This document shows, one piece after another, positions 1-64,000 of a stretch of DNA of 64,000 nucleotides. The stretch spans positions 1-64,000 of the forward strand of contig LVBI01000017.1 in assembly GCA_001603145.1 (NCBI GenBank), in the 5' to 3' direction. Below the pieces are notes generated by a model. It ran no database searches and was not told the origin of the DNA. It was given only the letters and a program-made list of their open reading frames with translations. Source of the stretch: Spirochaetales bacterium Spiro_07 (GTDB taxonomy: Bacteria; Spirochaetota; Spirochaetia; Treponematales; Treponemataceae). Every line of letters begins with the position of its first letter. Within the stretch, counting starts at the first letter, position 1. A program made the position numbers and the translations under genes.

Positions 1-95
1 CGGGCGTGTTCCCTCATTCTAAATATTGTCATTTACACAAAATTTATGACAGGGTCTACTCTACGGAATTAGATTAAATAATATGTGTATCATTC

Positions 96-122
96 ACAAG
101 TTTCCGTTCTACGGAAACTTGT
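96..122. repeat. Perfect 12-bp hairpin, 3-nt loop
   Basis: Arms ACAAGTTTCCGT and ACGGAAACTTGT flank the loop TCT. Almost the same hairpin recurs at 32432-32455, so it belongs to a dispersed family. No T-run follows on the + strand. The rest of the 1-356 intergenic stretch holds one palindromic unit at 146-179 and no gene I can support. Confidence 0.7.
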
Positions 123-145
123 AGATTAATCTGCTGCGAAAAGAA

Positions 146-179
146 GATTGCTTCGTCACTTCGTTCCTCGCAATGACGG
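146..179 (-). repeat. Dispersed palindromic repeat, family A
   Basis: On the + strand it runs GATTGCTTCGTC ... CTCGCAATGACGG, the inverse of the GTCAT ... ATC formula seen throughout the window. It matches the copies at 3549-4219 with a few substitutions. It lies about 180 bp upstream of the adenylate cyclase gene. Confidence 0.75.
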
Positions 180-356
180 CTTTGCGATTGGGCTTATTCT
201 ACGGCAAAAGCTTTTCTTGCAAGACTTTGTACATTCCGCAACCGAATGCAAATGTACATTAATAGGTATCTTGAATCTGTGCCCCAGCTCCCAAAAAGTG
301 CGGCTTTGCAAAGCTTTAACTTTGCAACTTGAGCTTTTATGTATACACTGTATGTT

Positions 357-3300
357 ATGAGGAAATCATTTTTATTTTTGCTTTGCATTTGTTTGTGGGT
401 GCCGCTTGCATTTTCGCAATCGGCGGCAAACGGAAATGTTGATCAATCATTTTTGAATGATTTTGTTTGCAGGAATTGGACGACCGCCGACGGACTTCCG
501 GGCATGACGATTACGACCGTTATGCAGGATTCGAAAGGCTATCTATATATTGGAACTTACGACGGACTTGTGCGCTTTGACGGCGTTGAGTTTGTCAATT
601 TTACGCGCACAATCGACCCGAAATATGATTTTGCCTCTGTGCGCTCAATCTTTCAAGATTCACGCGAAAATCTTTGGGTTGGCCACAACGACGAAGGCGT
701 TACATGCATAACGCCGGACGGCGAAATCCGCAAATACACAACAGATGACGGGCTTCCGCACAATTCGGTTCGTGCTATATGCGAAGACAAGGAAGGCAAC
801 ATCTGGTTCGGTCTTGCATCGGGCATCTGCTATATGAACAGCTCCCGGAAAATAATCATCCCGAACGGCTTGAAGGAGCTTGGGCAGGAAACTATTCAGG
901 TTTCAAAATTATACTGCGACACCGCCGGAAGGGTTTGGATTTCTACGGCGATAGAAAATGACCTTTTCGTTTATTCAAACAAAATGCTGGAACGCTTTAC
1001 AGGCATAACCAAAATCAAGAACCCATCTGTAAACGAAGTTACGCAAGACAAGAGCGGCGCGTTCTGGTTCGGCGTTGCACCGCATTATGCAGTCAGAATC
1101 AAAGACACAGAAGAAACAGTCTTTGACATCGGGCACGACCATCAGGACGGCACTGTCGTCAATTCGATTATCCAAGATTCGGCCGGAGACTACTGGTTTG
1201 CATCAGACAGCGGCATCACAATCATTCATAACGGAATGTACACATACTACGACAAGCGTAACGGCATTGCGGACGATTATATCAACGAGATTATCGAAGA
1301 CCACGAAGGCAACATCTGGATTGCGTACAACCGCGGCGGCATCGAAAAGATGAGCCAGGGCAAATTCCGCACAATCTCAATGCCGATTGCCATAAACGCA
1401 ATTTGCGAAGACAAAATCCGGGGCGTAACGTGGCTCGGCGCAGACGACGGCGTTTATTGCTATAAAGACAATGTGTTTATCGAAAACGAAGTGACCGAAT
1501 TCTGCAAGAACACAAGAGTCCGCCACGTCGGCATGACCGCCGACAACGAGCTGCTCATTTCATGCTATTCTGACTTGAGTCAGATCCGCGTAACGCCGGA
1601 CGGTGAGATAACGAAATGGACTGTCGACGACGGTCTTGCGGGGCATAAATGCCGCGTGGCAATCAAGGCAAGAAACGGCGATTATTACATCGGAACGACA
1701 CAGGGCTTGAGCATAATCAGCCACGAAGACGGCTCGATTACAAATTTGACGCGCTCAAACGGCTTTGACAACGAATTCATAATGTGCATTTTTGAAGACG
1801 CAAAAGGGCAAATCTGGGTCGGCACAGACGGTGGCGGCGTCTATGTTCTGAAAGACAAGAAAATTGCCAATCATTTTTCGTCAGAGCGCGGCTTGGCGGG
1901 CAACGTTATCTTTAAGGTGACAGACTTAGGCGACGGCGGCTTGTGGATTGCCACAGGCACAGGCGTTTCAAAATATACTGAATCAGACGGAAAATTCGTC
2001 AACTTCAATTCGTCAAACGGTCTCGGAACGGACAGCGTTTTTCAGATAATCTGCGACTACACGCAGACCACATGGATGACGAGCAACAAAGGCGTGCTTT
2101 CGGCAACGCTTGAAGACATGGAAAAGGTTGCTTCTGGCGAGAAAGACAGGCTTTCGATAAAGTATTACGGCAGTTCAGACGGTCTGATAACAGGCGGCGT
2201 TACATCAACTTCAGTTTCAATGCAAGATTCTTTGGGACGCATCTGGTTTACGTTGATTGACGGCTTTGCGATTTATGACCCTGTAAAATCTGGCAAGAAC
2301 CAGATTGCGCCTAAAATTGAGGTGCAGGAATATACGATTGATAACGTAAAGCATGACTACATCGGCGATACGATTGTTCTGCCGCCGTCTGCAAAGCGTT
2401 TGAGCATAAAATTTACGGGCTTGAGCTTTATCTCGTCTGACAAGATGCGCTTCTGCTATAAGCTTGACGGCTTTGACAAGGCTTATTCAGACTGGTCTAC
2501 GATGCGCAATGTTTCTTACACAAACTTGCAGCCGGGTACTTACCGCTTCTATGTTATGTCGCAGAACAGCGACGAAATTCAAAGCGAACCGTCTGACCCT
2601 GTTGTAATAATCAAGCAGCCGTACATCTGGCAGCTTGTGTGGTTCTGGATTGTGATTGGCATTGCTGTTGTCAGCTTGGCGGCTTTTATCGTCTGGCTGA
2701 AAATCCGTCAGATGCGGCGGTATCAGATTCAGCTTGAAAAAAAGGTTGAGGAGCGCACATACGACCTTAAGCTTGAAAAGGAAAAATCTGAAAGCTTGTT
2801 GCTTAACATTTTGCCGCCTGAAGTTGCTAAAGAGCTGACCGAGCACCCGAACAAGACAATCGCTAAGAAGTTCCCGAACATTACGGTCTTGTTCACAGAC
2901 ATTGTTGGCTTTACAAAGATGAGCGACGGAATGGACGCGGAACAGCTTGTTTCTATGCTGAACGCGATGGTCACAAAATTTGATGAGCGTGCAAAGCGCG
3001 AAGGCATCGAAAAAATCAAGACAATCGGCGACGCTTATATGGCGGCAACCGGCTTTGACGAAGACGACGGCTTCAAAGGTTCTCTCAAGATGGTTCGTTT
3101 TGCGCAGGGGCTTATCGAAGACGTGCGTGCTTTCAATGAATCGTCGCATGTGAACCTTCAGATAAGGCTCGGCATAAACACCGGCGAACTTGTGGCGGGC
3201 GTAATCGGCAAGTCAAAGTTCATCTATGACATTTGGGGCGACACCGTAAACGTTGCAAGCCGCATGGAAAGCACCGGCGAACCGATGAAGATTCATGTTA

Positions 3301-3521
3301 CGCAGTCAACGTTCATGCAGACAGAAGAGCATTTCAACTATAGCGAAGGCGTTGAAGTTGAGGTGAAGGGCAAAGGCAAGATGAAGACGTACTTCCTCTC
3401 TTGCGGTGGCAGCACAGGCGGCGCAAGCGCCGGAACCGCCGCCACGCCAGAGCGCCGCCCTTCCGGCTTGTTGAGCCGCGCCGTCAGTCTGTCATTATCG
3501 GCTCAACCAGACAAGCTTTAA
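357..3521 (+). CDS. Receptor-type class III adenylate cyclase with periplasmic two-component-style propeller
   Basis: Probably makes cAMP in response to an extracytoplasmic ligand. I chose the ATG at 357 because a signal peptide follows directly (MRKSFLFLLCICLWVPLAFS); the in-frame ATG at 339 would extend it oddly. About 650 residues form Reg_prop-type propeller repeats (recurring D-x-x-G-x-I/L-W-x-G units). A Y_Y_Y-like beta domain follows (about 680-755), then a membrane helix (about 759-781), a short coiled coil and the cyclase domain (about 838-1020). Metal-binding aspartates are D848 (FTDIVGFT) and D892 (KTIGDAYM). The EKIKTIG lysine and D958 of DIWGDTVN point to ATP rather than GTP as substrate. 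The sensor half resembles hybrid two-component sensors, but the output is a cyclase instead of a histidine kinase. The ligand is unknown. The Gly/Ala-rich C-terminal tail has no assigned role. Confidence 0.9.
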   Translation: MRKSFLFLLCICLWVPLAFSQSAANGNVDQSFLNDFVCRNWTTADGLPGMTITTVMQDSKGYLYIGTYDGLVRFDGVEFVNFTRTIDPKYDFASVRSIFQDSRENLWVGHNDEGVTCITPDGEIRKYTTDDGLPHNSVRAICEDKEGNIWFGLASGICYMNSSRKIIIPNGLKELGQETIQVSKLYCDTAGRVWISTAIENDLFVYSNKMLERFTGITKIKNPSVNEVTQDKSGAFWFGVAPHYAVRIKDTEETVFDIGHDHQDGTVVNSIIQDSAGDYWFASDSGITIIHNGMYTYYDKRNGIADDYINEIIEDHEGNIWIAYNRGGIEKMSQGKFRTISMPIAINAICEDKIRGVTWLGADDGVYCYKDNVFIENEVTEFCKNTRVRHVGMTADNELLISCYSDLSQIRVTPDGEITKWTVDDGLAGHKCRVAIKARNGDYYIGTTQGLSIISHEDGSITNLTRSNGFDNEFIMCIFEDAKGQIWVGTDGGGVYVLKDKKIANHFSSERGLAGNVIFKVTDLGDGGLWIATGTGVSKYTESDGKFVNFNSSNGLGTDSVFQIICDYTQTTWMTSNKGVLSATLEDMEKVASGEKDRLSIKYYGSSDGLITGGVTSTSVSMQDSLGRIWFTLIDGFAIYDPVKSGKNQIAPKIEVQEYTIDNVKHDYIGDTIVLPPSAKRLSIKFTGLSFISSDKMRFCYKLDGFDKAYSDWSTMRNVSYTNLQPGTYRFYVMSQNSDEIQSEPSDPVVIIKQPYIWQLVWFWIVIGIAVVSLAAFIVWLKIRQMRRYQIQLEKKVEERTYDLKLEKEKSESLLLNILPPEVAKELTEHPNKTIAKKFPNITVLFTDIVGFTKMSDGMDAEQLVSMLNAMVTKFDERAKREGIEKIKTIGDAYMAATGFDEDDGFKGSLKMVRFAQGLIEDVRAFNESSHVNLQIRLGINTGELVAGVIGKSKFIYDIWGDTVNVASRMESTGEPMKIHVTQSTFMQTEEHFNYSEGVEVEVKGKGKMKTYFLSCGGSTGGASAGTAATPERRPSGLLSRAVSLSLSAQPDKL

Positions 3522-3548
3522 CCGTAGATAAGGCTGCTGCCAAAAGTA

Positions 3549-3670
3549 GATTGCTTCGTCGCTTGCGCTCCTCGCAATGACGGATGCCGTTGCAGCTGTC
3601 ACAATGACGCAATGCTGTTTGTTCCGTCATTGCGAGCCGAAGGCGAAGCAATCCATTGGCGCATTATGCT
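3549..3670. repeat. Pair of family A palindromic repeats in opposite orientation
   Basis: A reverse-oriented copy (3549-3583, GATTGCTTCGTC ... GCAATGACGG) is followed by a forward copy (3624-3660, CCGTCATTGCGAG ... GCAATCC). The tail CATTGGCGCATTATGCT continues to 3670, where a TATAAT (3670-3675) begins. The start of the GIY-YIG gene at 3691 lies just downstream, so the repeat end may supply its -10 box; no good -35 is visible. Confidence 0.8.
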
Positions 3671-3690
3671 ATAATGTAGAAGGGCACAAA

Positions 3691-3984
3691 ATGACAGATA
3701 GAAAATCATACATATATATTCTGTTCAACAAACCTAATGGAACCCTTTATACAGGTGTAACTTCAGACTTGGCAAAGCGAATATGGGAACATAAAAACAA
3801 GATCACAGGCGGTTTTACCGCTAAATATAATGTTGACAAGTTAGGCTATTACGAAGAATTTACTGATATAATAGATGCTATTGCGCGCGAGAAGCAAATA
3901 AAAGGCGGTTCAAGGAAAAAGAAGCTTGATTTAATAATGAATGGCAATCCTAATTGGATAGATTTATACGAGCAGATAAAGTAG
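3691..3984 (+). CDS. Small GIY-YIG domain nuclease-like protein (COG2827 type)
   Basis: A 97-residue single-domain protein. The N-terminus carries the GIY-YIG signature as YIYIL ... LYTGVTSDL, followed by the conserved arginine and histidine of AKRIWEHK and by AREKQIK, which fits the usual catalytic glutamate region. This family has the fold of homing and repair endonucleases, but the cellular role of the small free-standing members is not established. The ATG at 3691 begins exactly at the domain; a longer frame from 3577 only translates repeat sequence. The gene is AT-richer than its neighbours. It is enclosed by palindromic repeats: its TAG stop (3982-3984) touches the first base of the next repeat, and a TATAAT lies 15 bp before the start. 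The nuclease fold is clear; an involvement in repeat mobility is inference. Confidence 0.85.
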   Translation: MTDRKSYIYILFNKPNGTLYTGVTSDLAKRIWEHKNKITGGFTAKYNVDKLGYYEEFTDIIDAIAREKQIKGGSRKKKLDLIMNGNPNWIDLYEQIK

Positions 3985-4219
3985 ATTGCTTCGTCGCTTG
4001 CGCTCCTCGCAATGACGGGGTGCGTTTGCTCCTCGCAATGACGTGGCTGTATCCGTCATTGCGAGCGAAGCGAAGCAATCCATTAGCGTATTACGCTTTG
4101 TTGGATTGCTTCGTCGCTACGCTTCTCGCAATGACGCGGTGCGTTTGCTTCTTGCAATGATGTGAAATGTTCCGTCATTGCGAGTCGAAGGCGAAGCAAT
4201 CCATTGGCGCATTATGCTT
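3984..4219. repeat. Cluster of alternating family A palindromic repeats
   Basis: Four main copies alternate in orientation: reverse 3984-4018, forward 4053-4093, reverse 4104-4137 and forward 4172-4219. Degenerate half-copies lie at 4027-4043 and 4141-4164. Forward copies read CCGTCATTGCGAG ... GAAGCAATCC and end in CATTGGCGCATTATGCT or a variant. This fills most of the 400-bp gap between the GIY-YIG gene and the DUF1538 gene; no gene is visible here. Confidence 0.85.
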
Positions 4220-4269
4220 GTGCTATAAAAAAACTCGTAATAACGGGTTTGCGAGGGCGAGGCGGCTTC

Positions 4270-4298
4270 TGGATAAAAGCGCGGGAATTTGCTATAAT
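4270..4298 (+). promoter_or_regulatory. Putative sigma-70 promoter for the DUF1538/P-II pair
   Basis: TGGATA, 17-bp spacer, TATAAT (4293-4298). The leader then contains the palindromic unit at 4317-4344 before the AAGGAG ribosome-binding site at 4374-4379. Confidence 0.5.
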
Positions 4299-4316
4299 TT
4301 GATAATTCGTAGCTTT

Positions 4317-4344
4317 GTCATGTTCGGACTTGACCCGGACATCT
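4317..4344 (+). repeat. GTCAT ... ATCT palindromic unit
   Basis: GTCAT-GTTCGGAC-TTGA-CCCGGAC-ATCT. It has the same ends and TTGA loop as the other copies but a different stem. It falls in the putative leader of the DUF1538 gene. Confidence 0.7.
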
Positions 4345-4384
4345 TGCGCTGCATACGCCAGTGACAACAGCTTAAGGAGATGTT

Positions 4385-5947
4385 TTGCTTAATAAACTGA
4401 AGGAAACAGCCGTTTCGATTTTGCCTATAAGCGTAATTGTGCTTATTTTGAACTGGACAATCGCGCCACTAGGCTCTTCTATGGTCTGGCAGTTTCTGAC
4501 CGGCTCGCTTTTCACAATTCTCGGTCTTGCGCTTTTTCTGCTTGGCGCAGACATAGGCATCTTGCCGATTGGCGAAAAGGCTGGCGCGGCTCTGACGAGC
4601 AAGCGCAACTTGCCGCTGCTGCTTTCATCAGCTTTTGTTATCGGCTTTCTTATCACCATAGCCGAGCCGGACGTGCAGGTGCTTGCAAAGCAAGTTTGTT
4701 CTGTTGACGCAAGCATCAATTCTACAGTGCTTCTTGTTATGATTGCTGTCGGAATCGGTTTTTTTACGTCGGTCGGGCTTTTGCGCACTGTGCTTCATAT
4801 TCCGCTGAAATATCTGCTAATTGCTTTTTACATAATCGTGTTTGTCGCAGCTTTTGCCGCGCCGGATAAATATCTTGCGGTCGCGTTTGATTCTGGCGGC
4901 GCAACCACCGGCCCGATGACAGTGCCGTTCATATTGGCGCTGGGCGTGGGTGTTGCAGCTGTTCAGGGGCGCGGCAAGGGCAAGACCGGCAACGAATCAA
5001 GCTTCGGCATGACGGGCATGGCTTCAATCGGCCCGATTCTGGCTGTGCTCATTCTGGGTATTTGCGTCGGTGGTCATCAACCTTCGCAGAGAGCTGCGGA
5101 TTCATCTGCTGCTCAGCCAGAAGCCGCCGTTACAACTGAAATTTCCGCAAGCGCAGCTGATGTGGCTACAAAAACGAGTGCTTCATCAAATGGTGCAGAA
5201 AAAGGCGTTTTTGCACATCTGTTGCCCGAAACGCTTGTTGATGTTGCAAAAGCACTCTTGCCACTTGCCGTAATGTTTGTTGTTTTTCAGTTTACGCTGC
5301 TGCATCTGCCGCCCCACGCGATAATCCGCATGTCTGTCGGTCTTTTATATTCGTTTGTGGGGCTTGTGCTTTTTATGCTCGGCGTGAACGGCGGCTTTAT
5401 GCCGGCCGGCGACATAATCGGCTTTACAGTTGCGCAGACAGATTACCGCTACATACTCGTGGCAATCGGCGTGTTTCTTGGTGCGGTTGTCGTGTGCGCA
5501 GAGCCGGCCGTATGGGTGCTCACTAAACAGGTCGAAGAAATTTCAGGCGGCACGATTAAACGAAGCGTGATTATTGCCGCACTTTCTGTCGGCGTGGCTG
5601 TTTCTGTCGGCTTAAGCATTTTCAGGGTCTTGTCAGGCTTCAGCCTTTGGTTTGTGCTGCTGCCAGGCTATGCTGTCGCGCTTGCGCTTACGTTTTTCTG
5701 CCCACAGCTGTTTACGGCTATCGCATTCGATTCGGGCGGTGTAGCTTCTGGCCCTATGACCACGACTTTCATTCTTTCGTTCATGCTCGGCATTTCAAAT
5801 GCTTTGGGCGGCAACCCTTTGACAGATGCATTCGGCGTCATCGCGCTTGTTGCAATGGCTCCGCTGATTACGATTCAGGTTTTAGGAATCCTTTATGCCG
5901 GAAAGACTAAGAAGTCTGCCGGTGCAGAAAAAGGAGGTGCAAAATGA
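4385..5947 (+). CDS. DUF1538 family integral membrane protein
   Basis: A polytopic membrane protein of 520 residues made of two homologous halves. Each half ends with a nearly identical signature: FDSGGATTGPMTVPFILALG near residue 170 and FDSGGVASGPMTTTFILSFM near 450. This looks like an inverted-repeat or tandem transporter fold. The halves are joined by a soluble Ala/Ser/Thr-rich linker (about residues 230-275). The start is TTG at 4385, placed five bases after AAGGAG; the overlapping ATG at 4380 opens only a few codons. The stop overlaps the ATG of the next gene (ATGA), so the pair is translationally coupled to a P-II-like protein. P-II proteins usually gate transporters, which suggests a regulated permease. 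The substrate is unknown. Confidence 0.85.
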   Translation: MLNKLKETAVSILPISVIVLILNWTIAPLGSSMVWQFLTGSLFTILGLALFLLGADIGILPIGEKAGAALTSKRNLPLLLSSAFVIGFLITIAEPDVQVLAKQVCSVDASINSTVLLVMIAVGIGFFTSVGLLRTVLHIPLKYLLIAFYIIVFVAAFAAPDKYLAVAFDSGGATTGPMTVPFILALGVGVAAVQGRGKGKTGNESSFGMTGMASIGPILAVLILGICVGGHQPSQRAADSSAAQPEAAVTTEISASAADVATKTSASSNGAEKGVFAHLLPETLVDVAKALLPLAVMFVVFQFTLLHLPPHAIIRMSVGLLYSFVGLVLFMLGVNGGFMPAGDIIGFTVAQTDYRYILVAIGVFLGAVVVCAEPAVWVLTKQVEEISGGTIKRSVIIAALSVGVAVSVGLSIFRVLSGFSLWFVLLPGYAVALALTFFCPQLFTAIAFDSGGVASGPMTTTFILSFMLGISNALGGNPLTDAFGVIALVAMAPLITIQVLGILYAGKTKKSAGAEKGGAK

Positions 5948-6588
5948 AATTGCTGATTTGTATCGTGCCGCACGGCAAAAGCGAACGCATAACTATTGCG
6001 GCCAGAAAAGCTGGTGCGCCCGGCGGCACTGTTCTTATGGGCAGAGGAACTGCAAGAAACCAGATTCTTGAGATGCTCGGTCTTAGCGATACGCGCAAAG
6101 AGCTTGTGTATACTCTGCTTGACGATGATTTGTACCCTGTAGTGAGGGCGGCTGTGCTGCAAGAAGCCGCAAAAGAAAAGCGCGGCTTCGGCATTGTTTT
6201 TACGATTGACGTTGAGAAATTTCTTAAAAATTCTAGCATAAACATTCAGAAGGAAGGTGCTGATATGGCAGAAGCGACACATACATTGATTAGTATTATC
6301 GTAAACGCGGGTTTTGCAGATGACGCTATGGCGGCTGCAAGAAAAGCAGGTGCTGGCGGCGGCACAATCATCAATGCGCGCGGTACTGGCAGAGAAGAAG
6401 ACGAAAAATTCTTCGGCATTACGATTGTGCCTGAAAAAGAGATGCTCCTTATTCTTGCTGAAAAATCTAAGGCAGACGCAATTCTTGAGGCTGTGCGCGC
6501 TTTGCCGTGCCTTCAGGCTAAGGGAACCGGCATCACATATTGCATAGACGTAAACGATTTTGCTCCGCTCGGCACAGCCGGAAAATAA
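5944..6588 (+). CDS. Tandem P-II-like regulatory protein
   Basis: 214 residues containing two P-II (GlnB/GlnK fold) modules in one chain, where classical P-II proteins are about 112 residues. Each half carries the same core: AARKAGAPGGTVLMGRGT near residues 20-37, then AARKAGAGGGTIINARGT near 128-145. Each ends with a GxGI...F/Y-x-IDV strand. The T-loop region is short and lacks the modified tyrosine of GlnB, so uridylylation control is unlikely. The gene overlaps the DUF1538 gene by four bases, and its product probably binds that membrane protein in response to a nucleotide or other effector. That partnership is inferred from context and from how P-II proteins act on AmtB-type carriers. Confidence 0.85.
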   Translation: MKLLICIVPHGKSERITIAARKAGAPGGTVLMGRGTARNQILEMLGLSDTRKELVYTLLDDDLYPVVRAAVLQEAAKEKRGFGIVFTIDVEKFLKNSSINIQKEGADMAEATHTLISIIVNAGFADDAMAAARKAGAGGGTIINARGTGREEDEKFFGITIVPEKEMLLILAEKSKADAILEAVRALPCLQAKGTGITYCIDVNDFAPLGTAGK

Positions 6589-6638
6589 CGGGTTTGCGTT
6601 TTGACTGTTTCTACATAAAATGCATTGTCTGCAAACCC

Positions 6639-6677
6639 TGCTAGTTTTCACTTCGCGAAAACTAGCGTTAGCTTTTT
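6639..6677 (+). terminator. Rho-independent terminator after the P-II gene
   Basis: Stem GCTAGTTTTC (6640-6649) and GAAAACTAGC (6657-6666) with loop ACTTCGC, followed shortly by CTTTTTG. The rest of the 6589-7002 gap holds one palindromic unit (6697-6724) and the promoter region of the sugar transporter operon. Confidence 0.65.
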
Positions 6678-6696
6678 GTACAGAGTCCGTTATTTT

Positions 6697-6724
6697 GTCA
6701 TTCCCGCGCTTGACGCGGGAATCT
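6697..6724 (+). repeat. GTCAT ... ATCT palindromic unit
   Basis: GTCAT-TCCCGCG-CTTGA-CGCGGGA-ATCT, a perfect stem. It is followed by TTTTT, so it could also act as a terminator. Confidence 0.75.
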
Positions 6725-6920
6725 TTTTATGCCTGTGCCGCTGTTCCGTCGGTGCGGCTTATTACCGTCAAATCAACTGGGGTTAGCACAAATATAAGCA
6801 CAAAAAAATGCTTGTCACGCCCAAAAAAGTTCCGCCAAAAAAAAGATTGTGCTAAAAGTCAGCAAAAAATTCCGAAGATTTATCAAAAATTCCGTTACAT
6901 AATACACTTAACAAGAAAAG

Positions 6921-6983
6921 CACAAGAAGCTTTAAAAATATTTGCATTGTACTGATTAGCATATATTTTTCCTGCTTCTTGTG
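6921..6983. promoter_or_regulatory. Candidate operator/promoter region of the sugar transporter operon
   Basis: A perfect 10-bp inverted repeat, CACAAGAAGC (6921-6930) and GCTTCTTGTG (6974-6983), brackets a weak promoter: TTGCAT at 6942 and TATTTT at 6964, spacing 16. The ribosome-binding site AAGGAG follows at 6991. The arms are about four helical turns apart, which would fit a looped repressor or two half-sites. The regulator is unknown. Confidence 0.4.
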
Positions 6984-7002
6984 AAAAAGAAAGGAGATTT
7001 CT

Positions 7003-8085
7003 ATGAAAAAAATTATTTGTGCTCTCTTGGTTTTGAGCATCGCTTTCACAGGTCTTTTCGTTAGCTGTAGCGGAAAAGGCGGAAGCTCTTCAACAAAAGT
7101 TGGCGTTTCAATGCCTACAAAAGACTTGCAGCGCTGGAACCAGGACGGTTCAAACATGAAGGCACAGCTCGAAAAAGCTGGCTACACAGTAGACCTTCAG
7201 TTTGCAGCAAACGACATCAACACTCAGGTTTCACAGCTTGAGAACATGATTACAAGCGGCTGTAAAGTTCTCGTTATCGCATCAATCGACGGTAACTCAC
7301 TTTCAAACGTTCTTGAAGCAGCTCAGAAAAAGAACATTAAGGTTATCGCTTATGACCGCCTTATCATGAACACAAAAGCTGTTTCTTACTATGCTACATT
7401 CGACAACTACAAAGTTGGTACAATCCAGGGCGACTACCTCGTAGACAAGCTCGGCCTTAAGAGCCGCTCAGCTTCTGACCCAGTTTACATGGAATTCTTC
7501 ACTGGCGACCCAGGTGACAACAACATCAACTTCTTCTTTGGCGGTGCTATGGACGTTCTTAAGCCATATCTCGACAAGGGCGTAATCGTTTGTCCGTCTG
7601 GTCAGACAGCAAAAGCTCAGTGTGCTACACTCAACTGGTCAACAGAAGAAGCACAGAAGAGAATGGAAAACCTCATCACATCTAACAAGTATGGTCCAAA
7701 AGGAACAAAACTTGATGCAGTTTACTGTTCAAACGACTCAACAGCAAACGGTGTAACAAACGCTCTTATTTCAGCTGGTTACACAGCAGACAACTTCCCG
7801 ATCATCACTGGTCAGGACTGCGATATCGTAGCTGTTAAGAACATGCTCGCTGGTACACAGGCTATGTCTATCTTCAAAGATACACGTACACTTGCTTCAA
7901 AGGTTGTTGAAATGGTTGATGCAATCATGAAGGGTTCAGAACCACCTGTAAATGATACAAAGACATACGACAACGGAACAGGCGTAGTTCCATCATTCCT
8001 TTGTGAACCAGTTTACGGCTCAAAAGAAAACTACAAATCATTGCTTATCGATTCTGGCTACTACACAGAAGCACAGCTTAAGTAG
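7003..8085 (+). CDS. chvE: Multiple monosaccharide ABC transporter, sugar-binding lipoprotein (ChvE family)
   Basis: Periplasmic binding protein (360 residues) that delivers aldoses such as glucose, galactose, xylose or arabinose to the GguA/GguB importer. The signal sequence ends in a lipobox (LFVSC), so the mature protein should be lipid-anchored. The characteristic ChvE stretches are easy to recognise: SMPTKDLQRW near the N-terminus, VLVIASIDGNSLSNVLEAA, IKVIAYDRLI and SYYATFDN. The start at 7003 follows AAGGAGA. Its codons are more biased than those of neighbouring genes, as expected for a highly expressed binding protein. The terminator-like structure at 8106-8266 separates it from the ATPase gene and would allow more binding protein than membrane components. 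The exact sugar is not determined. Confidence 0.92.
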   Translation: MKKIICALLVLSIAFTGLFVSCSGKGGSSSTKVGVSMPTKDLQRWNQDGSNMKAQLEKAGYTVDLQFAANDINTQVSQLENMITSGCKVLVIASIDGNSLSNVLEAAQKKNIKVIAYDRLIMNTKAVSYYATFDNYKVGTIQGDYLVDKLGLKSRSASDPVYMEFFTGDPGDNNINFFFGGAMDVLKPYLDKGVIVCPSGQTAKAQCATLNWSTEEAQKRMENLITSNKYGPKGTKLDAVYCSNDSTANGVTNALISAGYTADNFPIITGQDCDIVAVKNMLAGTQAMSIFKDTRTLASKVVEMVDAIMKGSEPPVNDTKTYDNGTGVVPSFLCEPVYGSKENYKSLLIDSGYYTEAQLK

Positions 8086-8105
8086 TCTAATTGAAGTAAG
8101 CTGAA

Positions 8106-8266
8106 AAGAAGGGCTGTCTAAAAAGAATTGGATGTCATTGCCGTGCGCTCCGGCGCAAGTCAAAGCAAGCACGGCAGTCTATAAATTGTTTGACTGCAAT
8201 AATATAGATTTTCGGTAAAAGCCCGAAAATGGCAAGAACAATGCTTTAAAGACAGCCTTCTTTTTT
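8106..8266 (+). terminator. Terminator-like stem with about 130-bp loop carrying two palindromic repeats
   Basis: AAGAAGGGCTGTCT (8106-8119) pairs with AGACAGCCTTCTT (8250-8262) with one bulge and is followed by T residues. The loop carries a forward repeat (8134-8180, GTCATTGCCGTGC ... GCACGGCAGTCT) and a degenerate reverse one (8206-8233). It sits between chvE and gguA. The same outer stem recurs at 37725-37962. groL has an ordinary version with a 10-base loop. Confidence 0.65.
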
Positions 8267-8300
8267 ATAACGATTTTAAGTCTAAGAAAGAGGGGTTCCA

Positions 8301-9851
8301 ATGGCTAAGACATTATTGGAAATGAAAAATATTACCAAGTTGTTTCCTGGCGTAAAGGCGCTCGATAACGTAAATCTTACAGTTGAAGAAGGCGAGATTC
8401 ACGCAATCTGCGGTGAAAACGGTGCAGGAAAATCAACTTTGATGAATGTTCTGAGCGGTATTTATCCATATGGAACATACGAAGGGGACATCATCTACGA
8501 CGGTGAAGTCTGTAAATTTCAAACAATCAGAGACAGTGAAGCAAAAGGCATTGTAATTATTCATCAGGAGCTTGCACTTGTTCCTCTGCTCACCATCGGT
8601 GAAAACATGTTCCTCGGTAATGAAAGAGGAACGAAAGCAAAAATAAACTGGTCCGAAACATTTGACAAGGCTGATGAGCTTTTGCGCATGGTAGGACTGA
8701 AAGATTCGTCAAAGACATTAATCAAAGATATCGGCGTCGGCAAGCAGCAGCTTGTTGAAATTGCAAAAGCTCTCGGAAAGAACGTAAAGCTTCTGATTCT
8801 TGATGAGCCGACAGCTTCGCTCAATGATAACGAGGCAAAGCATCTTCTTGACCTTCTTCTTGAATTTAAGAAGAACGGCATGACATCGATTATCATTTCA
8901 CATAAATTGAATGAAGTCTCTTATGTTGCAGACAAAATCACTGTTATCCGTGATGGCACTTCAATTACAACGCTCGACAAAGCGAAAGACAACTTTACGG
9001 AAGACATGATTATTTCCGCAATGGTTGGCCGAAGCATTACAGACCGCTTTCCGAAGCGCGAATCTAAAATCGGCGATGTATGCTTTGAAGTTAAGAACTG
9101 GTGCGTTGACCATCCGGTATTTGACGGCATAAAAGTCTGTGACAATATCAACTTCAATCTTAGAAAAGGCGAAGTTCTCGGCATTTCTGGCCTTATGGGT
9201 GCTGGCCGCACAGAGCTTTCGATGAGCATTTTCGGCCACTCTTACGGCACGAACATACGCGGACAGATTTTCATGAACGGCAAGGAAGTTTCTTTCCCGA
9301 ACGTAAAATCAGCCATTAAGGCAGGTCTTGCTTATGTTACAGAAGACCGCAAAGGCAACGGCCTTATTCTTTCAGAGTCAATCTGTAAGAACACCACAGC
9401 CGCAAAGCCTGAAAAGATTTCAAAGAACTTCATCATAGACTTTGATAAAGAGCGCGCCTATTCTGAAGATATGGCGAAAGAAATGCACACAAAGTGCGCT
9501 TCTGTTATGGAAGATGTCGGCAACCTTTCCGGCGGAAACATGCAGAAGGTTCTCGTAGGCAAGTGGCTTTTCGCAGAGCCGGATATTCTTATCCTTGACG
9601 AACCTACAAGAGGTATCGATGTCGGTGCAAAGTATGAAATCTACTGTATCATCAACCGCATGGTTGCAGAAGGAAAATCAGTTATTATGATTAGTTCTGA
9701 AATGCCTGAGCTTCTCGGCATGTGCGACCGCATCTACGTTATGAATGAAGGCAGAATGATTGCAGAAATGGACGGCAAAGAAGCCACCCAAGAGAAAATT
9801 ATGACAGAGATTATCAATTCCGGCAAAAACGGAAATTTGGCAACAGAATAA
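8301..9851 (+). CDS. gguA: Multiple monosaccharide ABC transporter, ATP-binding protein (GguA/MmsA)
   Basis: ATPase of the sugar importer, 516 residues with two fused nucleotide-binding domains as in RbsA, XylG and MglA. The N-terminal domain has Walker [10 protein letters not shown], a degenerate signature [14 protein letters not shown] and Walker [12 protein letters not shown]. The C-terminal domain has the variant Walker [11 protein letters not shown], signature LSGGNMQK and Walker [14 protein letters not shown] non-canonical second P-loop is usual in this family. The ATG at 8301 follows an AGAGGGG ribosome-binding site. It lies between chvE and gguB in one operon, downstream of the terminator-like element at 8106-8266. 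Confidence 0.93.
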
Positions 9852-9863
9852 ACGGAGACAAAG

Positions 9864-11111
9864 ATGGCAGATACAAAAACAGTTAAATCAACAGGTGGTT
9901 TAAAATCTGTATTGAAAAGCAACACGATGATAGTTGTTCTCGTCGGTGTTATGCTCCTTTTTGAAGTTATGATCCGCATAACTAATCATGGTTCTTTGTT
10001 TGCACCTGCAAACATTACGAATATTATCAGACAGAACGCATACGTTGCTATTCTTGCAACTGGTATGCTTTGCTGTATCTTGACCGGCGGTAACATCGAT
10101 TTGTCAGTCGGTTCTGTTGTTGCGCTTGTCGGTGCTTTGGCAGGTGTTTTCATCGTAAACTGGGGTTGGCCTGTATGGCTGTCAATTATCGGTTGTCTTT
10201 TGATTGGCACGATGATTGGTGCTTTCCACGGCTTCTTCATAGCGTATATCCACATTCCGCCGTTCATCACGACGCTTGCCGGTATGCTTTTGTGGCGCGG
10301 TGTTGCAACAATCGTTCTCGATGGTAAACCGATTGCTCCGTTCCCAGCAAAGTATTTGAACCTTTTTGAAAGCTTCATTCCGGGCACAAGCGAAGCTACA
10401 AAAGAAAAATTCGGCGAAATGACACTTTTCGGCGAATTCGTTGACAAGTATGTTCTTATAACAACGCTCATCATTTCATTGATTTGTGTATTGGTTTTTG
10501 TTGTGCTTGAAATTATTTCACGTAACAACAAAATCAAGAAGAACTACACAGTTTCTTCAACAGGTTCGTTTGTTGCAAAGCTCGTGTTCCTCTCAATCGT
10601 TATCATGATTTTGGGTCAGTTCCTTGCACGCGACCGCGGTCTTCCGGTTGTTCTTATTCTGCTCGGCGTTATCATTGCAGCTTATTCTTACTTTACGCAG
10701 AATACAGTTCCTGGCCGCTACCTCTATGCAATCGGTGGTAACGCAAAAGCTGCTAAGCTTTCTGGTGTAAATACAGACAACGTAATGTTCTTTGCTTATA
10801 CGAACATGGGCTTTATCTCAGCTGTTGCAGCTTTGGTAACAATCGCACGTTTGAACTCTGCACAGCCTACAGCTGGTCAGAACTATGAAATGGATGCAAT
10901 CGGCTCATGTTTCATCGGTGGTGCTTCTGCATACGGTGGAACTGGTACTGTAACAGGTGCTGTTGTCGGTGCTATCTTCATGGGCGTTCTCAACAACGGT
11001 ATGTCAATCCTCGGTATTGATATGAACTGGCAGCGCGCCGTAAAGGGTATTGTTCTTTTGGCAGCCGTTATCTTCGACGTTCTTTCTAAGAAACGCAGCC
11101 GCGCGAACTAA
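9864..11111 (+). CDS. gguB: Multiple monosaccharide ABC transporter, permease (GguB/MmsB)
   Basis: Inner-membrane channel of the importer, 415 residues with about ten hydrophobic segments of the BPD_transp_2 (RbsC/AraH) family. Recognisable family stretches are GGNIDLSVGSVVALVGALAG and PGRYLYAIGGNAKAAKLSGV. The glycine-rich segment GSCFIGGASAYGGTGTVTGAVVGA includes the coupling motif facing the ATPase. The start follows CGGAGA, 12 bases after the gguA stop. A rho-independent terminator follows at 11177. Confidence 0.93.
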   Translation: MADTKTVKSTGGLKSVLKSNTMIVVLVGVMLLFEVMIRITNHGSLFAPANITNIIRQNAYVAILATGMLCCILTGGNIDLSVGSVVALVGALAGVFIVNWGWPVWLSIIGCLLIGTMIGAFHGFFIAYIHIPPFITTLAGMLLWRGVATIVLDGKPIAPFPAKYLNLFESFIPGTSEATKEKFGEMTLFGEFVDKYVLITTLIISLICVLVFVVLEIISRNNKIKKNYTVSSTGSFVAKLVFLSIVIMILGQFLARDRGLPVVLILLGVIIAAYSYFTQNTVPGRYLYAIGGNAKAAKLSGVNTDNVMFFAYTNMGFISAVAALVTIARLNSAQPTAGQNYEMDAIGSCFIGGASAYGGTGTVTGAVVGAIFMGVLNNGMSILGIDMNWQRAVKGIVLLAAVIFDVLSKKRSRAN

Positions 11112-11135
11112 GCGCATCTGACACAACAAACTGAA

Positions 11136-11166
11136 GGAGCAGACCGCAAGTTTTTGGGGCTGCTCC
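11136..11166 (+). terminator. Hairpin after gguB
   Basis: GGAGCAG (11136-11142) pairs with CTGCTCC (11160-11166). No T-run follows. Together with the stronger hairpin at 11177 it forms the operon end. Confidence 0.4.
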
Positions 11167-11176
11167 GAAAATATAG

Positions 11177-11217
11177 CCCGGTACTTGTTTGCCTCCATAG
11201 TAGTACCGGGTTTTTTT
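11177..11217 (+). terminator. Rho-independent terminator of the sugar transporter operon
   Basis: CCCGGTACT (11177-11185) and AGTACCGGG (11202-11210) followed by seven T. Confidence 0.85.
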
Positions 11218-11241
11218 ATGCCCATGTACCTAATCTTTGTA

Positions 11242-11270
11242 TTGCAATCTGCAAGTAGAAAAGCTATTAT
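11242..11270 (+). promoter_or_regulatory. Sigma-70 promoter for the alpha-2-macroglobulin/PBP1C operon
   Basis: TTGCAA (11242-11247), 17-bp spacer, TATTAT (11265-11270). It lies about 58 bp upstream of the start codon. Confidence 0.6.
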
Positions 11271-11327
11271 TATTCGATAAACAAATCAAACAAAGATATT
11301 TAGCTACAGTTATGTTTGGAGGATTTT

Positions 11328-14300
11328 ATGAACATAAACTTTAGTTTTGCAAAGCGGCTGTTTGCGCTGCTTCTTATAGCGGTGCTTGCAACAGGGTGCA
11401 GCAAAAACAAAAAAACATCTGCTTCTAATGCAAGCGCGGCAGATTCAGAAGGCTTGAGCATTATAAGCTACGAGCCGAGCGGAACTTTGCCGAATGAAGT
11501 AAAGAATCCTTCTATATATGTGCAGTTTTCTGAACCGGTTGTGCCGCTTGCAAAGCTCGGCGAACCTTCAGATAAGTCTGACATTATTTCGATTGAGCCT
11601 GCCTTGAAAGGCGTTTTCAGATGGTACGGCACAAGCCTTTTGAGCTTTGAATGTGCCGACGAAGTAATTCCGCAGACAGAATATGTGGTAAAAATCAACC
11701 CGTCGGTCAAGTCTATAAACGGAAACACCTTGACCGGCATGAACAGCTTTTCTTTTAAGACTGAAGAACTCAAGCTTGTTTCTGTTGTGCCGGGCTACGG
11801 CGCAGCCAAAAAGCTTACAGAAGAAAATCCTAATGCGTTCGTGCCATACATAGACGAAGACGATGTGCCTGTCGCCGCAGCCGGTGACATCGGCGTTTTT
11901 TTCAATTATCCTGTTGATGTTGATGTTGTTAAAAGCTCAATCGTTGTATATGACGAAGACAGCAAATCTTATAATGCAGCTTTTTCAAAGATAAAAGACA
12001 CAAACGGCATTTTGCTCACCATAAAAGAGAAGATGCCCGAAAACAAGCGCATTGACATTGCGCTTAAAAGCGGCGCGCAGGCGCAGAAAGGCTTTTTGAA
12101 AACCGAGAACGACCAGATTATGAGCTTCCATACGTTGCTGCCGCTCAAGCTTAGAGATACAAACACTTACGGCAGCAGCTACGGAAAATACAAGAACCCG
12201 GTTTATTTTTATTTTTCTCATCAGCTTGCGCCGGAAAATCTTAAGCTGCTCGCAAGCGGCATAAAGACAACGCCTTCGATGAAAGTAACCGAAGAGAACG
12301 TGGAAATTTCCGGCAGCCGCGTTATTGTTTACGGCTTGCCTGTAAATTACGAAGACACTTATTCGATGGTTCTTCCTGCCGGAATCACTGATGTATATGG
12401 AAGAAAAACCACAGAAACCGTAAATGTAAATGTTTCAGTGCCTGCCGCCGCAAGCATGGCAACTTTCAAAGATTATGGTTCAGGCATTCTTGAAGCGCAG
12501 TTTGCGCCAAAGCTCGCTTTTCAGTTTCAGAATATCTTGCCAGGCTCATACTACACATTGCAGTCAAGAACAAAAGATCAAGTTGTTAAAACTTATAACG
12601 AGCCTGACATTCCGAAGAATGAAGCAGTAGTTGAGACTGTAGACCTTGAGCCGTTCCTTTTAAAGAATGACGGCCTTTCTGTGGGCAACGTGGTTTTCGG
12701 TGCGCACATGAAGCTGAACAACGACTGGTACGGCGACGATTATGAGCAGACAAATTATCAGACTGTGCAAGTAACAGATTTGGGTGTAACCGTCCGCTAC
12801 GGCTATAACAAGGCAGTTGTTCTCGTTTCTTCTTTAAAGACAGGCGAACCGATTGCCGGTGCAAAAGTCGGCGCGTTTGCGTCTTTGCTTGATTACAATT
12901 TAAATCAGCCTATGACCAAAATTCTCAATAATGTTTCGCTTTTCAACAAAGACATAAAAGGCGGAAAATATAGTGAAATTGGAACAGGCGTAACAGACCA
13001 GAACGGCCTTGCAGTTATAGACTTTGACAAAAATGATTTCAAAAAAGCGTTAAGGGCTGAAAACTACAATTCAAAGACTTTCTTTATTGAAGTTGTGAAC
13101 AATAACGACCGTGTTGTGTTCAACCCAGATTTGGTAAGCATGTGGCGTTACAACACTTATGGCATTGAAGAGCCGTTAAGTGCAGAAGACGAAGAAATGC
13201 GCGTCTTTATGTTTACAGACAGAAAGCTCTATAAACCGGGCGAAAAGCTTACGTTCCGCGGCATTGACCGCACACAGAAGCTTGGCGAGCTTGAGCCTTA
13301 TGTGGGCGAATATACTATCGAAGTGAAAGAAGACGCTTGGAAAGCAAAGCCTATAAAGACTTTTGAAGGCAAGACAACAACTTCGGGCGGTTTCTATCAT
13401 TCGTTGACTTTGCCGTCAGACCTTGAGCCGGGCGACTATGTTATAAGCTACACAAGAAAGCTTGGCGACGGCAAAACGTCTACACGGAACGAATATTTCC
13501 AGATTGCATTTTTTGAGCGTTTGCGTTTTCAGGCAAATGCTTCAATTGCGGACATAACATACACACGCGGCGACCGCATCGACGCTTCTGTTGCGGCTGA
13601 ATATCTTGGCGGCGGCAGTCTTGCCGGTTGCGGTTACACCTCTTCTTGGTTCCGCGAGCCGTGCGGCTTTTATTTGCGCGATGCAAAATTTGACGGCTAC
13701 ACTTTCGGGCCGCTGCAAGGCTACGACAGCCGCTCTTATTTGGGCAACGAAGAAGGCACGCTTTCTGCCACAGGCAAAGGCTCAACTTCAATCACTTCGG
13801 GCGGTGAATCTCTGAAAGGCATGGCTTACCAGTACCGCTCAGAAATCCGCGTTACAGATCAGAGCAATCAGATGATTGCAGCATCTGCCTCTACGATTGT
13901 GCACCCGGCGCTGTTTTACATAGGCTTGAGTGCGCCTGCAAACGTAAAAGGCTTTGCCAAAAAAGGCGACAAGCTTGACTTCAAATATCAGGCTGTAATG
14001 CCTGACGGTTCAGCTGTTGCAGACAATGCGTTGCCTGCAAGCAAAGCGAAGCGTTCTATTAATGTTGAGCTTTTGCGCGAAGAGTGGAACTTGGTTCAGC
14101 AGATGGGCGTTTACGGCACTGTAAACACACGCTACGTGCGCAACATGGTCAGCGAGCAGAATCTTACGGTTCAGCTTGATAAGTCAGGCTCTTTCACTGT
14201 TACACCACCAAAGGGCGGCTCTTATCTGCTTAGAATGTCTTGTACAGACAAGAGCGGCAACGACGTTGTAACAGAGCGCCGCTTCTATGTCATCGGTTCA

Positions 14301-17156
14301 GACTGGTACTGGTACGGCAACCAGAGCGACGAGCTTACGCTGACAGCAAACAAGAATTCTTATTCGATTGGCGAAACAGCGCAGATTATGCTTCAAAGCC
14401 CGCTTGAAAAGGGCAAGTATCTTCTCACAATTGAACGCGAAGGCGTTTTCCATCAGGAAATTCTTGATATAAAAGAATCTGTAACAGTTCTCGATATTCC
14501 TGTTAAGGCTGAATATTTGCCGATTGCGTATGTAACGCTTTCAACATATTCAACAAGAACCGGCGAGCCTGTCAAAGACTTTGACACGCCGGACATGAAC
14601 AAGCCGAAGGGCTACTTCGGTCTTGTGCCGATTCACGTTGACACAGACTCTGTAACTTTCGATGTGTCTATCAAGAGCGACAAGTCTTCTTATAAGCCGG
14701 GCGAAACCGCAAAGTTTACGCTCAAAGCAACGCAGAACGGCAAGCCGCTTTCTGGTGCAGAGCTTTCATTCATGGCTGTAGACCGCGGCGTTATAGACTT
14801 GATTAATTACCATGTTCCGAACCCTGTAGAATATTTCTACGATGAATATCATTTCCCGATTTGCACAAGGGGCGGCGATTCGCGCTCAATGCTGATTGAC
14901 CCTGTTGTGTTTGCCGCAAAGAAGATGTTCGGCGGCGATGCAGACGGCGATGATTCTGAAAAAATGAACGAGCGCAAGAATTTTGACCCGACCGCAGTGT
15001 TTGAGCCTTATCTTGTTACAGGTGCAGACGGCACTGTTGAATGCACGTTCACATGGCCAGATAATCTGACGGCTTACCGCATTACAGCTGTGGGCGTTGA
15101 CGGCAGCAATTTTGCAATAGCCGAAAGCGAAACAAATGTTGCTAACCCTGTTTCAGCCAGAGACGTTGTGCCTTCAACTTTGCGCTTGAACGATATAAGC
15201 GAGGCCGGTCTTGTAATTTCCAACTTGCAAGACACAGCGCAGACACTTGAAATTGAAGCTGAAATCTTTGACGGCATCGAAAAATCAGGCCAGCCTGTTG
15301 AAGTTGACGGCATCGAAAGAGTTGCAGGCCATGCTTCTTTGATTAAAGATACCAAGAAGTCTGTAACTGTTCAGGCAAATTCAACAAGCATCGTCATGTT
15401 CCCGCTCAAAACAGAAGCTTCGGGCTTTGTCACTGTTCAGTTTACTGTGCGTTCAAAAGTGCTTAACGAGAAAGTCTTGAAGCCGATTGAGATTGAGCGC
15501 CCGTATGTATTTGAAACTGTAACGACGACCGGCTCAACAGGCAAAGAAAAGAACGCATCTGCAAAAGAGCTGCTCGTAATTCCGGCTGATTCTGACAACA
15601 ATCAGGGCAACATCTCTATAACGCTTGACGCAACGCGTCTCGGCGTATTGAAAGAAGCTGTCGATTATGTTTTCCATTATCCGTATGGCTGTCTTGAGCA
15701 GCGTTCAAGCGCAATCATGCCGATGGTCTATTTTGCAGACTACATCAAAGTACTCGGCATGGAAAGCGAAGTGAAGAAGCCGCGCAAGGTTGTTGAAGCT
15801 GAGCTTAAGAAGTGGAAGAACTATCAGCGCAGCGACGGAAGCTTCCCGTACTGGCCGGCCGGTTCAACCGCATCGTTCCCTGTGAGCGTGCGCATCGCTG
15901 AAATTGCGGTTGCCGCAAAAGCAAGAGATTATGACGTCAAGATTGACCTCAACAAGCTTGCTAATTACATCAACTCAGAATATAACAAACGCACTCTTAA
16001 CGGCGATAATTCGCGCTACATGAAGTCTTATGTAAACTATGTGCGCGTTCTTCTCGGCAAGTATGTAGAGGACGAAACAATCGAATCAATCGTGAACGAC
16101 GATAAATCGTCTATTTCAGACCTTTGCTACGCAGGCCTTATGTACGCCGAACGCAAGCAGACAGCCAAAGTCAATGAAGTGCTTAAGAAAGTTTCAAGCT
16201 TTATGCGCCCGACTACGCGCGGTGTTGACATAACGAACCAGAACTGGTCTTATTGGCAGTTCTTTGGCGGAGAAATTGAGACTTATGCGCTTGCGTTGAA
16301 GCTTTATTCTGTTGCAGACCCCGAAAACCAGAATGTCGGAAGGCTTGTTTATCAGCTCTTGCAGCTGCAGCGCGCTTCTCATGGTTATTGGAAGTCTACG
16401 GCGACAACGGCGCGTGTTCTTGATGCGTTTGCAACTTATATCGAGGCGAACAACCTTGAAGACACCAACTTTACGGCGGAAGCGCTGATAAACGGCAAGA
16501 AATTCGTAAACGGCAAGTTCAAAGGCTTGGGTGCAGATCCAATCGAAAACACTTGCGCTCTTACGGAAGACCCGGTTAAGGGCTTGCCAAAAGACAAAGA
16601 AATTCCTGTTGAGTTCTCAAAGAACGGCACTGGTGATTTGTTCTACACGCTTTCAATGAAATACGCTGTAAGCGCCGACAAGCAGATGCCGAGAGACGAA
16701 GGTATCGGTGTTTATTGCGAATACAAGGATCTTGCTACAGGTCAGATTGTCACATGCGATAAGCTTGTCGCCGGAAAGACTTACAAAGCTCATGTAGTTG
16801 TTTCAACCACAAGAGACCGCACGTTCGTTGCTTTGCGCGTGCCTGTTCCGGCTGGTGCAGAAATCCAGAATGCCGCATTCGTCACAACCGGCTCTTTCCA
16901 AGAGTACGAAGAAGAAAAGAAGAGCGACGACAACTGGTGGTGGGACGACTACTACACAAGGCTTTCTAACGAAACGATTTACGAAAACGAAGTTCAGTAT
17001 TTCTGGAACTTTATGGGACGCGGCCGACAGGAAGTAGATTTCTTGTTCAGAGCCGTCCGCTCGGGCACATATCAGACACCTTCTGTTACGGCGGAATGTA
17101 TGTATGAGCCTGAAATCTTTGGCCGCTCAAGCGGCAAGGTCTGGATTATTGAATAA
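11328..17156 (+). CDS. Bacterial alpha-2-macroglobulin lipoprotein with thioester
   Basis: A 1942-residue protease-trapping lipoprotein of the YfhM/MagD-like family, expected to guard the periplasm or cell surface against host or competitor proteases. The ATG at 11328 follows GGAGG at 11318; the upstream in-frame ATG at 11316 lacks a good site. The signal sequence ends in the lipobox LATGC. Repeated MG beta-domains fill the N-terminal two thirds. The macroglobulin family region near 1230-1300 includes FTWPDNLTAYRITAVG. The thioester is intact: GCLEQ with Cys1455 and Gln1458, inside an alpha/alpha-toroid complement-like domain. Its 3' end overlaps the pbpC gene by 53 bases. The same pairing is known in Escherichia coli (yfhM-pbpC) and fits a model in which cell-wall repair accompanies protease defence. 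Confidence 0.93.
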   Translation: MNINFSFAKRLFALLLIAVLATGCSKNKKTSASNASAADSEGLSIISYEPSGTLPNEVKNPSIYVQFSEPVVPLAKLGEPSDKSDIISIEPALKGVFRWYGTSLLSFECADEVIPQTEYVVKINPSVKSINGNTLTGMNSFSFKTEELKLVSVVPGYGAAKKLTEENPNAFVPYIDEDDVPVAAAGDIGVFFNYPVDVDVVKSSIVVYDEDSKSYNAAFSKIKDTNGILLTIKEKMPENKRIDIALKSGAQAQKGFLKTENDQIMSFHTLLPLKLRDTNTYGSSYGKYKNPVYFYFSHQLAPENLKLLASGIKTTPSMKVTEENVEISGSRVIVYGLPVNYEDTYSMVLPAGITDVYGRKTTETVNVNVSVPAAASMATFKDYGSGILEAQFAPKLAFQFQNILPGSYYTLQSRTKDQVVKTYNEPDIPKNEAVVETVDLEPFLLKNDGLSVGNVVFGAHMKLNNDWYGDDYEQTNYQTVQVTDLGVTVRYGYNKAVVLVSSLKTGEPIAGAKVGAFASLLDYNLNQPMTKILNNVSLFNKDIKGGKYSEIGTGVTDQNGLAVIDFDKNDFKKALRAENYNSKTFFIEVVNNNDRVVFNPDLVSMWRYNTYGIEEPLSAEDEEMRVFMFTDRKLYKPGEKLTFRGIDRTQKLGELEPYVGEYTIEVKEDAWKAKPIKTFEGKTTTSGGFYHSLTLPSDLEPGDYVISYTRKLGDGKTSTRNEYFQIAFFERLRFQANASIADITYTRGDRIDASVAAEYLGGGSLAGCGYTSSWFREPCGFYLRDAKFDGYTFGPLQGYDSRSYLGNEEGTLSATGKGSTSITSGGESLKGMAYQYRSEIRVTDQSNQMIAASASTIVHPALFYIGLSAPANVKGFAKKGDKLDFKYQAVMPDGSAVADNALPASKAKRSINVELLREEWNLVQQMGVYGTVNTRYVRNMVSEQNLTVQLDKSGSFTVTPPKGGSYLLRMSCTDKSGNDVVTERRFYVIGSDWYWYGNQSDELTLTANKNSYSIGETAQIMLQSPLEKGKYLLTIEREGVFHQEILDIKESVTVLDIPVKAEYLPIAYVTLSTYSTRTGEPVKDFDTPDMNKPKGYFGLVPIHVDTDSVTFDVSIKSDKSSYKPGETAKFTLKATQNGKPLSGAELSFMAVDRGVIDLINYHVPNPVEYFYDEYHFPICTRGGDSRSMLIDPVVFAAKKMFGGDADGDDSEKMNERKNFDPTAVFEPYLVTGADGTVECTFTWPDNLTAYRITAVGVDGSNFAIAESETNVANPVSARDVVPSTLRLNDISEAGLVISNLQDTAQTLEIEAEIFDGIEKSGQPVEVDGIERVAGHASLIKDTKKSVTVQANSTSIVMFPLKTEASGFVTVQFTVRSKVLNEKVLKPIEIERPYVFETVTTTGSTGKEKNASAKELLVIPADSDNNQGNISITLDATRLGVLKEAVDYVFHYPYGCLEQRSSAIMPMVYFADYIKVLGMESEVKKPRKVVEAELKKWKNYQRSDGSFPYWPAGSTASFPVSVRIAEIAVAAKARDYDVKIDLNKLANYINSEYNKRTLNGDNSRYMKSYVNYVRVLLGKYVEDETIESIVNDDKSSISDLCYAGLMYAERKQTAKVNEVLKKVSSFMRPTTRGVDITNQNWSYWQFFGGEIETYALALKLYSVADPENQNVGRLVYQLLQLQRASHGYWKSTATTARVLDAFATYIEANNLEDTNFTAEALINGKKFVNGKFKGLGADPIENTCALTEDPVKGLPKDKEIPVEFSKNGTGDLFYTLSMKYAVSADKQMPRDEGIGVYCEYKDLATGQIVTCDKLVAGKTYKAHVVVSTTRDRTFVALRVPVPAGAEIQNAAFVTTGSFQEYEEEKKSDDNWWWDDYYTRLSNETIYENEVQYFWNFMGRGRQEVDFLFRAVRSGTYQTPSVTAECMYEPEIFGRSSGKVWIIE

Positions 17157-19398
17157 GTTTGCAAGAAGCTGTGCCGGTCTGTTTGCCGGTACAGCTGTTT
17201 TCTGGAAAAAGCTGCCGGCGCTTTTGAGGTTTGCCCTTAAAGTGCTGGCAGCACTTTTATTTGCTCATTTGCTGCTGTTTCTGGTTCTCAAGCTGATGCC
17301 TTTTAAGGCTCTTGATGAGTTTATGCAGCACCAGTACAGCACGCGCTTTTATGATCGCAACGACAATCTTATTGAGATAATGCCTCTTGAAGACGGCTTG
17401 CGCCGCGAATGGACGCCGCTTGAGAAAATTCCAGCTGACGTGCAGTCTATCTTTATTGAAGCCGAAGACAGTGCATTTTATAAGCACCGCGGCGTGCATT
17501 TGCCTTCAATTGTGCGTGCCGCCATGCAGAATGTGCAGAACGGGCGCACTGTGAGCGGCGCGTCTACGATTACGATGCAGCTTGCAAGAATGGTTGTGCC
17601 GCGGGAAGCACAGCGCGCTACTTTCGGCGGTAAGTTGAAAGAAGCTTTCCTTGCAATCTGGATAGAATCGAAACTCAACAAGAAGCAGATTCTTGAGCTT
17701 TATCTGAACAATCTGCCTTTCGGTTTCAGAACTGAAGGCATAACAAGTGCTGCACGGAACTTTTACGGGCTTCCGCTGTATGAGCTGAACAAGGAACAGA
17801 TAAAGTCGCTTTCGCTTATTCCGCGCCGCCCTTCGCTTTATATAAAGCAAGTGCCGTCCGCCGCTTCTTATGATTATCCAGAAGACGCGCCGCATTTTAT
17901 GGCGTGGGTTAAAAAGCAATATAGCGGCAGCGTCATTCCGCCAGATGTGCGCCTTTCTATAGACGCTGAATTTACCGAAAGCGTCAGACAGCATATCGAG
18001 CAGACGCTGAACATGTATTCAGATGCGCGCGTTTCAGACGGCGCGGCTCTTGTGCTCGACAATCTGACAGGCGAAATTCTTGTCTGGTGCGGTAGCACAA
18101 ATTTTTACCGCGAAGACACAGGTCAGATTGACGGCGTGCTTGTTAAAAATCAGACAGGCAGCTCGATGAAGCCTTTTTTGTATGCTATGGCGCTTGAAAA
18201 CGGTTTCGCGCCGTCTTCGGTGTTGCCAGATGTACCCACAGATTATGGCAGCTCTGAAGTTTATGTTCCGCAGAATTTCAACAACCGCTTCAACGGGCCG
18301 CAGCTTTTCCGCACTTGCCTTGCTTCAAGCTTGAACATTCCGGCTGTTACGTTGCTTTACAGGCTCGGCATTGACAATTACCTTGAAGTGCTGAAAAAGG
18401 CGGGCTTTGATTCGCTTTATGAGCAGCGCAAGAATTTGGGGCTTTCGCTCGCGCTTGGTGCAGGCGAAGTGCCGCTTCTTGAGCTTGTGCGCGGCTTTTC
18501 GGTTTTTGCGCGTGGCGGCACTGTGCGTAGTCTCTGCTTTACGGCCGCGTCTGATGATAGCGGAACTGATGAAGCCGCAAACAAAGACGGCGAAAACGTG
18601 ACGCGCGTCTATACAAAAGACACTGCCGCCATCATCTGCGATATGCTTTCAGACAGAGACGCACGTTCTTTGGGCTTTGGCTTTGCAAAAGTCTTTGACA
18701 CGCCGTACCCCGCGATTTTCAAGACAGGCACTTCAAACCAGTTTCAGAACATCGTCGCGCTCGGCTCAACCAAGCGTTACACCGCCGGTGTCTGGATGGG
18801 CAACGTAACAGGCGAAACTGTAATCGGCGAGACCGGCAGCTCAATTCCTGCCGGCGTTGTGCGCTATATCTTAGACAGCCTTGAAAGGAACCGCAAAGCC
18901 ACAAAAGAAGAAATGGCTTTTGACAAGCCTGAACGATTCAAAAAGTGCAAAGTCTGTGCGCTTTCAGGGCTTGCACCGACGCAATATTGCACCGCCATTA
19001 CAGAAGAATTCGTAAAAGCGGGCGAAACGCTTGAACCTTGCACGTTCCATGTATTTAAGAACGGCCGCGTTGAGGTCAATTATCCGAACGAGTATCAACG
19101 CTGGTTTGGCGGCAAGAACATGAACGGCGCGCTTGCTTACGGCGGCACTTTTGAGTTTGTTTATCCTGTTGATGGCGCGGTCTTTGTTTACGATAAGTCT
19201 TTGCAGAAGATGCAGAACCTAAAAATTGATGTTGCTGGCGGAACCGGAAATTCAGCCGAGCTTTTTATAGACGGCACGTTTTTCGGTTCAAGCCCGCGCC
19301 CATTCTCGTGGTACATTCCGGTAGAGAAGGGCAGCCACATTCTTGAGGCTGTATCTGAAACAGGCGAGTCTTGCCGGATAAAGATTCTGGTAAAATAG
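17104..19398 (+). CDS. pbpC: Penicillin-binding protein 1C
   Basis: Bifunctional peptidoglycan synthase, 764 residues, anchored by one N-terminal membrane helix (about residues 35-65). The glycosyltransferase 51 domain has EDSAFYKHRGVHLPSIVRA (Glu121) and GASTITMQLARM. The transpeptidase domain has SSMK with nucleophile Ser353, SLN in CLASSLNIPAV and KTG at 540-542. A cysteine-containing segment and a C-terminal BiPBP_C beta-domain complete the PBP1C layout. The start at 17104 lies inside the macroglobulin gene in another frame, preceded by GGCGGA. A TTG near 17143 is an alternative but would shorten the cytoplasmic tail. The overlap implies translational coupling with the macroglobulin. Confidence 0.92.
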   Translation: MSLKSLAAQAARSGLLNKFARSCAGLFAGTAVFWKKLPALLRFALKVLAALLFAHLLLFLVLKLMPFKALDEFMQHQYSTRFYDRNDNLIEIMPLEDGLRREWTPLEKIPADVQSIFIEAEDSAFYKHRGVHLPSIVRAAMQNVQNGRTVSGASTITMQLARMVVPREAQRATFGGKLKEAFLAIWIESKLNKKQILELYLNNLPFGFRTEGITSAARNFYGLPLYELNKEQIKSLSLIPRRPSLYIKQVPSAASYDYPEDAPHFMAWVKKQYSGSVIPPDVRLSIDAEFTESVRQHIEQTLNMYSDARVSDGAALVLDNLTGEILVWCGSTNFYREDTGQIDGVLVKNQTGSSMKPFLYAMALENGFAPSSVLPDVPTDYGSSEVYVPQNFNNRFNGPQLFRTCLASSLNIPAVTLLYRLGIDNYLEVLKKAGFDSLYEQRKNLGLSLALGAGEVPLLELVRGFSVFARGGTVRSLCFTAASDDSGTDEAANKDGENVTRVYTKDTAAIICDMLSDRDARSLGFGFAKVFDTPYPAIFKTGTSNQFQNIVALGSTKRYTAGVWMGNVTGETVIGETGSSIPAGVVRYILDSLERNRKATKEEMAFDKPERFKKCKVCALSGLAPTQYCTAITEEFVKAGETLEPCTFHVFKNGRVEVNYPNEYQRWFGGKNMNGALAYGGTFEFVYPVDGAVFVYDKSLQKMQNLKIDVAGGTGNSAELFIDGTFFGSSPRPFSWYIPVEKGSHILEAVSETGESCRIKILVK

Positions 19399-19530
19399 AC
19401 GCGTCGTGCTGAATAAACGCAGTTTTTCTATAAAATTGGGGATTTTCAGTCAAAATTAGACAAAAAAAACAAAAATCAAGCGAATATATCTTTGGAGCTG
19501 TTTTTACAGTTTAGACGGTTCTGGAGATAT

Positions 19531-20622
19531 ATGAGCAGAAAGCACAAAATCTTTTTGGCCTGCCTTGCGGTTCTTGCCGTTTATAAGGCGGTGCAATTCA
19601 TCAGTTATATAAACCCGAACAAGATAAGCGTTGCAACGTGGAACGTGCAGACGTTTTTTGACGCTGATTTTTCAGGCGACGAATATTCTGAATATGCAAG
19701 CTCGAAAAGCGGCTGGTCGGCTGAAAAATATTATGCAAGGCTTTTGCGGCTCGCTGACGCGCTTGAAGCCATAGATGCTGACATAATCGCTTTGGAAGAG
19801 GTTGAAAATCTTAATGTCGTGCATGACATTGCGAATGTTCTGCCTTATATGAACAAGCTGCGTTATGCGGCATTTGCGCGTCAGCCGGGCAGTGCGCTTG
19901 GGCTGCTTGTGCTTTCGCGCTGGCCGGTAACAGACGCGGCTGTGCACCAGATTCAGCTGCCGCAGACAAAGCCAGAAACGCTGCGCCCGCTGTTCGAAGT
20001 TCATGTAAAAATTCACAAGAAAAATGTGGTTCTGCTTGTGAATCACTGGAAATCAAAAGCTTCTGGCGGCGCAGCTGGCGGAATTTTGCGGCAATGCCAG
20101 CAAGCACTTCTTGCAAGCCGCATTGCTGAACTGAAGCGTGGCGAAAATTGCGAGAATTCACTTATTGTTGCTTTGGGTGACTTCAACCAGAAAACCGAAG
20201 AATTTAAAATTGACGCTGAATCAAATGAGGTGATGCTGCGCGGCTTCTTCAGCACTGAAAAGGTCAAATCTTTGTGGCTTGAACCTGCTGTTTCGGGTGG
20301 CGCAACTGGCAAAGGCAGTGTGCATGGCTGGCACAGCTGGCGCGGCAGTTTCAGCAACTTCAATAATCGCAGCGCAAACAGCGAAAACGGTAAAAAAGCT
20401 GAAAGTGCCGGTTCGTATTTTTTTAGAGACAACTGGGAGCAGATAGACCATATCTTTTTGGCTTCTGAAAACGCAAGTTTTGGCGAATGCGGCACTGTTG
20501 CAAAGCGCATGTTTCTGCGTCAGGACGGAACGCCCAATGCTTACAAGCTCTATTCAGGCAGCGGCTTGTCTGATCATCTGCCACTAAAAGCAGAAATTTT
20601 TATTGCACAGGATTGCTTTTAA
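19531..20622 (+). CDS. Endonuclease/exonuclease/phosphatase (EEP) family protein, membrane-anchored
   Basis: A 363-residue hydrolase of the DNase I-like EEP superfamily. Motifs in order are SVATWNVQTFF (metal-binding Asn), ADIIALEEVEN (catalytic Glu), LVNHWKSK (His), VALGDFNQK (Asp/Asn pair) and GLSDHLPL (terminal Asp-His). An N-terminal hydrophobic helix (IFLACLAVLAVYKAV) suggests a secreted or anchored enzyme. I prefer the ATG at 19531, after TGGAGA with a short spacer, over the upstream TTG at 19492. Substrate could be nucleic acid, a phosphoinositide-like lipid or another phosphodiester; nothing in the sequence decides this. The 92 bases after pbpC show no terminator, so it may share that transcript. 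Confidence 0.85.
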   Translation: MSRKHKIFLACLAVLAVYKAVQFISYINPNKISVATWNVQTFFDADFSGDEYSEYASSKSGWSAEKYYARLLRLADALEAIDADIIALEEVENLNVVHDIANVLPYMNKLRYAAFARQPGSALGLLVLSRWPVTDAAVHQIQLPQTKPETLRPLFEVHVKIHKKNVVLLVNHWKSKASGGAAGGILRQCQQALLASRIAELKRGENCENSLIVALGDFNQKTEEFKIDAESNEVMLRGFFSTEKVKSLWLEPAVSGGATGKGSVHGWHSWRGSFSNFNNRSANSENGKKAESAGSYFFRDNWEQIDHIFLASENASFGECGTVAKRMFLRQDGTPNAYKLYSGSGLSDHLPLKAEIFIAQDCF

Positions 20623-20673
20623 TAGAAAATGGGGTGATACTATATATATATCAAATCTGTTTTTGGAGCGAGT

Positions 20674-21273
20674 ATGTTAAAAAAGATTTTTTTCATTTTA
20701 TTGGCTGTTTTCGTTGTCAATATTGCTTCTGCTGATGAAATAATGGATCTGCTTGACGAAGCGCGTGCTTCTTATGAAGAGGACGACATTCAGAACACGA
20801 TAAGCACCTTGCACACGGTACTTTTCGCCTTGGAAAAGGAAAAACGTAGCACTTACAATGAAGTTGCTTTCAATAAGCTTTACAATTCGTATGAAAAGTA
20901 CAACGGCAAGAGAATTAAGCTGATTGATGCGTCAATTTCGCCAGAAGTTGGTGAGGCTTTTGAAGACGGCTACCGCATTTCTGTTTCATCTTTGACGCAG
21001 AAGACGACATTTTGGGCAGAGCCTTATGATAAAACAGCCTTGTTCTTTGTTATAAGCCGGAAAATGCTGAAAGAGCTTGAAGAGACAATTCCGAAAGGTT
21101 ATGTCGGCTATTTCAACGTTTATACAGACAAGATTTACACATACACAGACTCTGAACTTACACGCTCGAAAAACAAGAAATACTACGTAGCAAGAATCAG
21201 AAAACTCGAAATTCTTGATTACAACGAAAAAACAAAGTCTACAAAATCATCAGGCGAATTCTTAACAGATTAG
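20674..21273 (+). CDS. Exported protein of unknown function
   Basis: 199 residues starting with a signal peptide (MLKKIFFILLAVFVVNIASA). The mature part opens with an acidic helical segment (DEIMDLLDEARASYEEDDIQ). A compact domain follows, with FEDGYRISVSSLT, AEPYDKTALFFVISRKML and a Tyr-rich end (YFNVYTDKIYTYTDSEL). I do not recognise the family. The ribosome-binding site TTGGAGCG is well placed. It lies 51 bp after the EEP hydrolase gene and 89 bp before a lipoprotein gene. Confidence 0.75.
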   Translation: MLKKIFFILLAVFVVNIASADEIMDLLDEARASYEEDDIQNTISTLHTVLFALEKEKRSTYNEVAFNKLYNSYEKYNGKRIKLIDASISPEVGEAFEDGYRISVSSLTQKTTFWAEPYDKTALFFVISRKMLKELEETIPKGYVGYFNVYTDKIYTYTDSELTRSKNKKYYVARIRKLEILDYNEKTKSTKSSGEFLTD

Positions 21274-21292
21274 CGGCTCTTGGGGCTTTCCG

Positions 21293-21321
21293 TTGACTTA
21301 TATAGAAATTGCAATTAAACT
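21293..21321 (+). promoter_or_regulatory. Putative promoter for the leucine-rich lipoprotein
   Basis: TTGACT (21293-21298), 17-bp spacer, TAAACT (21316-21321). The ribosome-binding site AGAGGAG lies ahead of the ATG at 21363. Confidence 0.45.
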
Positions 21322-21362
21322 TTAGATAGTTTTCTGTATCCTATGCTTTAGAGGAGAAGTAT

Positions 21363-22781
21363 ATGAAAAAACTGTTAAATCTTTCTATAATATTGTCAGC
21401 TTGTTTATTGATATTGTCTTGCGGTGGCGGTGGAGGCGGCGGAGGTGGGGCAGCTAGCGGCGGTTCTTCTTCAAAATCAGCTGTCGTAATCGGATTGGAC
21501 GGTCTGTCTATGCGCTCTGCAACACGCGCTGTAGCAACAAGCGTATGGGATACATTGACAAGCGTAAATCTTACTGTATATGCAGATAGCGAATCTGTAT
21601 TCAATAAAGTGCTTACAGCCAGCGATAATGTTGCGCTTGTTGAAGACGTTGATGTAGGTTCTTCTGTTTATGCAAGTGCAATAGTTACATTTAATGAAGC
21701 AAACGGCGGCGGCACTGCCGAAGCAAAATCAGATACAATTGAAGTTCAGCCCGGCTCAAATAATTTGTCGCTTGCAATAACTTACAAATACAATTTGATT
21801 TATTGGGGTATAGATGGTGATATGCATGAAAAAACCGGAACATATACCTATGCAAGTGGGATTCCTCTACCTGAAGATTTTTCATATAAGGATGCAGATG
21901 GGATTCCATTTTTTAAATGGTCTTCTGATGGAGAACGGCAGCGTGTGTCATATCCACAGAATCTAGTAGGTATACGCGGTAATGTTTCATTAATTGCTGA
22001 ATATATGGAAGCACCTGCAGGATCATTCAATGTTACTTATCATTTTGAAAGAAATGGTGCTATAGTTTCTACACCGAAAGTTTACACATATTCTCCTCCG
22101 ATGTCAGATGCTCCTAGTTATGCATATACAAACGATATTATGCTTGTTATTGACAGCTGTGATACTGGAATAGGTGACTGGTATTTGGAATCTACAGGTA
22201 ATCCTGCTCTTGATTATTGTCCAACATCAGATACTTCTTTCCTTATTTCTGCAATAGATGCTGCGCCATATATTCAAGGAGAATATATCTTAAGGAAAAA
22301 TGATGGCAGTTTTTCTAATCAGATATTTGTTGTTACAAAAAAGGACACTATAGATGTAGTTGATGGTTGTATTATCAATTTCCAAGCACCTGAAACTGGT
22401 GCAACGGATATACAATATATTGTTAATAATCCTTTTATTTCATCTATTGATATGTATGCAGTTGGTGTTCTTACTGGAAATATAAAGTCTGTCGACCTTA
22501 CTGGTACAGAAATAATGGAGCTGCCTGAAAACTGCTTCATGGGCTGCACTGCTTTGGAATGGATTGCCTTGTCGGAATTTGTTTTGGATATGGGTGTTGA
22601 TGCTTTTTCTGGTTGCAGTAATCTCAGATATGTTATTTATGAGGGTACACTTAATGACTGGAGAGGATTCCCTACTAGTTGGGGTGGTCTTGAGACGGAA
22701 CTTATGTCAACTGTACAGATAACTACGAGTGATTCTTCTCCTGCTTGTCTTCATTATGATGGTATGAACTGGGGCTTCTAA
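21363..22781 (+). CDS. Surface lipoprotein with InlB-like and BspA-type leucine-rich segments
   Basis: 472 residues. The signal sequence ends in the lipobox LILSC, and the mature N-terminus is a run of nine glycines followed by a Ser-rich stretch, a flexible tether. The middle contains YWGIDGDMHEKTGTYTYASGIPLPEDF, similar in style to InlB B-repeat modules. The C-terminal part has one and a half BspA-type leucine-rich repeats (IMELPENCFMGCTALEWIALSE, then VDAFSGCSNLRYVIYEG). Such proteins in treponemes are usually surface adhesins; that role is inferred. It is the last + strand gene before a convergent cluster. Confidence 0.8.
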   Translation: MKKLLNLSIILSACLLILSCGGGGGGGGGAASGGSSSKSAVVIGLDGLSMRSATRAVATSVWDTLTSVNLTVYADSESVFNKVLTASDNVALVEDVDVGSSVYASAIVTFNEANGGGTAEAKSDTIEVQPGSNNLSLAITYKYNLIYWGIDGDMHEKTGTYTYASGIPLPEDFSYKDADGIPFFKWSSDGERQRVSYPQNLVGIRGNVSLIAEYMEAPAGSFNVTYHFERNGAIVSTPKVYTYSPPMSDAPSYAYTNDIMLVIDSCDTGIGDWYLESTGNPALDYCPTSDTSFLISAIDAAPYIQGEYILRKNDGSFSNQIFVVTKKDTIDVVDGCIINFQAPETGATDIQYIVNNPFISSIDMYAVGVLTGNIKSVDLTGTEIMELPENCFMGCTALEWIALSEFVLDMGVDAFSGCSNLRYVIYEGTLNDWRGFPTSWGGLETELMSTVQITTSDSSPACLHYDGMNWGF

Positions 22782-22812
22782 AAACGGACGGCAATGACAG
22801 ACTAAATAACGC

Positions 22813-22833
22813 CGGGCGTTTGTGTAATGCCCG
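22813..22833. terminator. Weak bidirectional hairpin between convergent genes
   Basis: CGGGCGTT and AATGCCCG around a five-base loop, with one G-T pair. There is no clear T-run on either side. Confidence 0.4.
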
Positions 22834-22837
22834 CTCT

Positions 22838-23830
22838 CTATCTGCTGAAGAAGCAGAAGAAGTAGCTTGTTATGTCGTCTGGTGCTTCGTGGCAAAGCTC
22901 GTAAGAGTTTGTGTTGCACAAAATTGTCGTTTGCGCGTCTTCTGGCAGAAGCTTGTCTAAAAGATACATCGCGGGGCGGTTGTCGCAGACGGCTAGAATC
23001 CAGCTTTCGTTTTGCGGATTTTCTAAAAAGCGGCGGCTTCTTTCGTCGCGCTGCTTTGTGGTTGCCGGATTCTGATGATGCGAAAAATCAGATGAAACTA
23101 AGAGGAAAACGCTGTCTTTTTGCGGTTCAGCCAAATCAAGGCAGCCGCTTACGGCGTTGCACAAATCTTCTGCCATTGGCTGATTAAGCGGTGGCTCACC
23201 GCTGTAAATAAGCGCGGCAATCTTGGCTTGTGGAAAATACTTTTTGATGTATGGCGCAAGCGTTGAAACGCCGTGCTCGCTTGCAAAGGCGGCATCGTCG
23301 ATTCTAGCGTCTAAAGCTTCTTTAAGCTTGTTCTCAATCTCAAAGTCTGTGTCGACAAGCTGCTGCGCACCACCTGCCGCCGCGCCTGCATAGCCGGAAA
23401 CAACCCACGAACCAAAAGTAACGGAGAAAAAGCCTGTCGAGAGATTCCAGTGAGAGGGCGAAAGCACCAAAAACGTAGATATGTCTTTTCTTTGCCGTGC
23501 AAGCTCGGCGAACCAAGCGTCAATCTGGGTGTGCGCCAAAAGATGGTGGCTTACGATGCCTGCAAATGGCGTTGCGTTTTGGGAAAGCGATGCTTCTTGT
23601 TCGATTTTGGTGGTGGGTAAAAGCATGTTCTCATCGATGATGTCACACAAGAAGCGTGAATTAGCAGATTCTGCTATTTCTTTAGAATAAACCGCCCCCG
23701 AATCAGCGTGTGACTTGGGCGCGGTAGCTTCAGTTTTAAAATTATGAGAAGTGAAAATGATGAGCGAAATTGCAGCGACCGCCGTAATTGCAGCCGCTGC
23801 AACGATTAAGATTTTGTGTTTAGTTTGCAA
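22838..23830 (-). CDS. MEMO family protein (AmmeMemoRadiSam system protein B type)
   Basis: 330 residues with an N-terminal membrane helix (about 7-28) and a MEMO domain related to extradiol dioxygenases. Recognisable motifs are GIVSHHLLAH, LSPSHWN, SEHGVSTLAPYIKKYFP and VSSDFSHH, which supply the His/Asp metal-site residues. In the usual AmmeMemoRadiSam system this protein sits with an AMMECR1 protein and a radical SAM enzyme; neither is in this window. The start overlaps the upstream DUF3160 gene by 11 bases, so it is translationally coupled to a lipoprotein of unknown role. It has two neighbouring cysteines near the C-terminus (FLLV region to ILCNTNSYELC). The activity is not established for this family. 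Confidence 0.85.
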   Translation of the reverse strand: MQTKHKILIVAAAAITAVAAISLIIFTSHNFKTEATAPKSHADSGAVYSKEIAESANSRFLCDIIDENMLLPTTKIEQEASLSQNATPFAGIVSHHLLAHTQIDAWFAELARQRKDISTFLVLSPSHWNLSTGFFSVTFGSWVVSGYAGAAAGGAQQLVDTDFEIENKLKEALDARIDDAAFASEHGVSTLAPYIKKYFPQAKIAALIYSGEPPLNQPMAEDLCNAVSGCLDLAEPQKDSVFLLVSSDFSHHQNPATTKQRDERSRRFLENPQNESWILAVCDNRPAMYLLDKLLPEDAQTTILCNTNSYELCHEAPDDITSYFFCFFSR

Positions 23831-26651
23831 AGCCCGACGCTCTCAAAGTCTGATTCTGGCTCCAGAACGGCTTGAACGAATCAAGCGGCTGATCGCTGTA
23901 GACGGCCGCTTTCCATGCTTCGTCCGTGAGACGGTCTTCCATCGGGTGCACAAACTCGTAATAGCTGAAAGTGTAGCCGACCGCGATGCGCTTGCCGCCC
24001 TGGCCGTCGTTGAGCGCGACGTAGATGCGGTACGGAATGCCGACGCCTGTTTCAAGCACAACGCCAAGCTCGCCATTTGTGAACACGTCTGCGATTACGG
24101 CCATTCTGAACTGGTCTGGATTTTGTGCAAAGCCACCACGGTTTTGATAAATCAGCACGTAATTTGCAAGTTCATCCGGAATTGTCGCAATCCATGCAAG
24201 CTGTTCGTCTGGCACAGGCTGGTCGTCAAGCTCAAGCTGAGCAATGCTTAAAGCCTTGTCTGCAATATTGTTGAGCGCATTGAGTGCTTCTTGTGCTTCA
24301 TTATCGAGAAGACCGTAATGCTCATAAGTCTGTGCAAGAAGTGCGTTTGCAAATTTGTAGCCCTGAAAGAACGGAATGTTCGGCTCGATGTAATGCACGG
24401 TCTGCGGCAGCTTATCTTGTCTGAAAGTCGGCTCTATGTCGTCACCGCCGGCGCGTTCTGCATAGCTTTGCTTAACATAAAGAATTGTGTCGTGCCTAAG
24501 CTCTGCCCATGTTCCGTGAGCGGCGAGCATTGATTTGACCGCCCATTTCGGCGTTTCTGTAAAATAGAAGCCCGAACCCGGCTCAAAGCGTGCCTGTGCG
24601 CCTGTTTCAAACAGAACCATGTTGTAATAGTTGTTGCCCCAGAATTTTTCGTCTTTGCTCTTAAAGAATTCTTCAAGCTTTTCGAGCTTCGGCTTTAATT
24701 CGCCGTGCTCTTCGTATTCATCGCGGAGATAAAGGTCTGCCGTGTGCGAACCGAATGCTTTCATTACGTCAAGACCTGAAACAATGTCGCGGCTGAAAAG
24801 GCGTGGCGCAGAAAGGTTGTGATGAATCCATGAATCGTAAGTGAAACGCTGACCGAAAAGGCGCCAGCCCATGGCAGGCTTTATGTTTTGCGGATCAGCT
24901 TCGCTGCCTTCAAATTGATTGGCATTAACCCAGCTGTTGCCCGCAATTGCAGGCGGCTCAAGCTTTTCGCGCGCCTTTTCTGCAAATTTTATGATGTTGT
25001 CTGTGCTTGTAACCCATGAAAGCACGTCCGTTACGTTTTCTTCTTTCCATAAAGGCAATACGTCAAAGAAACTCAAGTCATCAGACTTGCCGATAAGGCT
25101 TGTTACCGGCTCAAAAAGATTGCGCCAAGTGTTGAAAAGCGCTTCGTCTTTCGAGGTTAGGTCATTGATGAGCAGCGCAACAGGTGTCATGCGCAAAGCA
25201 AGAATTTGCCTTTCGTCTAGCGGTTTTCCTTCTGCAGCCTTGAGTGATTCTGGATCTGCAAGGCAGAAATTGATTCTGCCGAACCACATCATCGTGCGGA
25301 AATAAGCCTTAAGGCGTTCATTCTTTGTGTAGTGGCCGCGCGGCTTATATTGCGAATAATCTTCTGTGTATTTTATACCGTCTGAAAATTCAAAGACTGA
25401 AGAATCGCCAAAGCCTGTTGCCGCATCCATAAGCGCAATGTCTTTGCGCACGCTTTCCGGATATTTTGCAAGAACGGCTGCTGCATCAACTTTCGGCTCT
25501 TCCTCTTCGTCATCTCTGTATGAATTAGTCTTTTCTTTGATTGGCGGTGCAAGCTCAAGAAGCGCGCGCGCCGTCTGAAAATAGAGAATAGCTTTTTCGA
25601 TTGTCTCGCTTGAGCTGATGACGATGCTGTTCAGTGTTACGCCGTCTGTTGATTTTGCGCCGATGTTTTCGGCTGTGTCTACTGCCGAAGCGTGCAGCTC
25701 GTTCAGTTTTGCAATATAGCTGTCGCAGACGCTGATGAGCTTGTCTATAAAGAAAGTTTCTTCAACATGCTGAAGCATCGCGTCAAAAATCAAGTGCTGT
25801 GAATGAGCAAAAAGGTCAGTCGTTATAAAAAGCGGTGTAATGCTGCTGCCCATCGAAGAATAATTCCAACCGAAAGGATTCCGTTGTGTATGATTCATAT
25901 AAAGCGCAAGCATGTCGTCCGGCTTGTCTGTGCTAAGCCAATATTCATCTTTTGAGACTTCCTGCAGCGCAATTCTGTTTGAGTGCAGAGCTGCCTGAAG
26001 TTCCGACGAAATCGGGGTGTAGCCGCAAATCGGGTAGAATTTATCAAAATGACCTTGGCTCTTATACAAAAGTCCGATTATGTTGTTAGTGTCTGTGTCT
26101 CTGAAAAATAAATCTGCACCAAAAACAATGCCTTTCTGGCCTTCGTATTCGGTCTTGTAAAACCAGTTGTGATTGTTTTCAAAATAGAAAAGCCCGTCAT
26201 AATACTCTTCTTTGCCGGTTGCTCTTATTTTATCGTCTGAAATATTGAGGACTGTGCCTATTGGAATTGGCACGCCGTCTTTAAGGTTTTTAGCTTCTTC
26301 GTCTGTTGAAACTGAATCAACAGGGTAGAGCTTGCACTTGTTTGATACTACGGTAGCTGTGGTTGAGCCTTGCTGCACAGGCTTTGGCACTGGCAGAAAA
26401 GTCATTGCATCGTTCAGATATTTCTTGTGGGCTTCTGCCTTAACTGCGCTGTTTGCGGCTTTAAAGTCTTCAAGGTTTAGCGCCGGAATTTCGTTTGTTT
26501 CAACTGGTTCGGGCAGCTTTACTTCTGCTAACGTCAGCTCTTCTTCTGCAATTGCTGGCGGCTCTTCAACTTTTGCTTCTTCTTTTTTGCAGCCTGTCAG
26601 CGCAAGCACTGAAAAAGCTGCAATCAAAAATAAGGAATAAGCCTTTTTCAT
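23820..26651 (-). CDS. DUF3160 lipoprotein (copy 1)
   Basis: 943 residues. The signal sequence ends with lipobox LTGC and is followed by an acidic Glu-rich tether. The remainder is a DUF3160 domain; typical stretches are MMWFGRINFCLADPESLK, ALLINDLTSKDEALFNTWRNLFEPVTSLIGKSDDLSF and YNMVLFETGAQARFEPGSGFYFTETPKWA. The DUF3160 role is unknown; the exported, lipidated location is clear. It is about 80 percent alike by eye with the next gene and follows it directly, so the two arose by tandem duplication. This copy has extra inserts compared with its partner (KEKTNSYRDDEEEEPK region and an NQFEGSEADPQN segment). It is coupled to the MEMO gene downstream. Confidence 0.88.
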   Translation of the reverse strand: MKKAYSLFLIAAFSVLALTGCKKEEAKVEEPPAIAEEELTLAEVKLPEPVETNEIPALNLEDFKAANSAVKAEAHKKYLNDAMTFLPVPKPVQQGSTTATVVSNKCKLYPVDSVSTDEEAKNLKDGVPIPIGTVLNISDDKIRATGKEEYYDGLFYFENNHNWFYKTEYEGQKGIVFGADLFFRDTDTNNIIGLLYKSQGHFDKFYPICGYTPISSELQAALHSNRIALQEVSKDEYWLSTDKPDDMLALYMNHTQRNPFGWNYSSMGSSITPLFITTDLFAHSQHLIFDAMLQHVEETFFIDKLISVCDSYIAKLNELHASAVDTAENIGAKSTDGVTLNSIVISSSETIEKAILYFQTARALLELAPPIKEKTNSYRDDEEEEPKVDAAAVLAKYPESVRKDIALMDAATGFGDSSVFEFSDGIKYTEDYSQYKPRGHYTKNERLKAYFRTMMWFGRINFCLADPESLKAAEGKPLDERQILALRMTPVALLINDLTSKDEALFNTWRNLFEPVTSLIGKSDDLSFFDVLPLWKEENVTDVLSWVTSTDNIIKFAEKAREKLEPPAIAGNSWVNANQFEGSEADPQNIKPAMGWRLFGQRFTYDSWIHHNLSAPRLFSRDIVSGLDVMKAFGSHTADLYLRDEYEEHGELKPKLEKLEEFFKSKDEKFWGNNYYNMVLFETGAQARFEPGSGFYFTETPKWAVKSMLAAHGTWAELRHDTILYVKQSYAERAGGDDIEPTFRQDKLPQTVHYIEPNIPFFQGYKFANALLAQTYEHYGLLDNEAQEALNALNNIADKALSIAQLELDDQPVPDEQLAWIATIPDELANYVLIYQNRGGFAQNPDQFRMAVIADVFTNGELGVVLETGVGIPYRIYVALNDGQGGKRIAVGYTFSYYEFVHPMEDRLTDEAWKAAVYSDQPLDSFKPFWSQNQTLRASGFAN

Positions 26652-26732
26652 TTGGTTTCTCCTGTATGATTATAATTTTTTCAAAACAATCTATATATCA
26701 AGATTCTGATTTATAGTCTGATTATTGCATAA

Positions 26733-26756
26733 TTAGCGCATTTAGATAAGTGCTAA
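26733..26756. repeat. Inverted repeat between the tandem DUF3160 genes
   Basis: TTAGC and GCTAA arms with partly matching interiors overlap the stop codon of the upstream gene. They could form a weak terminator or attenuator. It resembles half of a CIRCE element, but the spacing and second arm do not fit. Confidence 0.3.
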
Positions 26757-29494
26757 TTTGCAAAGCCAGACGCGCTCAAAGTCTGGTTCTTGCTCCAGAA
26801 CGGCTTGAACTGCTCGAGCTGCTCGCCGCTGTAAACAGTTGCTTTCCAATCTTCGTCCGTGAGGCGGTCGTTCATCGCATGCTCAAATTCGTAATAGCTG
26901 AAAGTATAGCCGACAGCGATGCGTTTTCCGCCCTGACCGTCGTTAAGCGCGACGTAAATGCGGTAAGGAATACCGACACCTGTTTCAAGCACGGCTCCAG
27001 CTCCTGTGAACACGTCTGCGATTACAGCCATCTTGAACTGGTCGTCTGATTCTGCATAGCTAAAGCGGCTTTCATAAAGCATTACATATTCTGCAAGCTC
27101 CGGCGGAATTGTCGCAATCCATGCGAGCTGCTCGTCGGGCACAGGCTTGTCGTCAAGCTCAAGCTGTGCAATGCTAAGAGCCTTGTCTGCAATCTTATTG
27201 AGCGCGTCAAGTGCGCGTTTGGCTTGGTTATCAAGAAGCCCGTAATGCTCATAAGTCTGTGCAAGCAGCGAATTTGCAAACTTGTAGCCCTGAAAGAACG
27301 GAATATTCGGCTCGATGTAATGCACAGTCTGCGGAAGTTTTTCTGATCTATAAGTCGGTTCTATTTCACCGTCGCCGGCACGTTCTGCTGCGCCAGCTTG
27401 TTTGACATAAAGAATTGTGTCGTGCCTAAGCTCTGCCCATGTTCCGTGAGCGGCAAGCATAGATTTAACCGCCCATTTCGGCGTTTCTGTAAAATAAAAG
27501 CCAGAACCCGGCTCAAACTTTGCCTGTGCGCCTGTCTCAAACAGAACCATGTTGTAATAGTTGTTGCCCCAGAATTTTTCGTCTTTGCTGTTAAAGAATT
27601 TTTCAAGCTCTTCAAGTTTTGGCTTTAAGCCCGGGTATTTTTCGTATTCATTGCGGAGATAAAGGTCTGCGGTGTTAGAGCCGAAAGCTTTCATCACATC
27701 AAGCCCTGAAACCATGCCACGCTCTACAACGCGGTCGTGCGATGCATTGTGATGAATCCATGAATCATAAGTGAAACGCTGACCGAAAAGCCGCCAGCCC
27801 ATTGGCGGTTTAGACTGACCAAGGCCCGCAATTGCAGGCGGCTCAAGCTTTTCGCGCGCCTCTTCTGCAAATTTTATGATGTTGCTTTTGTCTGTAATCC
27901 ATGAAAGCATGTCTGTTACGTTTTGTTCTTTCCACAAAGGCATTACTTCGAAGAAACTCAAGTCGTCAGACTTGCCGATAAGGCTTGTCACAGGCTCAAA
28001 AAGGTCGCGCCAAGTGTTGAAAAGCGCTTCGTCTTTTGAAGTTATGTCATTAATGAGCAGCGCAACCGGCGTCATGCGCAAGCTCAACTCATCTGTTTCA
28101 ATTGAATCTGGATCTGCAAGGCAGAAATTGATTCTGCCGAACCACATCATCGTGCGGAAATAAGCCTTGAGCCGACCGTTCTTTGTGTAATGGCCGCGCG
28201 GCTTATATTGCGAAAAGTCTTCCATATATTTTGTGCCGTCTGAAAATTCAAAGACCGAAGCTTCGCCTAAACCAGCTGCCGCTTTCATAAGCTCAATGTC
28301 GTGGCGCACGCTTTCAGGGTATTTTGCAAGAACGGCTGCTTCATCGATTTTCGGCTTTTCTGCTTCGTCATCGCGCCATGTATTAGCATTGCTTGTTTCT
28401 GGCGGTGCAAGCTCAAGAAGAGCGCGCGCCGTCTGAAAATAGAGAACTGCTTTTTCGATTGTCTCGCTTGGGCTGATGGCGGCGCTGCTTTCAGCTGTGC
28501 CTGCAACCGAAACTGACATTTCATTCAGCTTTGCAAGATAGGTGTCGCAAATGCTTATAAGCTTGCCTATAAAGAAAGTTTCTTCAACATGTTGAAGCAT
28601 TGCGTCAAAAATCAAGTGCTGTGAATGGGCAAAAAGGTCTGTGGTTATAAAAACAGGCGTAAGGTTGCTGCCCATTGAAGAATAATCCCAACCGAAAGGC
28701 GTGTCGTTGAGATGATTCATATAAAGTGAAAGCATATCGTCCGGGCGTTCCGTATTCAGCCAATATTCGTCTTTTGAAACTTCCTGCAGCGCAATTCTGC
28801 TTGCGTGTAGTTCCGTCTGAATTTTTTGCGCAACCGGAGTGTAGCCGCATATCGGGTAGAACTTATCGAAATGACCCTTGCTTTTATACAAAAGCCCGAT
28901 TATGTTGTTCTGGTCTGTGTCTTTGAACAACAGGTCTGCACCAAACACTATGCCTTTCTGGCCTTCGTATTCGGTCTTGTAAAACCAGTTGTAGTTATCT
29001 TCAAAATAGAAAAGGCCGTTATAATGTTCTTCTTTGCCGGTTGCGCAGATTTTTTCGCCTGAAATATTGAGCACCGTGCCGATTGAAATTGGCACGCCGT
29101 CTTTTAGTTTTTCAGCTTCTTCGTCTGTTGAAACTGAATCAATAGGGTAGAGCTTGCATTTACTTGAAACAACCACCGCCGTTTTTGTGCTTTGCTGTGC
29201 AGGCTTTGGCACAGGCAGAAAGGTCATTTCCTCGTTCAGATATTTCTTGTGGGCTTCTGCCTTTACCGCGCTGTTTGCAGCCTTAAAGTCTTTTAGGTTA
29301 AGCTCGAATTCTCCGCGGTTGAGCGCTGAAATCTCATTTGCCGCAATAGGTTCGGGCAACTTTTCATCTGCAATTGCCAGCTCTTCTGCTGAAATTGCGG
29401 GTGTTTCTTCAGTTTTTGCTTCTGATTTGTTGCAGCCTGTCAGTGCAAGCACTGAGAATGCTGAAACTAAGAATAAAAGATAAACTTTTTTCAT
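26753..29494 (-). CDS. DUF3160 lipoprotein (copy 2)
   Basis: 913 residues, paralogue of the following gene, with the same lipobox (LTGC), acidic tether and DUF3160 domain. Differences are concentrated in linkers: this copy has a longer N-terminal segment (LNRGEFELNLKDF) and a shorter middle. The C-terminal end, KPFWSKNQTLSASGFAN, is nearly identical in both. Long stretches of nucleotide identity, for example around 27540-27600 and 24600-24660, suggest recent duplication or gene conversion. It is first in a three-gene minus-strand group with copy 1 and the MEMO gene. The function is unknown; a surface or periplasmic partner role is inferred. Confidence 0.88.
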   Translation of the reverse strand: MKKVYLLFLVSAFSVLALTGCNKSEAKTEETPAISAEELAIADEKLPEPIAANEISALNRGEFELNLKDFKAANSAVKAEAHKKYLNEEMTFLPVPKPAQQSTKTAVVVSSKCKLYPIDSVSTDEEAEKLKDGVPISIGTVLNISGEKICATGKEEHYNGLFYFEDNYNWFYKTEYEGQKGIVFGADLLFKDTDQNNIIGLLYKSKGHFDKFYPICGYTPVAQKIQTELHASRIALQEVSKDEYWLNTERPDDMLSLYMNHLNDTPFGWDYSSMGSNLTPVFITTDLFAHSQHLIFDAMLQHVEETFFIGKLISICDTYLAKLNEMSVSVAGTAESSAAISPSETIEKAVLYFQTARALLELAPPETSNANTWRDDEAEKPKIDEAAVLAKYPESVRHDIELMKAAAGLGEASVFEFSDGTKYMEDFSQYKPRGHYTKNGRLKAYFRTMMWFGRINFCLADPDSIETDELSLRMTPVALLINDITSKDEALFNTWRDLFEPVTSLIGKSDDLSFFEVMPLWKEQNVTDMLSWITDKSNIIKFAEEAREKLEPPAIAGLGQSKPPMGWRLFGQRFTYDSWIHHNASHDRVVERGMVSGLDVMKAFGSNTADLYLRNEYEKYPGLKPKLEELEKFFNSKDEKFWGNNYYNMVLFETGAQAKFEPGSGFYFTETPKWAVKSMLAAHGTWAELRHDTILYVKQAGAAERAGDGEIEPTYRSEKLPQTVHYIEPNIPFFQGYKFANSLLAQTYEHYGLLDNQAKRALDALNKIADKALSIAQLELDDKPVPDEQLAWIATIPPELAEYVMLYESRFSYAESDDQFKMAVIADVFTGAGAVLETGVGIPYRIYVALNDGQGGKRIAVGYTFSYYEFEHAMNDRLTDEDWKATVYSGEQLEQFKPFWSKNQTLSASGFAN

Positions 29495-29554
29495 AAAGCT
29501 CCCCTGTTATTTAGTTGTGCTGGCTTTGGCACGGGGAATATCTAAATAGTTTAT

Positions 29555-29628
29555 GTCATTGCCGTGCTTGACACGGCAATCTGTTGTATTATAAGCAAAT
29601 AGATTTTCGGGTCACGCCCGAAAATGAC
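29555..29628. repeat. Facing pair of palindromic units with different stems
   Basis: Forward GTCAT-TGCCGTG-CTTGA-CACGGCA-ATCT (29555-29582), an 18-bp spacer, then reverse AGAT-TTTCGGG-TCACG-CCCGAAA-ATGAC (29601-29628). It lies downstream of rnhA and could also stop transcription there. Confidence 0.8.
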
Positions 29629-29672
29629 ATTTTTGCAACTTATTAGACATCCCCATCATAACATAAGCCTGA

Positions 29673-30197
29673 TTATTTGTATTTCTTGATTTCTGCTTGG
29701 CAGAGCTGGTCTACCATTTCGTTATACTTGATTCCGGCGTGGCCTTTGACCCAGACCCACCTTACGTTGAGCTTTGCAACAGCTGCGTCAAGCGCAACCC
29801 ACAAATCCTGGTTTTTTACAGGCTTTTTGTCGGCGGTACGCCAGCCGTTGCGTTTCCAGCCTTTAATCCATGTGGTAATTCCGTTTTTTACATACTGGCT
29901 GTCTGTGAAAACTGAAACTTGGCGGTTCAAGTTTTCGGGTGAAGAAGCTATGAAGGTTAAAGCCGTAATTACGGCAGTCAGTTCCATGCGGTTGTTTGTT
30001 GTGCATTTTTCGCCGCCAGAAAAGCTTTGCTCTTTTGGTGCTTTGCCGCAAGCTGCTGCGGTTTCGTCAATAATTACGCAGCCCCAGCCGCCTGCGCCTG
30101 GGTTGCCCGAACAGCCGCCGTCTGTATAAACGACGATGCCGCCTGCCGCGCCGCCTGGCGCATTGTCTGCTTCAGAAAAAAGCGAAAGCTGTTCCAT
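29673..30197 (-). CDS. rnhA: Ribonuclease HI
   Basis: Cleaves the RNA strand of RNA-DNA hybrids (174 residues). Catalytic residues are visible: Asp in [17 protein letters not shown], Glu in NNRMELTAV, Asp in VFTDSQYV, then His in [11 protein letters not shown] and the final Asp in EMVDQLC. A basic-protrusion-like segment ([20 protein letters not shown]) is present, as in E. coli RNase HI. A 20-residue N-terminal extension ([15 protein letters not shown]) precedes the fold. It lies four bases after fcl, so it is the last gene of the gmd-fcl transcript, an arrangement without an obvious functional link. Confidence 0.93.
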
Positions 30198-30201
30198 CAG
30201 T

Positions 30202-31182
30202 TTATTTGCCTTTTATTGTGTCTTCGTGCGCAACATACCATTCGTAGATGCGTTCAATGCCGTCTTTAAGCTCAACTTCTGGCTTCCAGCCCAAATTCAA
30301 AAGCCTTGTTATGTCGCAAAGCTTGCGCGGCGTGCCGTTCGGCATGTTTGTGTTCCAGTTGATTTTGCATGTGCGTCCCGGCGTGTCTTTGTACACAATG
30401 TCGCGGATTGTTTCTGCAAGCTGCTTGATTGTCAGCTCTTTGCCTGTGCCGACGTTTACAAAATCGCCGGTCGGGGTACGCAAGTCTGCGGCGTGCTTGT
30501 TTTCCATAAGATAAACAACCGCGCTTGCAAGGTCGTCGCTGTAAAGGAATTCTCTAAGCGGAGAACCGTCGCCCCAAAGCTCGACAACATCAGTTTTTGA
30601 AGTTTTTGCTTCGTGGAATTTGCGGAGCATTGCAGGAAGCACGTGCGAGCCTTGCAGCTCGTAATTGTCTTCAAGACCGTAAAGATTTGTCGGCATAACT
30701 GAAAGAAAATCTGTGCCGAACTGCTTGTTATAGCTTGTGCAAAGCTTGATTACGCTGATTTTGGCGAGCGCATAAGCGTCATTTGTCGGCTCAAGCGGGC
30801 CGGTCAGCAAAGATTCTTCTTGAATAGGCTGCGGCGCCATCTTCGGGTAAATGCAAGTTGAGCCGAGGTTCATCAATTTTTTTACGCCGTTCTTGCGGGC
30901 TGCTTCAACCACGTTAAAGCCAATCATCATGTTCTGGTAGATAAAGTCAGCCGGGTATGTTGAATTCGCGCCGATTCCGCCGACATGCGCTGCGGCCAGA
31001 AAGACGTATTCAGGTTTTTCAGTTTCAAAGAAAGTGTTTACCGCACTCTGATTGAGCAGGTCAAGCTCTTTGTGCGTTCTCGTTATGAGGTTTGTGTAGC
31101 CTTTTTTAGTGAGGTTTCTGACAATCGCAGAACCGACCAAGCCGCGGTGGCCTGCAACGTAAATCTTTGCGTTCTTTTCCAT
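30202..31182 (-). CDS. fcl: GDP-L-fucose synthase
   Basis: Epimerase/reductase converting GDP-4-keto-6-deoxy-mannose to GDP-L-fucose with NADPH (326 residues). It has the Rossmann motif [12 protein letters not shown], the [10 protein letters not shown] segment, and the catalytic Ser-Tyr-Lys set (LGSTCIYPK, then YALAKIS). NLYGLEDNY and [11 protein letters not shown] are typical. It follows gmd by four bases and precedes rnhA by four bases. The fucose nucleotide could feed flagellin or surface glycans; treponemes generally lack lipopolysaccharide, so the acceptor is an open question. Confidence 0.94.
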
Positions 31183-31186
31183 TTTG

Positions 31187-32266
31187 TTAGCCTTTTATTT
31201 TTGAATCGTGGTCTTTTTTTACGAATTCCATGTCGTGCTTCATCATAAGCTTTACAAGTTCTTCAAAAGAAGTTTTGCGCGGGTTCCAGCCAAGCTCTGC
31301 CTTTGCTTTTGACGGGTCGCCGAGCAGAGTTTCAACTTCAGATGGTCTGAAATATGCAGGATCAACTTCAACAAGCACCTCGCCTGTTTTTTTGTTGTAG
31401 CCTTTCTCATTTACGCCTTCGCCCTTGAATTCAAGTTCGATTCCGGCTTCTTTGAACGCAAGTTCGCAGAATGTGCGCACCGAATACTGCTCGCCTGTGG
31501 CGATTACAAAGTCATCCGGCTTGTCATGCTGAAGGATGAGCCACATGCATTCTACATAGTCTTTCGCATAGCCCCAGTCGCGCAGTGCGTTCAGGTTGCC
31601 GAGATAAAGCTTTTTCTGATAGCCGTGCGCAATGCGCGAAGCTGCAAGCGTGATTTTTCTTGTAACGAACGTTTCGCCGCGGCGTTCGCTTTCATGGTTA
31701 AAAAGAATGCCGTTTGCGGCGAACATGCCGTAAGCGTCGCGGTAGTTGCGCGTAATCCAGAAGCCGTACTGCTTTGCAACAGCATAAGGCGAAGTAGGGT
31801 AGAAAGGCGTTGTTTCTTTTTGCGGAACTTCCTGAACTTTGCCGAAAAGCTCTGATGTTGAAGCCTGATAAATGCGGCATTTCTTTTCAAGACCGAGGAA
31901 ACGCACTGCTTCAAGAATTCTGAGCGTGCCGACTGCGTCTGCATCGGCTGTATATTCCGGCACTTCAAATGAAACTTTTACGTGAGACTGTGCCGCAAGG
32001 TTATAGATTTCTGTCGGCTGAATCTCTCTGATAAGACGTGTAATGCTCATTGAGTCTGTCATGTCGCCGTAATGAAGGTGAACGCGGCGGTCTTTGTGAA
32101 TGTCTTCAATTAAGTCGTCAATGTAAAGATGTTCGATTCTGCCTGTGTTGAAAGACGAAGAACGGCGGATAATTCCGTGAACGTCGTAGCCTTTGTCGAG
32201 CAGAAATTCTGCAAGAAACGAACCGTCCTGGCCTGTAATGCCTGTAATCAATGCAATTTTTTTCAT
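31187..32266 (-). CDS. gmd: GDP-mannose 4,6-dehydratase
   Basis: First committed step from GDP-mannose to GDP-L-fucose (359 residues). Diagnostic features are [25 protein letters not shown] (NADP site), [26 protein letters not shown], the catalytic [10 protein letters not shown] and [18 protein letters not shown]. The ATG at 32266 is preceded by AAGGAAC. It has its own promoter at 32347-32375 with a hairpin and T-run in the leader (32310-32334), suggesting attenuation. It is co-transcribed with fcl. Confidence 0.95.
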
Positions 32267-32309
32267 TTATTAGTTCCTTGAAAAAGTTTAGCCTTTCCGG
32301 CGAATTTAC

Positions 32310-32334
32310 AAAAAAGCTGCGGCAGAAAACCGCA
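32310..32334 (-). terminator. Leader hairpin with T-run ahead of gmd
   Basis: On the minus strand, TGCGG, a seven-base loop and CCGCA are followed by GCTTTTTT. It lies between the promoter and the start of gmd, so it would act as an attenuator. I see no alternative antiterminator pairing with certainty. Confidence 0.5.
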
Positions 32335-32346
32335 TAATAATAAGAA

Positions 32347-32375
32347 AATATACCGCATTTTACAGATTTGCTCAA
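32347..32375 (-). promoter_or_regulatory. Sigma-70 promoter for gmd-fcl-rnhA
   Basis: On the minus strand TTGAGC, 17-bp spacer, TATATT. Confidence 0.6.
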
Positions 32376-32431
32376 CGGCGTGTTTCGCTTTTAGATGAAT
32401 CTGAATTGTTATACTTAACTGGCGAAACGCC

Positions 32432-32455
32432 CAAGTTTCCGTAAACGGAAACTTG
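32432..32455. repeat. Perfect 11-bp hairpin
   Basis: CAAGTTTCCGT and ACGGAAACTTG with a two-base loop. It is the same hairpin family as 96-122. It lies just after the stop of the GGDEF gene on the minus strand and may terminate it, though no T-run is present. Confidence 0.6.
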
Positions 32456-32490
32456 AAAGCTTGTTCAAATCTATGTTTCTTTAATTTATG

Positions 32491-33516
32491 CTAACGCGAA
32501 GAGATTTTCTCGTATTCGATTGTCTTGTTTTTGCCGTGGCGCTTGGCGTAGTAGAGGGCTTCATCTGCTTTCATTACGTCTTTTTCAAGCTCTTTGCCGG
32601 TGTAAGGCGTAAGCCCGATTGAGATTGTAAAAACTGTCTGAAGCTGAATCTGTTCGCGGATATTTTCCGCAACCTTAAAGGCATCTCTGTTGCTGCTGAT
32701 AACTAGCACGAATTCTTCGCCGCCCCACCGCATGGCAAAATCGTTCTTTGTAAGGCAGCTTCTGATTATGTCGGCAAGCAGCTCAAGACATTTGTCGCCG
32801 TATGTGTGGCCTTTTTTGTCGTTGATTTTCTTAAAGTTGTCGATGTCCAAAATCGCTATGCTGACATTTTGGCGCGTCAGCACTGTGGTGTTTTCGTAAC
32901 AGAAAAGCTGCAACGCGTTGCGGCTATAAAGCCTTGTAAGCCAGTCGTGATAAGCAAGAAAGTTTATCTGGTTGCGGTACTCGTACTGCTTTTTATATGT
33001 CTTGTTCAGCGGAAAAAGCACAATCATTGTTCCGACGGCGACAGGCAGCATGTTCGTTATAACAACGGAAAGTTCTTCGTATTGAATGAAGATTGAGCTT
33101 GCAAGGAAGCAACCCCAGAACACGCACATGCTGATTATTGCGCTTTTGATGGTGCTGCATATACCCAAAATGAAAATGACAATCATGAAAACCATGTTGC
33201 CCTCGCAGACATGGTTTGTCTGACCTAAAAAGTAGCAGCTTATAATTGTGGTTATGTGCTGAAGGTGAAACATGAAGAACGAAAGCAGCTGCTTGAAACG
33301 TGCTTCTGTGTTTGAAAACTGAAAAAGACAGACATAAAGCGGCAGCACAATAATCGGAATGATGCGGCACATGAGTATGCTTTTTGAAAAGCCGCCGTAG
33401 ATGTCAAAATCAGACGAGAGATACATCAAGTTTGAAAGGCATGCGATTGTTATCGTATAAAATTGAAGATTTTTATAAAAAGCGAATTTCTCGTCAAAAT
33501 ATTTTTTGTCTTTCAC
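32491..33516 (-). CDS. Membrane diguanylate cyclase (GGDEF)
   Basis: Makes cyclic di-GMP from two GTP. It has 341 residues: six or so membrane helices over the first 170 residues, then a GGDEF domain. The motif is intact as RWGGEEF, with the metal/GTP-binding LDIDNFKKINDKKGHTYGD segment upstream. The inhibitory I-site (RxxD nine residues before GGEEF) is TKND, so the arginine is missing and product feedback through that site is unlikely. The N-terminal half has no named sensor domain. A promoter lies at 33554-33582 on the same strand, so it is probably transcribed alone. Confidence 0.9.
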   Translation of the reverse strand: MKDKKYFDEKFAFYKNLQFYTITIACLSNLMYLSSDFDIYGGFSKSILMCRIIPIIVLPLYVCLFQFSNTEARFKQLLSFFMFHLQHITTIISCYFLGQTNHVCEGNMVFMIVIFILGICSTIKSAIISMCVFWGCFLASSIFIQYEELSVVITNMLPVAVGTMIVLFPLNKTYKKQYEYRNQINFLAYHDWLTRLYSRNALQLFCYENTTVLTRQNVSIAILDIDNFKKINDKKGHTYGDKCLELLADIIRSCLTKNDFAMRWGGEEFVLVISSNRDAFKVAENIREQIQLQTVFTISIGLTPYTGKELEKDVMKADEALYYAKRHGKNKTIEYEKISSR

Positions 33517-33553
33517 TTCTTTTCCTTGTCAGTTTGACTAACCAATTATAAGA

Positions 33554-33582
33554 AGTATAGCCCATAAAGTGTATTTGTACAA
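33554..33582 (-). promoter_or_regulatory. Sigma-70 promoter for the diguanylate cyclase
   Basis: On the minus strand TTGTAC, 17-bp spacer, TATACT, 38 bp upstream of the start codon. Confidence 0.6.
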
Positions 33583-33620
33583 CTTTTTTAGACAATCGCT
33601 AGTTGCGCTGCCGTTTAGAC

Positions 33621-33661
33621 AAAAAAATGGCATCGCTCCGGTCTCCGCCGAAACAATGCCA
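33621..33661 (-). terminator. Rho-independent terminator after the cytidylate kinase-like gene
   Basis: On the minus strand TGGCAT and ATGCCA arms are followed by seven T. The loop is 22 bases and contains a GC-rich CGGCGGAGACCG segment that can pair further. Confidence 0.7.
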
Positions 33662-33683
33662 ATACTACAATTAATCAGTCTTT

Positions 33684-34286
33684 TTACTCGCCCAGACGCT
33701 GCTGAACGTAGCTGCAAACAAAATCGACTGTGCCTTCAAGACCAAGCCTTGTTGAGTTCACGCACATATCGTAGTTTGATTTATCGCCCCACTTGCCGCC
33801 CTTCGCAAAATAATTGTGGTAGGCTGCCCTGTTTCTGTCGTGGCGCTCAATCTTCTTTATAGCCTGTTTCTCGTTCAGATCCGGGTGGCGCTCCATTACG
33901 CGCTTAATGCGTGCGTCAAAGTCGGCATAGATAAACACAGAAATAAAGTTTTCCATTCCTCTGAAAATGTCGTCTGCACAGCGTCCGACAATCACAAACG
34001 AATCTCCGTCTGCCGCTTTAGACTTAAGCAGTGCAAGCTGAAGCTGCGCCACATTCTCTTCAGGCGAATTTGAATAGCCTCTTACAGTGCGGCTGCCGAA
34101 GAAACGGTGCGGCTTTTCATCATATTTTGACAAATTGTTTGTATCAACGTTCTTGACGTTTGCAACTTCATCAAGAAGGTTTCTGTCGTAAAGCTCCATG
34201 TTCAGTTTTGCTGCCACTTTTTCGGCAATCAAATGACCTGCGCTTCCATATTCACGGCCAATAGAAATGATAACTTGTTTGCCCAT
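33684..34286 (-). CDS. Cytidylate kinase-like family protein
   Basis: A P-loop nucleoside monophosphate kinase relative of 200 residues. The N-terminus IISIGREYGSAGHLIAEKVAAKL is the variant P-loop typical of the family, followed by a YDRNLLDEVA segment, VIVGRCADDIF and the lid-like HDRNRAAYHNYFAKGGKWGD. Members often occur beside transporters or as fusions to them, and the true substrate is not known. It is 13 bases after the ArsB/NhaD-type carrier gene and shares its transcript, ending at the terminator at 33621. Confidence 0.82.
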   Translation of the reverse strand: MGKQVIISIGREYGSAGHLIAEKVAAKLNMELYDRNLLDEVANVKNVDTNNLSKYDEKPHRFFGSRTVRGYSNSPEENVAQLQLALLKSKAADGDSFVIVGRCADDIFRGMENFISVFIYADFDARIKRVMERHPDLNEKQAIKKIERHDRNRAAYHNYFAKGGKWGDKSNYDMCVNSTRLGLEGTVDFVCSYVQQRLGE

Positions 34287-34299
34287 AATTTCTCCGTTT

Positions 34300-35649
34300 T
34301 TACAGATATCTTATAAAGATGCTGATTGTAGAAATCGCCATTACAATTATCGTCGCCGGAACTGCTTTTTTGCAGTAAAGACCCCAGCTTACAGGATAAC
34401 CGGCTTTTGCCGCAACGGAAGTTCCGACAACGTTTGCGCTTGCGCCGATTGGTGTTGCGCTGCCGCCGATGTCTGTGCCCATTGCAAGAGCCCAAGTCAT
34501 TGTTGGAAGGCTTACGCCTGTTGTGGCTGCAAGCGACTGCACAACCGGAATCATTGTGGCCGCAAACGGAATGTTGTCTACAAACGCGCTGGCGATTGCG
34601 CTTACCCAGATGATAATTGCTATCATTAAGTATACGTTACCGCCGGAAATTTTTCCAATAAAACCTGCAACAATTTCAAGAATTCCTGTCTGTTCAAGAC
34701 CGCCGACAACAATGAAAAGCCCGATGAAGAAGAGCAGCGTCTTGTAGTCGACTTTCGACATCAGTTCTGGAATGTACTTTGCTGATGTTACCAGCGTGAT
34801 TATGGCGATGAATGTGCCGATTGTGGCGACGGTGAGGCCTGTTGTTGCGTGCGTAACAAGAAGCACGATTGCCGTCAAGAAGATGATTGTGCTAACGATG
34901 AAGCCTTTCTTGTCTGTGATTGCGCTTTCAGGTGTCGGAAAATCTGACGTGTCTACAGTTTCTGCCGTCGCCAAATCTTTGCGGAACGAAAAATAGAAGA
35001 ACACGAGCGTGAAAATCATGCTGATGCCGGCTATTGCGCCTGTGTTGCAGATAAAGTCTGTAAATGAATAGCCGAAAGAAGTGCCGATGATGATGTTTGG
35101 CGGGTCGCCGCACATTGTCGCGCTGCCGCCCAAGTTGGCGCAGAAAATTTCAGAAAGAATCATCGGCAGCGGGTTGAACTTTAAGAGCTGGCTAAGCTCA
35201 ACAGTTACGGCCGCAAGAAACAAGATTACCGTAATTGAATCTATGAACATTGCGAGCACGCCCGACATAAGCATGAACGTAATAAAAATAGGAAGAATCT
35301 GATATTTTACTGCTTTTGCAAGAAGCATACAGAGCCATCTGAAAAAGCCGACGCGCGCCATGCCTTCAACCATTACCATCATTCCGGCAATAAAGATTAT
35401 TGTTGCCCAGTTGATGCCGCTTGAAGATTCTTCAGCATGACCAGCGGCATACCAGAAATCAAGTGTGAAAATGCTTTTGAAGTTAAGCGTGTCTATAACT
35501 GCGGTCATGCTTTTCATGCCGAGCCCGAAAACCAAGAGCAGTGTCAATGCACCGCAAACCAGTGTTATGTAATGCCGCTCGAAAATCTCAAAAATGATGA
35601 GCATGAACATTACAACAAAAATTGAAACGGCTAAAATTTGTGCTAACAT
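34300..35649 (-). CDS. ArsB/NhaD-type ion transporter (SLC13/IT superfamily)
   Basis: 449 residues with about eleven membrane segments. Family features include GSATMCGDPPNIIIGTSFGYSF in the first half and the matching DIGGSATPIGASANVVGTSVAAKAGYPVSW in the second; these paired re-entrant loops form the substrate site. Likely Na+/H+ antiport or anion efflux, but the ion is undetermined. The ATG at 35649 is chosen since it starts right before the first helix; a TTG at 35685 is possible. A short palindrome (ATGCAA, TATT, TTGCAT; 35680-35695) lies just upstream and might bind a regulator. Confidence 0.85.
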   Translation of the reverse strand: MLAQILAVSIFVVMFMLIIFEIFERHYITLVCGALTLLLVFGLGMKSMTAVIDTLNFKSIFTLDFWYAAGHAEESSSGINWATIIFIAGMMVMVEGMARVGFFRWLCMLLAKAVKYQILPIFITFMLMSGVLAMFIDSITVILFLAAVTVELSQLLKFNPLPMILSEIFCANLGGSATMCGDPPNIIIGTSFGYSFTDFICNTGAIAGISMIFTLVFFYFSFRKDLATAETVDTSDFPTPESAITDKKGFIVSTIIFLTAIVLLVTHATTGLTVATIGTFIAIITLVTSAKYIPELMSKVDYKTLLFFIGLFIVVGGLEQTGILEIVAGFIGKISGGNVYLMIAIIIWVSAIASAFVDNIPFAATMIPVVQSLAATTGVSLPTMTWALAMGTDIGGSATPIGASANVVGTSVAAKAGYPVSWGLYCKKAVPATIIVMAISTISIFIRYL

Positions 35650-35730
35650 GGCGCAAAGTATATCGAATAACTGAAAACAATGCAATATTTTGCATTATTT
35701 GCGCTTCGTTGCAGAGCTTTATAAAACCCG

Positions 35731-35757
35731 AGATTGTCGGGTCACGCCCGACACTGA
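35731..35757 (-). repeat. GTCAT ... ATCT palindromic unit, reverse
   Basis: AGAT-TGTCGGG-TCACG-CCCGACA-CTGAC. The terminal ATGAC is altered to CTGAC. It lies between divergent genes. Confidence 0.65.
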
Positions 35758-35776
35758 CAGATGAGCAAAAAAAAGC

Positions 35777-35805
35777 TTGACAAATTCTGTGTATTGTTGT
35801 ATTAA
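35777..35805 (+). promoter_or_regulatory. Strong promoter of the GntR/ABC operon
   Basis: TTGACA (35777-35782), 17-bp spacer, TATTAA (35800-35805). The -10 box lies in the left arm of the operator palindrome at 35789-35826. Confidence 0.75.
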
Positions 35806-35826
35806 TCACTTAATACAACAATACAC
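35789..35826. promoter_or_regulatory. 17-bp perfect inverted repeat, probable GntR operator
   Basis: GTGTATTGTTGTATTAA (35789-35805) and TTAATACAACAATACAC (35810-35826) are separated by TCAC. The palindrome covers the -10 box and start point of the promoter that drives the GntR gene 36 bp downstream. This placement is what an autorepressor site should look like. GntR/YtrA regulators typically bind palindromes of this kind. Confidence 0.75.
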
Positions 35827-35861
35827 TAATACAGTGACACAATTCAGTTAAAGGAGGTTCT

Positions 35862-36221
35862 ATGAAGTTTCAGTTTGACAGCAATTCGCCGATTTATCTT
35901 CAGATTGTTGAATGTTTCAAAAGCAGCATCCTTTCTGGCGAGCTTGTGCCCGGCAGCAAGGTTCTGCCTGTTAGAGATTTGGCGTTGCAGGCGGGCGTAA
36001 ACCCGAATACAATGCAGAAGGCGCTTGCAGAGCTTGAACGGCTTGAGCTTGTGCGGACGGAGCGGACAAGCGGTCGGTTTATCACCGACCAGAACGAGAA
36101 AATCGAAAAAATGAGAAAAGATGCGGCTGACGCTGAAATTCAATCTTTTATTCAGCGGATGGAAAAGCTGGGTTATGAAAAAAGCTCGCTTCTGCCTGTT
36201 ATGGAAGAAGCACTCAAATAG
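35862..36221 (+). CDS. GntR family transcriptional regulator, YtrA subfamily
   Basis: 119 residues: a winged helix-turn-helix of the GntR type (FDSNSPIYLQIVECFKSSILSGELVPGSKVLPVRDLALQAGVNPNTMQKALAELERLELV) and a short C-terminal helical tail without a large effector domain, as in YtrA. Ribosome-binding site AAAGGAGG. It is followed within 12 bases by an ABC transporter ATPase, and the operator overlaps its own promoter. It probably represses the whole operon until an envelope stress or peptide signal appears; that is the common role of the family. Confidence 0.9.
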   Translation: MKFQFDSNSPIYLQIVECFKSSILSGELVPGSKVLPVRDLALQAGVNPNTMQKALAELERLELVRTERTSGRFITDQNEKIEKMRKDAADAEIQSFIQRMEKLGYEKSSLLPVMEEALK

Positions 36222-36233
36222 GAGAAGAAACAA

Positions 36234-36932
36234 ATGGCAATTATTCTTTCTTGCCGTGGTTTGACAAAACAATACGGCGCAACAACTGCTTTGAACAGCA
36301 TTGACTTGGATTTGCCTGCCGGTTCAGTAATCGGGCTGCTCGGCCCGAACGGTTCAGGCAAAAGCACATTTATAAAGATAGCCGCAGGGCTTTTGACTTC
36401 TACAAGCGGCGAGCTGCTGATTGACGGCTTTAAGCCCGGCGTAAAGACAAAAGAGATTGTGTCTTATCTGCCAGACCACGATTATCTTAACGACTGGATG
36501 TCTGTGAACCAGCTTATAAAAATGTTTGAAGACTTCTACGCAGACTTTGACAAAGAAAAAGCTTTTGACATGATTCAGCGCCTTGACATAAAGCGCGAAA
36601 GCATGTTGAAGACGCTCTCAAAAGGCACGCGCGAAAAGGTTCAGCTGATTCTCACGATGTCGCGCAAGGCAAAGCTTTATCTGCTTGACGAGCCGATTGG
36701 CGGCGTTGACCCGGCGGCGCGCGATTATATTCTTAACACGATAATCGGCAACTACAACGAAAATGCGGCCGTGCTTATTTCAACGCATCTCATTGCAGAC
36801 GTTGAGCCGGTGCTTACTCATGCTGTGTTTATCAAAAACGGAAAAATCGTAAGGGCTGGCGAAGTTGACGACATAAGAGAAGAAACCGGCTCTTCTATCG
36901 ACGCTCTTTTCAGGGAGGAATTCAAATGCTGA
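36234..36932 (+). CDS. ABC transporter ATP-binding protein (YtrB/BcrA type)
   Basis: 232 residues with a complete ABC ATPase: Walker A GPNGSGKST, signature LSKGTREK (a variant of LSGGQ), Walker B LYLLDEPIGGVD and switch His in STHLIADVE. It resembles the ATPases of small multidrug, bacitracin or lantibiotic efflux systems found after YtrA regulators. It overlaps the permease gene by seven bases. The variant signature is common in this group. Confidence 0.88.
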   Translation: MAIILSCRGLTKQYGATTALNSIDLDLPAGSVIGLLGPNGSGKSTFIKIAAGLLTSTSGELLIDGFKPGVKTKEIVSYLPDHDYLNDWMSVNQLIKMFEDFYADFDKEKAFDMIQRLDIKRESMLKTLSKGTREKVQLILTMSRKAKLYLLDEPIGGVDPAARDYILNTIIGNYNENAAVLISTHLIADVEPVLTHAVFIKNGKIVRAGEVDDIREETGSSIDALFREEFKC

Positions 36933-37717
36933 CAGAAACAAAAAATCTTGAAGACAACAGACCGGTCAATGATTTTGACCTGAAGCTTTCGTTCAGCCGC
37001 TTCTTCAAGCTGCTCAAATATGAACTTGCCGCTTCAAGCAAGGTGCTTGTTCCGATTTATTGCGCGGTGCTTGTTATCGGTGTGCTGACGCGCTTTGCAG
37101 TGGCAAACAAGGTTGATTTTGAAAGCAGTTCGTTCTCATTCTATTTTGAAATGAAAAGAATCATGGAATTTTTGTGCTTCAGCCTGCTTACGGCCGCTGT
37201 CTGCATCAGCATCGTGATTCTTACCGGCAGATTCAAGAAGTCTTTCTTTGGCAGCGAAGCTTATCTTAATTTTTCGCTTCCGGTCGGTGTTTCAAACCAC
37301 CTTGCAAGCAAGCTTGTGAGCTGCCTTATCTGGGGAATAGCCTGCACTGCTGTCGGCTTGGTATCGTCTTTGACAGCCTGGAACGGTTGGGATGATTTCT
37401 TGTATTGGTTTGAAGATGAAAGTGTTTGGATATTGCACTTCGGTTTAGGCTATATTTTCTGGCTTGCGTCAGTAATTCTGCTTTTCTTTTTAGCAATGTG
37501 CACGGGTCATATAGTGCCAAAGTTCAAGCGCGTGGTTGAGATTCTGATTGTCATTGTAGGATTGACCGTTCAAGGAAATGTTGTCAGTTATGTTGATAAT
37601 TTCAGTTCATCTGATGCAGCTGGCTACTTTATATTGTTCGTGGTTCCAATTATTTTCTCTGCAATCTGGTTCGCAATCTGCTATTTGATTCTGCGGTTCA
37701 AGCTGGATATCGAATAA
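36926..37717 (+). CDS. ABC transporter permease
   Basis: 263 residues with about six hydrophobic helices and a soluble N-terminal stretch of some 30 residues. The start follows GGGAGG and lies within the ATPase gene, so translation is coupled. The sequence has no named motif; the assignment is by topology and position after the ABC ATPase. Likely the membrane half of an efflux or peptide-sensing pump. The operon ends in the large stem-loop at 37725-37962. Confidence 0.78.
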   Translation: MLTETKNLEDNRPVNDFDLKLSFSRFFKLLKYELAASSKVLVPIYCAVLVIGVLTRFAVANKVDFESSSFSFYFEMKRIMEFLCFSLLTAAVCISIVILTGRFKKSFFGSEAYLNFSLPVGVSNHLASKLVSCLIWGIACTAVGLVSSLTAWNGWDDFLYWFEDESVWILHFGLGYIFWLASVILLFFLAMCTGHIVPKFKRVVEILIVIVGLTVQGNVVSYVDNFSSSDAAGYFILFVVPIIFSAIWFAICYLILRFKLDIE

Positions 37718-37767
37718 ACAAGCAAAGAAGGGGCTGTCAAATAAGTTTGTCGAAATCACCGGAATTT

Positions 37768-37842
37768 GTGTGACGGTTACTTCGACTTCGCTCAGTGACC
37801 GTTTTGACCACGTTCAGTAACCGTTTCGGCTTTGCTCTGTGA
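37768..37842. repeat. Short tandem GGTTAC/GTGACC repeats
   Basis: Three imperfect units with recurring GTTACTTCGACTTCGC, TCAGTGACCG and TCAGTAACCG segments. They are partly self-complementary, another palindromic repeat type distinct from the GTCAT family. Confidence 0.55.
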
Positions 37843-37848
37843 CCATAT

Positions 37849-37933
37849 GTCATTTTCGGGCTTGACCCGAAAATCTTTCAAGCAAGATTGTCGCATCATT
37901 CGCAACGAAGTTTCTAGCGAGTGCGACAATGAC
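37849..37933. repeat. Facing pair of palindromic units with different stems
   Basis: Forward GTCAT-TTTCGGG-CTTGA-CCCGAAA-ATCT (37849-37876) and reverse AGAT-TGTCGCA ... TGCGACA-ATGAC (37885-37933). Confidence 0.78.
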
Positions 37934-37964
37934 AGTTTGTTCTTTTTAGACAGCCCCTTCTTCC

Positions 37965-39428
37965 TTATTTGCCTTGAATTCCTGCTTCAACGTATTTTTT
38001 CAGCTGAACGGCGGCAACTTTTGGGTTTGTTACAACGCCCGGTCCTGCAATGCAACCGCCCTCGCAAGCCATAACTTCCACAAGGTTCGGGTCTGCTTCG
38101 GTCTGCTTTACCGCACCGGTCTGAATCTTGCCGTAAGAGGCGAGCTGTTTCATGCCGGCTTTGTTAAGGCCGTTGATAACCGCCGGCTTTAAGATTGACG
38201 GGTCTTTGAGCCTTATCTTAACAGATTCAGCAACGCCACCAGTTATGGCAAAATTACGCGCAGACGCTGTCGGAATTGTATTAAGCTCGGCGGCCGGTTC
38301 TTTTGCCACGTCAATTTCTTTGGCGATAAACAGCGCGCCGATTTCTTCAACCGAAAGAACGTAATCTACAAATTCGTCGTCAAAGCCTTCGCGCCGCTTT
38401 GCAAGGCACGGCCCGATAAATACGCTAACGCAGTCAGGGTCTTCTTTTTTGGCAAGTTCTGCCGTATAGTGCATCGGGCTTCTCGTGTCAGAGATGCACG
38501 GCGCAAGTTCCGGCACATGAATGCGCACGGCGCGCACATAAGCCGAGCAGCACGAAGTTGTCATAAGCTTTTCGCCGTTTTTCATGCGCTCTTCAAATTC
38601 ATGCGCTTCTTTGTCGGCGCAGATGTCTGCACCGATTGCAACTTCCCAGACGCGGCTGAAACCGGCGTTGAGCAATGCGCTTTCAAGCTGGCCAGGTGCA
38701 GCCCTAAACTGAGCCGCAATCGCCGGCGCGTACATGGCGACAACTTTCTTGCCCTGCATTATGTGGCGCAAAACGTCAACAAGCTGGCTTTTGTCCATCA
38801 TTGCGCCGAAAGGACATTCGCGCATACAGTTTCCGCAGAAAATGCATTTATCATAGTCTATGCGCTCTTTGCCGTTCTCGTTTTTGCTGATTGCACCGAC
38901 CGGGCAAGCTTCTTCGCACGGCACAGGAATCTTGATGATTGCGTGGTACGGGCAGTTCTGCATACATAAGCCGCAGTTGACGCATTTGTCTTCGTCAATG
39001 TGGGCGCGCCCGTTCTTAATTTCTATAGCCTTTTTGCCGCAGTTCATCATACATGGGCGGGCAAGGCAGCCTTGACAGGCGTTTGTTACCATAAAATGGG
39101 TGCGAACGCAGGCGTTGCATGCTTCGTCCAATACGGTGAGCATTGGCCATGTCGGAGATTTTCTTTGCATTGCTTCAGAAGCAAATTCGTTCAAAGGCTT
39201 CTCGTCGTCAGCATCTTCCACAGAAAAGCCGAGACGCGCCATTGTGCGCATACGCAAAATTTCGCGGTCATGGTAGATGCAGCAGCGGTGCGGCGTTGAA
39301 CCTTTCGGTGCCATTTCTGCCGGAATTTTGTAGACCTGAGATTCAAGTTTGCCCTCAAGCTGAAGCTTTGCAATGCGCACAAGAATTTCACGCTTGATGA
39401 AAGCAGTCTTGTTGTTGAGATTAAGCAT
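37965..39428 (-). CDS. [FeFe] hydrogenase, group B type
   Basis: Monomeric, presumably ferredoxin-dependent [FeFe] hydrogenase of 487 residues. An N-terminal Cys-rich region (C104, C107, C118, C121, C126, C130) is followed by ferredoxin-like clusters (C149/152/155/159 with C171/175 and C195/198/201/205). The H-cluster domain has L1 TTSCCSAY (C293, C294), L2 IGPCLAK (C341) and L3 EVMACEGGCIAGPG (C455, C459). Both L1 cysteines are kept, so the proton-transfer residue is present and catalysis is likely. The Pro and Trp of the classical TSCCPxW motif are replaced by Ser-Ala-Tyr. The arrangement fits the group B1/B3 enzymes described from termite-gut treponemes. The start overlaps the upstream [2Fe-2S] gene by eight bases. 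Confidence 0.88.
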   Translation of the reverse strand: MLNLNNKTAFIKREILVRIAKLQLEGKLESQVYKIPAEMAPKGSTPHRCCIYHDREILRMRTMARLGFSVEDADDEKPLNEFASEAMQRKSPTWPMLTVLDEACNACVRTHFMVTNACQGCLARPCMMNCGKKAIEIKNGRAHIDEDKCVNCGLCMQNCPYHAIIKIPVPCEEACPVGAISKNENGKERIDYDKCIFCGNCMRECPFGAMMDKSQLVDVLRHIMQGKKVVAMYAPAIAAQFRAAPGQLESALLNAGFSRVWEVAIGADICADKEAHEFEERMKNGEKLMTTSCCSAYVRAVRIHVPELAPCISDTRSPMHYTAELAKKEDPDCVSVFIGPCLAKRREGFDDEFVDYVLSVEEIGALFIAKEIDVAKEPAAELNTIPTASARNFAITGGVAESVKIRLKDPSILKPAVINGLNKAGMKQLASYGKIQTGAVKQTEADPNLVEVMACEGGCIAGPGVVTNPKVAAVQLKKYVEAGIQGK

Positions 39429-39675
39429 TTAATGCCGTCCTTATTTTTTCTATAACCGTTGTAACTGTGGCTTGCTGCACAACTTGTCCGTTGACAAGCA
39501 CAAAAGGAGCTTTGCCACAAGATGAATCTTTGCATTTTTCAAGACACGGCATGCCTTCTACTTCGACCTTGCCTTTCAAGTCTTCAGGCAGCTCATCTTC
39601 GAGAAGCATTATCTCTGATGCGCCCATTACAAAACAAGCTGTTCCTGTGCAAATTGAAACCCTGATCTTTCTCAT
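39421..39675 (-). CDS. Small [2Fe-2S] thioredoxin-like ferredoxin
   Basis: 84 residues of the NuoE/HydC-like thioredoxin fold. Four cysteines in the usual spacing, C9 and C14, then C44 and C48, should bind a [2Fe-2S] cluster; an additional Cys53 follows. The ATG at 39675 is chosen because GAAGGAGA lies five bases upstream; a longer frame from 39690 has no such site. It overlaps the group B hydrogenase gene and most likely passes electrons to or from it. Confidence 0.85.
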   Translation of the reverse strand: MRKIRVSICTGTACFVMGASEIMLLEDELPEDLKGKVEVEGMPCLEKCKDSSCGKAPFVLVNGQVVQQATVTTVIEKIRTALNA

Positions 39676-39743
39676 AAAAATCTCCTTCAAGCAAAAGTGC
39701 CCATAATCATCTTATTATAACTTGCATTTGCAGAATCAGCATC

Positions 39744-40946
39744 TTAAAAAAACTGAATATGCACTTCTTTCAGGTATTTTTCTTCAAGCATAGCCGCAAT
39801 CTTCTTGATTACGTTGCGCCGAATCTCAAGCTCGATCGGCATATTCGGGTCTTGATGTGCTTCGTTTATCTTTGTGCCGACCACAAATTGAATGCGGTCG
39901 CTGTCAAGGAACATCTCGACAAGCTTTGTAGCCGCATTTTCGTGCGCATAAGCAGACTGATCGCCTTTTTCAAGCATTTCCGCGACCTTGCCCATCGTGA
40001 TTATGCCTTCCGTAACAAGGTCTGCGCCGTCCATTTCAGAAAAAGGCGGAACTTGAGAATCCGGGTTTTTCAGCTGAACGCGAATCTGCCTGTTGAGTTC
40101 ACGCGCAAGAATATTGGCGGTTGTGCCGCCGCAAATGACTTTCTTGCCGTCAAAAAGACTGAAAATGCGCGCTATGCCGGTGTCGTTTTCTTTGTGCATA
40201 GGCGGGCCGGTAATGACGAGCAAATCGCGCGGGTTTCTCGAATAGATTACGCCGCAAGTTATGTCATCTTTCGCCTTGTACATGTCGTGATACAGAGCCT
40301 CGCAAACAACAAGCCGCGCAAGCTCGCGCGCGCTTATCTGCGGATTCATGAGAATCTTTTTAAGGATAAAATCCTGTACGTTGGTTATTCCCCAGCCGAA
40401 CGGAAAATTCGAGCTGCCCATGCCGGCCTGCGTTACGCCGTCAGAGAAGAACACAAGCCTGTCGCCCGGCCGCGCTTCGTACTGCGAATAATGAAGCTGC
40501 GCCTCAACTTTCGGTGCTGTCGACTTGTCGCGCCGCTCAAAAGTTGAAATGTCCTTGAGCGGCTCAATGATTGTCTGCTCGCGCACAAGCACATAAGGCG
40601 GGTTGTCATATTCCACGACGCGCACAGTTGAGTTCGGTTCAATGTCAACAAGCGTGAACGTCGCGTAGCTGATGCCGCGTTTCTGGCATACCGGCAGCGT
40701 GTTCATGATAATTTCAGCTGCGCGCTTTACCGGAATATCTGAAGCGACGAAGCGCGTGGCCATTGTTGCGGTCAAAGTGGCAAGAACGCCGGCCTTTATG
40801 CCCGAACCGAGACCGTCTGAAAGCGTGGTGATGACGCGCCCGTCAGCCGGGTTTTTCTGAGAGAGAAAAACGTCGCCCGGCGCGCCCTGCTTATGCTTGC
40901 AGACCTGGTAATGAGCCACTTCGATAAAAGGCTTGTCACTGTTCAT
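39744..40946 (-). CDS. SpoIIE-type PP2C serine phosphatase of the hydrogenase operon
   Basis: 400 residues. The N-terminal half is a PP2C/SpoIIE domain with metal-binding acidic motifs TLSDGLGSGIKAG, RLVFFSDGVTQAG and DDITCGVI. The C-terminal half (about 260-400) has no named domain but includes GPPMHKENDTGIARIFSLFDGKKVICGGTTANILAREL. The ATG at 40946 has AGAGGA upstream and overlaps the end of the sensory hydrogenase gene by 11 bases. PP2C phosphatases are regular partners of PAS-containing group C hydrogenases, and the pair is thought to turn H2 level into protein dephosphorylation. No serine kinase gene is in the window. Confidence 0.87.
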   Translation of the reverse strand: MNSDKPFIEVAHYQVCKHKQGAPGDVFLSQKNPADGRVITTLSDGLGSGIKAGVLATLTATMATRFVASDIPVKRAAEIIMNTLPVCQKRGISYATFTLVDIEPNSTVRVVEYDNPPYVLVREQTIIEPLKDISTFERRDKSTAPKVEAQLHYSQYEARPGDRLVFFSDGVTQAGMGSSNFPFGWGITNVQDFILKKILMNPQISARELARLVVCEALYHDMYKAKDDITCGVIYSRNPRDLLVITGPPMHKENDTGIARIFSLFDGKKVICGGTTANILARELNRQIRVQLKNPDSQVPPFSEMDGADLVTEGIITMGKVAEMLEKGDQSAYAHENAATKLVEMFLDSDRIQFVVGTKINEAHQDPNMPIELEIRRNVIKKIAAMLEEKYLKEVHIQFF

Positions 40947-42672
40947 CTTCATCCTCTGAGAACGATTCGATAATCGAATTAAGAATGGCCTCTGATTCGG
41001 CGGCGTTTTCGCCAAGCAGGAACGCAATCTGCTGAACTACAGAAAGGTTCTTGTCTATAACCTTTTTTGCCTGGCTTATAATTCTGTGCTTCTGAACTTC
41101 CGGGGCTGTAACGTCTTCGATTACGCCGCCGGCGATTGATTCTTTTTCGATGGCAAAGACCGAAACATGAAAAATCTTCTTGCCTTCGCGCACGTCGCGC
41201 TCAATTACGTCCGGCCCGTTTGTGGAAATTACGTCAGAAAAGAATCGTGCAAAGCCTGCAAGCTTGTCCAAATCAGCGCCTTCCATGCCGGGCTTTATTT
41301 CGTACATTTCAAGCACGTCAGAACCCAAAAGCCGCGCGAAATTTTCGTTACATTCAACGATTTTAAGGTCTTTATCTGCAATAACTACGCCGCCCGGAAT
41401 AGCCTTGATAAGTCCGTTCGCCTTTTTCTGTGCAAGCTTTCGCATATAAGAAACGCACATCGTCTTTTCGGCTCTGTTGTCGAGCATTGCTTCGGCGAAG
41501 GCGCGGCATGTGTCATAGCCGCAGCTCGCGCAGTTCACTTCATCTGCTGCCGTATATTTGCCGACGGTGCGCAATGCGTCACGTATTTCTTCTTCTGAAT
41601 GTTCCGCTTTCGGAATTGCGTTTATCGGCAACGTGCCTTGAATTTCCGGCTTGTTTTCCAGAATCGTTTCCGGCAGAGTTTTTTCAACATTGTCGGCGTA
41701 TTGCATAAGCTGAACATGCCTGATGGCGGCGGCAGATTTGCGCTTGGTAACAGGGCCGTTTATGCAGCCGCCCTTGCAAGCAAGCAGCTCAATAAAAAGC
41801 GGCTCTGCCAAAGACTTGATATCAAGCCCTTCAAGAGCTTCTTTTATCTGGCCGATGCCCGAAACAGACATTGAGCGTATCGGGTTGCCGTAGTTGTTAA
41901 CCGATGAAATCATGCCGCCGTCAATCGGGTAAAGCGCACCTTGCGCCGCTTTTTGCGGAATGAAACGGTCGTCTTCTTTTGGAATGCAGTTATAAGGCGT
42001 TATGCCTTCATGGTCGAGCCACTTTCTTAGATTTTCAAAAGTGACCGCCGCATCAATTTCCGGAAAAGAGTCAGCTTCGCCTTTTTTGGCGATGCAAGGC
42101 CCGATAAAGATTATGCCGATGTCGTCGCCGTAAATCTTTTTAAGATAACGCGCATGTGCAAGCAGCGGCGAAGCGCAGTCCGTTATGTACGGCGCGTAGC
42201 TTTCCATATATTGCTTGATGAATTCAACAACTGAAGGGCAGGCCGATGAAAGAAAAAGCTTCTGGCCGTCTTTCTTGTTGATTTCGTTTTTAAAGGTCTC
42301 TGAAAGATGCGCAGACACAAAATCTGCACCGAGCGCAGTTTCTGAAACGCCCCAGAAGCCAAGCCTTTTAAGCGCGGCGACAATCTGCTGCGGCGTAAAT
42401 TCTGGAAATTCAGACGCAAAAGAAGGTGCAAGCGAAATGATGACGCGCTTTTTGAGCTGCATAAGCTGGCGTGCCTTTGGAATGTCATCTCGCACATGCT
42501 TAGCCTTTGCCGAGCAGTTGATTACGCAGTTTCCGCACATAATGCAAAGCTCAGAAACAACCATAGCATGGCCGTTTTCTACACGTATAGCCTTAACAGG
42601 GCATTGGCGGATGCATTTGTAGCAGTCCTGACATTCAGTTTGCTCTGTATAAATCGGATACAGAAAATTCAT
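40936..42672 (-). CDS. hydS: Sensory [FeFe] hydrogenase with PAS domain (HydS, group C)
   Basis: 578 residues. Two [4Fe-4S] ferredoxin motifs open the protein (C14/17/20/24 and C43/46/49/53). The H-cluster domain has L1 SSACPS, L2 IGPCIAKK and L3 ELLACKGGC (C145, C193, C299, C303). The proton-transfer cysteine of catalytic enzymes is Ala144 here, as expected for a slow, sensing hydrogenase. An Fe-S domain (C381, C384, C389, C406) links to a PAS domain at about 420-520, and a helical tail ends the protein. It lies between a small [2Fe-2S] protein and a PP2C phosphatase, overlapping both. The likely role is to sense H2 or redox state and control the phosphatase. Confidence 0.9.
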   Translation of the reverse strand: MNFLYPIYTEQTECQDCYKCIRQCPVKAIRVENGHAMVVSELCIMCGNCVINCSAKAKHVRDDIPKARQLMQLKKRVIISLAPSFASEFPEFTPQQIVAALKRLGFWGVSETALGADFVSAHLSETFKNEINKKDGQKLFLSSACPSVVEFIKQYMESYAPYITDCASPLLAHARYLKKIYGDDIGIIFIGPCIAKKGEADSFPEIDAAVTFENLRKWLDHEGITPYNCIPKEDDRFIPQKAAQGALYPIDGGMISSVNNYGNPIRSMSVSGIGQIKEALEGLDIKSLAEPLFIELLACKGGCINGPVTKRKSAAAIRHVQLMQYADNVEKTLPETILENKPEIQGTLPINAIPKAEHSEEEIRDALRTVGKYTAADEVNCASCGYDTCRAFAEAMLDNRAEKTMCVSYMRKLAQKKANGLIKAIPGGVVIADKDLKIVECNENFARLLGSDVLEMYEIKPGMEGADLDKLAGFARFFSDVISTNGPDVIERDVREGKKIFHVSVFAIEKESIAGGVIEDVTAPEVQKHRIISQAKKVIDKNLSVVQQIAFLLGENAAESEAILNSIIESFSEDEDEQ

Positions 42673-42920
42673 TGCGGATTCTCCTGCAAAAGTTCATGCT
42701 GCAGCAAGTCTATCAAGCCTTCTGAATAGACGTTTGAAAAAAGCTTATCGTCTATGCGGATGTTCGGGCCGTGCTTACATTCGCCTTCGCAAAGGCAGCC
42801 GCGCACCTGAACTGAATCAGACAAGTTATATTCCTCTATAAAATTCTGAATAATCTGTGTGTTCTTTGAATTGCCCCTGCTGAAACATGAACTGCCCATG
42901 CACACTGTTATAGTCTTCAT
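42669..42920 (-). CDS. Small [2Fe-2S] thioredoxin-like ferredoxin, first gene of the hydrogenase operon
   Basis: 83 residues with C7, C12, C44 and C48 in NuoE-like spacing (CMGSSC and CLCEGEC). The stop overlaps the hydS start (ATGA). AGGAGG precedes the ATG. As the first gene, expressed with the sensory hydrogenase, it probably exchanges electrons with HydS. It is a diverged relative of the second small ferredoxin in the same operon. Confidence 0.83.
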   Translation of the reverse strand: MKTITVCMGSSCFSRGNSKNTQIIQNFIEEYNLSDSVQVRGCLCEGECKHGPNIRIDDKLFSNVYSEGLIDLLQHELLQENPQ

Positions 42921-42973
42921 GTAACCTCCTGACAGAATGCTGCGGAACAGATGAACCGCAATGCTTTACGATT

Positions 42974-43002
42974 ATTCTATAATTTTTTATCCGAAACAGC
43001 AA
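42974..43002 (-). promoter_or_regulatory. Promoter of the hydrogenase operon
   Basis: On the minus strand TTGCTG, 17-bp spacer, TAGAAT, 54 bp upstream of the first start codon. Confidence 0.55.
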
Positions 43003-43096
43003 GCCTTATATGCAATGCAGAAGAGTTATTTTCTTCATAGTTTAATCTATGCCTGAAAATTAAATGCCGAAAAGCGCCGCGAAAATAAATTTGCTC

Positions 43097-43131
43097 TTGC
43101 CGTTTTCAATCTAAATTAGTATTTTTAGATT
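43097..43131 (+). promoter_or_regulatory. Candidate groL promoter with an overlapping inverted repeat
   Basis: TTGCCG (43097-43102), 17-bp spacer, TATTTT (43120-43125). A perfect repeat AATCTAAA (43108-43115) and TTTAGATT (43124-43131) overlaps spacer and -10 box. It is not a CIRCE element. Another TATAAT at 43172 lies too near the ribosome-binding site to serve. Confidence 0.4.
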
Positions 43132-43182
43132 ATAAAAGTAAAGAAAGGCGCAAATACGACTTTTTATAGCCTATAATTTTAA

Positions 43183-44838
<1,656 letters not shown>

Positions 44839-44859
44839 TTCCTGAAATGACGGAATGAC

Positions 44860-44894
44860 AAAAGGCTGTCTGAGAAATCGGACAGCCTTTTTTT
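44860..44894 (+). terminator. Rho-independent terminator of groL
   Basis: AAAAGGCTGTC (44860-44870) and GACAGCCTTTT (44881-44891), loop TGAGAAATCG, then T residues. The GGCTGTC/GACAGCC core is the same as in the expanded structures at 8106 and 37725. Confidence 0.9.
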
Positions 44895-44950
44895 GTAATT
44901 ATGCTTTTTTAATCATGGCAAAAAACACAGAAGCGCGTTATCATGTGCTT

Positions 44951-45829
44951 ATGAAGACTAACGACAAGCCTGTGGTGGCATTGATTTATGACTTTGACGG
45001 CACGCTTTCGCCCGGAAATATGCAGGAATTCAGCTTTATTAAGGCGCTGAACATGAGTGCGGGCGAATTCTGGCAAAAGGCGAACAAGCTTTCTGAAGAC
45101 AATGACGCGAGCAGCATTCTCTGCTACATGAAGACAATGCTTGACGAGGCGAAGTACCGAAATATTTCGATTTCGCGCAAGTCGTTCACGCAGTTCGGCA
45201 AAGAGATTGAGCTTTTTGAGGGCGTTGCTGCCTGGTTCAAGACTATAAACGAATACGGAAAATCGAAAGGGCTTGAGATAAAGCATTACATAAATTCTTC
45301 CGGCTTAAAAGAGATGATTGAAGGCACGTCGATTGCGGCTGAATTTGAGCAGATTTTTGCGTGTTCCTTTTTATATAATTCAGACGGAATCGCCGTGTGG
45401 CCGGGTGTGGCGATTGATTATACCACAAAGACGCAGTTCATCTTTAAGATTAACAAAGGCATAAAAGAAATCAGCGATTCAGTTGAGATAAACAAATTCG
45501 TGCCAGACAACGAAAGGCCGGTGCCGTTCAAGCGCATGATTTACTTTGGCGACGGCGAAACTGATATTCCGTGCATGAAGCTTGTAAAGCAGAACGGCGG
45601 CTATTCAGTTGCGGTCTATAAGCCCGGCGACGCAAAGAAGCAGCGCAAGGCAGAGCAGCTGATTCTTGACGGGCGCGTCAATTTTGTTTCGCCTGCAAAT
45701 TATAAGCTGAAAGGTGATGTCTACAACATCGTTTCGGTGATTCTTGACAAGATAAAATCTGACTACGATTTTGACAACCTTTTGGCGGAACATAAACACG
45801 GCGCGGAGAAGATGCTTAAAAAATGCTGA
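44951..45829 (+). CDS. HAD superfamily phosphatase
   Basis: 292 residues. Motif I is YDFDGTLSPG (nucleophile Asp14, acid/base Asp16), and motif IV is YFGDGETDIPCMK near the end; the insert between them suits a phosphoserine-phosphatase-like C1 cap. ATG at 44951 places the motif at residue 12 as usual; an earlier ATG at 44915 is possible, and neither has a strong ribosome-binding site. Its end overlaps the next gene by seven bases. The substrate is unknown. Confidence 0.85.
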   Translation: MKTNDKPVVALIYDFDGTLSPGNMQEFSFIKALNMSAGEFWQKANKLSEDNDASSILCYMKTMLDEAKYRNISISRKSFTQFGKEIELFEGVAAWFKTINEYGKSKGLEIKHYINSSGLKEMIEGTSIAAEFEQIFACSFLYNSDGIAVWPGVAIDYTTKTQFIFKINKGIKEISDSVEINKFVPDNERPVPFKRMIYFGDGETDIPCMKLVKQNGGYSVAVYKPGDAKKQRKAEQLILDGRVNFVSPANYKLKGDVYNIVSVILDKIKSDYDFDNLLAEHKHGAEKMLKKC

Positions 45830-46416
45830 GCTTTTCTGAAAGCGGCTGCAACGGAAACGCGCCGCCTGAATGCAGAATCCAAAGGTCAAGGCGGCGCTCG
45901 ATAAGTTTGTGCATAAGCGATGATGGCGCAGTGCTTGTAAAAGCGCCGCTTTTTATGAGCGATGTCGCAATCAGCAAGTTTCTGGCTGAAAAGCAGGGCT
46001 GGCTCGACAAAAAGCTTAAAGAAGCCGCAGCTGCCCGGCAAGAAGTTGAGTGGCTCGGCTCTTTTTCAGCTGAAGAGCTTGCGGCAATCAGAAAAAGAGC
46101 GAAAGAAATCATTCCTGAGCGGGTGGCGCATTACTCAAAGCTTTCGGGCATCTCTTACGGCAGAATCTCGATAAGGCTGCAAAAATCGCGGTGGGGCAGC
46201 TGCAGCGCGTGCGGCAACCTCAACTTCAATTGTCTGCTTGTGCTTATGCCGCCTGAAATTCTCGACAGCGTGGTGGTGCATGAGCTTTGCCACCGTCGCC
46301 ACATGAACCACTCAAAAGCATTTTACGCCGAAGTCTTGCGCCTTTTTCCAGATTACCGCCGCTGCTCCGCCTGGCTAAAAGAGCACGGCGGCGTTTATCT
46401 GGCAAGGGTCAAATAA
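45823..46416 (+). CDS. DUF45 / YgjP-like M48-type zinc metallopeptidase
   Basis: 197 residues. The catalytic motif is HELCHRRHMNHSKAFY with zinc ligands His153 and His157 and catalytic Glu154. The preceding QKSRWGSCSACGNLNFN segment is the family hallmark. It overlaps the HAD gene and is probably co-translated. Its last 40 codons recur, with almost only silent changes, in a truncated copy at 48075-48200. The physiological substrate is unknown. Confidence 0.88.
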   Translation: MLSFSESGCNGNAPPECRIQRSRRRSISLCISDDGAVLVKAPLFMSDVAISKFLAEKQGWLDKKLKEAAAARQEVEWLGSFSAEELAAIRKRAKEIIPERVAHYSKLSGISYGRISIRLQKSRWGSCSACGNLNFNCLLVLMPPEILDSVVVHELCHRRHMNHSKAFYAEVLRLFPDYRRCSAWLKEHGGVYLARVK

Positions 46417-46634
46417 TTCAATCGTGCTGTCATGCTGAAACCCGGCTTCCGATCACGGAGCATGGTTCAAAACCGCGCGATAACGCGCTACACACTGTTT
46501 GTTGTATGGAAACTATATGCATGCCGCTGTCGCGGCGACAACAAACAGAGTGTTTTTGCCCCACGCTCCGCGCTCTCTCTCGCCAATTTCAATAAGCTGA
46601 ATTGCGTTTGCCGTGCGCCATTGCCAATCATGTT
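46289..46634 (+). repeat. Direct repeat copy 1 (about 345 bp)
   Basis: It begins inside the DUF45 gene (GTCGCCACATGAACCA), runs through its stop and through the branched element at 46457-46569, and ends just before a GTCAT palindromic unit. It is matched by 48067-48412 at roughly 90 percent identity by eye. The 46417-46837 gap holds this repeat end and the palindromic pair at 46635-46738, and no further gene. Confidence 0.85.
46457..46569. repeat. Branched palindromic element, copy 1
   Basis: Predicted pairings: outer GGAGC with GCTCC and TGG with CCA; a GCGCG-ATAA-CGCGC hairpin; a long arm CTGTTTGTTGT with ACAACAAACAG closing a GCCGC/GCGGC tip. The other copies are at 48225-48337 and 50326-50442. 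Confidence 0.7.
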
Positions 46635-46738
46635 GTCATGCTGAACTTGTTTCAGCATCTGAGCTAGATATAGTATTCAGATTCCGAAACATTCAACCGT
46701 AGCGAGTGTGCGGTTGATGCGTACTGTTCGGAATGACG
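46635..46738. repeat. Facing pair of palindromic units
   Basis: Forward GTCAT-GCTGAA-CTTG-TTTCAGC-ATCT (46635-46660) and reverse AGAT-TCCGAA ... TTCGGA-ATGAC (46679-46737), with an 18-bp spacer. An ATG inside the reverse unit is not a real start for the following GGDEF gene. Confidence 0.8.
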
Positions 46739-46801
46739 CTACGAAACGAACTTGTTGGACAGCTCCATTCCGTTAATTTCCGCTGCAATTTCAACTTTTT
46801 G

Positions 46802-46830
46802 TTTAAAATTTTTCGATATTCCATTATACT
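46802..46830 (+). promoter_or_regulatory. Candidate promoter giving a leaderless GGDEF mRNA
   Basis: TTTAAA, 17-bp spacer, TATACT (46825-46830). The ATG follows at 46838, about where transcription would begin, and no ribosome-binding site is visible. Confidence 0.35.
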
Positions 46831-46837
46831 CATTTTT

Positions 46838-47998
46838 ATGTATGAACAATTTTATCGAATTGAAGTAAATGCAATCTGCCTCTTCTTTTTGGTCTGGATT
46901 ATATTGCGCATAAAGATTTTTCAGGACAATCAGACCCGAAACATACTTTTCATCAGGGCAATAATCGGAGCTTTAATTCTAATTGTTTTGGATACAATAA
47001 TGAATTTCGTTTCTGGTGATGCAAGACCTGCGTTTTATGTCTTCAACTGGATTTTTAATACAGGCTACTGCGTCCTAAATGCTTACACAGCATACGCGTG
47101 GTTTTCTTATGTGATTTATACACTTTTAAGTGATAAAAAAAGGGTTGCCGCAATAAACAAGCTAACCGCAGTTCCGCTCGTAATTTTCATAGCGCTTGCC
47201 ATAACTTCGGTTTTTACAAAATTGATTTTCTACATTCAGCCTGCGACAAACACTTTTGTGGACGGGAAACTTTCGTTCCTGCAGATAATTGTAGCTTACG
47301 GATTTTTTACAAGCGCCTCTTTCATTTCGTTGATTTTTTTTATTCGCAAAAAGCATACGATTTACAAGACCTACGTTATAATCCTTTCGTTCATTGTGCT
47401 GCCCTTTTTGGGGGGATTCTTTCACATTGTTTTCCCAAAGGCAAGGATTGTCTGGCAGATGCTGGTCATCGCCTTTTTGTTGATTTATATCGAAATTCAG
47501 TTTGACTTGATTTCTAGAGATTCCCTTACCGGCTTGAACAACCGAGGTGCTTTCGACAAATATCTGAAAAGAATTTCGGAAGAAGAGCCTCTTGATTTCA
47601 ACAGCAGACGGCCTTTTATTTTTATGATTGATGTAAACCTCTTTAAGGAAATCAACGATACTTTTGGTCACACAGAAGGTGACAACGCCCTTATTGTTAC
47701 AGGAAAAATCATCCTGAACTGCTTCAGAAATACAAACGCCCATGTAAGCCGCTACGGAGGAGACGAATTTGCTATAATCTATCCATGCACAGAGGAAGAA
47801 GCAAGTAATATCCGAAAAGAACTTTACAAAAATTTCGAACTTTCTTCAGAAAACTATAATTTGGAATATAAATTGACTGTAAGCATTGGATATGCTGCAA
47901 TAAAAGAGCGAAGCTTAGAAGCAGGAAAAGAAGCTTTGAAACTTGCTGATAAAAATCTTTATGTCGAAAAAGATTTTATGCACAAAAAGCAAAAATGA
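46838..47998 (+). CDS. Membrane diguanylate cyclase (GGDEF), AT-rich
   Basis: 386 residues: about six to eight membrane helices over the first 215 residues, then a GGDEF domain with DSLTGLNNRGAF, MIDVNLFKEINDTFGHTEGDNAL and RYGGDEFAIIYP. The active site is complete and the I-site is absent (no RxxD). The ATG at 46838 opens the membrane region; the longer frame from 46733 starts inside a palindromic repeat. The gene is clearly AT-richer than the flanking genes and lies between two 345-bp direct repeats. This suggests it arrived by insertion or by recombination with a related strain. Unrelated in its N-terminal half to the cyclase at 32491. Confidence 0.87.
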   Translation: MYEQFYRIEVNAICLFFLVWIILRIKIFQDNQTRNILFIRAIIGALILIVLDTIMNFVSGDARPAFYVFNWIFNTGYCVLNAYTAYAWFSYVIYTLLSDKKRVAAINKLTAVPLVIFIALAITSVFTKLIFYIQPATNTFVDGKLSFLQIIVAYGFFTSASFISLIFFIRKKHTIYKTYVIILSFIVLPFLGGFFHIVFPKARIVWQMLVIAFLLIYIEIQFDLISRDSLTGLNNRGAFDKYLKRISEEEPLDFNSRRPFIFMIDVNLFKEINDTFGHTEGDNALIVTGKIILNCFRNTNAHVSRYGGDEFAIIYPCTEEEASNIRKELYKNFELSSENYNLEYKLTVSIGYAAIKERSLEAGKEALKLADKNLYVEKDFMHKKQK

Positions 47999-48074
47999 CA
48001 AACCCTAAACTTGCTTCTAATATTTGCATTGCGAAGCGAGCAGTTTAATTCGTACAGCTGAATTGATACCGCTA

Positions 48075-48200
48075 CGCCACATGAACCATTCAAAAGCATT
48101 TTACACCGAAGTCTTGCGCCTGTTCCCTGATTACCGCCGCTGTTCTGCCTGGCTAAAAGAGCACGGCGGCGTTTATCTGGCTCGCGCAAGTCAAAGTTAA
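48075..48200 (+). pseudogene. 3' fragment of the DUF45 metallopeptidase gene
   Basis: 42 codons in frame, from RHMNHSKAFYTEVL to a TAA stop, corresponding to the last part of the gene at 45823. Over the first 37 codons nine codons differ silently from the intact gene and only one changes the residue (Ala to Thr); the last residues differ. That pattern shows the copy diverged while coding, so it is not a decaying local duplicate. It has lost the zinc-binding HELCH and cannot be active. Confidence 0.85.
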
Positions 48201-48224
48201 GCGTGAAACCCGGCTTTCGATCAC

Positions 48225-48337
48225 GGAGCATGGTTCAAAACCGCGCGATAACGCGCTACACACTGTTTGTTGTATGGAAACTATATGCATGCCGCTGTCG
48301 CGGCGACAACAAACAGAGTGTTTTTGTCCCACGCTCC
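48225..48337. repeat. Branched palindromic element, copy 2
   Basis: Almost identical to copy 1 and part of the same duplication, so it adds no independent evidence for the structure. Confidence 0.7.
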
Positions 48338-48400
48338 GCTCTCTCTCGCCAATTTCAATAAGCTGAATTGCATTTGCCATGCGCCATTGCCAATCATGTT

Positions 48401-48459
48401 GTCATGCTGAACGCTTCGCATCGGCCGCACGCTCGCTACGGTCGAATGTTTCAGCATCT
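48401..48459 (+). repeat. GTCAT ... ATCT palindromic unit with long loop
   Basis: GTCAT-GCTGAA ... TTTCAGC-ATCT. The interior (CGCATCGGCCGCACGC ... GCTACGGTCGAATG) is nearly identical to the unit at 54683-54741, although the stems differ. Confidence 0.7.
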
Positions 48460-48542
48460 CGGAGTTGCTAATTTTGATATAAATCAGCTGACTGCATTAT
48501 CATCATATGTTATTATATCAAATATATATAAGGAAATGGAGT

Positions 48543-49262
48543 ATGAAAAAAATGTATATTATAGCTGTAATAGTCTTAGTTCTGTTATTTTCAATAATGC
48601 GTAATATAAAGACTTTATGCATGACAAATTTGAAAAACATTGAGTACTATATTGATCTAAACAGAAATTATTCAATTTATATTTCTGACACGAGCAAACC
48701 CAATTGGAAAAGAATCATTGATAAAGATGATGCTTATTTTATAACGGATAAAGGAAAAGTCAAAAAAACAAAGATAAAAAGATATTGTGTTGTATATCCC
48801 TCTGGAGAAATATTGAATATATCTCATAATTTATTAAACATACCCAAAAATGCTTATTGGATTGACGATAATGATATTCAAGATTTCAAGGAACTTTCTG
48901 AATCAGAAGTGATATTAAATTCGCAAGACGTTTTGATACAGATAAAAGAAAGTAAAAATCCTCAGATGGTATATTTTACAACAGAAATAACAAATAACAT
49001 GAACTGCAAATTGTTTCCAATCGCTTTTGGCGGTTACATAAAAAAAGATGGAGTATATGTATTAGATAATGTTATAAATACAGCATATTCCGATGTTCAA
49101 TTCATTAACTGGTATAACTGTAGAAATGAATATTTAACACCAGGTGAAACTGTGTCAGATCCTAATAATTATGGCGGAGATGATTCATATTGGATATATA
49201 TCTTCAAAACAGAAAACGGAGATATAATAAAAGTTGGTAAATATATAGATACTTCTTTGTAA
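48543..49262 (+). CDS. AT-rich membrane-anchored protein of unknown function
   Basis: 239 residues with one N-terminal hydrophobic helix (MYIIAVIVLVLLFSIM) and no lipobox, so probably a membrane-anchored or secreted protein. The body is rich in Asn, Ile, Tyr and Lys, with Trp-containing segments NAYWIDDNDIQDFKELS and GGDDSYWIYIFKTENGD. I recognise no family. The ATG at 48543 follows a GGAG. The strong AT bias sets it apart from the neighbouring propeller gene and, like the GGDEF gene, points to foreign origin. Confidence 0.72.
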   Translation: MKKMYIIAVIVLVLLFSIMRNIKTLCMTNLKNIEYYIDLNRNYSIYISDTSKPNWKRIIDKDDAYFITDKGKVKKTKIKRYCVVYPSGEILNISHNLLNIPKNAYWIDDNDIQDFKELSESEVILNSQDVLIQIKESKNPQMVYFTTEITNNMNCKLFPIAFGGYIKKDGVYVLDNVINTAYSDVQFINWYNCRNEYLTPGETVSDPNNYGGDDSYWIYIFKTENGDIIKVGKYIDTSL

Positions 49263-49271
49263 GATTAGTCC

Positions 49272-50288
49272 ATGAAACGATTGCTTTTTTGTCTTATTTC
49301 AGTTTTTTTCGGTCTTATGTGCTTTGCAGAAGCCGCGCTTCAGCCTGAATTTGAGAAAATCGGTGTGTATCCGTGCGGCAAGCAGCCGAAGCAGGTTATT
49401 TTCAGCCCAGACGCAAAGTTTGTGGTGCTTCCGCTGCTTGAAGACGAAGGCTTTGATATTTTCAGCGTTGACGAAAAAAAGGTGATTAAGCGCATAAAGC
49501 CGCCCGAATATGCAAAGCTGGGGTTTGCAGAAGGGCTTTTTGTGCCGTCAAAGCAGGCGTTTTTTGTTTCGCAGATGACGACCGGCAATATCTACGAATA
49601 TTCGTATCCGGGCTTTGAATACAGGCGCACAATTGCCACAAAAGGCGTTTGGAGCAAATTCATTGCGTATAACCCGAAATATGACGTGCTTGTCGTGTCA
49701 AACTGGGTTTCGAATGATGTTTCTGTAATTGATTTTAGCACCGGCGAGGTGAAAAAACTTATAAAGACAAAAGCTGCGCCGCGCGGTATGAGTTTTGTAG
49801 ACGGCGGCGATACGCTTATCGTGCTTTCGTTTGACGGCGGCACAATTCAAAAAATCAGCATGAAAACTTATGAGCTTGTCGATTCAGTTTATATCGAAAA
49901 AGCGGCGATGCGCCATATTGTGACAGACGCAGCGCAAACCAAAGCTTGGATAAGCGACATGTATCACGCAGACGTGCTTGAACTGAATCTGAAAACTTTT
50001 AAGATTGAACGTAAATATCATGTGTTCAACAACCCGAACACGATTGACCTGCTAGGCGGCCGCTATCTTTGCGTTTCGTGCCGCGGCCCGAACAACAAGG
50101 CTGATTACACAAAGCGTAGCCCCGTTGACGGCAAGATTATCGTAATAGACACAGCCGAAAAAAAGCAGCTTTGCGAGATTCAGGGCGGAAACCAGCCGAC
50201 AGGCCTTGCACTTTCTCCGGGGCAAGACATGCTCGTGTTTTCAGACTTTCAAGATGCCGCACTTGAGTTGTACCTTGTAAGGTTTTGA
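49272..50288 (+). CDS. Exported YVTN/YncE-type beta-propeller protein
   Basis: 338 residues with a signal peptide (MKRLLFCLISVFFGLMCFAEA). The mature protein is one beta-propeller of 40-residue repeats: KQPKQVIFSPDAKFVV, NDVSVIDFSTGEVKKLI, APRGMSFVDGGDTLIVLSFDGG and QPTGLALSPGQDMLVFSDF are typical blades. Likely a periplasmic binding or scaffold protein; no ligand residues stand out. It is nine bases downstream of the AT-rich gene but has the base composition of the host. Confidence 0.85.
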   Translation: MKRLLFCLISVFFGLMCFAEAALQPEFEKIGVYPCGKQPKQVIFSPDAKFVVLPLLEDEGFDIFSVDEKKVIKRIKPPEYAKLGFAEGLFVPSKQAFFVSQMTTGNIYEYSYPGFEYRRTIATKGVWSKFIAYNPKYDVLVVSNWVSNDVSVIDFSTGEVKKLIKTKAAPRGMSFVDGGDTLIVLSFDGGTIQKISMKTYELVDSVYIEKAAMRHIVTDAAQTKAWISDMYHADVLELNLKTFKIERKYHVFNNPNTIDLLGGRYLCVSCRGPNNKADYTKRSPVDGKIIVIDTAEKKQLCEIQGGNQPTGLALSPGQDMLVFSDFQDAALELYLVRF

Positions 50289-50325
50289 CCCGGCAATCTT
50301 GATTTTGTACATATGCTTTCGGGCT

Positions 50326-50442
50326 GCGTAGCACGGTTCAAAACCGCGCGATAACGCGCTACATACAGTTTGTTGTATGGAAACTATAGACACGCCGCTT
50401 GCGCGGCGACAACAAACTGAATGTTTTTGAACCGCACTCCGC
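50326..50442. repeat. Branched palindromic element, copy 3 (diverged)
   Basis: Outer pairing CGGTTCAAAA with TTTTTGAACCG, then GCGCG-ATAA-CGCGC, then CAGTTTGTTGT with ACAACAAACTG and a GCCGC/GCGGC tip. Compared with copies 1 and 2, two base pairs of the long arm are exchanged on both strands. A partial copy of its 3' part follows at about 50567-50625. The 50289-50903 gap holds these, the palindromes at 50698 and 50755, and no gene. Confidence 0.7.
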
Positions 50443-50697
50443 TGCCCTTCGCCTTTGCACATACGCCCAAACAGAACGTTGTGCACCAGTTACAAGATTA
50501 TGCGAAGCGGAATCTTGGCGTTTTGCTAGATTAAGCTCTTGCCGTAGATAAAGCTACTGCAAAACGCGCACTCCGCACTCTTCGCCTTTGTACAACAGCC
50601 CCCAAACAGTGCGTTATCGCATCAAGCCCAACAATAATAGATTAATCTTCAAGAGCGTAGAACAATCAACAAACTGTTTACGAACGGGGTTTTTAGG

Positions 50698-50727
50698 GGC
50701 AAATTTTTTAACGTTAAAAAATTTGCC
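50698..50727. repeat. Perfect 30-bp palindrome
   Basis: GGCAAATTTTTTAAC followed directly by GTTAAAAAATTTGCC, with no loop. The purpose is unknown; T- and A-runs on both strands would allow bidirectional termination. Confidence 0.8.
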
Positions 50728-50754
50728 TGAACGGTGCTGGGGAAGATTGGGGTC

Positions 50755-50804
50755 GAAGGGGAAAGAAACCCCCGCTTCCGAGTAGAGGGGTGTCTTTCCC
50801 CTTC
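50755..50804. repeat. 18-bp inverted repeat with 14-base loop
   Basis: GAAGGGGAAAGAAACCCC (50755-50772) and GGGGTGTCTTTCCCCTTC (50787-50804), one mismatch. It lies between the palindrome at 50698 and the ABC exporter genes. Confidence 0.75.
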
Positions 50805-50869
50805 AAAAGTTGCTGGCGCTTTCAAAGCGTCAAGTTGCTCACTTTCAAGCGAAAATAGATTCAGGGGTT

Positions 50870-50897
50870 TGCCCTTTCCCTTAAATACAGTTATATT
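50870..50897 (+). promoter_or_regulatory. Candidate promoter giving a leaderless exporter mRNA
   Basis: TTGCCC (50870-50875), 16-bp spacer, TATATT (50892-50897). The ATG at 50904 lies six bases after the -10 box and has no ribosome-binding site. Confidence 0.4.
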
Positions 50898-50903
50898 GTT
50901 AGT

Positions 50904-52721
50904 ATGTCTACAGTAAGCAAAATACTTTCGGGGTTGGAGCGCAAATATAAAGCTAGTGCAATTTTAGCTCCTGTAACGATTATGGGAGAAGTGCTTCTTG
51001 AAGTGCTCATTCCGCTGATTATGTCAAAGATTATCGACGTGGGTATTGCGAACAAAGATGCGGCCTATGTTATCAAGACGGGCGGCCTTATGGTTGGTGC
51101 GGCGCTTATGTCGCTGACGTTCGGCGTTGTTGCCGGGCGGTTTGCAGCGGTGGCCGCTTTGGGCTTTGCGCGTAACTTGCGCCGACGGCTTTTCGGCAAG
51201 GTTCAAGACTTTTCATTCGCCAATGTCGATAAATTCAGCACGGCCTCGCTTGTAACGCGCCTTACTTCAGACGTTACGAACGCGCAGAACACTTTTCAGA
51301 TGATTGTGCGCATGTGCGTGCGCTCACCGTTCATGTTCATAAGCGCAATTATCATGGCTTTTTATATGAACGCGCGGCTTTCGCTTGTGTTTGTTGCTTG
51401 CGTGCCGCTGATTGCTATTCCAATGGTGCTGATAATGCGCAAGGCACACCCGCGTTTTCAGATAATGATGAAAAACTACGACAATCTGAACGCAAAAGTG
51501 CAGGAAAACCTTATCGGCATACGCGCAGTAAAGGCGTTTGTGCGAGAAGACAACGAAAAATCAAAATTTGACAGTGCGGCTGATGCAGTGCGCAACGCTC
51601 AGGTTCGTGCAGAGCGTGTCGTCATCTGGAACATGCCGATGATGATGCTCGTTGTGTACATCGCGCTGATTGCGCTGCTCTGGTTCGGCGGGAACCTCAT
51701 CATAAGTCAGCAGATGCAGGTCGGCGAGCTTATAAGCTTTATCACATACATGATTCAGATTCTTTCTTCGCTGATGATGTTTTCGATGATTTTCATCATG
51801 CTTGTAATTTCAAAGGCGAGCATAGCCCGAATTATCGAAGTGCTTGACGAAGAGCCTGACGTAAAAAGCCCTGCCGCCGAATCTTTGCAAGACTTGCAGC
51901 CGCTTGATGCACCAAAAGACGGTTCAATCGAATTCAGAAACGTCTCATTCAGTTATGATAAAACCGAAAAGAACGCCGTGCTTCACGATGTTTCATTTTC
52001 TATAAAAAGCGGCGAAACTATCGGAATTATCGGCGGCACAGGCTCTTCAAAGTCTACGATTGTGCAGCTCATTCCGCGCTTTTATGATACGCTTTCGGGC
52101 ACTGTGCTTGTGGGCGGCCGCGACGTAAAGTCATACAACCTTGAAACGTTGCGCGAAAGCGTGGCGATGGTGCTTCAAAAGAACGTGCTTTTTTCCGGCA
52201 CAATAAGGGAAAATTTGCGGTGGGGCAACGTTGAAGCTACAGACGCGCAGATTGAAGCAGCTTGCAAGACAGCTTGTGCGCATGACTTCATCATGTCGTT
52301 CCCCAAAGGCTATGACACGGAACTGGGGCAGGGCGGTGTAAATCTTTCGGGCGGCCAGAAGCAGCGTCTTTGCATTGCGCGCGCGCTTCTCAAAGAGCCG
52401 AAAATTCTTATTCTTGATGATTCGACCAGCGCGGTTGATACTGCTACAGACGCTGCAATCCGCAACGGCATGAAAAGCACGCTGCCCGACACAACCAAAA
52501 TCATAATTGCGCAGCGCATAGCTTCTGTAAAAGAAGCAGACAGAATCTTCGTGATTGACGAGGGCAGCATTTCGGGCATTGGCACGCATGACGAGCTTAT
52601 GCAGACAAACGAGATTTACCGCGAAGTCTTTGAGTCGCAGCAGAAGGGCAGCGACTTTGACGGTGCAGGCGAATCGGCCGAGGCAGAAGCCAAGAAAGCT
52701 GCCGCAAAGGAGGTGCTGTAA
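50904..52721 (+). CDS. ABC exporter half, degenerate-site subunit of a heterodimer
   Basis: 605 residues: six-helix exporter domain (about 15-310) and an ATPase domain. Walker A is GGTGSSKST and the signature is LSGGQKQR. The residue after Walker B is Asp instead of the catalytic Glu (LILDDSTSAVD), and the switch histidine is Gln (IIIAQRIASV). Loss of both residues marks it as the non-catalytic partner, as in LmrC-, TM287- or BmrC-type subunits. The stop overlaps the start of its partner (TAATG). Likely a multidrug or lipid exporter; the substrate is unknown. Confidence 0.9.
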   Translation: MSTVSKILSGLERKYKASAILAPVTIMGEVLLEVLIPLIMSKIIDVGIANKDAAYVIKTGGLMVGAALMSLTFGVVAGRFAAVAALGFARNLRRRLFGKVQDFSFANVDKFSTASLVTRLTSDVTNAQNTFQMIVRMCVRSPFMFISAIIMAFYMNARLSLVFVACVPLIAIPMVLIMRKAHPRFQIMMKNYDNLNAKVQENLIGIRAVKAFVREDNEKSKFDSAADAVRNAQVRAERVVIWNMPMMMLVVYIALIALLWFGGNLIISQQMQVGELISFITYMIQILSSLMMFSMIFIMLVISKASIARIIEVLDEEPDVKSPAAESLQDLQPLDAPKDGSIEFRNVSFSYDKTEKNAVLHDVSFSIKSGETIGIIGGTGSSKSTIVQLIPRFYDTLSGTVLVGGRDVKSYNLETLRESVAMVLQKNVLFSGTIRENLRWGNVEATDAQIEAACKTACAHDFIMSFPKGYDTELGQGGVNLSGGQKQRLCIARALLKEPKILILDDSTSAVDTATDAAIRNGMKSTLPDTTKIIIAQRIASVKEADRIFVIDEGSISGIGTHDELMQTNEIYREVFESQQKGSDFDGAGESAEAEAKKAAAKEVL

Positions 52722-54637
52722 TGCCGGGACCAGGAAGAGGACCGGGCGCACACGGCCGCCCTATGCAGAAGCCTAAGAACACAAAAAAGACAATCTTCCG
52801 GCTTGTACGCTATCTTGCTTCTTACAAGCTGCTTTTCGTGTTCGTTTTTATAAGCATATTGATTTCATCAGGTGCAAGCGTTGCAAGCTCTTATTTTTTG
52901 CAGCCTGTCTTAAATGATTACATAATTCCGATGATTGGGCAAAAATCGCCCGACTTGTCAGGTTTTATCAGGCTTTTGAGCATGATGTTCTGCATCTTTG
53001 TAGCCGGTGCAATTGCGGGCTGGGTCAACAGCCGCATAATGCTGCACATTTCGTCAAAGACGCTGTACAAAATCCGCACCGAGCTTTTTGAGCATCTTGA
53101 AAAGCTGCCGCTCCGATATTTTGACGCGCATACTCACGGCGAGCTTATGAGCCGCTTTACGAACGATATCGACACAATCCGCGATATGCTGAGCCAGGCC
53201 GTGCCGCAGCTTTTTTCTTCGACTCTTACGGTTGTGGCGTGTTTTGTGATGATGTTGCGGCTCAGCCCGGCTTTGACGTTGCTCGTAATTATCACCGTTT
53301 TTGCGATGATTGCTGTAACAGGCATTGTCGGTAAATATTCTGCAAAAGCATTCCGCGAGCAGCAGGCGGCTATTGGCAAGGTCAACGGCTATATCGAAGA
53401 GCTGATTGAAGGGCAGAAAGTCGTCAAGGTTTTTTGCCGCGAAGAAGCTTCAAAAGCTGAATTTGATACGCTCAACGACAAGCTTTGCGCCGCCGGTACA
53501 AAAGCGAACACGCTCGCGAATATTCTTGGCCCGCTTATGAACAACATGGGGCACATAAGCTATGCGCTTACGGCAATCGCCGGTGTAATGCTGATTATAC
53601 GCGGAAAAATGGATTTGGGCCGCATTGCGTCTTTCCTCGAATATTCGCGCAGCTTCAAGAACCCGATTACGCAGATGGCACAGATGTTCAACGGCATTTT
53701 GAACGCGCTTGCCGGTGCAGAGCGTGTTTTTGCTGTAATTGACGAGCAGCCCGAAGTTGATGACGGCTATGTAACGCTTGTCAACGCCAACATTTTGAGC
53801 GACGGCACAATTACAGAATCATTCCTTCCGACCGGCCAATGGGCTTGGAAACACCCGCACCACGACGGAAGCATCACGTATGTTCCGCTTAAAGGCGAGG
53901 TTCAGTTTGAGAACGTGACTTTCGGTTACGAAAAAGAAAAGACTGTTCTGCACGAAATTACTATGACCGCACAGCCCGGGCAGAAGATTGCGCTTGTCGG
54001 CTCAACCGGTTCGGGCAAAACCACGATAACGAACCTCATCAACAGGTTTTATGACGCTTCCACAGATTATGAAGGCGGCTCAAAAATTCGCTTTGACGGC
54101 ATAAACATCAACAAGATTAAGAAAGCTGATTTGCGCCGTTCTCTCGGCATGGTTCTGCAAGACACGCACCTGTTCACAGGTTCTGTCGCAGACAACATAA
54201 GGTTCGGCAAGCTTGATGCTTCGCTGACGGAGATTGAGGCTGCCGCGAAGCTTGCGAATGCTGATTATTTCATCAGGCACTTGCACCAGGGCTACGACAC
54301 CGTGATTACCGGCGACGGCGAAAGCTTGAGTCAGGGGCAGCGGCAGCTGCTTGCAATTGCGCGTGCGGCTGTTGCAAATCCGCCCGTGCTTATTCTTGAT
54401 GAAGCTACGAGCTCGATTGATACGCGCACCGAAGCCCTTATCGCAAAGGGCATGGACAGTCTGATGCAGGGGCGCACAGTCTTTGTAATTGCGCACCGGC
54501 TTTCTACCGTGCGCAACGCCGACAAGATTGTGGTGCTTGAGCACGGCAGAATAATCGAAAGCGGCAGCCACGATGAGCTTATCGCGCAGAAGGGCAGATA
54601 TTATCAGCTTTACACAGGCTCTTTCGCCGCCTCTTAA
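52721..54637 (+). CDS. ABC exporter half, catalytic subunit of a heterodimer
   Basis: 638 residues. A Gly/Pro/Arg-rich N-terminal tail (MPGPGRGPGAHGRPMQKPKN) precedes six membrane helices and an ATPase domain with Walker A GSTGSGKTT, Walker B VLILDEATSSID and switch region IAHRLSTV. Its signature is LSQGQRQ in place of LSGGQ; the site it completes is presumably the partner's. A linker insert between the two domains (about 350-390) is usual for this subunit. Translation is coupled to the upstream gene. Confidence 0.9.
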   Translation: MPGPGRGPGAHGRPMQKPKNTKKTIFRLVRYLASYKLLFVFVFISILISSGASVASSYFLQPVLNDYIIPMIGQKSPDLSGFIRLLSMMFCIFVAGAIAGWVNSRIMLHISSKTLYKIRTELFEHLEKLPLRYFDAHTHGELMSRFTNDIDTIRDMLSQAVPQLFSSTLTVVACFVMMLRLSPALTLLVIITVFAMIAVTGIVGKYSAKAFREQQAAIGKVNGYIEELIEGQKVVKVFCREEASKAEFDTLNDKLCAAGTKANTLANILGPLMNNMGHISYALTAIAGVMLIIRGKMDLGRIASFLEYSRSFKNPITQMAQMFNGILNALAGAERVFAVIDEQPEVDDGYVTLVNANILSDGTITESFLPTGQWAWKHPHHDGSITYVPLKGEVQFENVTFGYEKEKTVLHEITMTAQPGQKIALVGSTGSGKTTITNLINRFYDASTDYEGGSKIRFDGININKIKKADLRRSLGMVLQDTHLFTGSVADNIRFGKLDASLTEIEAAAKLANADYFIRHLHQGYDTVITGDGESLSQGQRQLLAIARAAVANPPVLILDEATSSIDTRTEALIAKGMDSLMQGRTVFVIAHRLSTVRNADKIVVLEHGRIIESGSHDELIAQKGRYYQLYTGSFAAS

Positions 54638-54682
54638 AAAAGAATAATGTCATGGGAATGACCAATAAGTCTGTTGTATAGC

Positions 54683-54821
54683 GTCATTCCGAACGCTTCG
54701 CATCGACCGCACGCTCGCTACGGTCGAATGTTTCGGAATCTCTGTACTATAATACAACGTAGATGAATACAACGTAGATGCTGCGCTGAAAGCCGCCGAG
54801 GGTCAACAAGTTCAGCATGAC
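54683..54821. repeat. Facing pair of palindromic units plus 15-bp tandem duplication
   Basis: Forward GTCAT-TCCGAA ... TTTCGGA-ATCT (54683-54741); reverse AGAT-GCTG ... TTCAGC-ATGAC (54776-54821). AATACAACGTAGATG occurs twice in tandem at 54751-54780 between them. The ATG of the reverse unit is not a real gene start. Confidence 0.78.
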
Positions 54822-54867
54822 AATACTTTTGGAACATCATCATGACAAAGCAAGGATTTTCTGGCAA

Positions 54868-56778
54868 ATGAATTTAGTTTCAATAGATAATGTTTCAAAA
54901 AACGTGAAAGAAGTGCCTTTGTTTACCGGCGTAAGCTTCGGCATAGATTCAGGTGAAAAAATCGGTTTTGTCGGGCCGAACGGTTCGGGTAAGTCTACGT
55001 TTTTGCGCCTGCTTTTGGGCGATATTCCGCCCGACACAGGCACAATTTCAATTAACAAAAGCGCAACCGTAAGCGTGCTTGAGCAGCGCCCTGTATTTGA
55101 TGAAGCCGACACGCTCAAGTCTTTTCTATATAAAGGCAGAGACCCTGTGCTTGCGCTCATCGGCGAATATTCTGAATGCTTGAAGCAAGTTTCGGCAAAA
55201 GACAAAGTGAACGAAAGCTTGCAGAAAAAGCTTGAAACGCTCACGCAGCGCATGGAAGAAAAAAACGCATTTGCGATTGAGCATACTTACGAGTCTTTTT
55301 TGACGGAGCTTGGCGTTTGCAATGTTGAGCGCGGGCTTGACCAGCAGATGAAAACTATGTCGGGCGGAATGGTCAAAAAAGCGGCGCTTGCGCGTCTTTT
55401 TGCGGCCAATTCAAATTTGCTGTTTCTTGATGAACCGACGAACCACCTTGATATTGAAACGATTGAATGGCTTGAAAAGCATCTTTCGGGTTTTCAGGGC
55501 AGCTTTGTGCTTGTTACGCACGACCGCTATTTTCTTGATTCAGTCTGCAACGTGATGCTTGATATTGACCGACGCAAAATCAACAAATACGAGGGCAATT
55601 TCTCGACTTATCTGCAACGCCGCAAAGAACGCGCCGAAGAAGAGGCGCGTCACGACGCAAAGCGCGAATCTATTCTTGCGGTGGAGCTTGAATGGCTCAA
55701 GCGCGGTCCGAAAGCGCGCTCTACGAAAGACAACCACAGAAAGGCTCGCATCGAGGCGATGCTTGCCGAGCGGCACGAACAGCAGGAATCAATGGAAGGT
55801 TTTTCGGTGCAGGGCAGAAGACTTGGCGGCAAGGTGCTCAAACTTGAAGGCATAACGAAAAGCTATGACGGCAAGACTGTGATTGCGCCGTTCTCTTACG
55901 AATTTACGAAAGGCGAGCGCATCGGCATTATCGGCCCGAACGGTTCGGGTAAGTCTACGTTTCTTGACCTTGTAAGCGCGCGCATTCAGCCTGACGGCGG
56001 CACAATCGATTGCAGCGTGAACACCGCTTTCGGCTATTTTGACCAGACTGCAAAATTTGTTGACCGCAGCTTGACCGTGCTTGAGTATATGCGCGGCCGC
56101 CGCCAGCATGTGAACCTCAAAGACGGCACGACTTGTTCGATTGAACAGTTCCTTGAAAAGTTTTTGTTTCCGCGCGAGATGTTCAACCAGCAGCTTTCGT
56201 ACCTTTCTGGCGGCGAGCTTCGGCGGCTTCAGCTTATTCAGATTCTGGCAGATTCACCGAATTTCTTGCTTTTTGACGAGCCGACCAACGACTTTGACAT
56301 TGAGACAATCAGCCTGCTTGAAGATTTTCTGAAAGATTTCGGCGGCTGCATTCTGGCGGTTTCGCACGACAGGGCTTTTCTTGACAACGTGACGGACTTT
56401 TTGTTTGTTTTTGACGGCAAGGGCAACATAAGCTATTTTGCGGGCGGCTACGCAGATTACCGCAATTATATAGAAGAAACTGAAAAATCAAAGGCGCAAA
56501 GCTCTGTGCAGTCGCAGAAAAAGCAGCCGGAAGAAAACGCCGCTCAAAAAGAGAAACCGAAAAAGCTGACATATAAAGAGAAAATCGAATTTGACGGCTT
56601 GCTCGATGAAATTGCCGCTCTTGAAGAAGAAAAGGCGCAGCTTGAAGCTTTGTTTGCAAGTGCAGAATTCGCTAAAGACGGTTCTGCCGCAGAAAAGACG
56701 CAGCGCTACGATGAAGTTTCTGCCTTAATAGACCAGAAAACGAGCCGCTGGGAAGAGCTTGCTGAGCGCGCTGGCTGA
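54868..56778 (+). CDS. uup: ABC-F family ATPase, Uup type
   Basis: 636 residues, two ABC domains and no membrane part. Domain 1: GPNGSGKST, MSGGMVKKAALARL, LLFLDEPTNHLD. Domain 2: GPNGSGKST, LSGGELRRLQL, LLFDEPTNDFD. The linker with LAVELEWLKRGPKARSTKDNHRKARIEAM is characteristic of Uup, and a C-terminal coiled coil (about 530-636) is also Uup-like. ABC-F proteins act on ribosomes, and Uup has been linked to transposon-excision and ribosome phenotypes. The ATG at 54868 is preferred; the ATG at 54817 is in a repeat. The ribosome-binding site is weak. Confidence 0.88.
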   Translation: MNLVSIDNVSKNVKEVPLFTGVSFGIDSGEKIGFVGPNGSGKSTFLRLLLGDIPPDTGTISINKSATVSVLEQRPVFDEADTLKSFLYKGRDPVLALIGEYSECLKQVSAKDKVNESLQKKLETLTQRMEEKNAFAIEHTYESFLTELGVCNVERGLDQQMKTMSGGMVKKAALARLFAANSNLLFLDEPTNHLDIETIEWLEKHLSGFQGSFVLVTHDRYFLDSVCNVMLDIDRRKINKYEGNFSTYLQRRKERAEEEARHDAKRESILAVELEWLKRGPKARSTKDNHRKARIEAMLAERHEQQESMEGFSVQGRRLGGKVLKLEGITKSYDGKTVIAPFSYEFTKGERIGIIGPNGSGKSTFLDLVSARIQPDGGTIDCSVNTAFGYFDQTAKFVDRSLTVLEYMRGRRQHVNLKDGTTCSIEQFLEKFLFPREMFNQQLSYLSGGELRRLQLIQILADSPNFLLFDEPTNDFDIETISLLEDFLKDFGGCILAVSHDRAFLDNVTDFLFVFDGKGNISYFAGGYADYRNYIEETEKSKAQSSVQSQKKQPEENAAQKEKPKKLTYKEKIEFDGLLDEIAALEEEKAQLEALFASAEFAKDGSAAEKTQRYDEVSALIDQKTSRWEELAERAG

Positions 56779-56794
56779 CAAGCTTTAGAGTTGT

Positions 56795-56868
56795 GGCATG
56801 CTGAACTTGATAGTTCTCGCGGCTTTCAGTTCAACATCTACGAGATTTCGAATCAAGTTCGGAATGAC
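56795..56868. repeat. Facing pair of palindromic units, degenerate
   Basis: Forward GGCAT-GCTGAA ... TTCAAC-ATCT (56795-56839) and reverse AGAT-TTCGAA-TCAAG-TTCGGA-ATGAC (56843-56868), only three bases apart. It lies between convergent uup and uvrC. Confidence 0.7.
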
Positions 56869-56880
56869 AGTGCATTGACG

Positions 56881-58809
56881 TTACTTTTCGAGGGCGGCTT
56901 GTGCAAGAGCCGCAATATCGCTGCTTGTGGCAGAATCGCCGTGCTTTGCGGCATTTGCCCGCGCATGAAGCCCGTCTATTACAACAGCAGAAGCCGAAGC
57001 CCGCAAAGCTTTTGCGCCTTCAATTATGTCTTTCGCCTGCTCAATGCTGCATTTTGCGGCAGAATAAACTGCTTCAGGTTCGGCAACCGCAAGCTCATCA
57101 ATGGTTTTGAACTTTTCAAGCAGCGCGGCCGCGCGCGCCTTGCCGACATTCGGCAGAGCTTCAAATTGCAGCGTGGTGTTCGCTTTTGTGCGCAAAGCCT
57201 GATTCTTCGACGTTGCAAATCGGTGCGTTTCATCTCTTACGCGCTGCAAAAGCCGCAGAGCCTCGCTTCGTTTAGGCAGCTTTATCGGCGTGCTGTCATG
57301 CGGCAGATACAAGTCTTCAAAACGCTCTGCAAGACCGACAATCGGAATATCAAGCCCCAAATCATCAAGCACGGCCTGAACCGCATTAACCTGGCCGATA
57401 CCGCCGTCAATCATGATTAAGTCTGGCATTTCAGCCTGTTCGCGCAAAAGCCTTGAATAGCGGCGGCGCGTTGCTTCCTGCATAGAAGCAAAGTCGTCGA
57501 TTATGCCGTCAGTCGTTTTAAGCCTGAAATATCTGTAGTTTTTCTTGTCAGGGTTGCCGTTATAAAAGCTTATCAAGCTTGCCACCGGAAATTTGCCGCC
57601 GATATGCGCAATATCAAAGCCTTCGATGCGCACCGGTAGCGTGGGCAGCTTGAGAAGATGCATAAGCTCTTCCATGGCCGGAATGTCGCCGCGTTCGCGC
57701 ATACGGCGGATTATGTCTTCTTTGGCGTTCTGGCGCGCCATTTCGAGAGCAGCAAGATGACGCTTTTCGCCTGGCGAACCCGCTTCGACCGTGCTTATTT
57801 CAGTGTTTGCGCCCAAAATATCGCTGAAAAACTGGCGCGTAAGCTCAAGGTTTTCGGTACTTGAAACATATATATGCGGCGGAATTTGTGCTGTATCTGT
57901 ATAAAATGCACGCAAAAATTCGCTTGTGGTTTCATCGTCTTCGTTCAAAGACTGAGTGCGGTAGCAGTCCCGCGCGATAAGCTTGCCGCCGCGCATCTTC
58001 AGCACGCAGAATGTAACAAGCGGCCCTTCGCTGTGGCTTGCCACATAATCGCGCGATTCTGGGTCAAAGTCTTCGACAGCATTCTGCTCACGCAAAGTTC
58101 TTATAGCTGCAATGCCGTCGCGGAGCCGTGCCGCTTTTTCAAATTGCAGCTGCTTTGCCGCCTCTTTCATCTTGGCTTCAAGGTTTTTTATCTGTGTTTC
58201 GTCTTCACTCTCAAGTATTGATTCAATTTCTTCGATATATTGAATATAGCTCTCTTTCGAGATTTTGCCGCAGCAAGGCGCGGCGCATTGCCCTATGTGA
58301 TAATAAAGGCATGGGCTCTTGCGTTTCTGAAATTTCTTGCAGTGGCGGATCTTATATTGCCGATAGAGATTTTCGATGAAGACGTCAAGAGCACCGACAT
58401 TTGGGAACGGCCCGAAATATTGAGAGCCATCCTGAACAATGCGGCGGGTCTTGAATACTTTCGGAAAGTCCTCGTTGGTGATGCGCAGAACCGGATATGA
58501 TTTTCCGTCTTTAAGATTGATGTTGTACCGCGGGTTATGCTGCTTTATCAGCGTGTTTTCCAAAAGTAAAGCTTCATATTCGTTAGAGGTAGTGATATAC
58601 TCGATAGAACGGGCTTTTGAAACGAGAATTCTTGTCTTGATATCCTTGCGGCCGGCAAAATAGGAAGAAAGACGGTTTTTGAGGTTCTTTGCCTTGCCAA
58701 CGTAGATTATCGTAGATTCTGCGTTACGCCAGAGATAAACTCCGCTGCTTTTCGGAGCTTTTAATGCGGTTTCATGGAGCTGTTTGCGGTTTAATTCTGC
58801 ATCGGTCAT
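56881..58809 (-). CDS. uvrC: Excinuclease ABC subunit C
   Basis: Makes both incisions in nucleotide excision repair together with UvrB (642 residues). GIY-YIG domain at the N-terminus (SGVYLWRNAESTIIYVGKAKNLKNRLSSYF), four cysteines near 155-180 (CKKFQKRKSPCLYYHIGQCAAPCCGK), UVR motif about 205-240 and the RNase H-like second nuclease domain with GFDIAHIGG and MIDGGIGQVNA. Tandem helix-hairpin-helix segments follow (LPNVGKARAAALLEKF). A short Ala-rich tail extends the usual end. Monocistronic, convergent with uup. Confidence 0.96.
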   Translation of the reverse strand: MTDAELNRKQLHETALKAPKSSGVYLWRNAESTIIYVGKAKNLKNRLSSYFAGRKDIKTRILVSKARSIEYITTSNEYEALLLENTLIKQHNPRYNINLKDGKSYPVLRITNEDFPKVFKTRRIVQDGSQYFGPFPNVGALDVFIENLYRQYKIRHCKKFQKRKSPCLYYHIGQCAAPCCGKISKESYIQYIEEIESILESEDETQIKNLEAKMKEAAKQLQFEKAARLRDGIAAIRTLREQNAVEDFDPESRDYVASHSEGPLVTFCVLKMRGGKLIARDCYRTQSLNEDDETTSEFLRAFYTDTAQIPPHIYVSSTENLELTRQFFSDILGANTEISTVEAGSPGEKRHLAALEMARQNAKEDIIRRMRERGDIPAMEELMHLLKLPTLPVRIEGFDIAHIGGKFPVASLISFYNGNPDKKNYRYFRLKTTDGIIDDFASMQEATRRRYSRLLREQAEMPDLIMIDGGIGQVNAVQAVLDDLGLDIPIVGLAERFEDLYLPHDSTPIKLPKRSEALRLLQRVRDETHRFATSKNQALRTKANTTLQFEALPNVGKARAAALLEKFKTIDELAVAEPEAVYSAAKCSIEQAKDIIEGAKALRASASAVVIDGLHARANAAKHGDSATSSDIAALAQAALEK

Positions 58810-58871
58810 GTTATAAATCTTTTAGGCGGCTTTGCTGACTTCCGGCGTCAGAAAAGCCTTTGGTAGAAAAA

Positions 58872-60362
58872 ATGCTTAAGAAACAAATACCCTTTTTTGT
58901 TGCTGTTTGTCTACTGCTTTGCGGTTTTCAGACCCTTTCAGCGCAGACAAAAACTATTACAATCGGCGGAAAAAACGGTTGGCCGAATCTTTCTGTGATG
59001 GACTCAGTTGAATTCGGTACTGGCCGCTTCGGTTATGAGTCTGTCTTGCTTTCAAACGACGAGCATCGGGTAACGTCTGAAACAGACCTTCTTATTTCTT
59101 TTGAAGACGGAACAGTGAAAGATGCAGCCGGAAACTATTCGGTTGAAATCAATAACATGGACACGAGCAGCAAAACTGTTATGGGCAATTCTGCCGGTCT
59201 TAGCCGCGGCAAAGAAATGGGCTTGCGCCTTCATGGTTCAAAAAGCTCAATTTTCGGCGGCGCAGGTCTTACAGGCTCTTTCATCATCGAATTCTGGCTG
59301 TGCCCTTCAATTGCTGAAAGCGGCGAGCAGTTTTTCAACTGGCGTTCTTCGCGCAATGTCGGATCTGCACCTCTTTATCAAGATATACGCGCCTCGTTCT
59401 TCAACAACCATGTCGAGTGGGTGTTCAACAATATTTTCGGCGCAGGCAACAAGGTTGAGCCTGAAGTTATCATCACAAGCACAGACAGCATCATCCCGAA
59501 AAAATGGGCGCACCATCAGATTTCTTATGACGACGAATCAGGCTTGATTGAATACCGCATAGACGGAAAGATTCAGGCTGTAAGATACGTAACTTCAACA
59601 AAGCGCGAGTCAGGCGAAGTCTACAACGCACGGCTCGGCGTTCCGGCTGATATTGAATTCTGCACAAGATACAGCGGTCTCATCGATGAAATTTGCATCT
59701 CAAGAACGTCGAAAAGCTCAACATTGCATGACTTTTACGATAGAAAGGGCGGTCGCTTTGAAACGCAGCCGCTCGCTTCAAGCGGTTTCAACTCAGCACT
59801 TACCGGTCTTCAGGCGATTTATTCAACGCCAAGAGAAACAGACGTTGCTTTCTATGTTCGCGGCGGCGACAACTTCTATGAATGGACTGACGAATACCCT
59901 GAGTGGGTTCCTGTTGTGCCCGGCACACAGATTCGCGGCGTAAGCGGCAGATATTTTCAGCTTGCCGCCGAGCTTTATCCTGACGGCAACGGCGACGAAA
60001 CACCGTCTGTTTCAGAGGTTGTTCTTACTTATAACGAAACTACGCCGCCGCTTCCGCCTGCAACAATCAGAGCCGTTGCGGGCAATGGCATTGTGGACCT
60101 GTCTTGGACATCTTCTGTAGATTTTTCCGTAGGCGGCTACATCATCTATTACGGCGAACACCCGGGCGAATATCTTGGAAGCGTTGCCGTTGAAGGTGCT
60201 TCGCCTATTGATGTCGGTGATATACTCTCATACAGGCTTACCGGCTTGAAAAACGGAAATATATATTATTTTGCGGTTGCTGCTTATTCTTCATTGGATA
60301 AGCGAATCGTAGGCGTTCTTTCTAAAGAAGTCTACGCACGTCCGCTGAGGAAAGTACAATGA
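58872..60362 (+). CDS. Exported LamG-like and fibronectin type III protein
   Basis: 496 residues with a signal peptide (MLKKQIPFFVAVCLLLCGFQTLSA). A concanavalin A/LamG-like jelly roll spans about 70-290 (LTGSFIIEFWLCPS ... WAHHQISYDDESGLIEYRIDGK ... YSGLIDEICISR). A fibronectin type III domain lies at about 400-490 (PPLPPATIRAVAGNGIVDLSWTSS ... YYFAVAAYSS). ATG at 58872 chosen; the TTG at 58860 precedes a few extra residues. The last four bases overlap the TPR gene, so the two products are made together, perhaps as an envelope complex. The ligand is unknown; sugar or protein binding is typical of both domains. Confidence 0.85.
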   Translation: MLKKQIPFFVAVCLLLCGFQTLSAQTKTITIGGKNGWPNLSVMDSVEFGTGRFGYESVLLSNDEHRVTSETDLLISFEDGTVKDAAGNYSVEINNMDTSSKTVMGNSAGLSRGKEMGLRLHGSKSSIFGGAGLTGSFIIEFWLCPSIAESGEQFFNWRSSRNVGSAPLYQDIRASFFNNHVEWVFNNIFGAGNKVEPEVIITSTDSIIPKKWAHHQISYDDESGLIEYRIDGKIQAVRYVTSTKRESGEVYNARLGVPADIEFCTRYSGLIDEICISRTSKSSTLHDFYDRKGGRFETQPLASSGFNSALTGLQAIYSTPRETDVAFYVRGGDNFYEWTDEYPEWVPVVPGTQIRGVSGRYFQLAAELYPDGNGDETPSVSEVVLTYNETTPPLPPATIRAVAGNGIVDLSWTSSVDFSVGGYIIYYGEHPGEYLGSVAVEGASPIDVGDILSYRLTGLKNGNIYYFAVAAYSSLDKRIVGVLSKEVYARPLRKVQ

Positions 60363-63067
60363 GTTCAAATTTCGATTCACAGCTGAACCGTGCAAAAGAT
60401 GCATATTTTTCACACGATTATGAATTGGCTGTAAAACTTCTGGAAGAATGCATAAAGGAAGAGCCTGACAATGTTTCGCTTCTTTCTGAAATGGGCAAAG
60501 TCTATGTCGGTTCTGGCAATGACGAAAAAGCGCTTGAATATTACAACCGCGTGCTTGAGCTTGACGATAAGAACTTTACAGCAATCGACAATATCGGAAG
60601 CATTTACCGCCGTCTTGGCAGATACCAAGATTCTGTAGATATTCTCAACAAGGCTTTTGAAATCGACAAAGATTCGATTGCCACTTATTACAACCTCGGC
60701 CAAACTTACAAGGCAATGGAACGCTACGACGATGCAATCAAATGCTTCGAGCATGTTCTTGAAAAGAACCCGAACGACGTTCTGGCGCATAACCATTTGG
60801 GCTGCATCTACGCATTGCAGCACAACCACGAAAAGGCGATTGAGCTTTTCAACAAGGCTTTGCGCATTGACGCAAACCACCCGATTATTCACTTCAATTC
60901 AGCCGTAAGCTACGAAGCGTTGAACCGCTACGAAGATGCAGAAAAAGCTTACGAAGAAGCTTTGCGCAGAAAGCCGGGCTGGATTGAGGCTATGCTCAGC
61001 CTTGCAAAGCTGCACCACATTTGCGGTCACAGCGACCAGGCTGAAGATATTCTCCGTCAGGCGATAAATCTTTCTTATAAAAATTCTGACCTCCATGCTA
61101 CTTTGGGCAACCTTCTTCTGTATAAGGAAAAATATCCAGAAGCCAATGATGAATTTGACAAGGCTTTGGAATTTGACCACGACAATTTGAAAGCGGTCAG
61201 CGGAAAAATTGCCGCGCTTGAAAAGCTTGACCGCAAGCAAGACGCATACGATTTGCTGCTTCAGATGGAGCAGATGCGCCCGGATGACATTACGCTTACG
61301 TTGCAGTGTGCGCAATTCCTTATGAACATGGGCGAATTCAACGAATCTTCAAAACGTTTGCGGAAAATTCTTGACCAAGACCCGAACAATGCTGACGCGC
61401 TTGCGCTGCTCGGCGAATATATGCTGATTAACGGCGAAGACACAAAAGCGTTGCATTGTTTTGAAAAGGCTGTAAAGCTTAAGCCTGAAACTATTAAATA
61501 CCGCTTTGACGCTGCACGCCACCTTTATGAGCGCGGCAACTTTGAGGCAGCAGAGCTTCAGATGCGCTATTACCTTGCTTCTCTGCCGGATGACTGCGAA
61601 GCTTGGATTTATCTCGGCGTTATTTACAGCGAGCTTGCCGAGATTGAAAACGCCGTAAAAGTTTTCAAAAAAGCGCAGTCGCTCGACAAAGACAATCCTG
61701 CTCTTATGTCAGCTGTTACACGCCTGCACAAGCAGTTCCCTGAAGATGAAGCTGTAACGCAATTGTTCGAGAGCATTCTCAATGATGCAAGCGGCTCAAA
61801 CACGAACCTCGACAACCTCGGCGAAGCGCTTGTTGCTTACGAAAATTCTGCGGAAGATTATGCAGAAAACGAAGACGTTGAAAAGAATCTTCAGCTTCTT
61901 GAAGAAGAAGAAGACGTTCTGCCGTTGTCTGACCTTGTTGAAAATGAAACGCAACAGATTGACGAGCAGCCTATTGACGCGCTTGAAACTGAAGAAGTTG
62001 AAGAAGACGTAGATTCAGAAGAATTCCCTGACGAGCTTATGCTCGGCAGCGACGGCCTTGACGCTCTTAGAAAAGACGAATATGAAAATGAGCCATCACC
62101 GATAGATTTTGATATTTCAGATGAAGACTTCAACAGCAATGAAGATGATTTTGATTCGCTCGTTCTTGGTTCTGGCGACGATGTGCCGATTGACAGCGAT
62201 CCTTCTGATGAAGAAGATTCATACAATCCGTTTACGCCGAACGGCAATTCTGGCAGAAAACCGAATGACGTGATGGAAGCCGAAGAAGTGATGGAGCTTG
62301 GCGACGGCACGCCGAAGAACAACAATCAGCAGCCTTATCCGCCGCCACCACCTCCACCGCCATATTATTATCCGCCTCAGCCGCAGTATTATCCGCCGCA
62401 AAAGCCGGAGATGCCGCCTTTGCCGCCGCTGCCTAGCCTTGAAAGGAATAAGCCCGACCATGAAGCGGATAACCGCGCTCTTGATGCAATGCTCAATCAG
62501 GCGATTGACAGCAAATTTATGCGCCTTGCCGCAGATGCAGAGCCTGAAGTTGTTGATGAACCGCCGGCAGAAGAAGTTGAATCAGCCGGTGCAAAAAAGC
62601 GCCGCGAACTCCGTGCTGCCATCCGCGAAGCACTTGAAAAGCTCCGCGAAACAAGCATCGAAAGACGCTCGCCAGAAGAAACTTCGATTGCGGACATGTT
62701 CGCCTATATGCGCGGCTTGTGCAATTATCTGCCGCAGCCAAAAAAGACGCTGTTCCTTTCAAGCGAAGAGCGCGTAAAGCTTGAATATGTAATCAACAAG
62801 CTCAGAAGCAACCCTGGCCTTTTCAATGAAACTTCAGAAGTTGAAAGAGTCATTGAAGAAAAGAAAGATTCTGAAGAAAATGCTGAAAATAAAGAAGCAG
62901 AAGCTGAAAGTGCAGAAAAGCCTTCTACCGAAGAAATTAGCGACGCAATCATGTGCTTGCAGAACATGGCAGAAGACAATATGGAAGACAAAGACCTTGT
63001 TTCTGCGCTGAACGCCAAAGTGCGCCGCGTGCTTTCGCGCTGCGACACTGAAAAGCTCCAGCTGTAA
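60359..63067 (+). CDS. Large TPR protein with acidic and polyproline linkers
   Basis: 902 residues. The first 470 or so are about a dozen consecutive tetratricopeptide repeats (for example AIDNIGSIYRRLGRYQDSVDILNKAFEIDKD, ATYYNLGQTYKAMERYDDAIKCFEHVLEKNPN). An Asp/Glu-rich disordered stretch follows (about 490-640), then a proline-tyrosine segment of eight prolines and several YYPP units (about 658-690), then a helical C-terminal domain (about 705-900). There is no signal peptide or membrane helix, so the protein is cytoplasmic, although its overlapping partner is exported. A scaffold role is inferred. Terminator at 63114. Confidence 0.87.
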   Translation: MSSNFDSQLNRAKDAYFSHDYELAVKLLEECIKEEPDNVSLLSEMGKVYVGSGNDEKALEYYNRVLELDDKNFTAIDNIGSIYRRLGRYQDSVDILNKAFEIDKDSIATYYNLGQTYKAMERYDDAIKCFEHVLEKNPNDVLAHNHLGCIYALQHNHEKAIELFNKALRIDANHPIIHFNSAVSYEALNRYEDAEKAYEEALRRKPGWIEAMLSLAKLHHICGHSDQAEDILRQAINLSYKNSDLHATLGNLLLYKEKYPEANDEFDKALEFDHDNLKAVSGKIAALEKLDRKQDAYDLLLQMEQMRPDDITLTLQCAQFLMNMGEFNESSKRLRKILDQDPNNADALALLGEYMLINGEDTKALHCFEKAVKLKPETIKYRFDAARHLYERGNFEAAELQMRYYLASLPDDCEAWIYLGVIYSELAEIENAVKVFKKAQSLDKDNPALMSAVTRLHKQFPEDEAVTQLFESILNDASGSNTNLDNLGEALVAYENSAEDYAENEDVEKNLQLLEEEEDVLPLSDLVENETQQIDEQPIDALETEEVEEDVDSEEFPDELMLGSDGLDALRKDEYENEPSPIDFDISDEDFNSNEDDFDSLVLGSGDDVPIDSDPSDEEDSYNPFTPNGNSGRKPNDVMEAEEVMELGDGTPKNNNQQPYPPPPPPPPYYYPPQPQYYPPQKPEMPPLPPLPSLERNKPDHEADNRALDAMLNQAIDSKFMRLAADAEPEVVDEPPAEEVESAGAKKRRELRAAIREALEKLRETSIERRSPEETSIADMFAYMRGLCNYLPQPKKTLFLSSEERVKLEYVINKLRSNPGLFNETSEVERVIEEKKDSEENAENKEAEAESAEKPSTEEISDAIMCLQNMAEDNMEDKDLVSALNAKVRRVLSRCDTEKLQL

Positions 63068-63113
63068 AGCATAGGAGAAACGCCGGTTCTTTCCTAATCT
63101 TAGATTAGCAAAC

Positions 63114-63143
63114 GCCGCCTTGGTTTTGCCGGGCGGCTTTTTT
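63114..63143 (+). terminator. Rho-independent terminator after the TPR gene
   Basis: GCCGCC (63114-63119) and GGCGGC (63132-63137), then six T. Confidence 0.75.
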
Positions 63144-63147
63144 ATGC

Positions 63148-64000
63148 TCAGATGGTCTCTTGAATTAGAAAATCTTTGATATGCACAATCTTGATTCCGT
63201 CTTCATTGCCGCAAACAGAAGAATCCATCGTGACAACATATTTCGGGTAATTATCGCGGATTAATTTTAGATTGTCCAATTCGCGGTCAGAATCTTCAGG
63301 TAATGTGCGGCAAACCTGAACATAGACTTTTTCATCTTGCCGGGTTGCTATAAAATCAATCTCTTTGTCTGCAAGCTTTCCTATAAAGACTGAATAACCG
63401 CGACGGCGAAGTTCAAGATAAACCAGATTTTCAAGAACTGAAGAAACTGCTTTTGGTGAATATCCCAGCTGGCTGTATTTTAAGCTGATGTCGGAAAGAT
63501 AATATTTTTCCTGTGTTTTCAAAACTTCTTTGCCTTGAATATCATAGCGGTTGCAACGGTAAATAATAAACGCTTCTTCCAGCCACGCAAGATAATTGTA
63601 AATTGTCTCGATTGCTATTGAACGCTGCTGGGTTTTGAAAAAATCAAAAATCGTTTTTGCACTGAAATTTTTACCGAGGTTTTCCAGAACAAAGCGGACG
63701 ACACGGTTAAACATTTCAAGATTTGAAATATTATGCCTTTTTGAAATATCGCGCGTAACGACTGTAGAAAAAATGCCGTCTACAATCTGATAGTTTTCTT
63801 CTTGAGTGTGGTTTGTTTTTGCCACAAACGGAAAACCGCCCGTTTTTAAGTACAAATCAAAATATTCATCGCTTGAAGCATCTTGCAAAGACGGAATATA
63901 AGTTTTCTTGAATTCTATAAATTCTGCAAATGAAAGCGTGTAAACTGGAATTAAGACAAAGCGGCCTGTAAGATAAGTAGAAATTTCTGAAGACAGCAGT
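63148..64000 (-). CDS. AAA-type ATPase with DUF4143 C-terminal domain (5' partial)
   Basis: The frame stays open to the right edge of the window, so the N-terminal P-loop part is missing. The visible 283 residues include LTGRFVLIPVYTLSFAEF, the end of the ATPase domain with its recurring SFAEF motif. DUF4143 then follows, with YLKTGGFPFVAKT, ISKRHNISNLEMFNRVVRFVLENLGKNFSAKTI, YLSDISLKYSQLG, LENLVYLELRRRGYSVFIGK and EIDFIATRQDEKVYVQVC. The last segment has the D-(E/Q)-x-K-like core of restriction-type folds. Members are often single genes linked to mobile or defensive DNA, but their function is unproven. Confidence 0.85.
   Translation of the reverse strand, partial: LLSSEISTYLTGRFVLIPVYTLSFAEFIEFKKTYIPSLQDASSDEYFDLYLKTGGFPFVAKTNHTQEENYQIVDGIFSTVVTRDISKRHNISNLEMFNRVVRFVLENLGKNFSAKTIFDFFKTQQRSIAIETIYNYLAWLEEAFIIYRCNRYDIQGKEVLKTQEKYYLSDISLKYSQLGYSPKAVSSVLENLVYLELRRRGYSVFIGKLADKEIDFIATRQDEKVYVQVCRTLPEDSDRELDNLKLIRDNYPKYVVTMDSSVCGNEDGIKIVHIKDFLIQETI

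Follow-up and report, generated by a model that had tools for sequence, protein, structure and literature searches.

Compensatory base changes are usually regarded as the best proof that an RNA fold is conserved, and the question raised by this locus is whether a branched repeat that carries them is an RNA or a piece of mobile DNA. Three copies lie in the window (the whole 64,000-nucleotide stretch analysed, from a rumen spirochaete), and all are matched on the plus strand by the R1 covariance model: copy 1 at 46447–46583 (140.6 bits; repeat D1), copy 2 at 48215–48351 (142.4 bits; repeats D1–D3), and copy 3 at 50318–50454 (159.1 bits). In the preliminary description, copies at 46457, 48225, and 50326 were said to form an outer stem, a hairpin, and a long arm with a GCCGC tip, and all three fold in this way. 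In copy 3, the outer stem has its arms at 50322–50343 and 50425–50446 (inverted repeat I7, 50322–50446; alignment helix 1), hairpin A, GCGCGATAACGCGC, is at 50346–50359 (helix 2), and the arms of the long arm B are at 50361–50376 and 50409–50424 (inverted repeat I21, 50361–50424; helix 3). The internal loop of arm B contains an unpaired GAAACT (50380–50385) that is invariant in a 29-copy alignment, and the tip, GCCGC/GCGGC (50394–50407; helix 4), reads GTCGC/GCGAC in other family members. Hairpin A also varies in the family, having GATAAC, AATAAT, GATATC, AATATT, or GCTAGC between GCGC and GCGC. Around copy 3 there is an outer palindromic module on the same strand (50306–50464, TGTACATATGCT...TTTGCACAT), which is also found insert-free elsewhere and which occurs in its empty form in the related carrier G001.

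The corresponding outer stems are at 46451–46472/46554–46575 in copy 1 (repeat D1) and at 48219–48240/48322–48343 in copy 2 (repeats D1–D3), both within the R1 matches; in copy 1, hairpin A (46475–46488) and arm B (46490–46505/46538–46553) occupy 46475–46553 (inverted repeat I18). Copy 1 is 98% similar to copy 2, and the two lie within one larger duplication, in which the plus-strand segment 46297–46646 recurs at 48075–48412 (D1–D3) and which takes in the 3' end of the upstream SprT-like gene. Since they constitute one duplicated segment, only copy 1 versus copy 3 is an independent comparison. Between these two, the long arm changes from CTGTTTG/CAAACAG to CAGTTTG/CAAACTG, and a second change, from ACAC/GTGT to ACAT/ATGT, turns a C-G pair into T-A, both as originally reported. 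The further claim that the outer stem keeps pairing with altered bases holds only in part: one pair (columns 17–118) goes from T-A to C-G, but there are mismatches in copy 1 (GGTTC/GCCCC) and copy 2 (GGTTC/GTCCC).

When 29 full genomic copies were aligned, 96.0% of the pair cells held standard pairs, and both sides had changed in 18 of the 43 pairs and in 99 cells, which none of 500 shuffles equalled. The pattern also holds in a set of 73 unique copies drawn from the window genome and from related ones, among which about six proximal arms are unmatched, unmatched arm changes being what the preliminary description took to count against a fold. The changes come as whole-helix haplotypes, with one-sided or wobble intermediates almost absent. 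Helices recombine between copies as units, and the two strands of one helix almost never part; four-gamete combinations occur between helices, yet none occur between adjacent pairs of arm B. A fold with matched changes, in DNA or RNA as was originally and rightly left open, is thus very strongly supported. Selection for that fold is not established, and matched changes alone do not prove it for either RNA or DNA, because of these whole-helix haplotypes, the shuffling, and the gain, loss, and internal replacement of elements between close species.

The family consists of roughly 75 dispersed segments of about 115–140 bp in four related rumen spirochaetes, all of whose genomes are draft MAGs. 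The window genome has about 40 copies (49 rows in the R1 search, minus-strand mirror matches included; mirror matches on the opposite strand, at 30–38 bits, were left out of the copy counts), and the same model finds 9–15 in each of three congeners. The virus, phage, and plasmid collections gave no match and, as far as searched, the family is confined to a few related rumen spirochaetes. Almost all copies (44 of 47) are intergenic, as judged by ORFs of 150 aa or more, and their neighbours are mostly ordinary and varied genes, arranged codirectionally in the sense (7) or antisense (19) orientation, convergently (7), or divergently (11).

At orthologous sites, all three window copies are absent from a species about 95% identical. 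Copy 3 is missing from the same intergene in G003 (where the flanking gene is 94.9% identical), G001, G005, and G006, and this intergene is only about 50 bp long in the relatives; for copies 1 and 2, the model finds no match at the corresponding place in G003 or G006. Elsewhere, the L014 element is lacking in G001, where CGGGCGCGCCG remains inside a palindrome; the L009 region measures 237 bp versus 7 bp, with flanks 98% identical; and L068 of G003 is absent from G006, between GCGAAAAG and ACGCGA, as are L127 and L094 in a similar manner. In two pairs, L010/L057 and L032/L060, the interior has been swapped while the outer flanks are identical. Some empty sites are near-precise, breakpoints differ between sites (L014 versus L068), and no clear target-site duplication was seen, a 3-nt CGC occurring only at the empty site of L014 and being equally explicable as deletion microhomology. 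Palindromes are prone to deletion, so absence at an orthologous site could partly reflect loss.

One alternative explanation of the covariation would be a structured non-coding RNA, either a multi-copy sRNA gene or an mRNA element, with a selected fold and ordinary RNA covariation. The strength of that covariation and the great stability of the fold favour it (against dinucleotide shuffles, z is −5.2 in copy 3 and reaches −7.3 and −6.6 in two further copies from the genome, none of 200 shuffles being as good), as does the invariance of the unpaired GAAACT. The minus strand of this site, AGTTTC, overlaps TATAGT and is promoter-like: a −35/−10-like pair occurs on the minus strand of all scored copies, and 62 of the 72 agree with the consensus at 8–9 of 12 positions. 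This putative minus-strand promoter (TTGNNN, 15–19 bp, TATAGT) is only a lead; the match is made of the conserved arm itself, such sites in the window number only 17 versus 10.1 ± 3.4 in shuffles, and the flanks differ among copies, so that they share no external promoter. Copies whose minus strand is sense to codirectional neighbours are in excess by 19:7 (p = 0.029, uncorrected and ORF-based), yet every gene arrangement is occupied, including the convergent and divergent ones. With arrangements so mixed, a cis-regulatory leader or trailer RNA was rejected as the main reading. The RNA explanation is also at odds with the absence of copies at orthologous sites of close species and with the near absence of G-U intermediates, which in the inner helices are not clearly commoner than A-C (17 G-T versus 13 A-C mismatches, p = 0.58), an equal rarity that leaves nothing to mark one strand as RNA. 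Nor does any family in Rfam 15 match the window at the gathering score, in keeping with the earlier remark that the element was not recognised; around copy 1, a threshold of E 10 yields only chance matches to mir-1986 and LOOT, the latter being the best sub-threshold bacterial family (13.6 bits, E 2.4). On balance, an RNA function is improbable. Template switching that corrects palindromes, together with exchange among mobile copies, can leave just such a signature with no functional RNA involved, and template switching is a documented source of multibase compensatory changes, described for RNA stems (PMC8794818). It is conceivable, if somewhat unlikely, that such correction and gene conversion act without any selection and that the elements are inert repeat debris. 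The lack of intermediates between multi-base matched haplotypes would then be expected, and whole stems are indeed swapped about a conserved loop in other palindromic modules of the genome (CTTTTCGC/GCGAAAAG, GCGTTTTGC/GCAAAACGC, GGTGCGC/GCGCACC, and GGGTTTGC/GCAAACCC). However, correction alone does not explain why pairing is so much cleaner in the inner helices than in the outer stem (98% versus 82% Watson–Crick among cells with letters in the 73 unique copies) or why GAAACT is conserved though unpaired, and the presence of about 75 copies across several species implies that the elements once spread actively.

Two known kinds of mobile site were also considered. That the repeat is an attC-like site used by an integron integrase is hardly credible. 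In its favour, the palindrome is imperfect and has unpaired bases, the carriers G006 and G001 contain a full integrase, and the window's copies share a strand and have genes between them. However, the element lacks GTTRRRY/RYYYAAC boxes, copies are dispersed singly rather than arrayed, no full-score integrase was found in the incomplete genomes G000 and G003, and the real attC sites beside the integrase of G006 are different palindromes of about 60 bp on a stretch without the element. Although the copies are small, extragenic, palindromic, and dispersed, it is very unlikely that they are of the REP/REPIN type and owe their movement to a RAYT (Y1) transposase: Y1_Tnp has no match in G001, G003, and G006 (95% complete), and its single match, in G000, is IS200-like and has unrelated hairpins of its own. 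Reverse transcriptase PF00078 was rejected as a shared mobiliser, its one match being confined to G001. No mobilising enzyme emerged from the RAYT, reverse transcriptase, integron integrase, or flanking-protein searches; a Pfam tally of 96 flanking proteins revealed no transposase common to many copies (a PD-(D/E)XK "transposase" in 3, LRR in 5), and no IS with ends like the arms of the element, which are themselves inverted repeats, was seen in the flanks or among the families searched.

Gain and loss between species, together with the branched shape and its co-changing pairs, make the segments look more like a new kind of small jumping palindrome than like a conventional regulatory RNA. We infer that they probably form a new family of palindromic DNA elements, dispersed and non-autonomous, and that their fold is preserved at the DNA level. 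The unit comprises the outer stem, the GC-rich hairpin A, and the long arm B with its tip hairpin and GAAACT; it would move as one and spread among intergenic sites, at least sometimes inserting in the middle of another palindromic repeat, such entry giving rise to nested, multi-branched clusters. Folded DNA, not RNA, may be what is recognised or corrected, and the arms could stay matched either through template-switch correction or because a folded transposition substrate is selected for; this account leaves the manner of matching open and so overlaps with the no-selection explanation. The invariant GAAACT and the orientation skew would also fit a function transcribed from the minus strand. 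A more specific proposal, which we consider doubtful, is that the DNA is moved or repaired as a folded single strand with a preference for the apex of other palindromes, each helix being an exchangeable cassette whose strands are copied from one another; if true, nested palindrome clusters and compensatory pair changes would arise in DNA without RNA selection. About 75 copies with textbook covariation look like mobile DNA. If template switching or a folded DNA intermediate keeps the arms matched, families of this kind set a trap for RNA discovery based on covariation and, equally, offer natural experiments for measuring how palindromes get copied and corrected; the mechanism is testable in pairs of close species, which provide empty sites, filled sites, and sites with a swapped interior.

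By description only, the element resembles the small dispersed repeats of Nostoc and the double-hairpin elements of fungal mitochondrial DNA, which are likewise tiny nested hairpins with matched base changes. Closest in kind are MITEs, REPIN/BIME, and the pneumococcal BOX. Like the MITEs RUP, Correia/NEMIS, ERIC, and RPE (PMC2229807, PMC10969869), which are non-coding, under 500 bp, equipped with inverted repeats, and variably present between relatives, the present elements are short, non-coding, mainly intergenic, and polymorphic in presence; in contrast, no IS with common ends was found and no consistent target duplication was seen for them, and they possess an internal branch with compensatory subfamilies. 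REP/BIME/REPIN sequences (PMC3116915) are also extragenic palindromic interspersed repeats that form mosaics and are mobile as folded units, but the unit here is much longer and branched, and no RAYT was found in three of the four carriers searched. The BOX of Streptococcus pneumoniae (boxA-boxB-boxC; PMC3049150), compared by organisation only and belonging to a different phylum, is similarly a dispersed, non-autonomous composite of folding modules whose inner module may be missing or vary in number, whereas in these spirochaetes the modules sit nested at the centres of palindromes and helices change as wholes, both sides matching.

The element is a dispersed, structured repeat whose copies differ by matched changes, are present at some sites and absent from the corresponding sites of related genomes, and exchange interiors. 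The three branched copies previously read from the window are present on the + strand at 46447-46583 (copy 1), 48215-48351 (copy 2) and 50318-50454 (copy 3), each with an outer stem, hairpin A (GCGCGATAACGCGC), a long arm B and a tip hairpin. The arm changes between copies 1 and 3 match the preliminary description; its claim that the outer stem also keeps pairing is partly right, because copies 1 and 2 are mismatched there at two or more positions. These two copies are non-independent, since both sit, together with the 3' end of the SprT-like gene upstream, in one duplicated segment. For copy 3 the folding energy is -61.7 kcal/mol (z -5.2 relative to dinucleotide shuffles), and its two strands, folded as DNA, also give good structures (z -7.2 and -8.7).

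The window genome (a 2.69 Mb draft in 68 contigs) contains about 40 copies, of which 29 full ones were aligned to a structure of 43 pairs. Standard pairs occupied 96.0% of cells versus 89.6% after shuffling, both-side changes affected 18 pairs and 99 cells (9.6 and 30.4 shuffled), and the covariation score was 0.220 (0.100 shuffled); none of 500 shuffles attained any of these values. Sliding the partner by 1-3 columns lowered pairing to 35-49%, a comparison that favours the structure because it was partly derived from these very sequences. Three adjacent arm B pairs are C-G in 16 copies and U-A in 13, A-U in 19 and G-C in 10, and C-G in 18 and U-A in 11, with no exceptions. A covariance model, as had been proposed, found 73 unique copies in the window genome and its congeners, and the pattern persisted.

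Between GCGC and GCGC, hairpin A takes the forms GATAAC, AATAAT, GATATC, AATATT, GCTAGC, GCTAAC and TATATA, and the matched haplotypes of arm B number at least four in its proximal part and several in its distal part. Helices shuffle between copies yet remain matched: almost all pairs of helices display all four combinations in the four-gamete test, and directly adjacent base pairs of arm B do not. Unmatched arm changes, which had been named as evidence against a conserved fold, occur in the proximal arm of about 6 of the 73 unique copies, the remainder being matched; some of the mismatched copies, such as that at locus L057, look like recombinants between two haplotypes.

Copy 3 lies between a beta-propeller gene ending at 50288 and an ABC transporter gene starting at 50904. 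This intergene spans 615 bp in the window. Its counterparts in four congeners all lack the element and are shorter: about 50 bp in G006, some 150-160 bp in both G001 and G005, and about 256 bp in G003, where the propeller gene shows 94.9% identity. The region holding copies 1 and 2 (46413-49263) is 2851 bp long versus 802 bp in G003, where the covariance model finds no match. The duplicated SprT-gene end and element (46297-49263) flank a GGDEF gene (46733-47998) on both sides and also precede a 251-aa ORF; both genes look accessory and element-flanked because of this length difference. At L014, the G001 counterpart of a 119-bp element in the window genome is just a small palindrome, TGTACATATGCTATCGGGC-GCGCCGTTGTACAC, which places the element at the palindrome's centre. 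At least one insertion or loss occurred exactly within another palindrome. L009 measures 237 bp versus 7 bp in G001, with flanks 98% identical; L068 of G003 has the element and its G006 counterpart does not; and L127 (G001) and L094 (G006) have larger local insertions. At the shared sites L010/L057 and L032/L060, the interior is replaced between nearly identical outer flanks. The presence/absence differences are insertions or losses, the direction not always being separable.

The element occurs in four of the eight available genus genomes (the window genome, G001, G003 and G006), and a DNA search of 32 relatives at family or order level found no copy; viral contigs, phages and plasmids gave no match. 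Matches to an exact core pattern, run against 84,980 species with one genome apiece, were confined to four rumen Spirochaetaceae/Spirochaetales MAGs (RGIG8276, SRR12081303_bin.21, RUG14308 and RUG14257); RUG14257 may be an additional carrier, since this search may omit the window's own record.

The element is one of several palindrome modules in its surroundings, and this nesting is one reason for reading it as mobile DNA. An outer module, TGTACAYATGCT...AGCATATGTACA, is found both empty and filled. A second module, with one member just downstream of copy 3 (50518-50567), keeps its loop (roughly AGATTAAGCTNNTTCCGTAGATTAAGCT) at many loci while exchanging its stem whole (GCGTTTTGC/GCAAAACGC, GGTGCGC/GCGCACC, GGGTTTGC/GCAAACCC, CTTTTCGC/GCGAAAAG). 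Another branched family, at 50685-50850 (GGGG..TTAGGGGC / CGGTGCTGGGGAAGATAGGGG / CGCTTCCGAGTAGAG), has many sites in all four carriers, and its stems vary between copies in matched form. Tandem short-hairpin arrays at L003 (about 1680-1900) and L160/L161, with units CGTCATNRTGACG and CCACATTTTGTGG, likewise vary in matched form.

Selection on one RNA strand would be expected to leave more G-U than A-C on that strand. The inner helices have 17 G-T and 13 A-C (p 0.58), and the outer stem 54 A-C and 37 G-T (p 0.09). The copies are found in every gene arrangement: 7 codirectional-sense, 19 codirectional-antisense, 7 convergent and 11 divergent, plus 3 at edges. A minus-strand transcript is possible, because antisense exceeds sense among codirectional copies (p 0.029, uncorrected) and the element has on its - strand a TATAGT preceded at 15-19 bp by a TTG box. 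Every window copy has this promoter-like TTGTCG-18-TATAGT (46541-46512, 48309-48280 and 50412-50383, - strand), overlapping the conserved unpaired GAAACT. Template switching is known from published work as a route to multi-base matched changes without selection (PMC8794818). As for mobile DNA, the folded unit may be copied into other palindromes by an enzyme acting in trans or by template switching coupled to replication; the hairpin arms may stay matched because each is copied from the other, or because selection acts on the folded form.

Regarding candidate enzymes, no Y1/RAYT was found in three carriers, and a reverse transcriptase was rejected as not common to the carriers. Integron integrases (TIGR02249) are present in G006 (L195 9295-15043, with cassettes; 420 bits) and G001 (L196 9304-10578; 417 bits); they were rejected because the G006 cassettes have their own attC sites of about 60 bp (ATAACATGCACTTC...GTAGTTAT), unlike the element. 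G004 has a split integrase match, and the window genome has a single-copy IS200-like Y1 transposase (C23, L041 481-1040) between CCCCGACGCTCTGCGTCGGGG-like hairpins.

No Rfam family matches the element. Its closest relatives in kind include BOX elements (PMC3049150), MITEs (PMC2229807, PMC10969869) and REPINs (PMC3116915), from which last it differs in the RAYT missing from the three carriers. On the termini and target duplication expected of MITEs, the arms are inverted repeats but the breakpoints vary from site to site, and a 3-nt CGC at the empty L014 site may be a target duplication or deletion microhomology. The element is filed as a novel form among dispersed palindromic mobile repeats.
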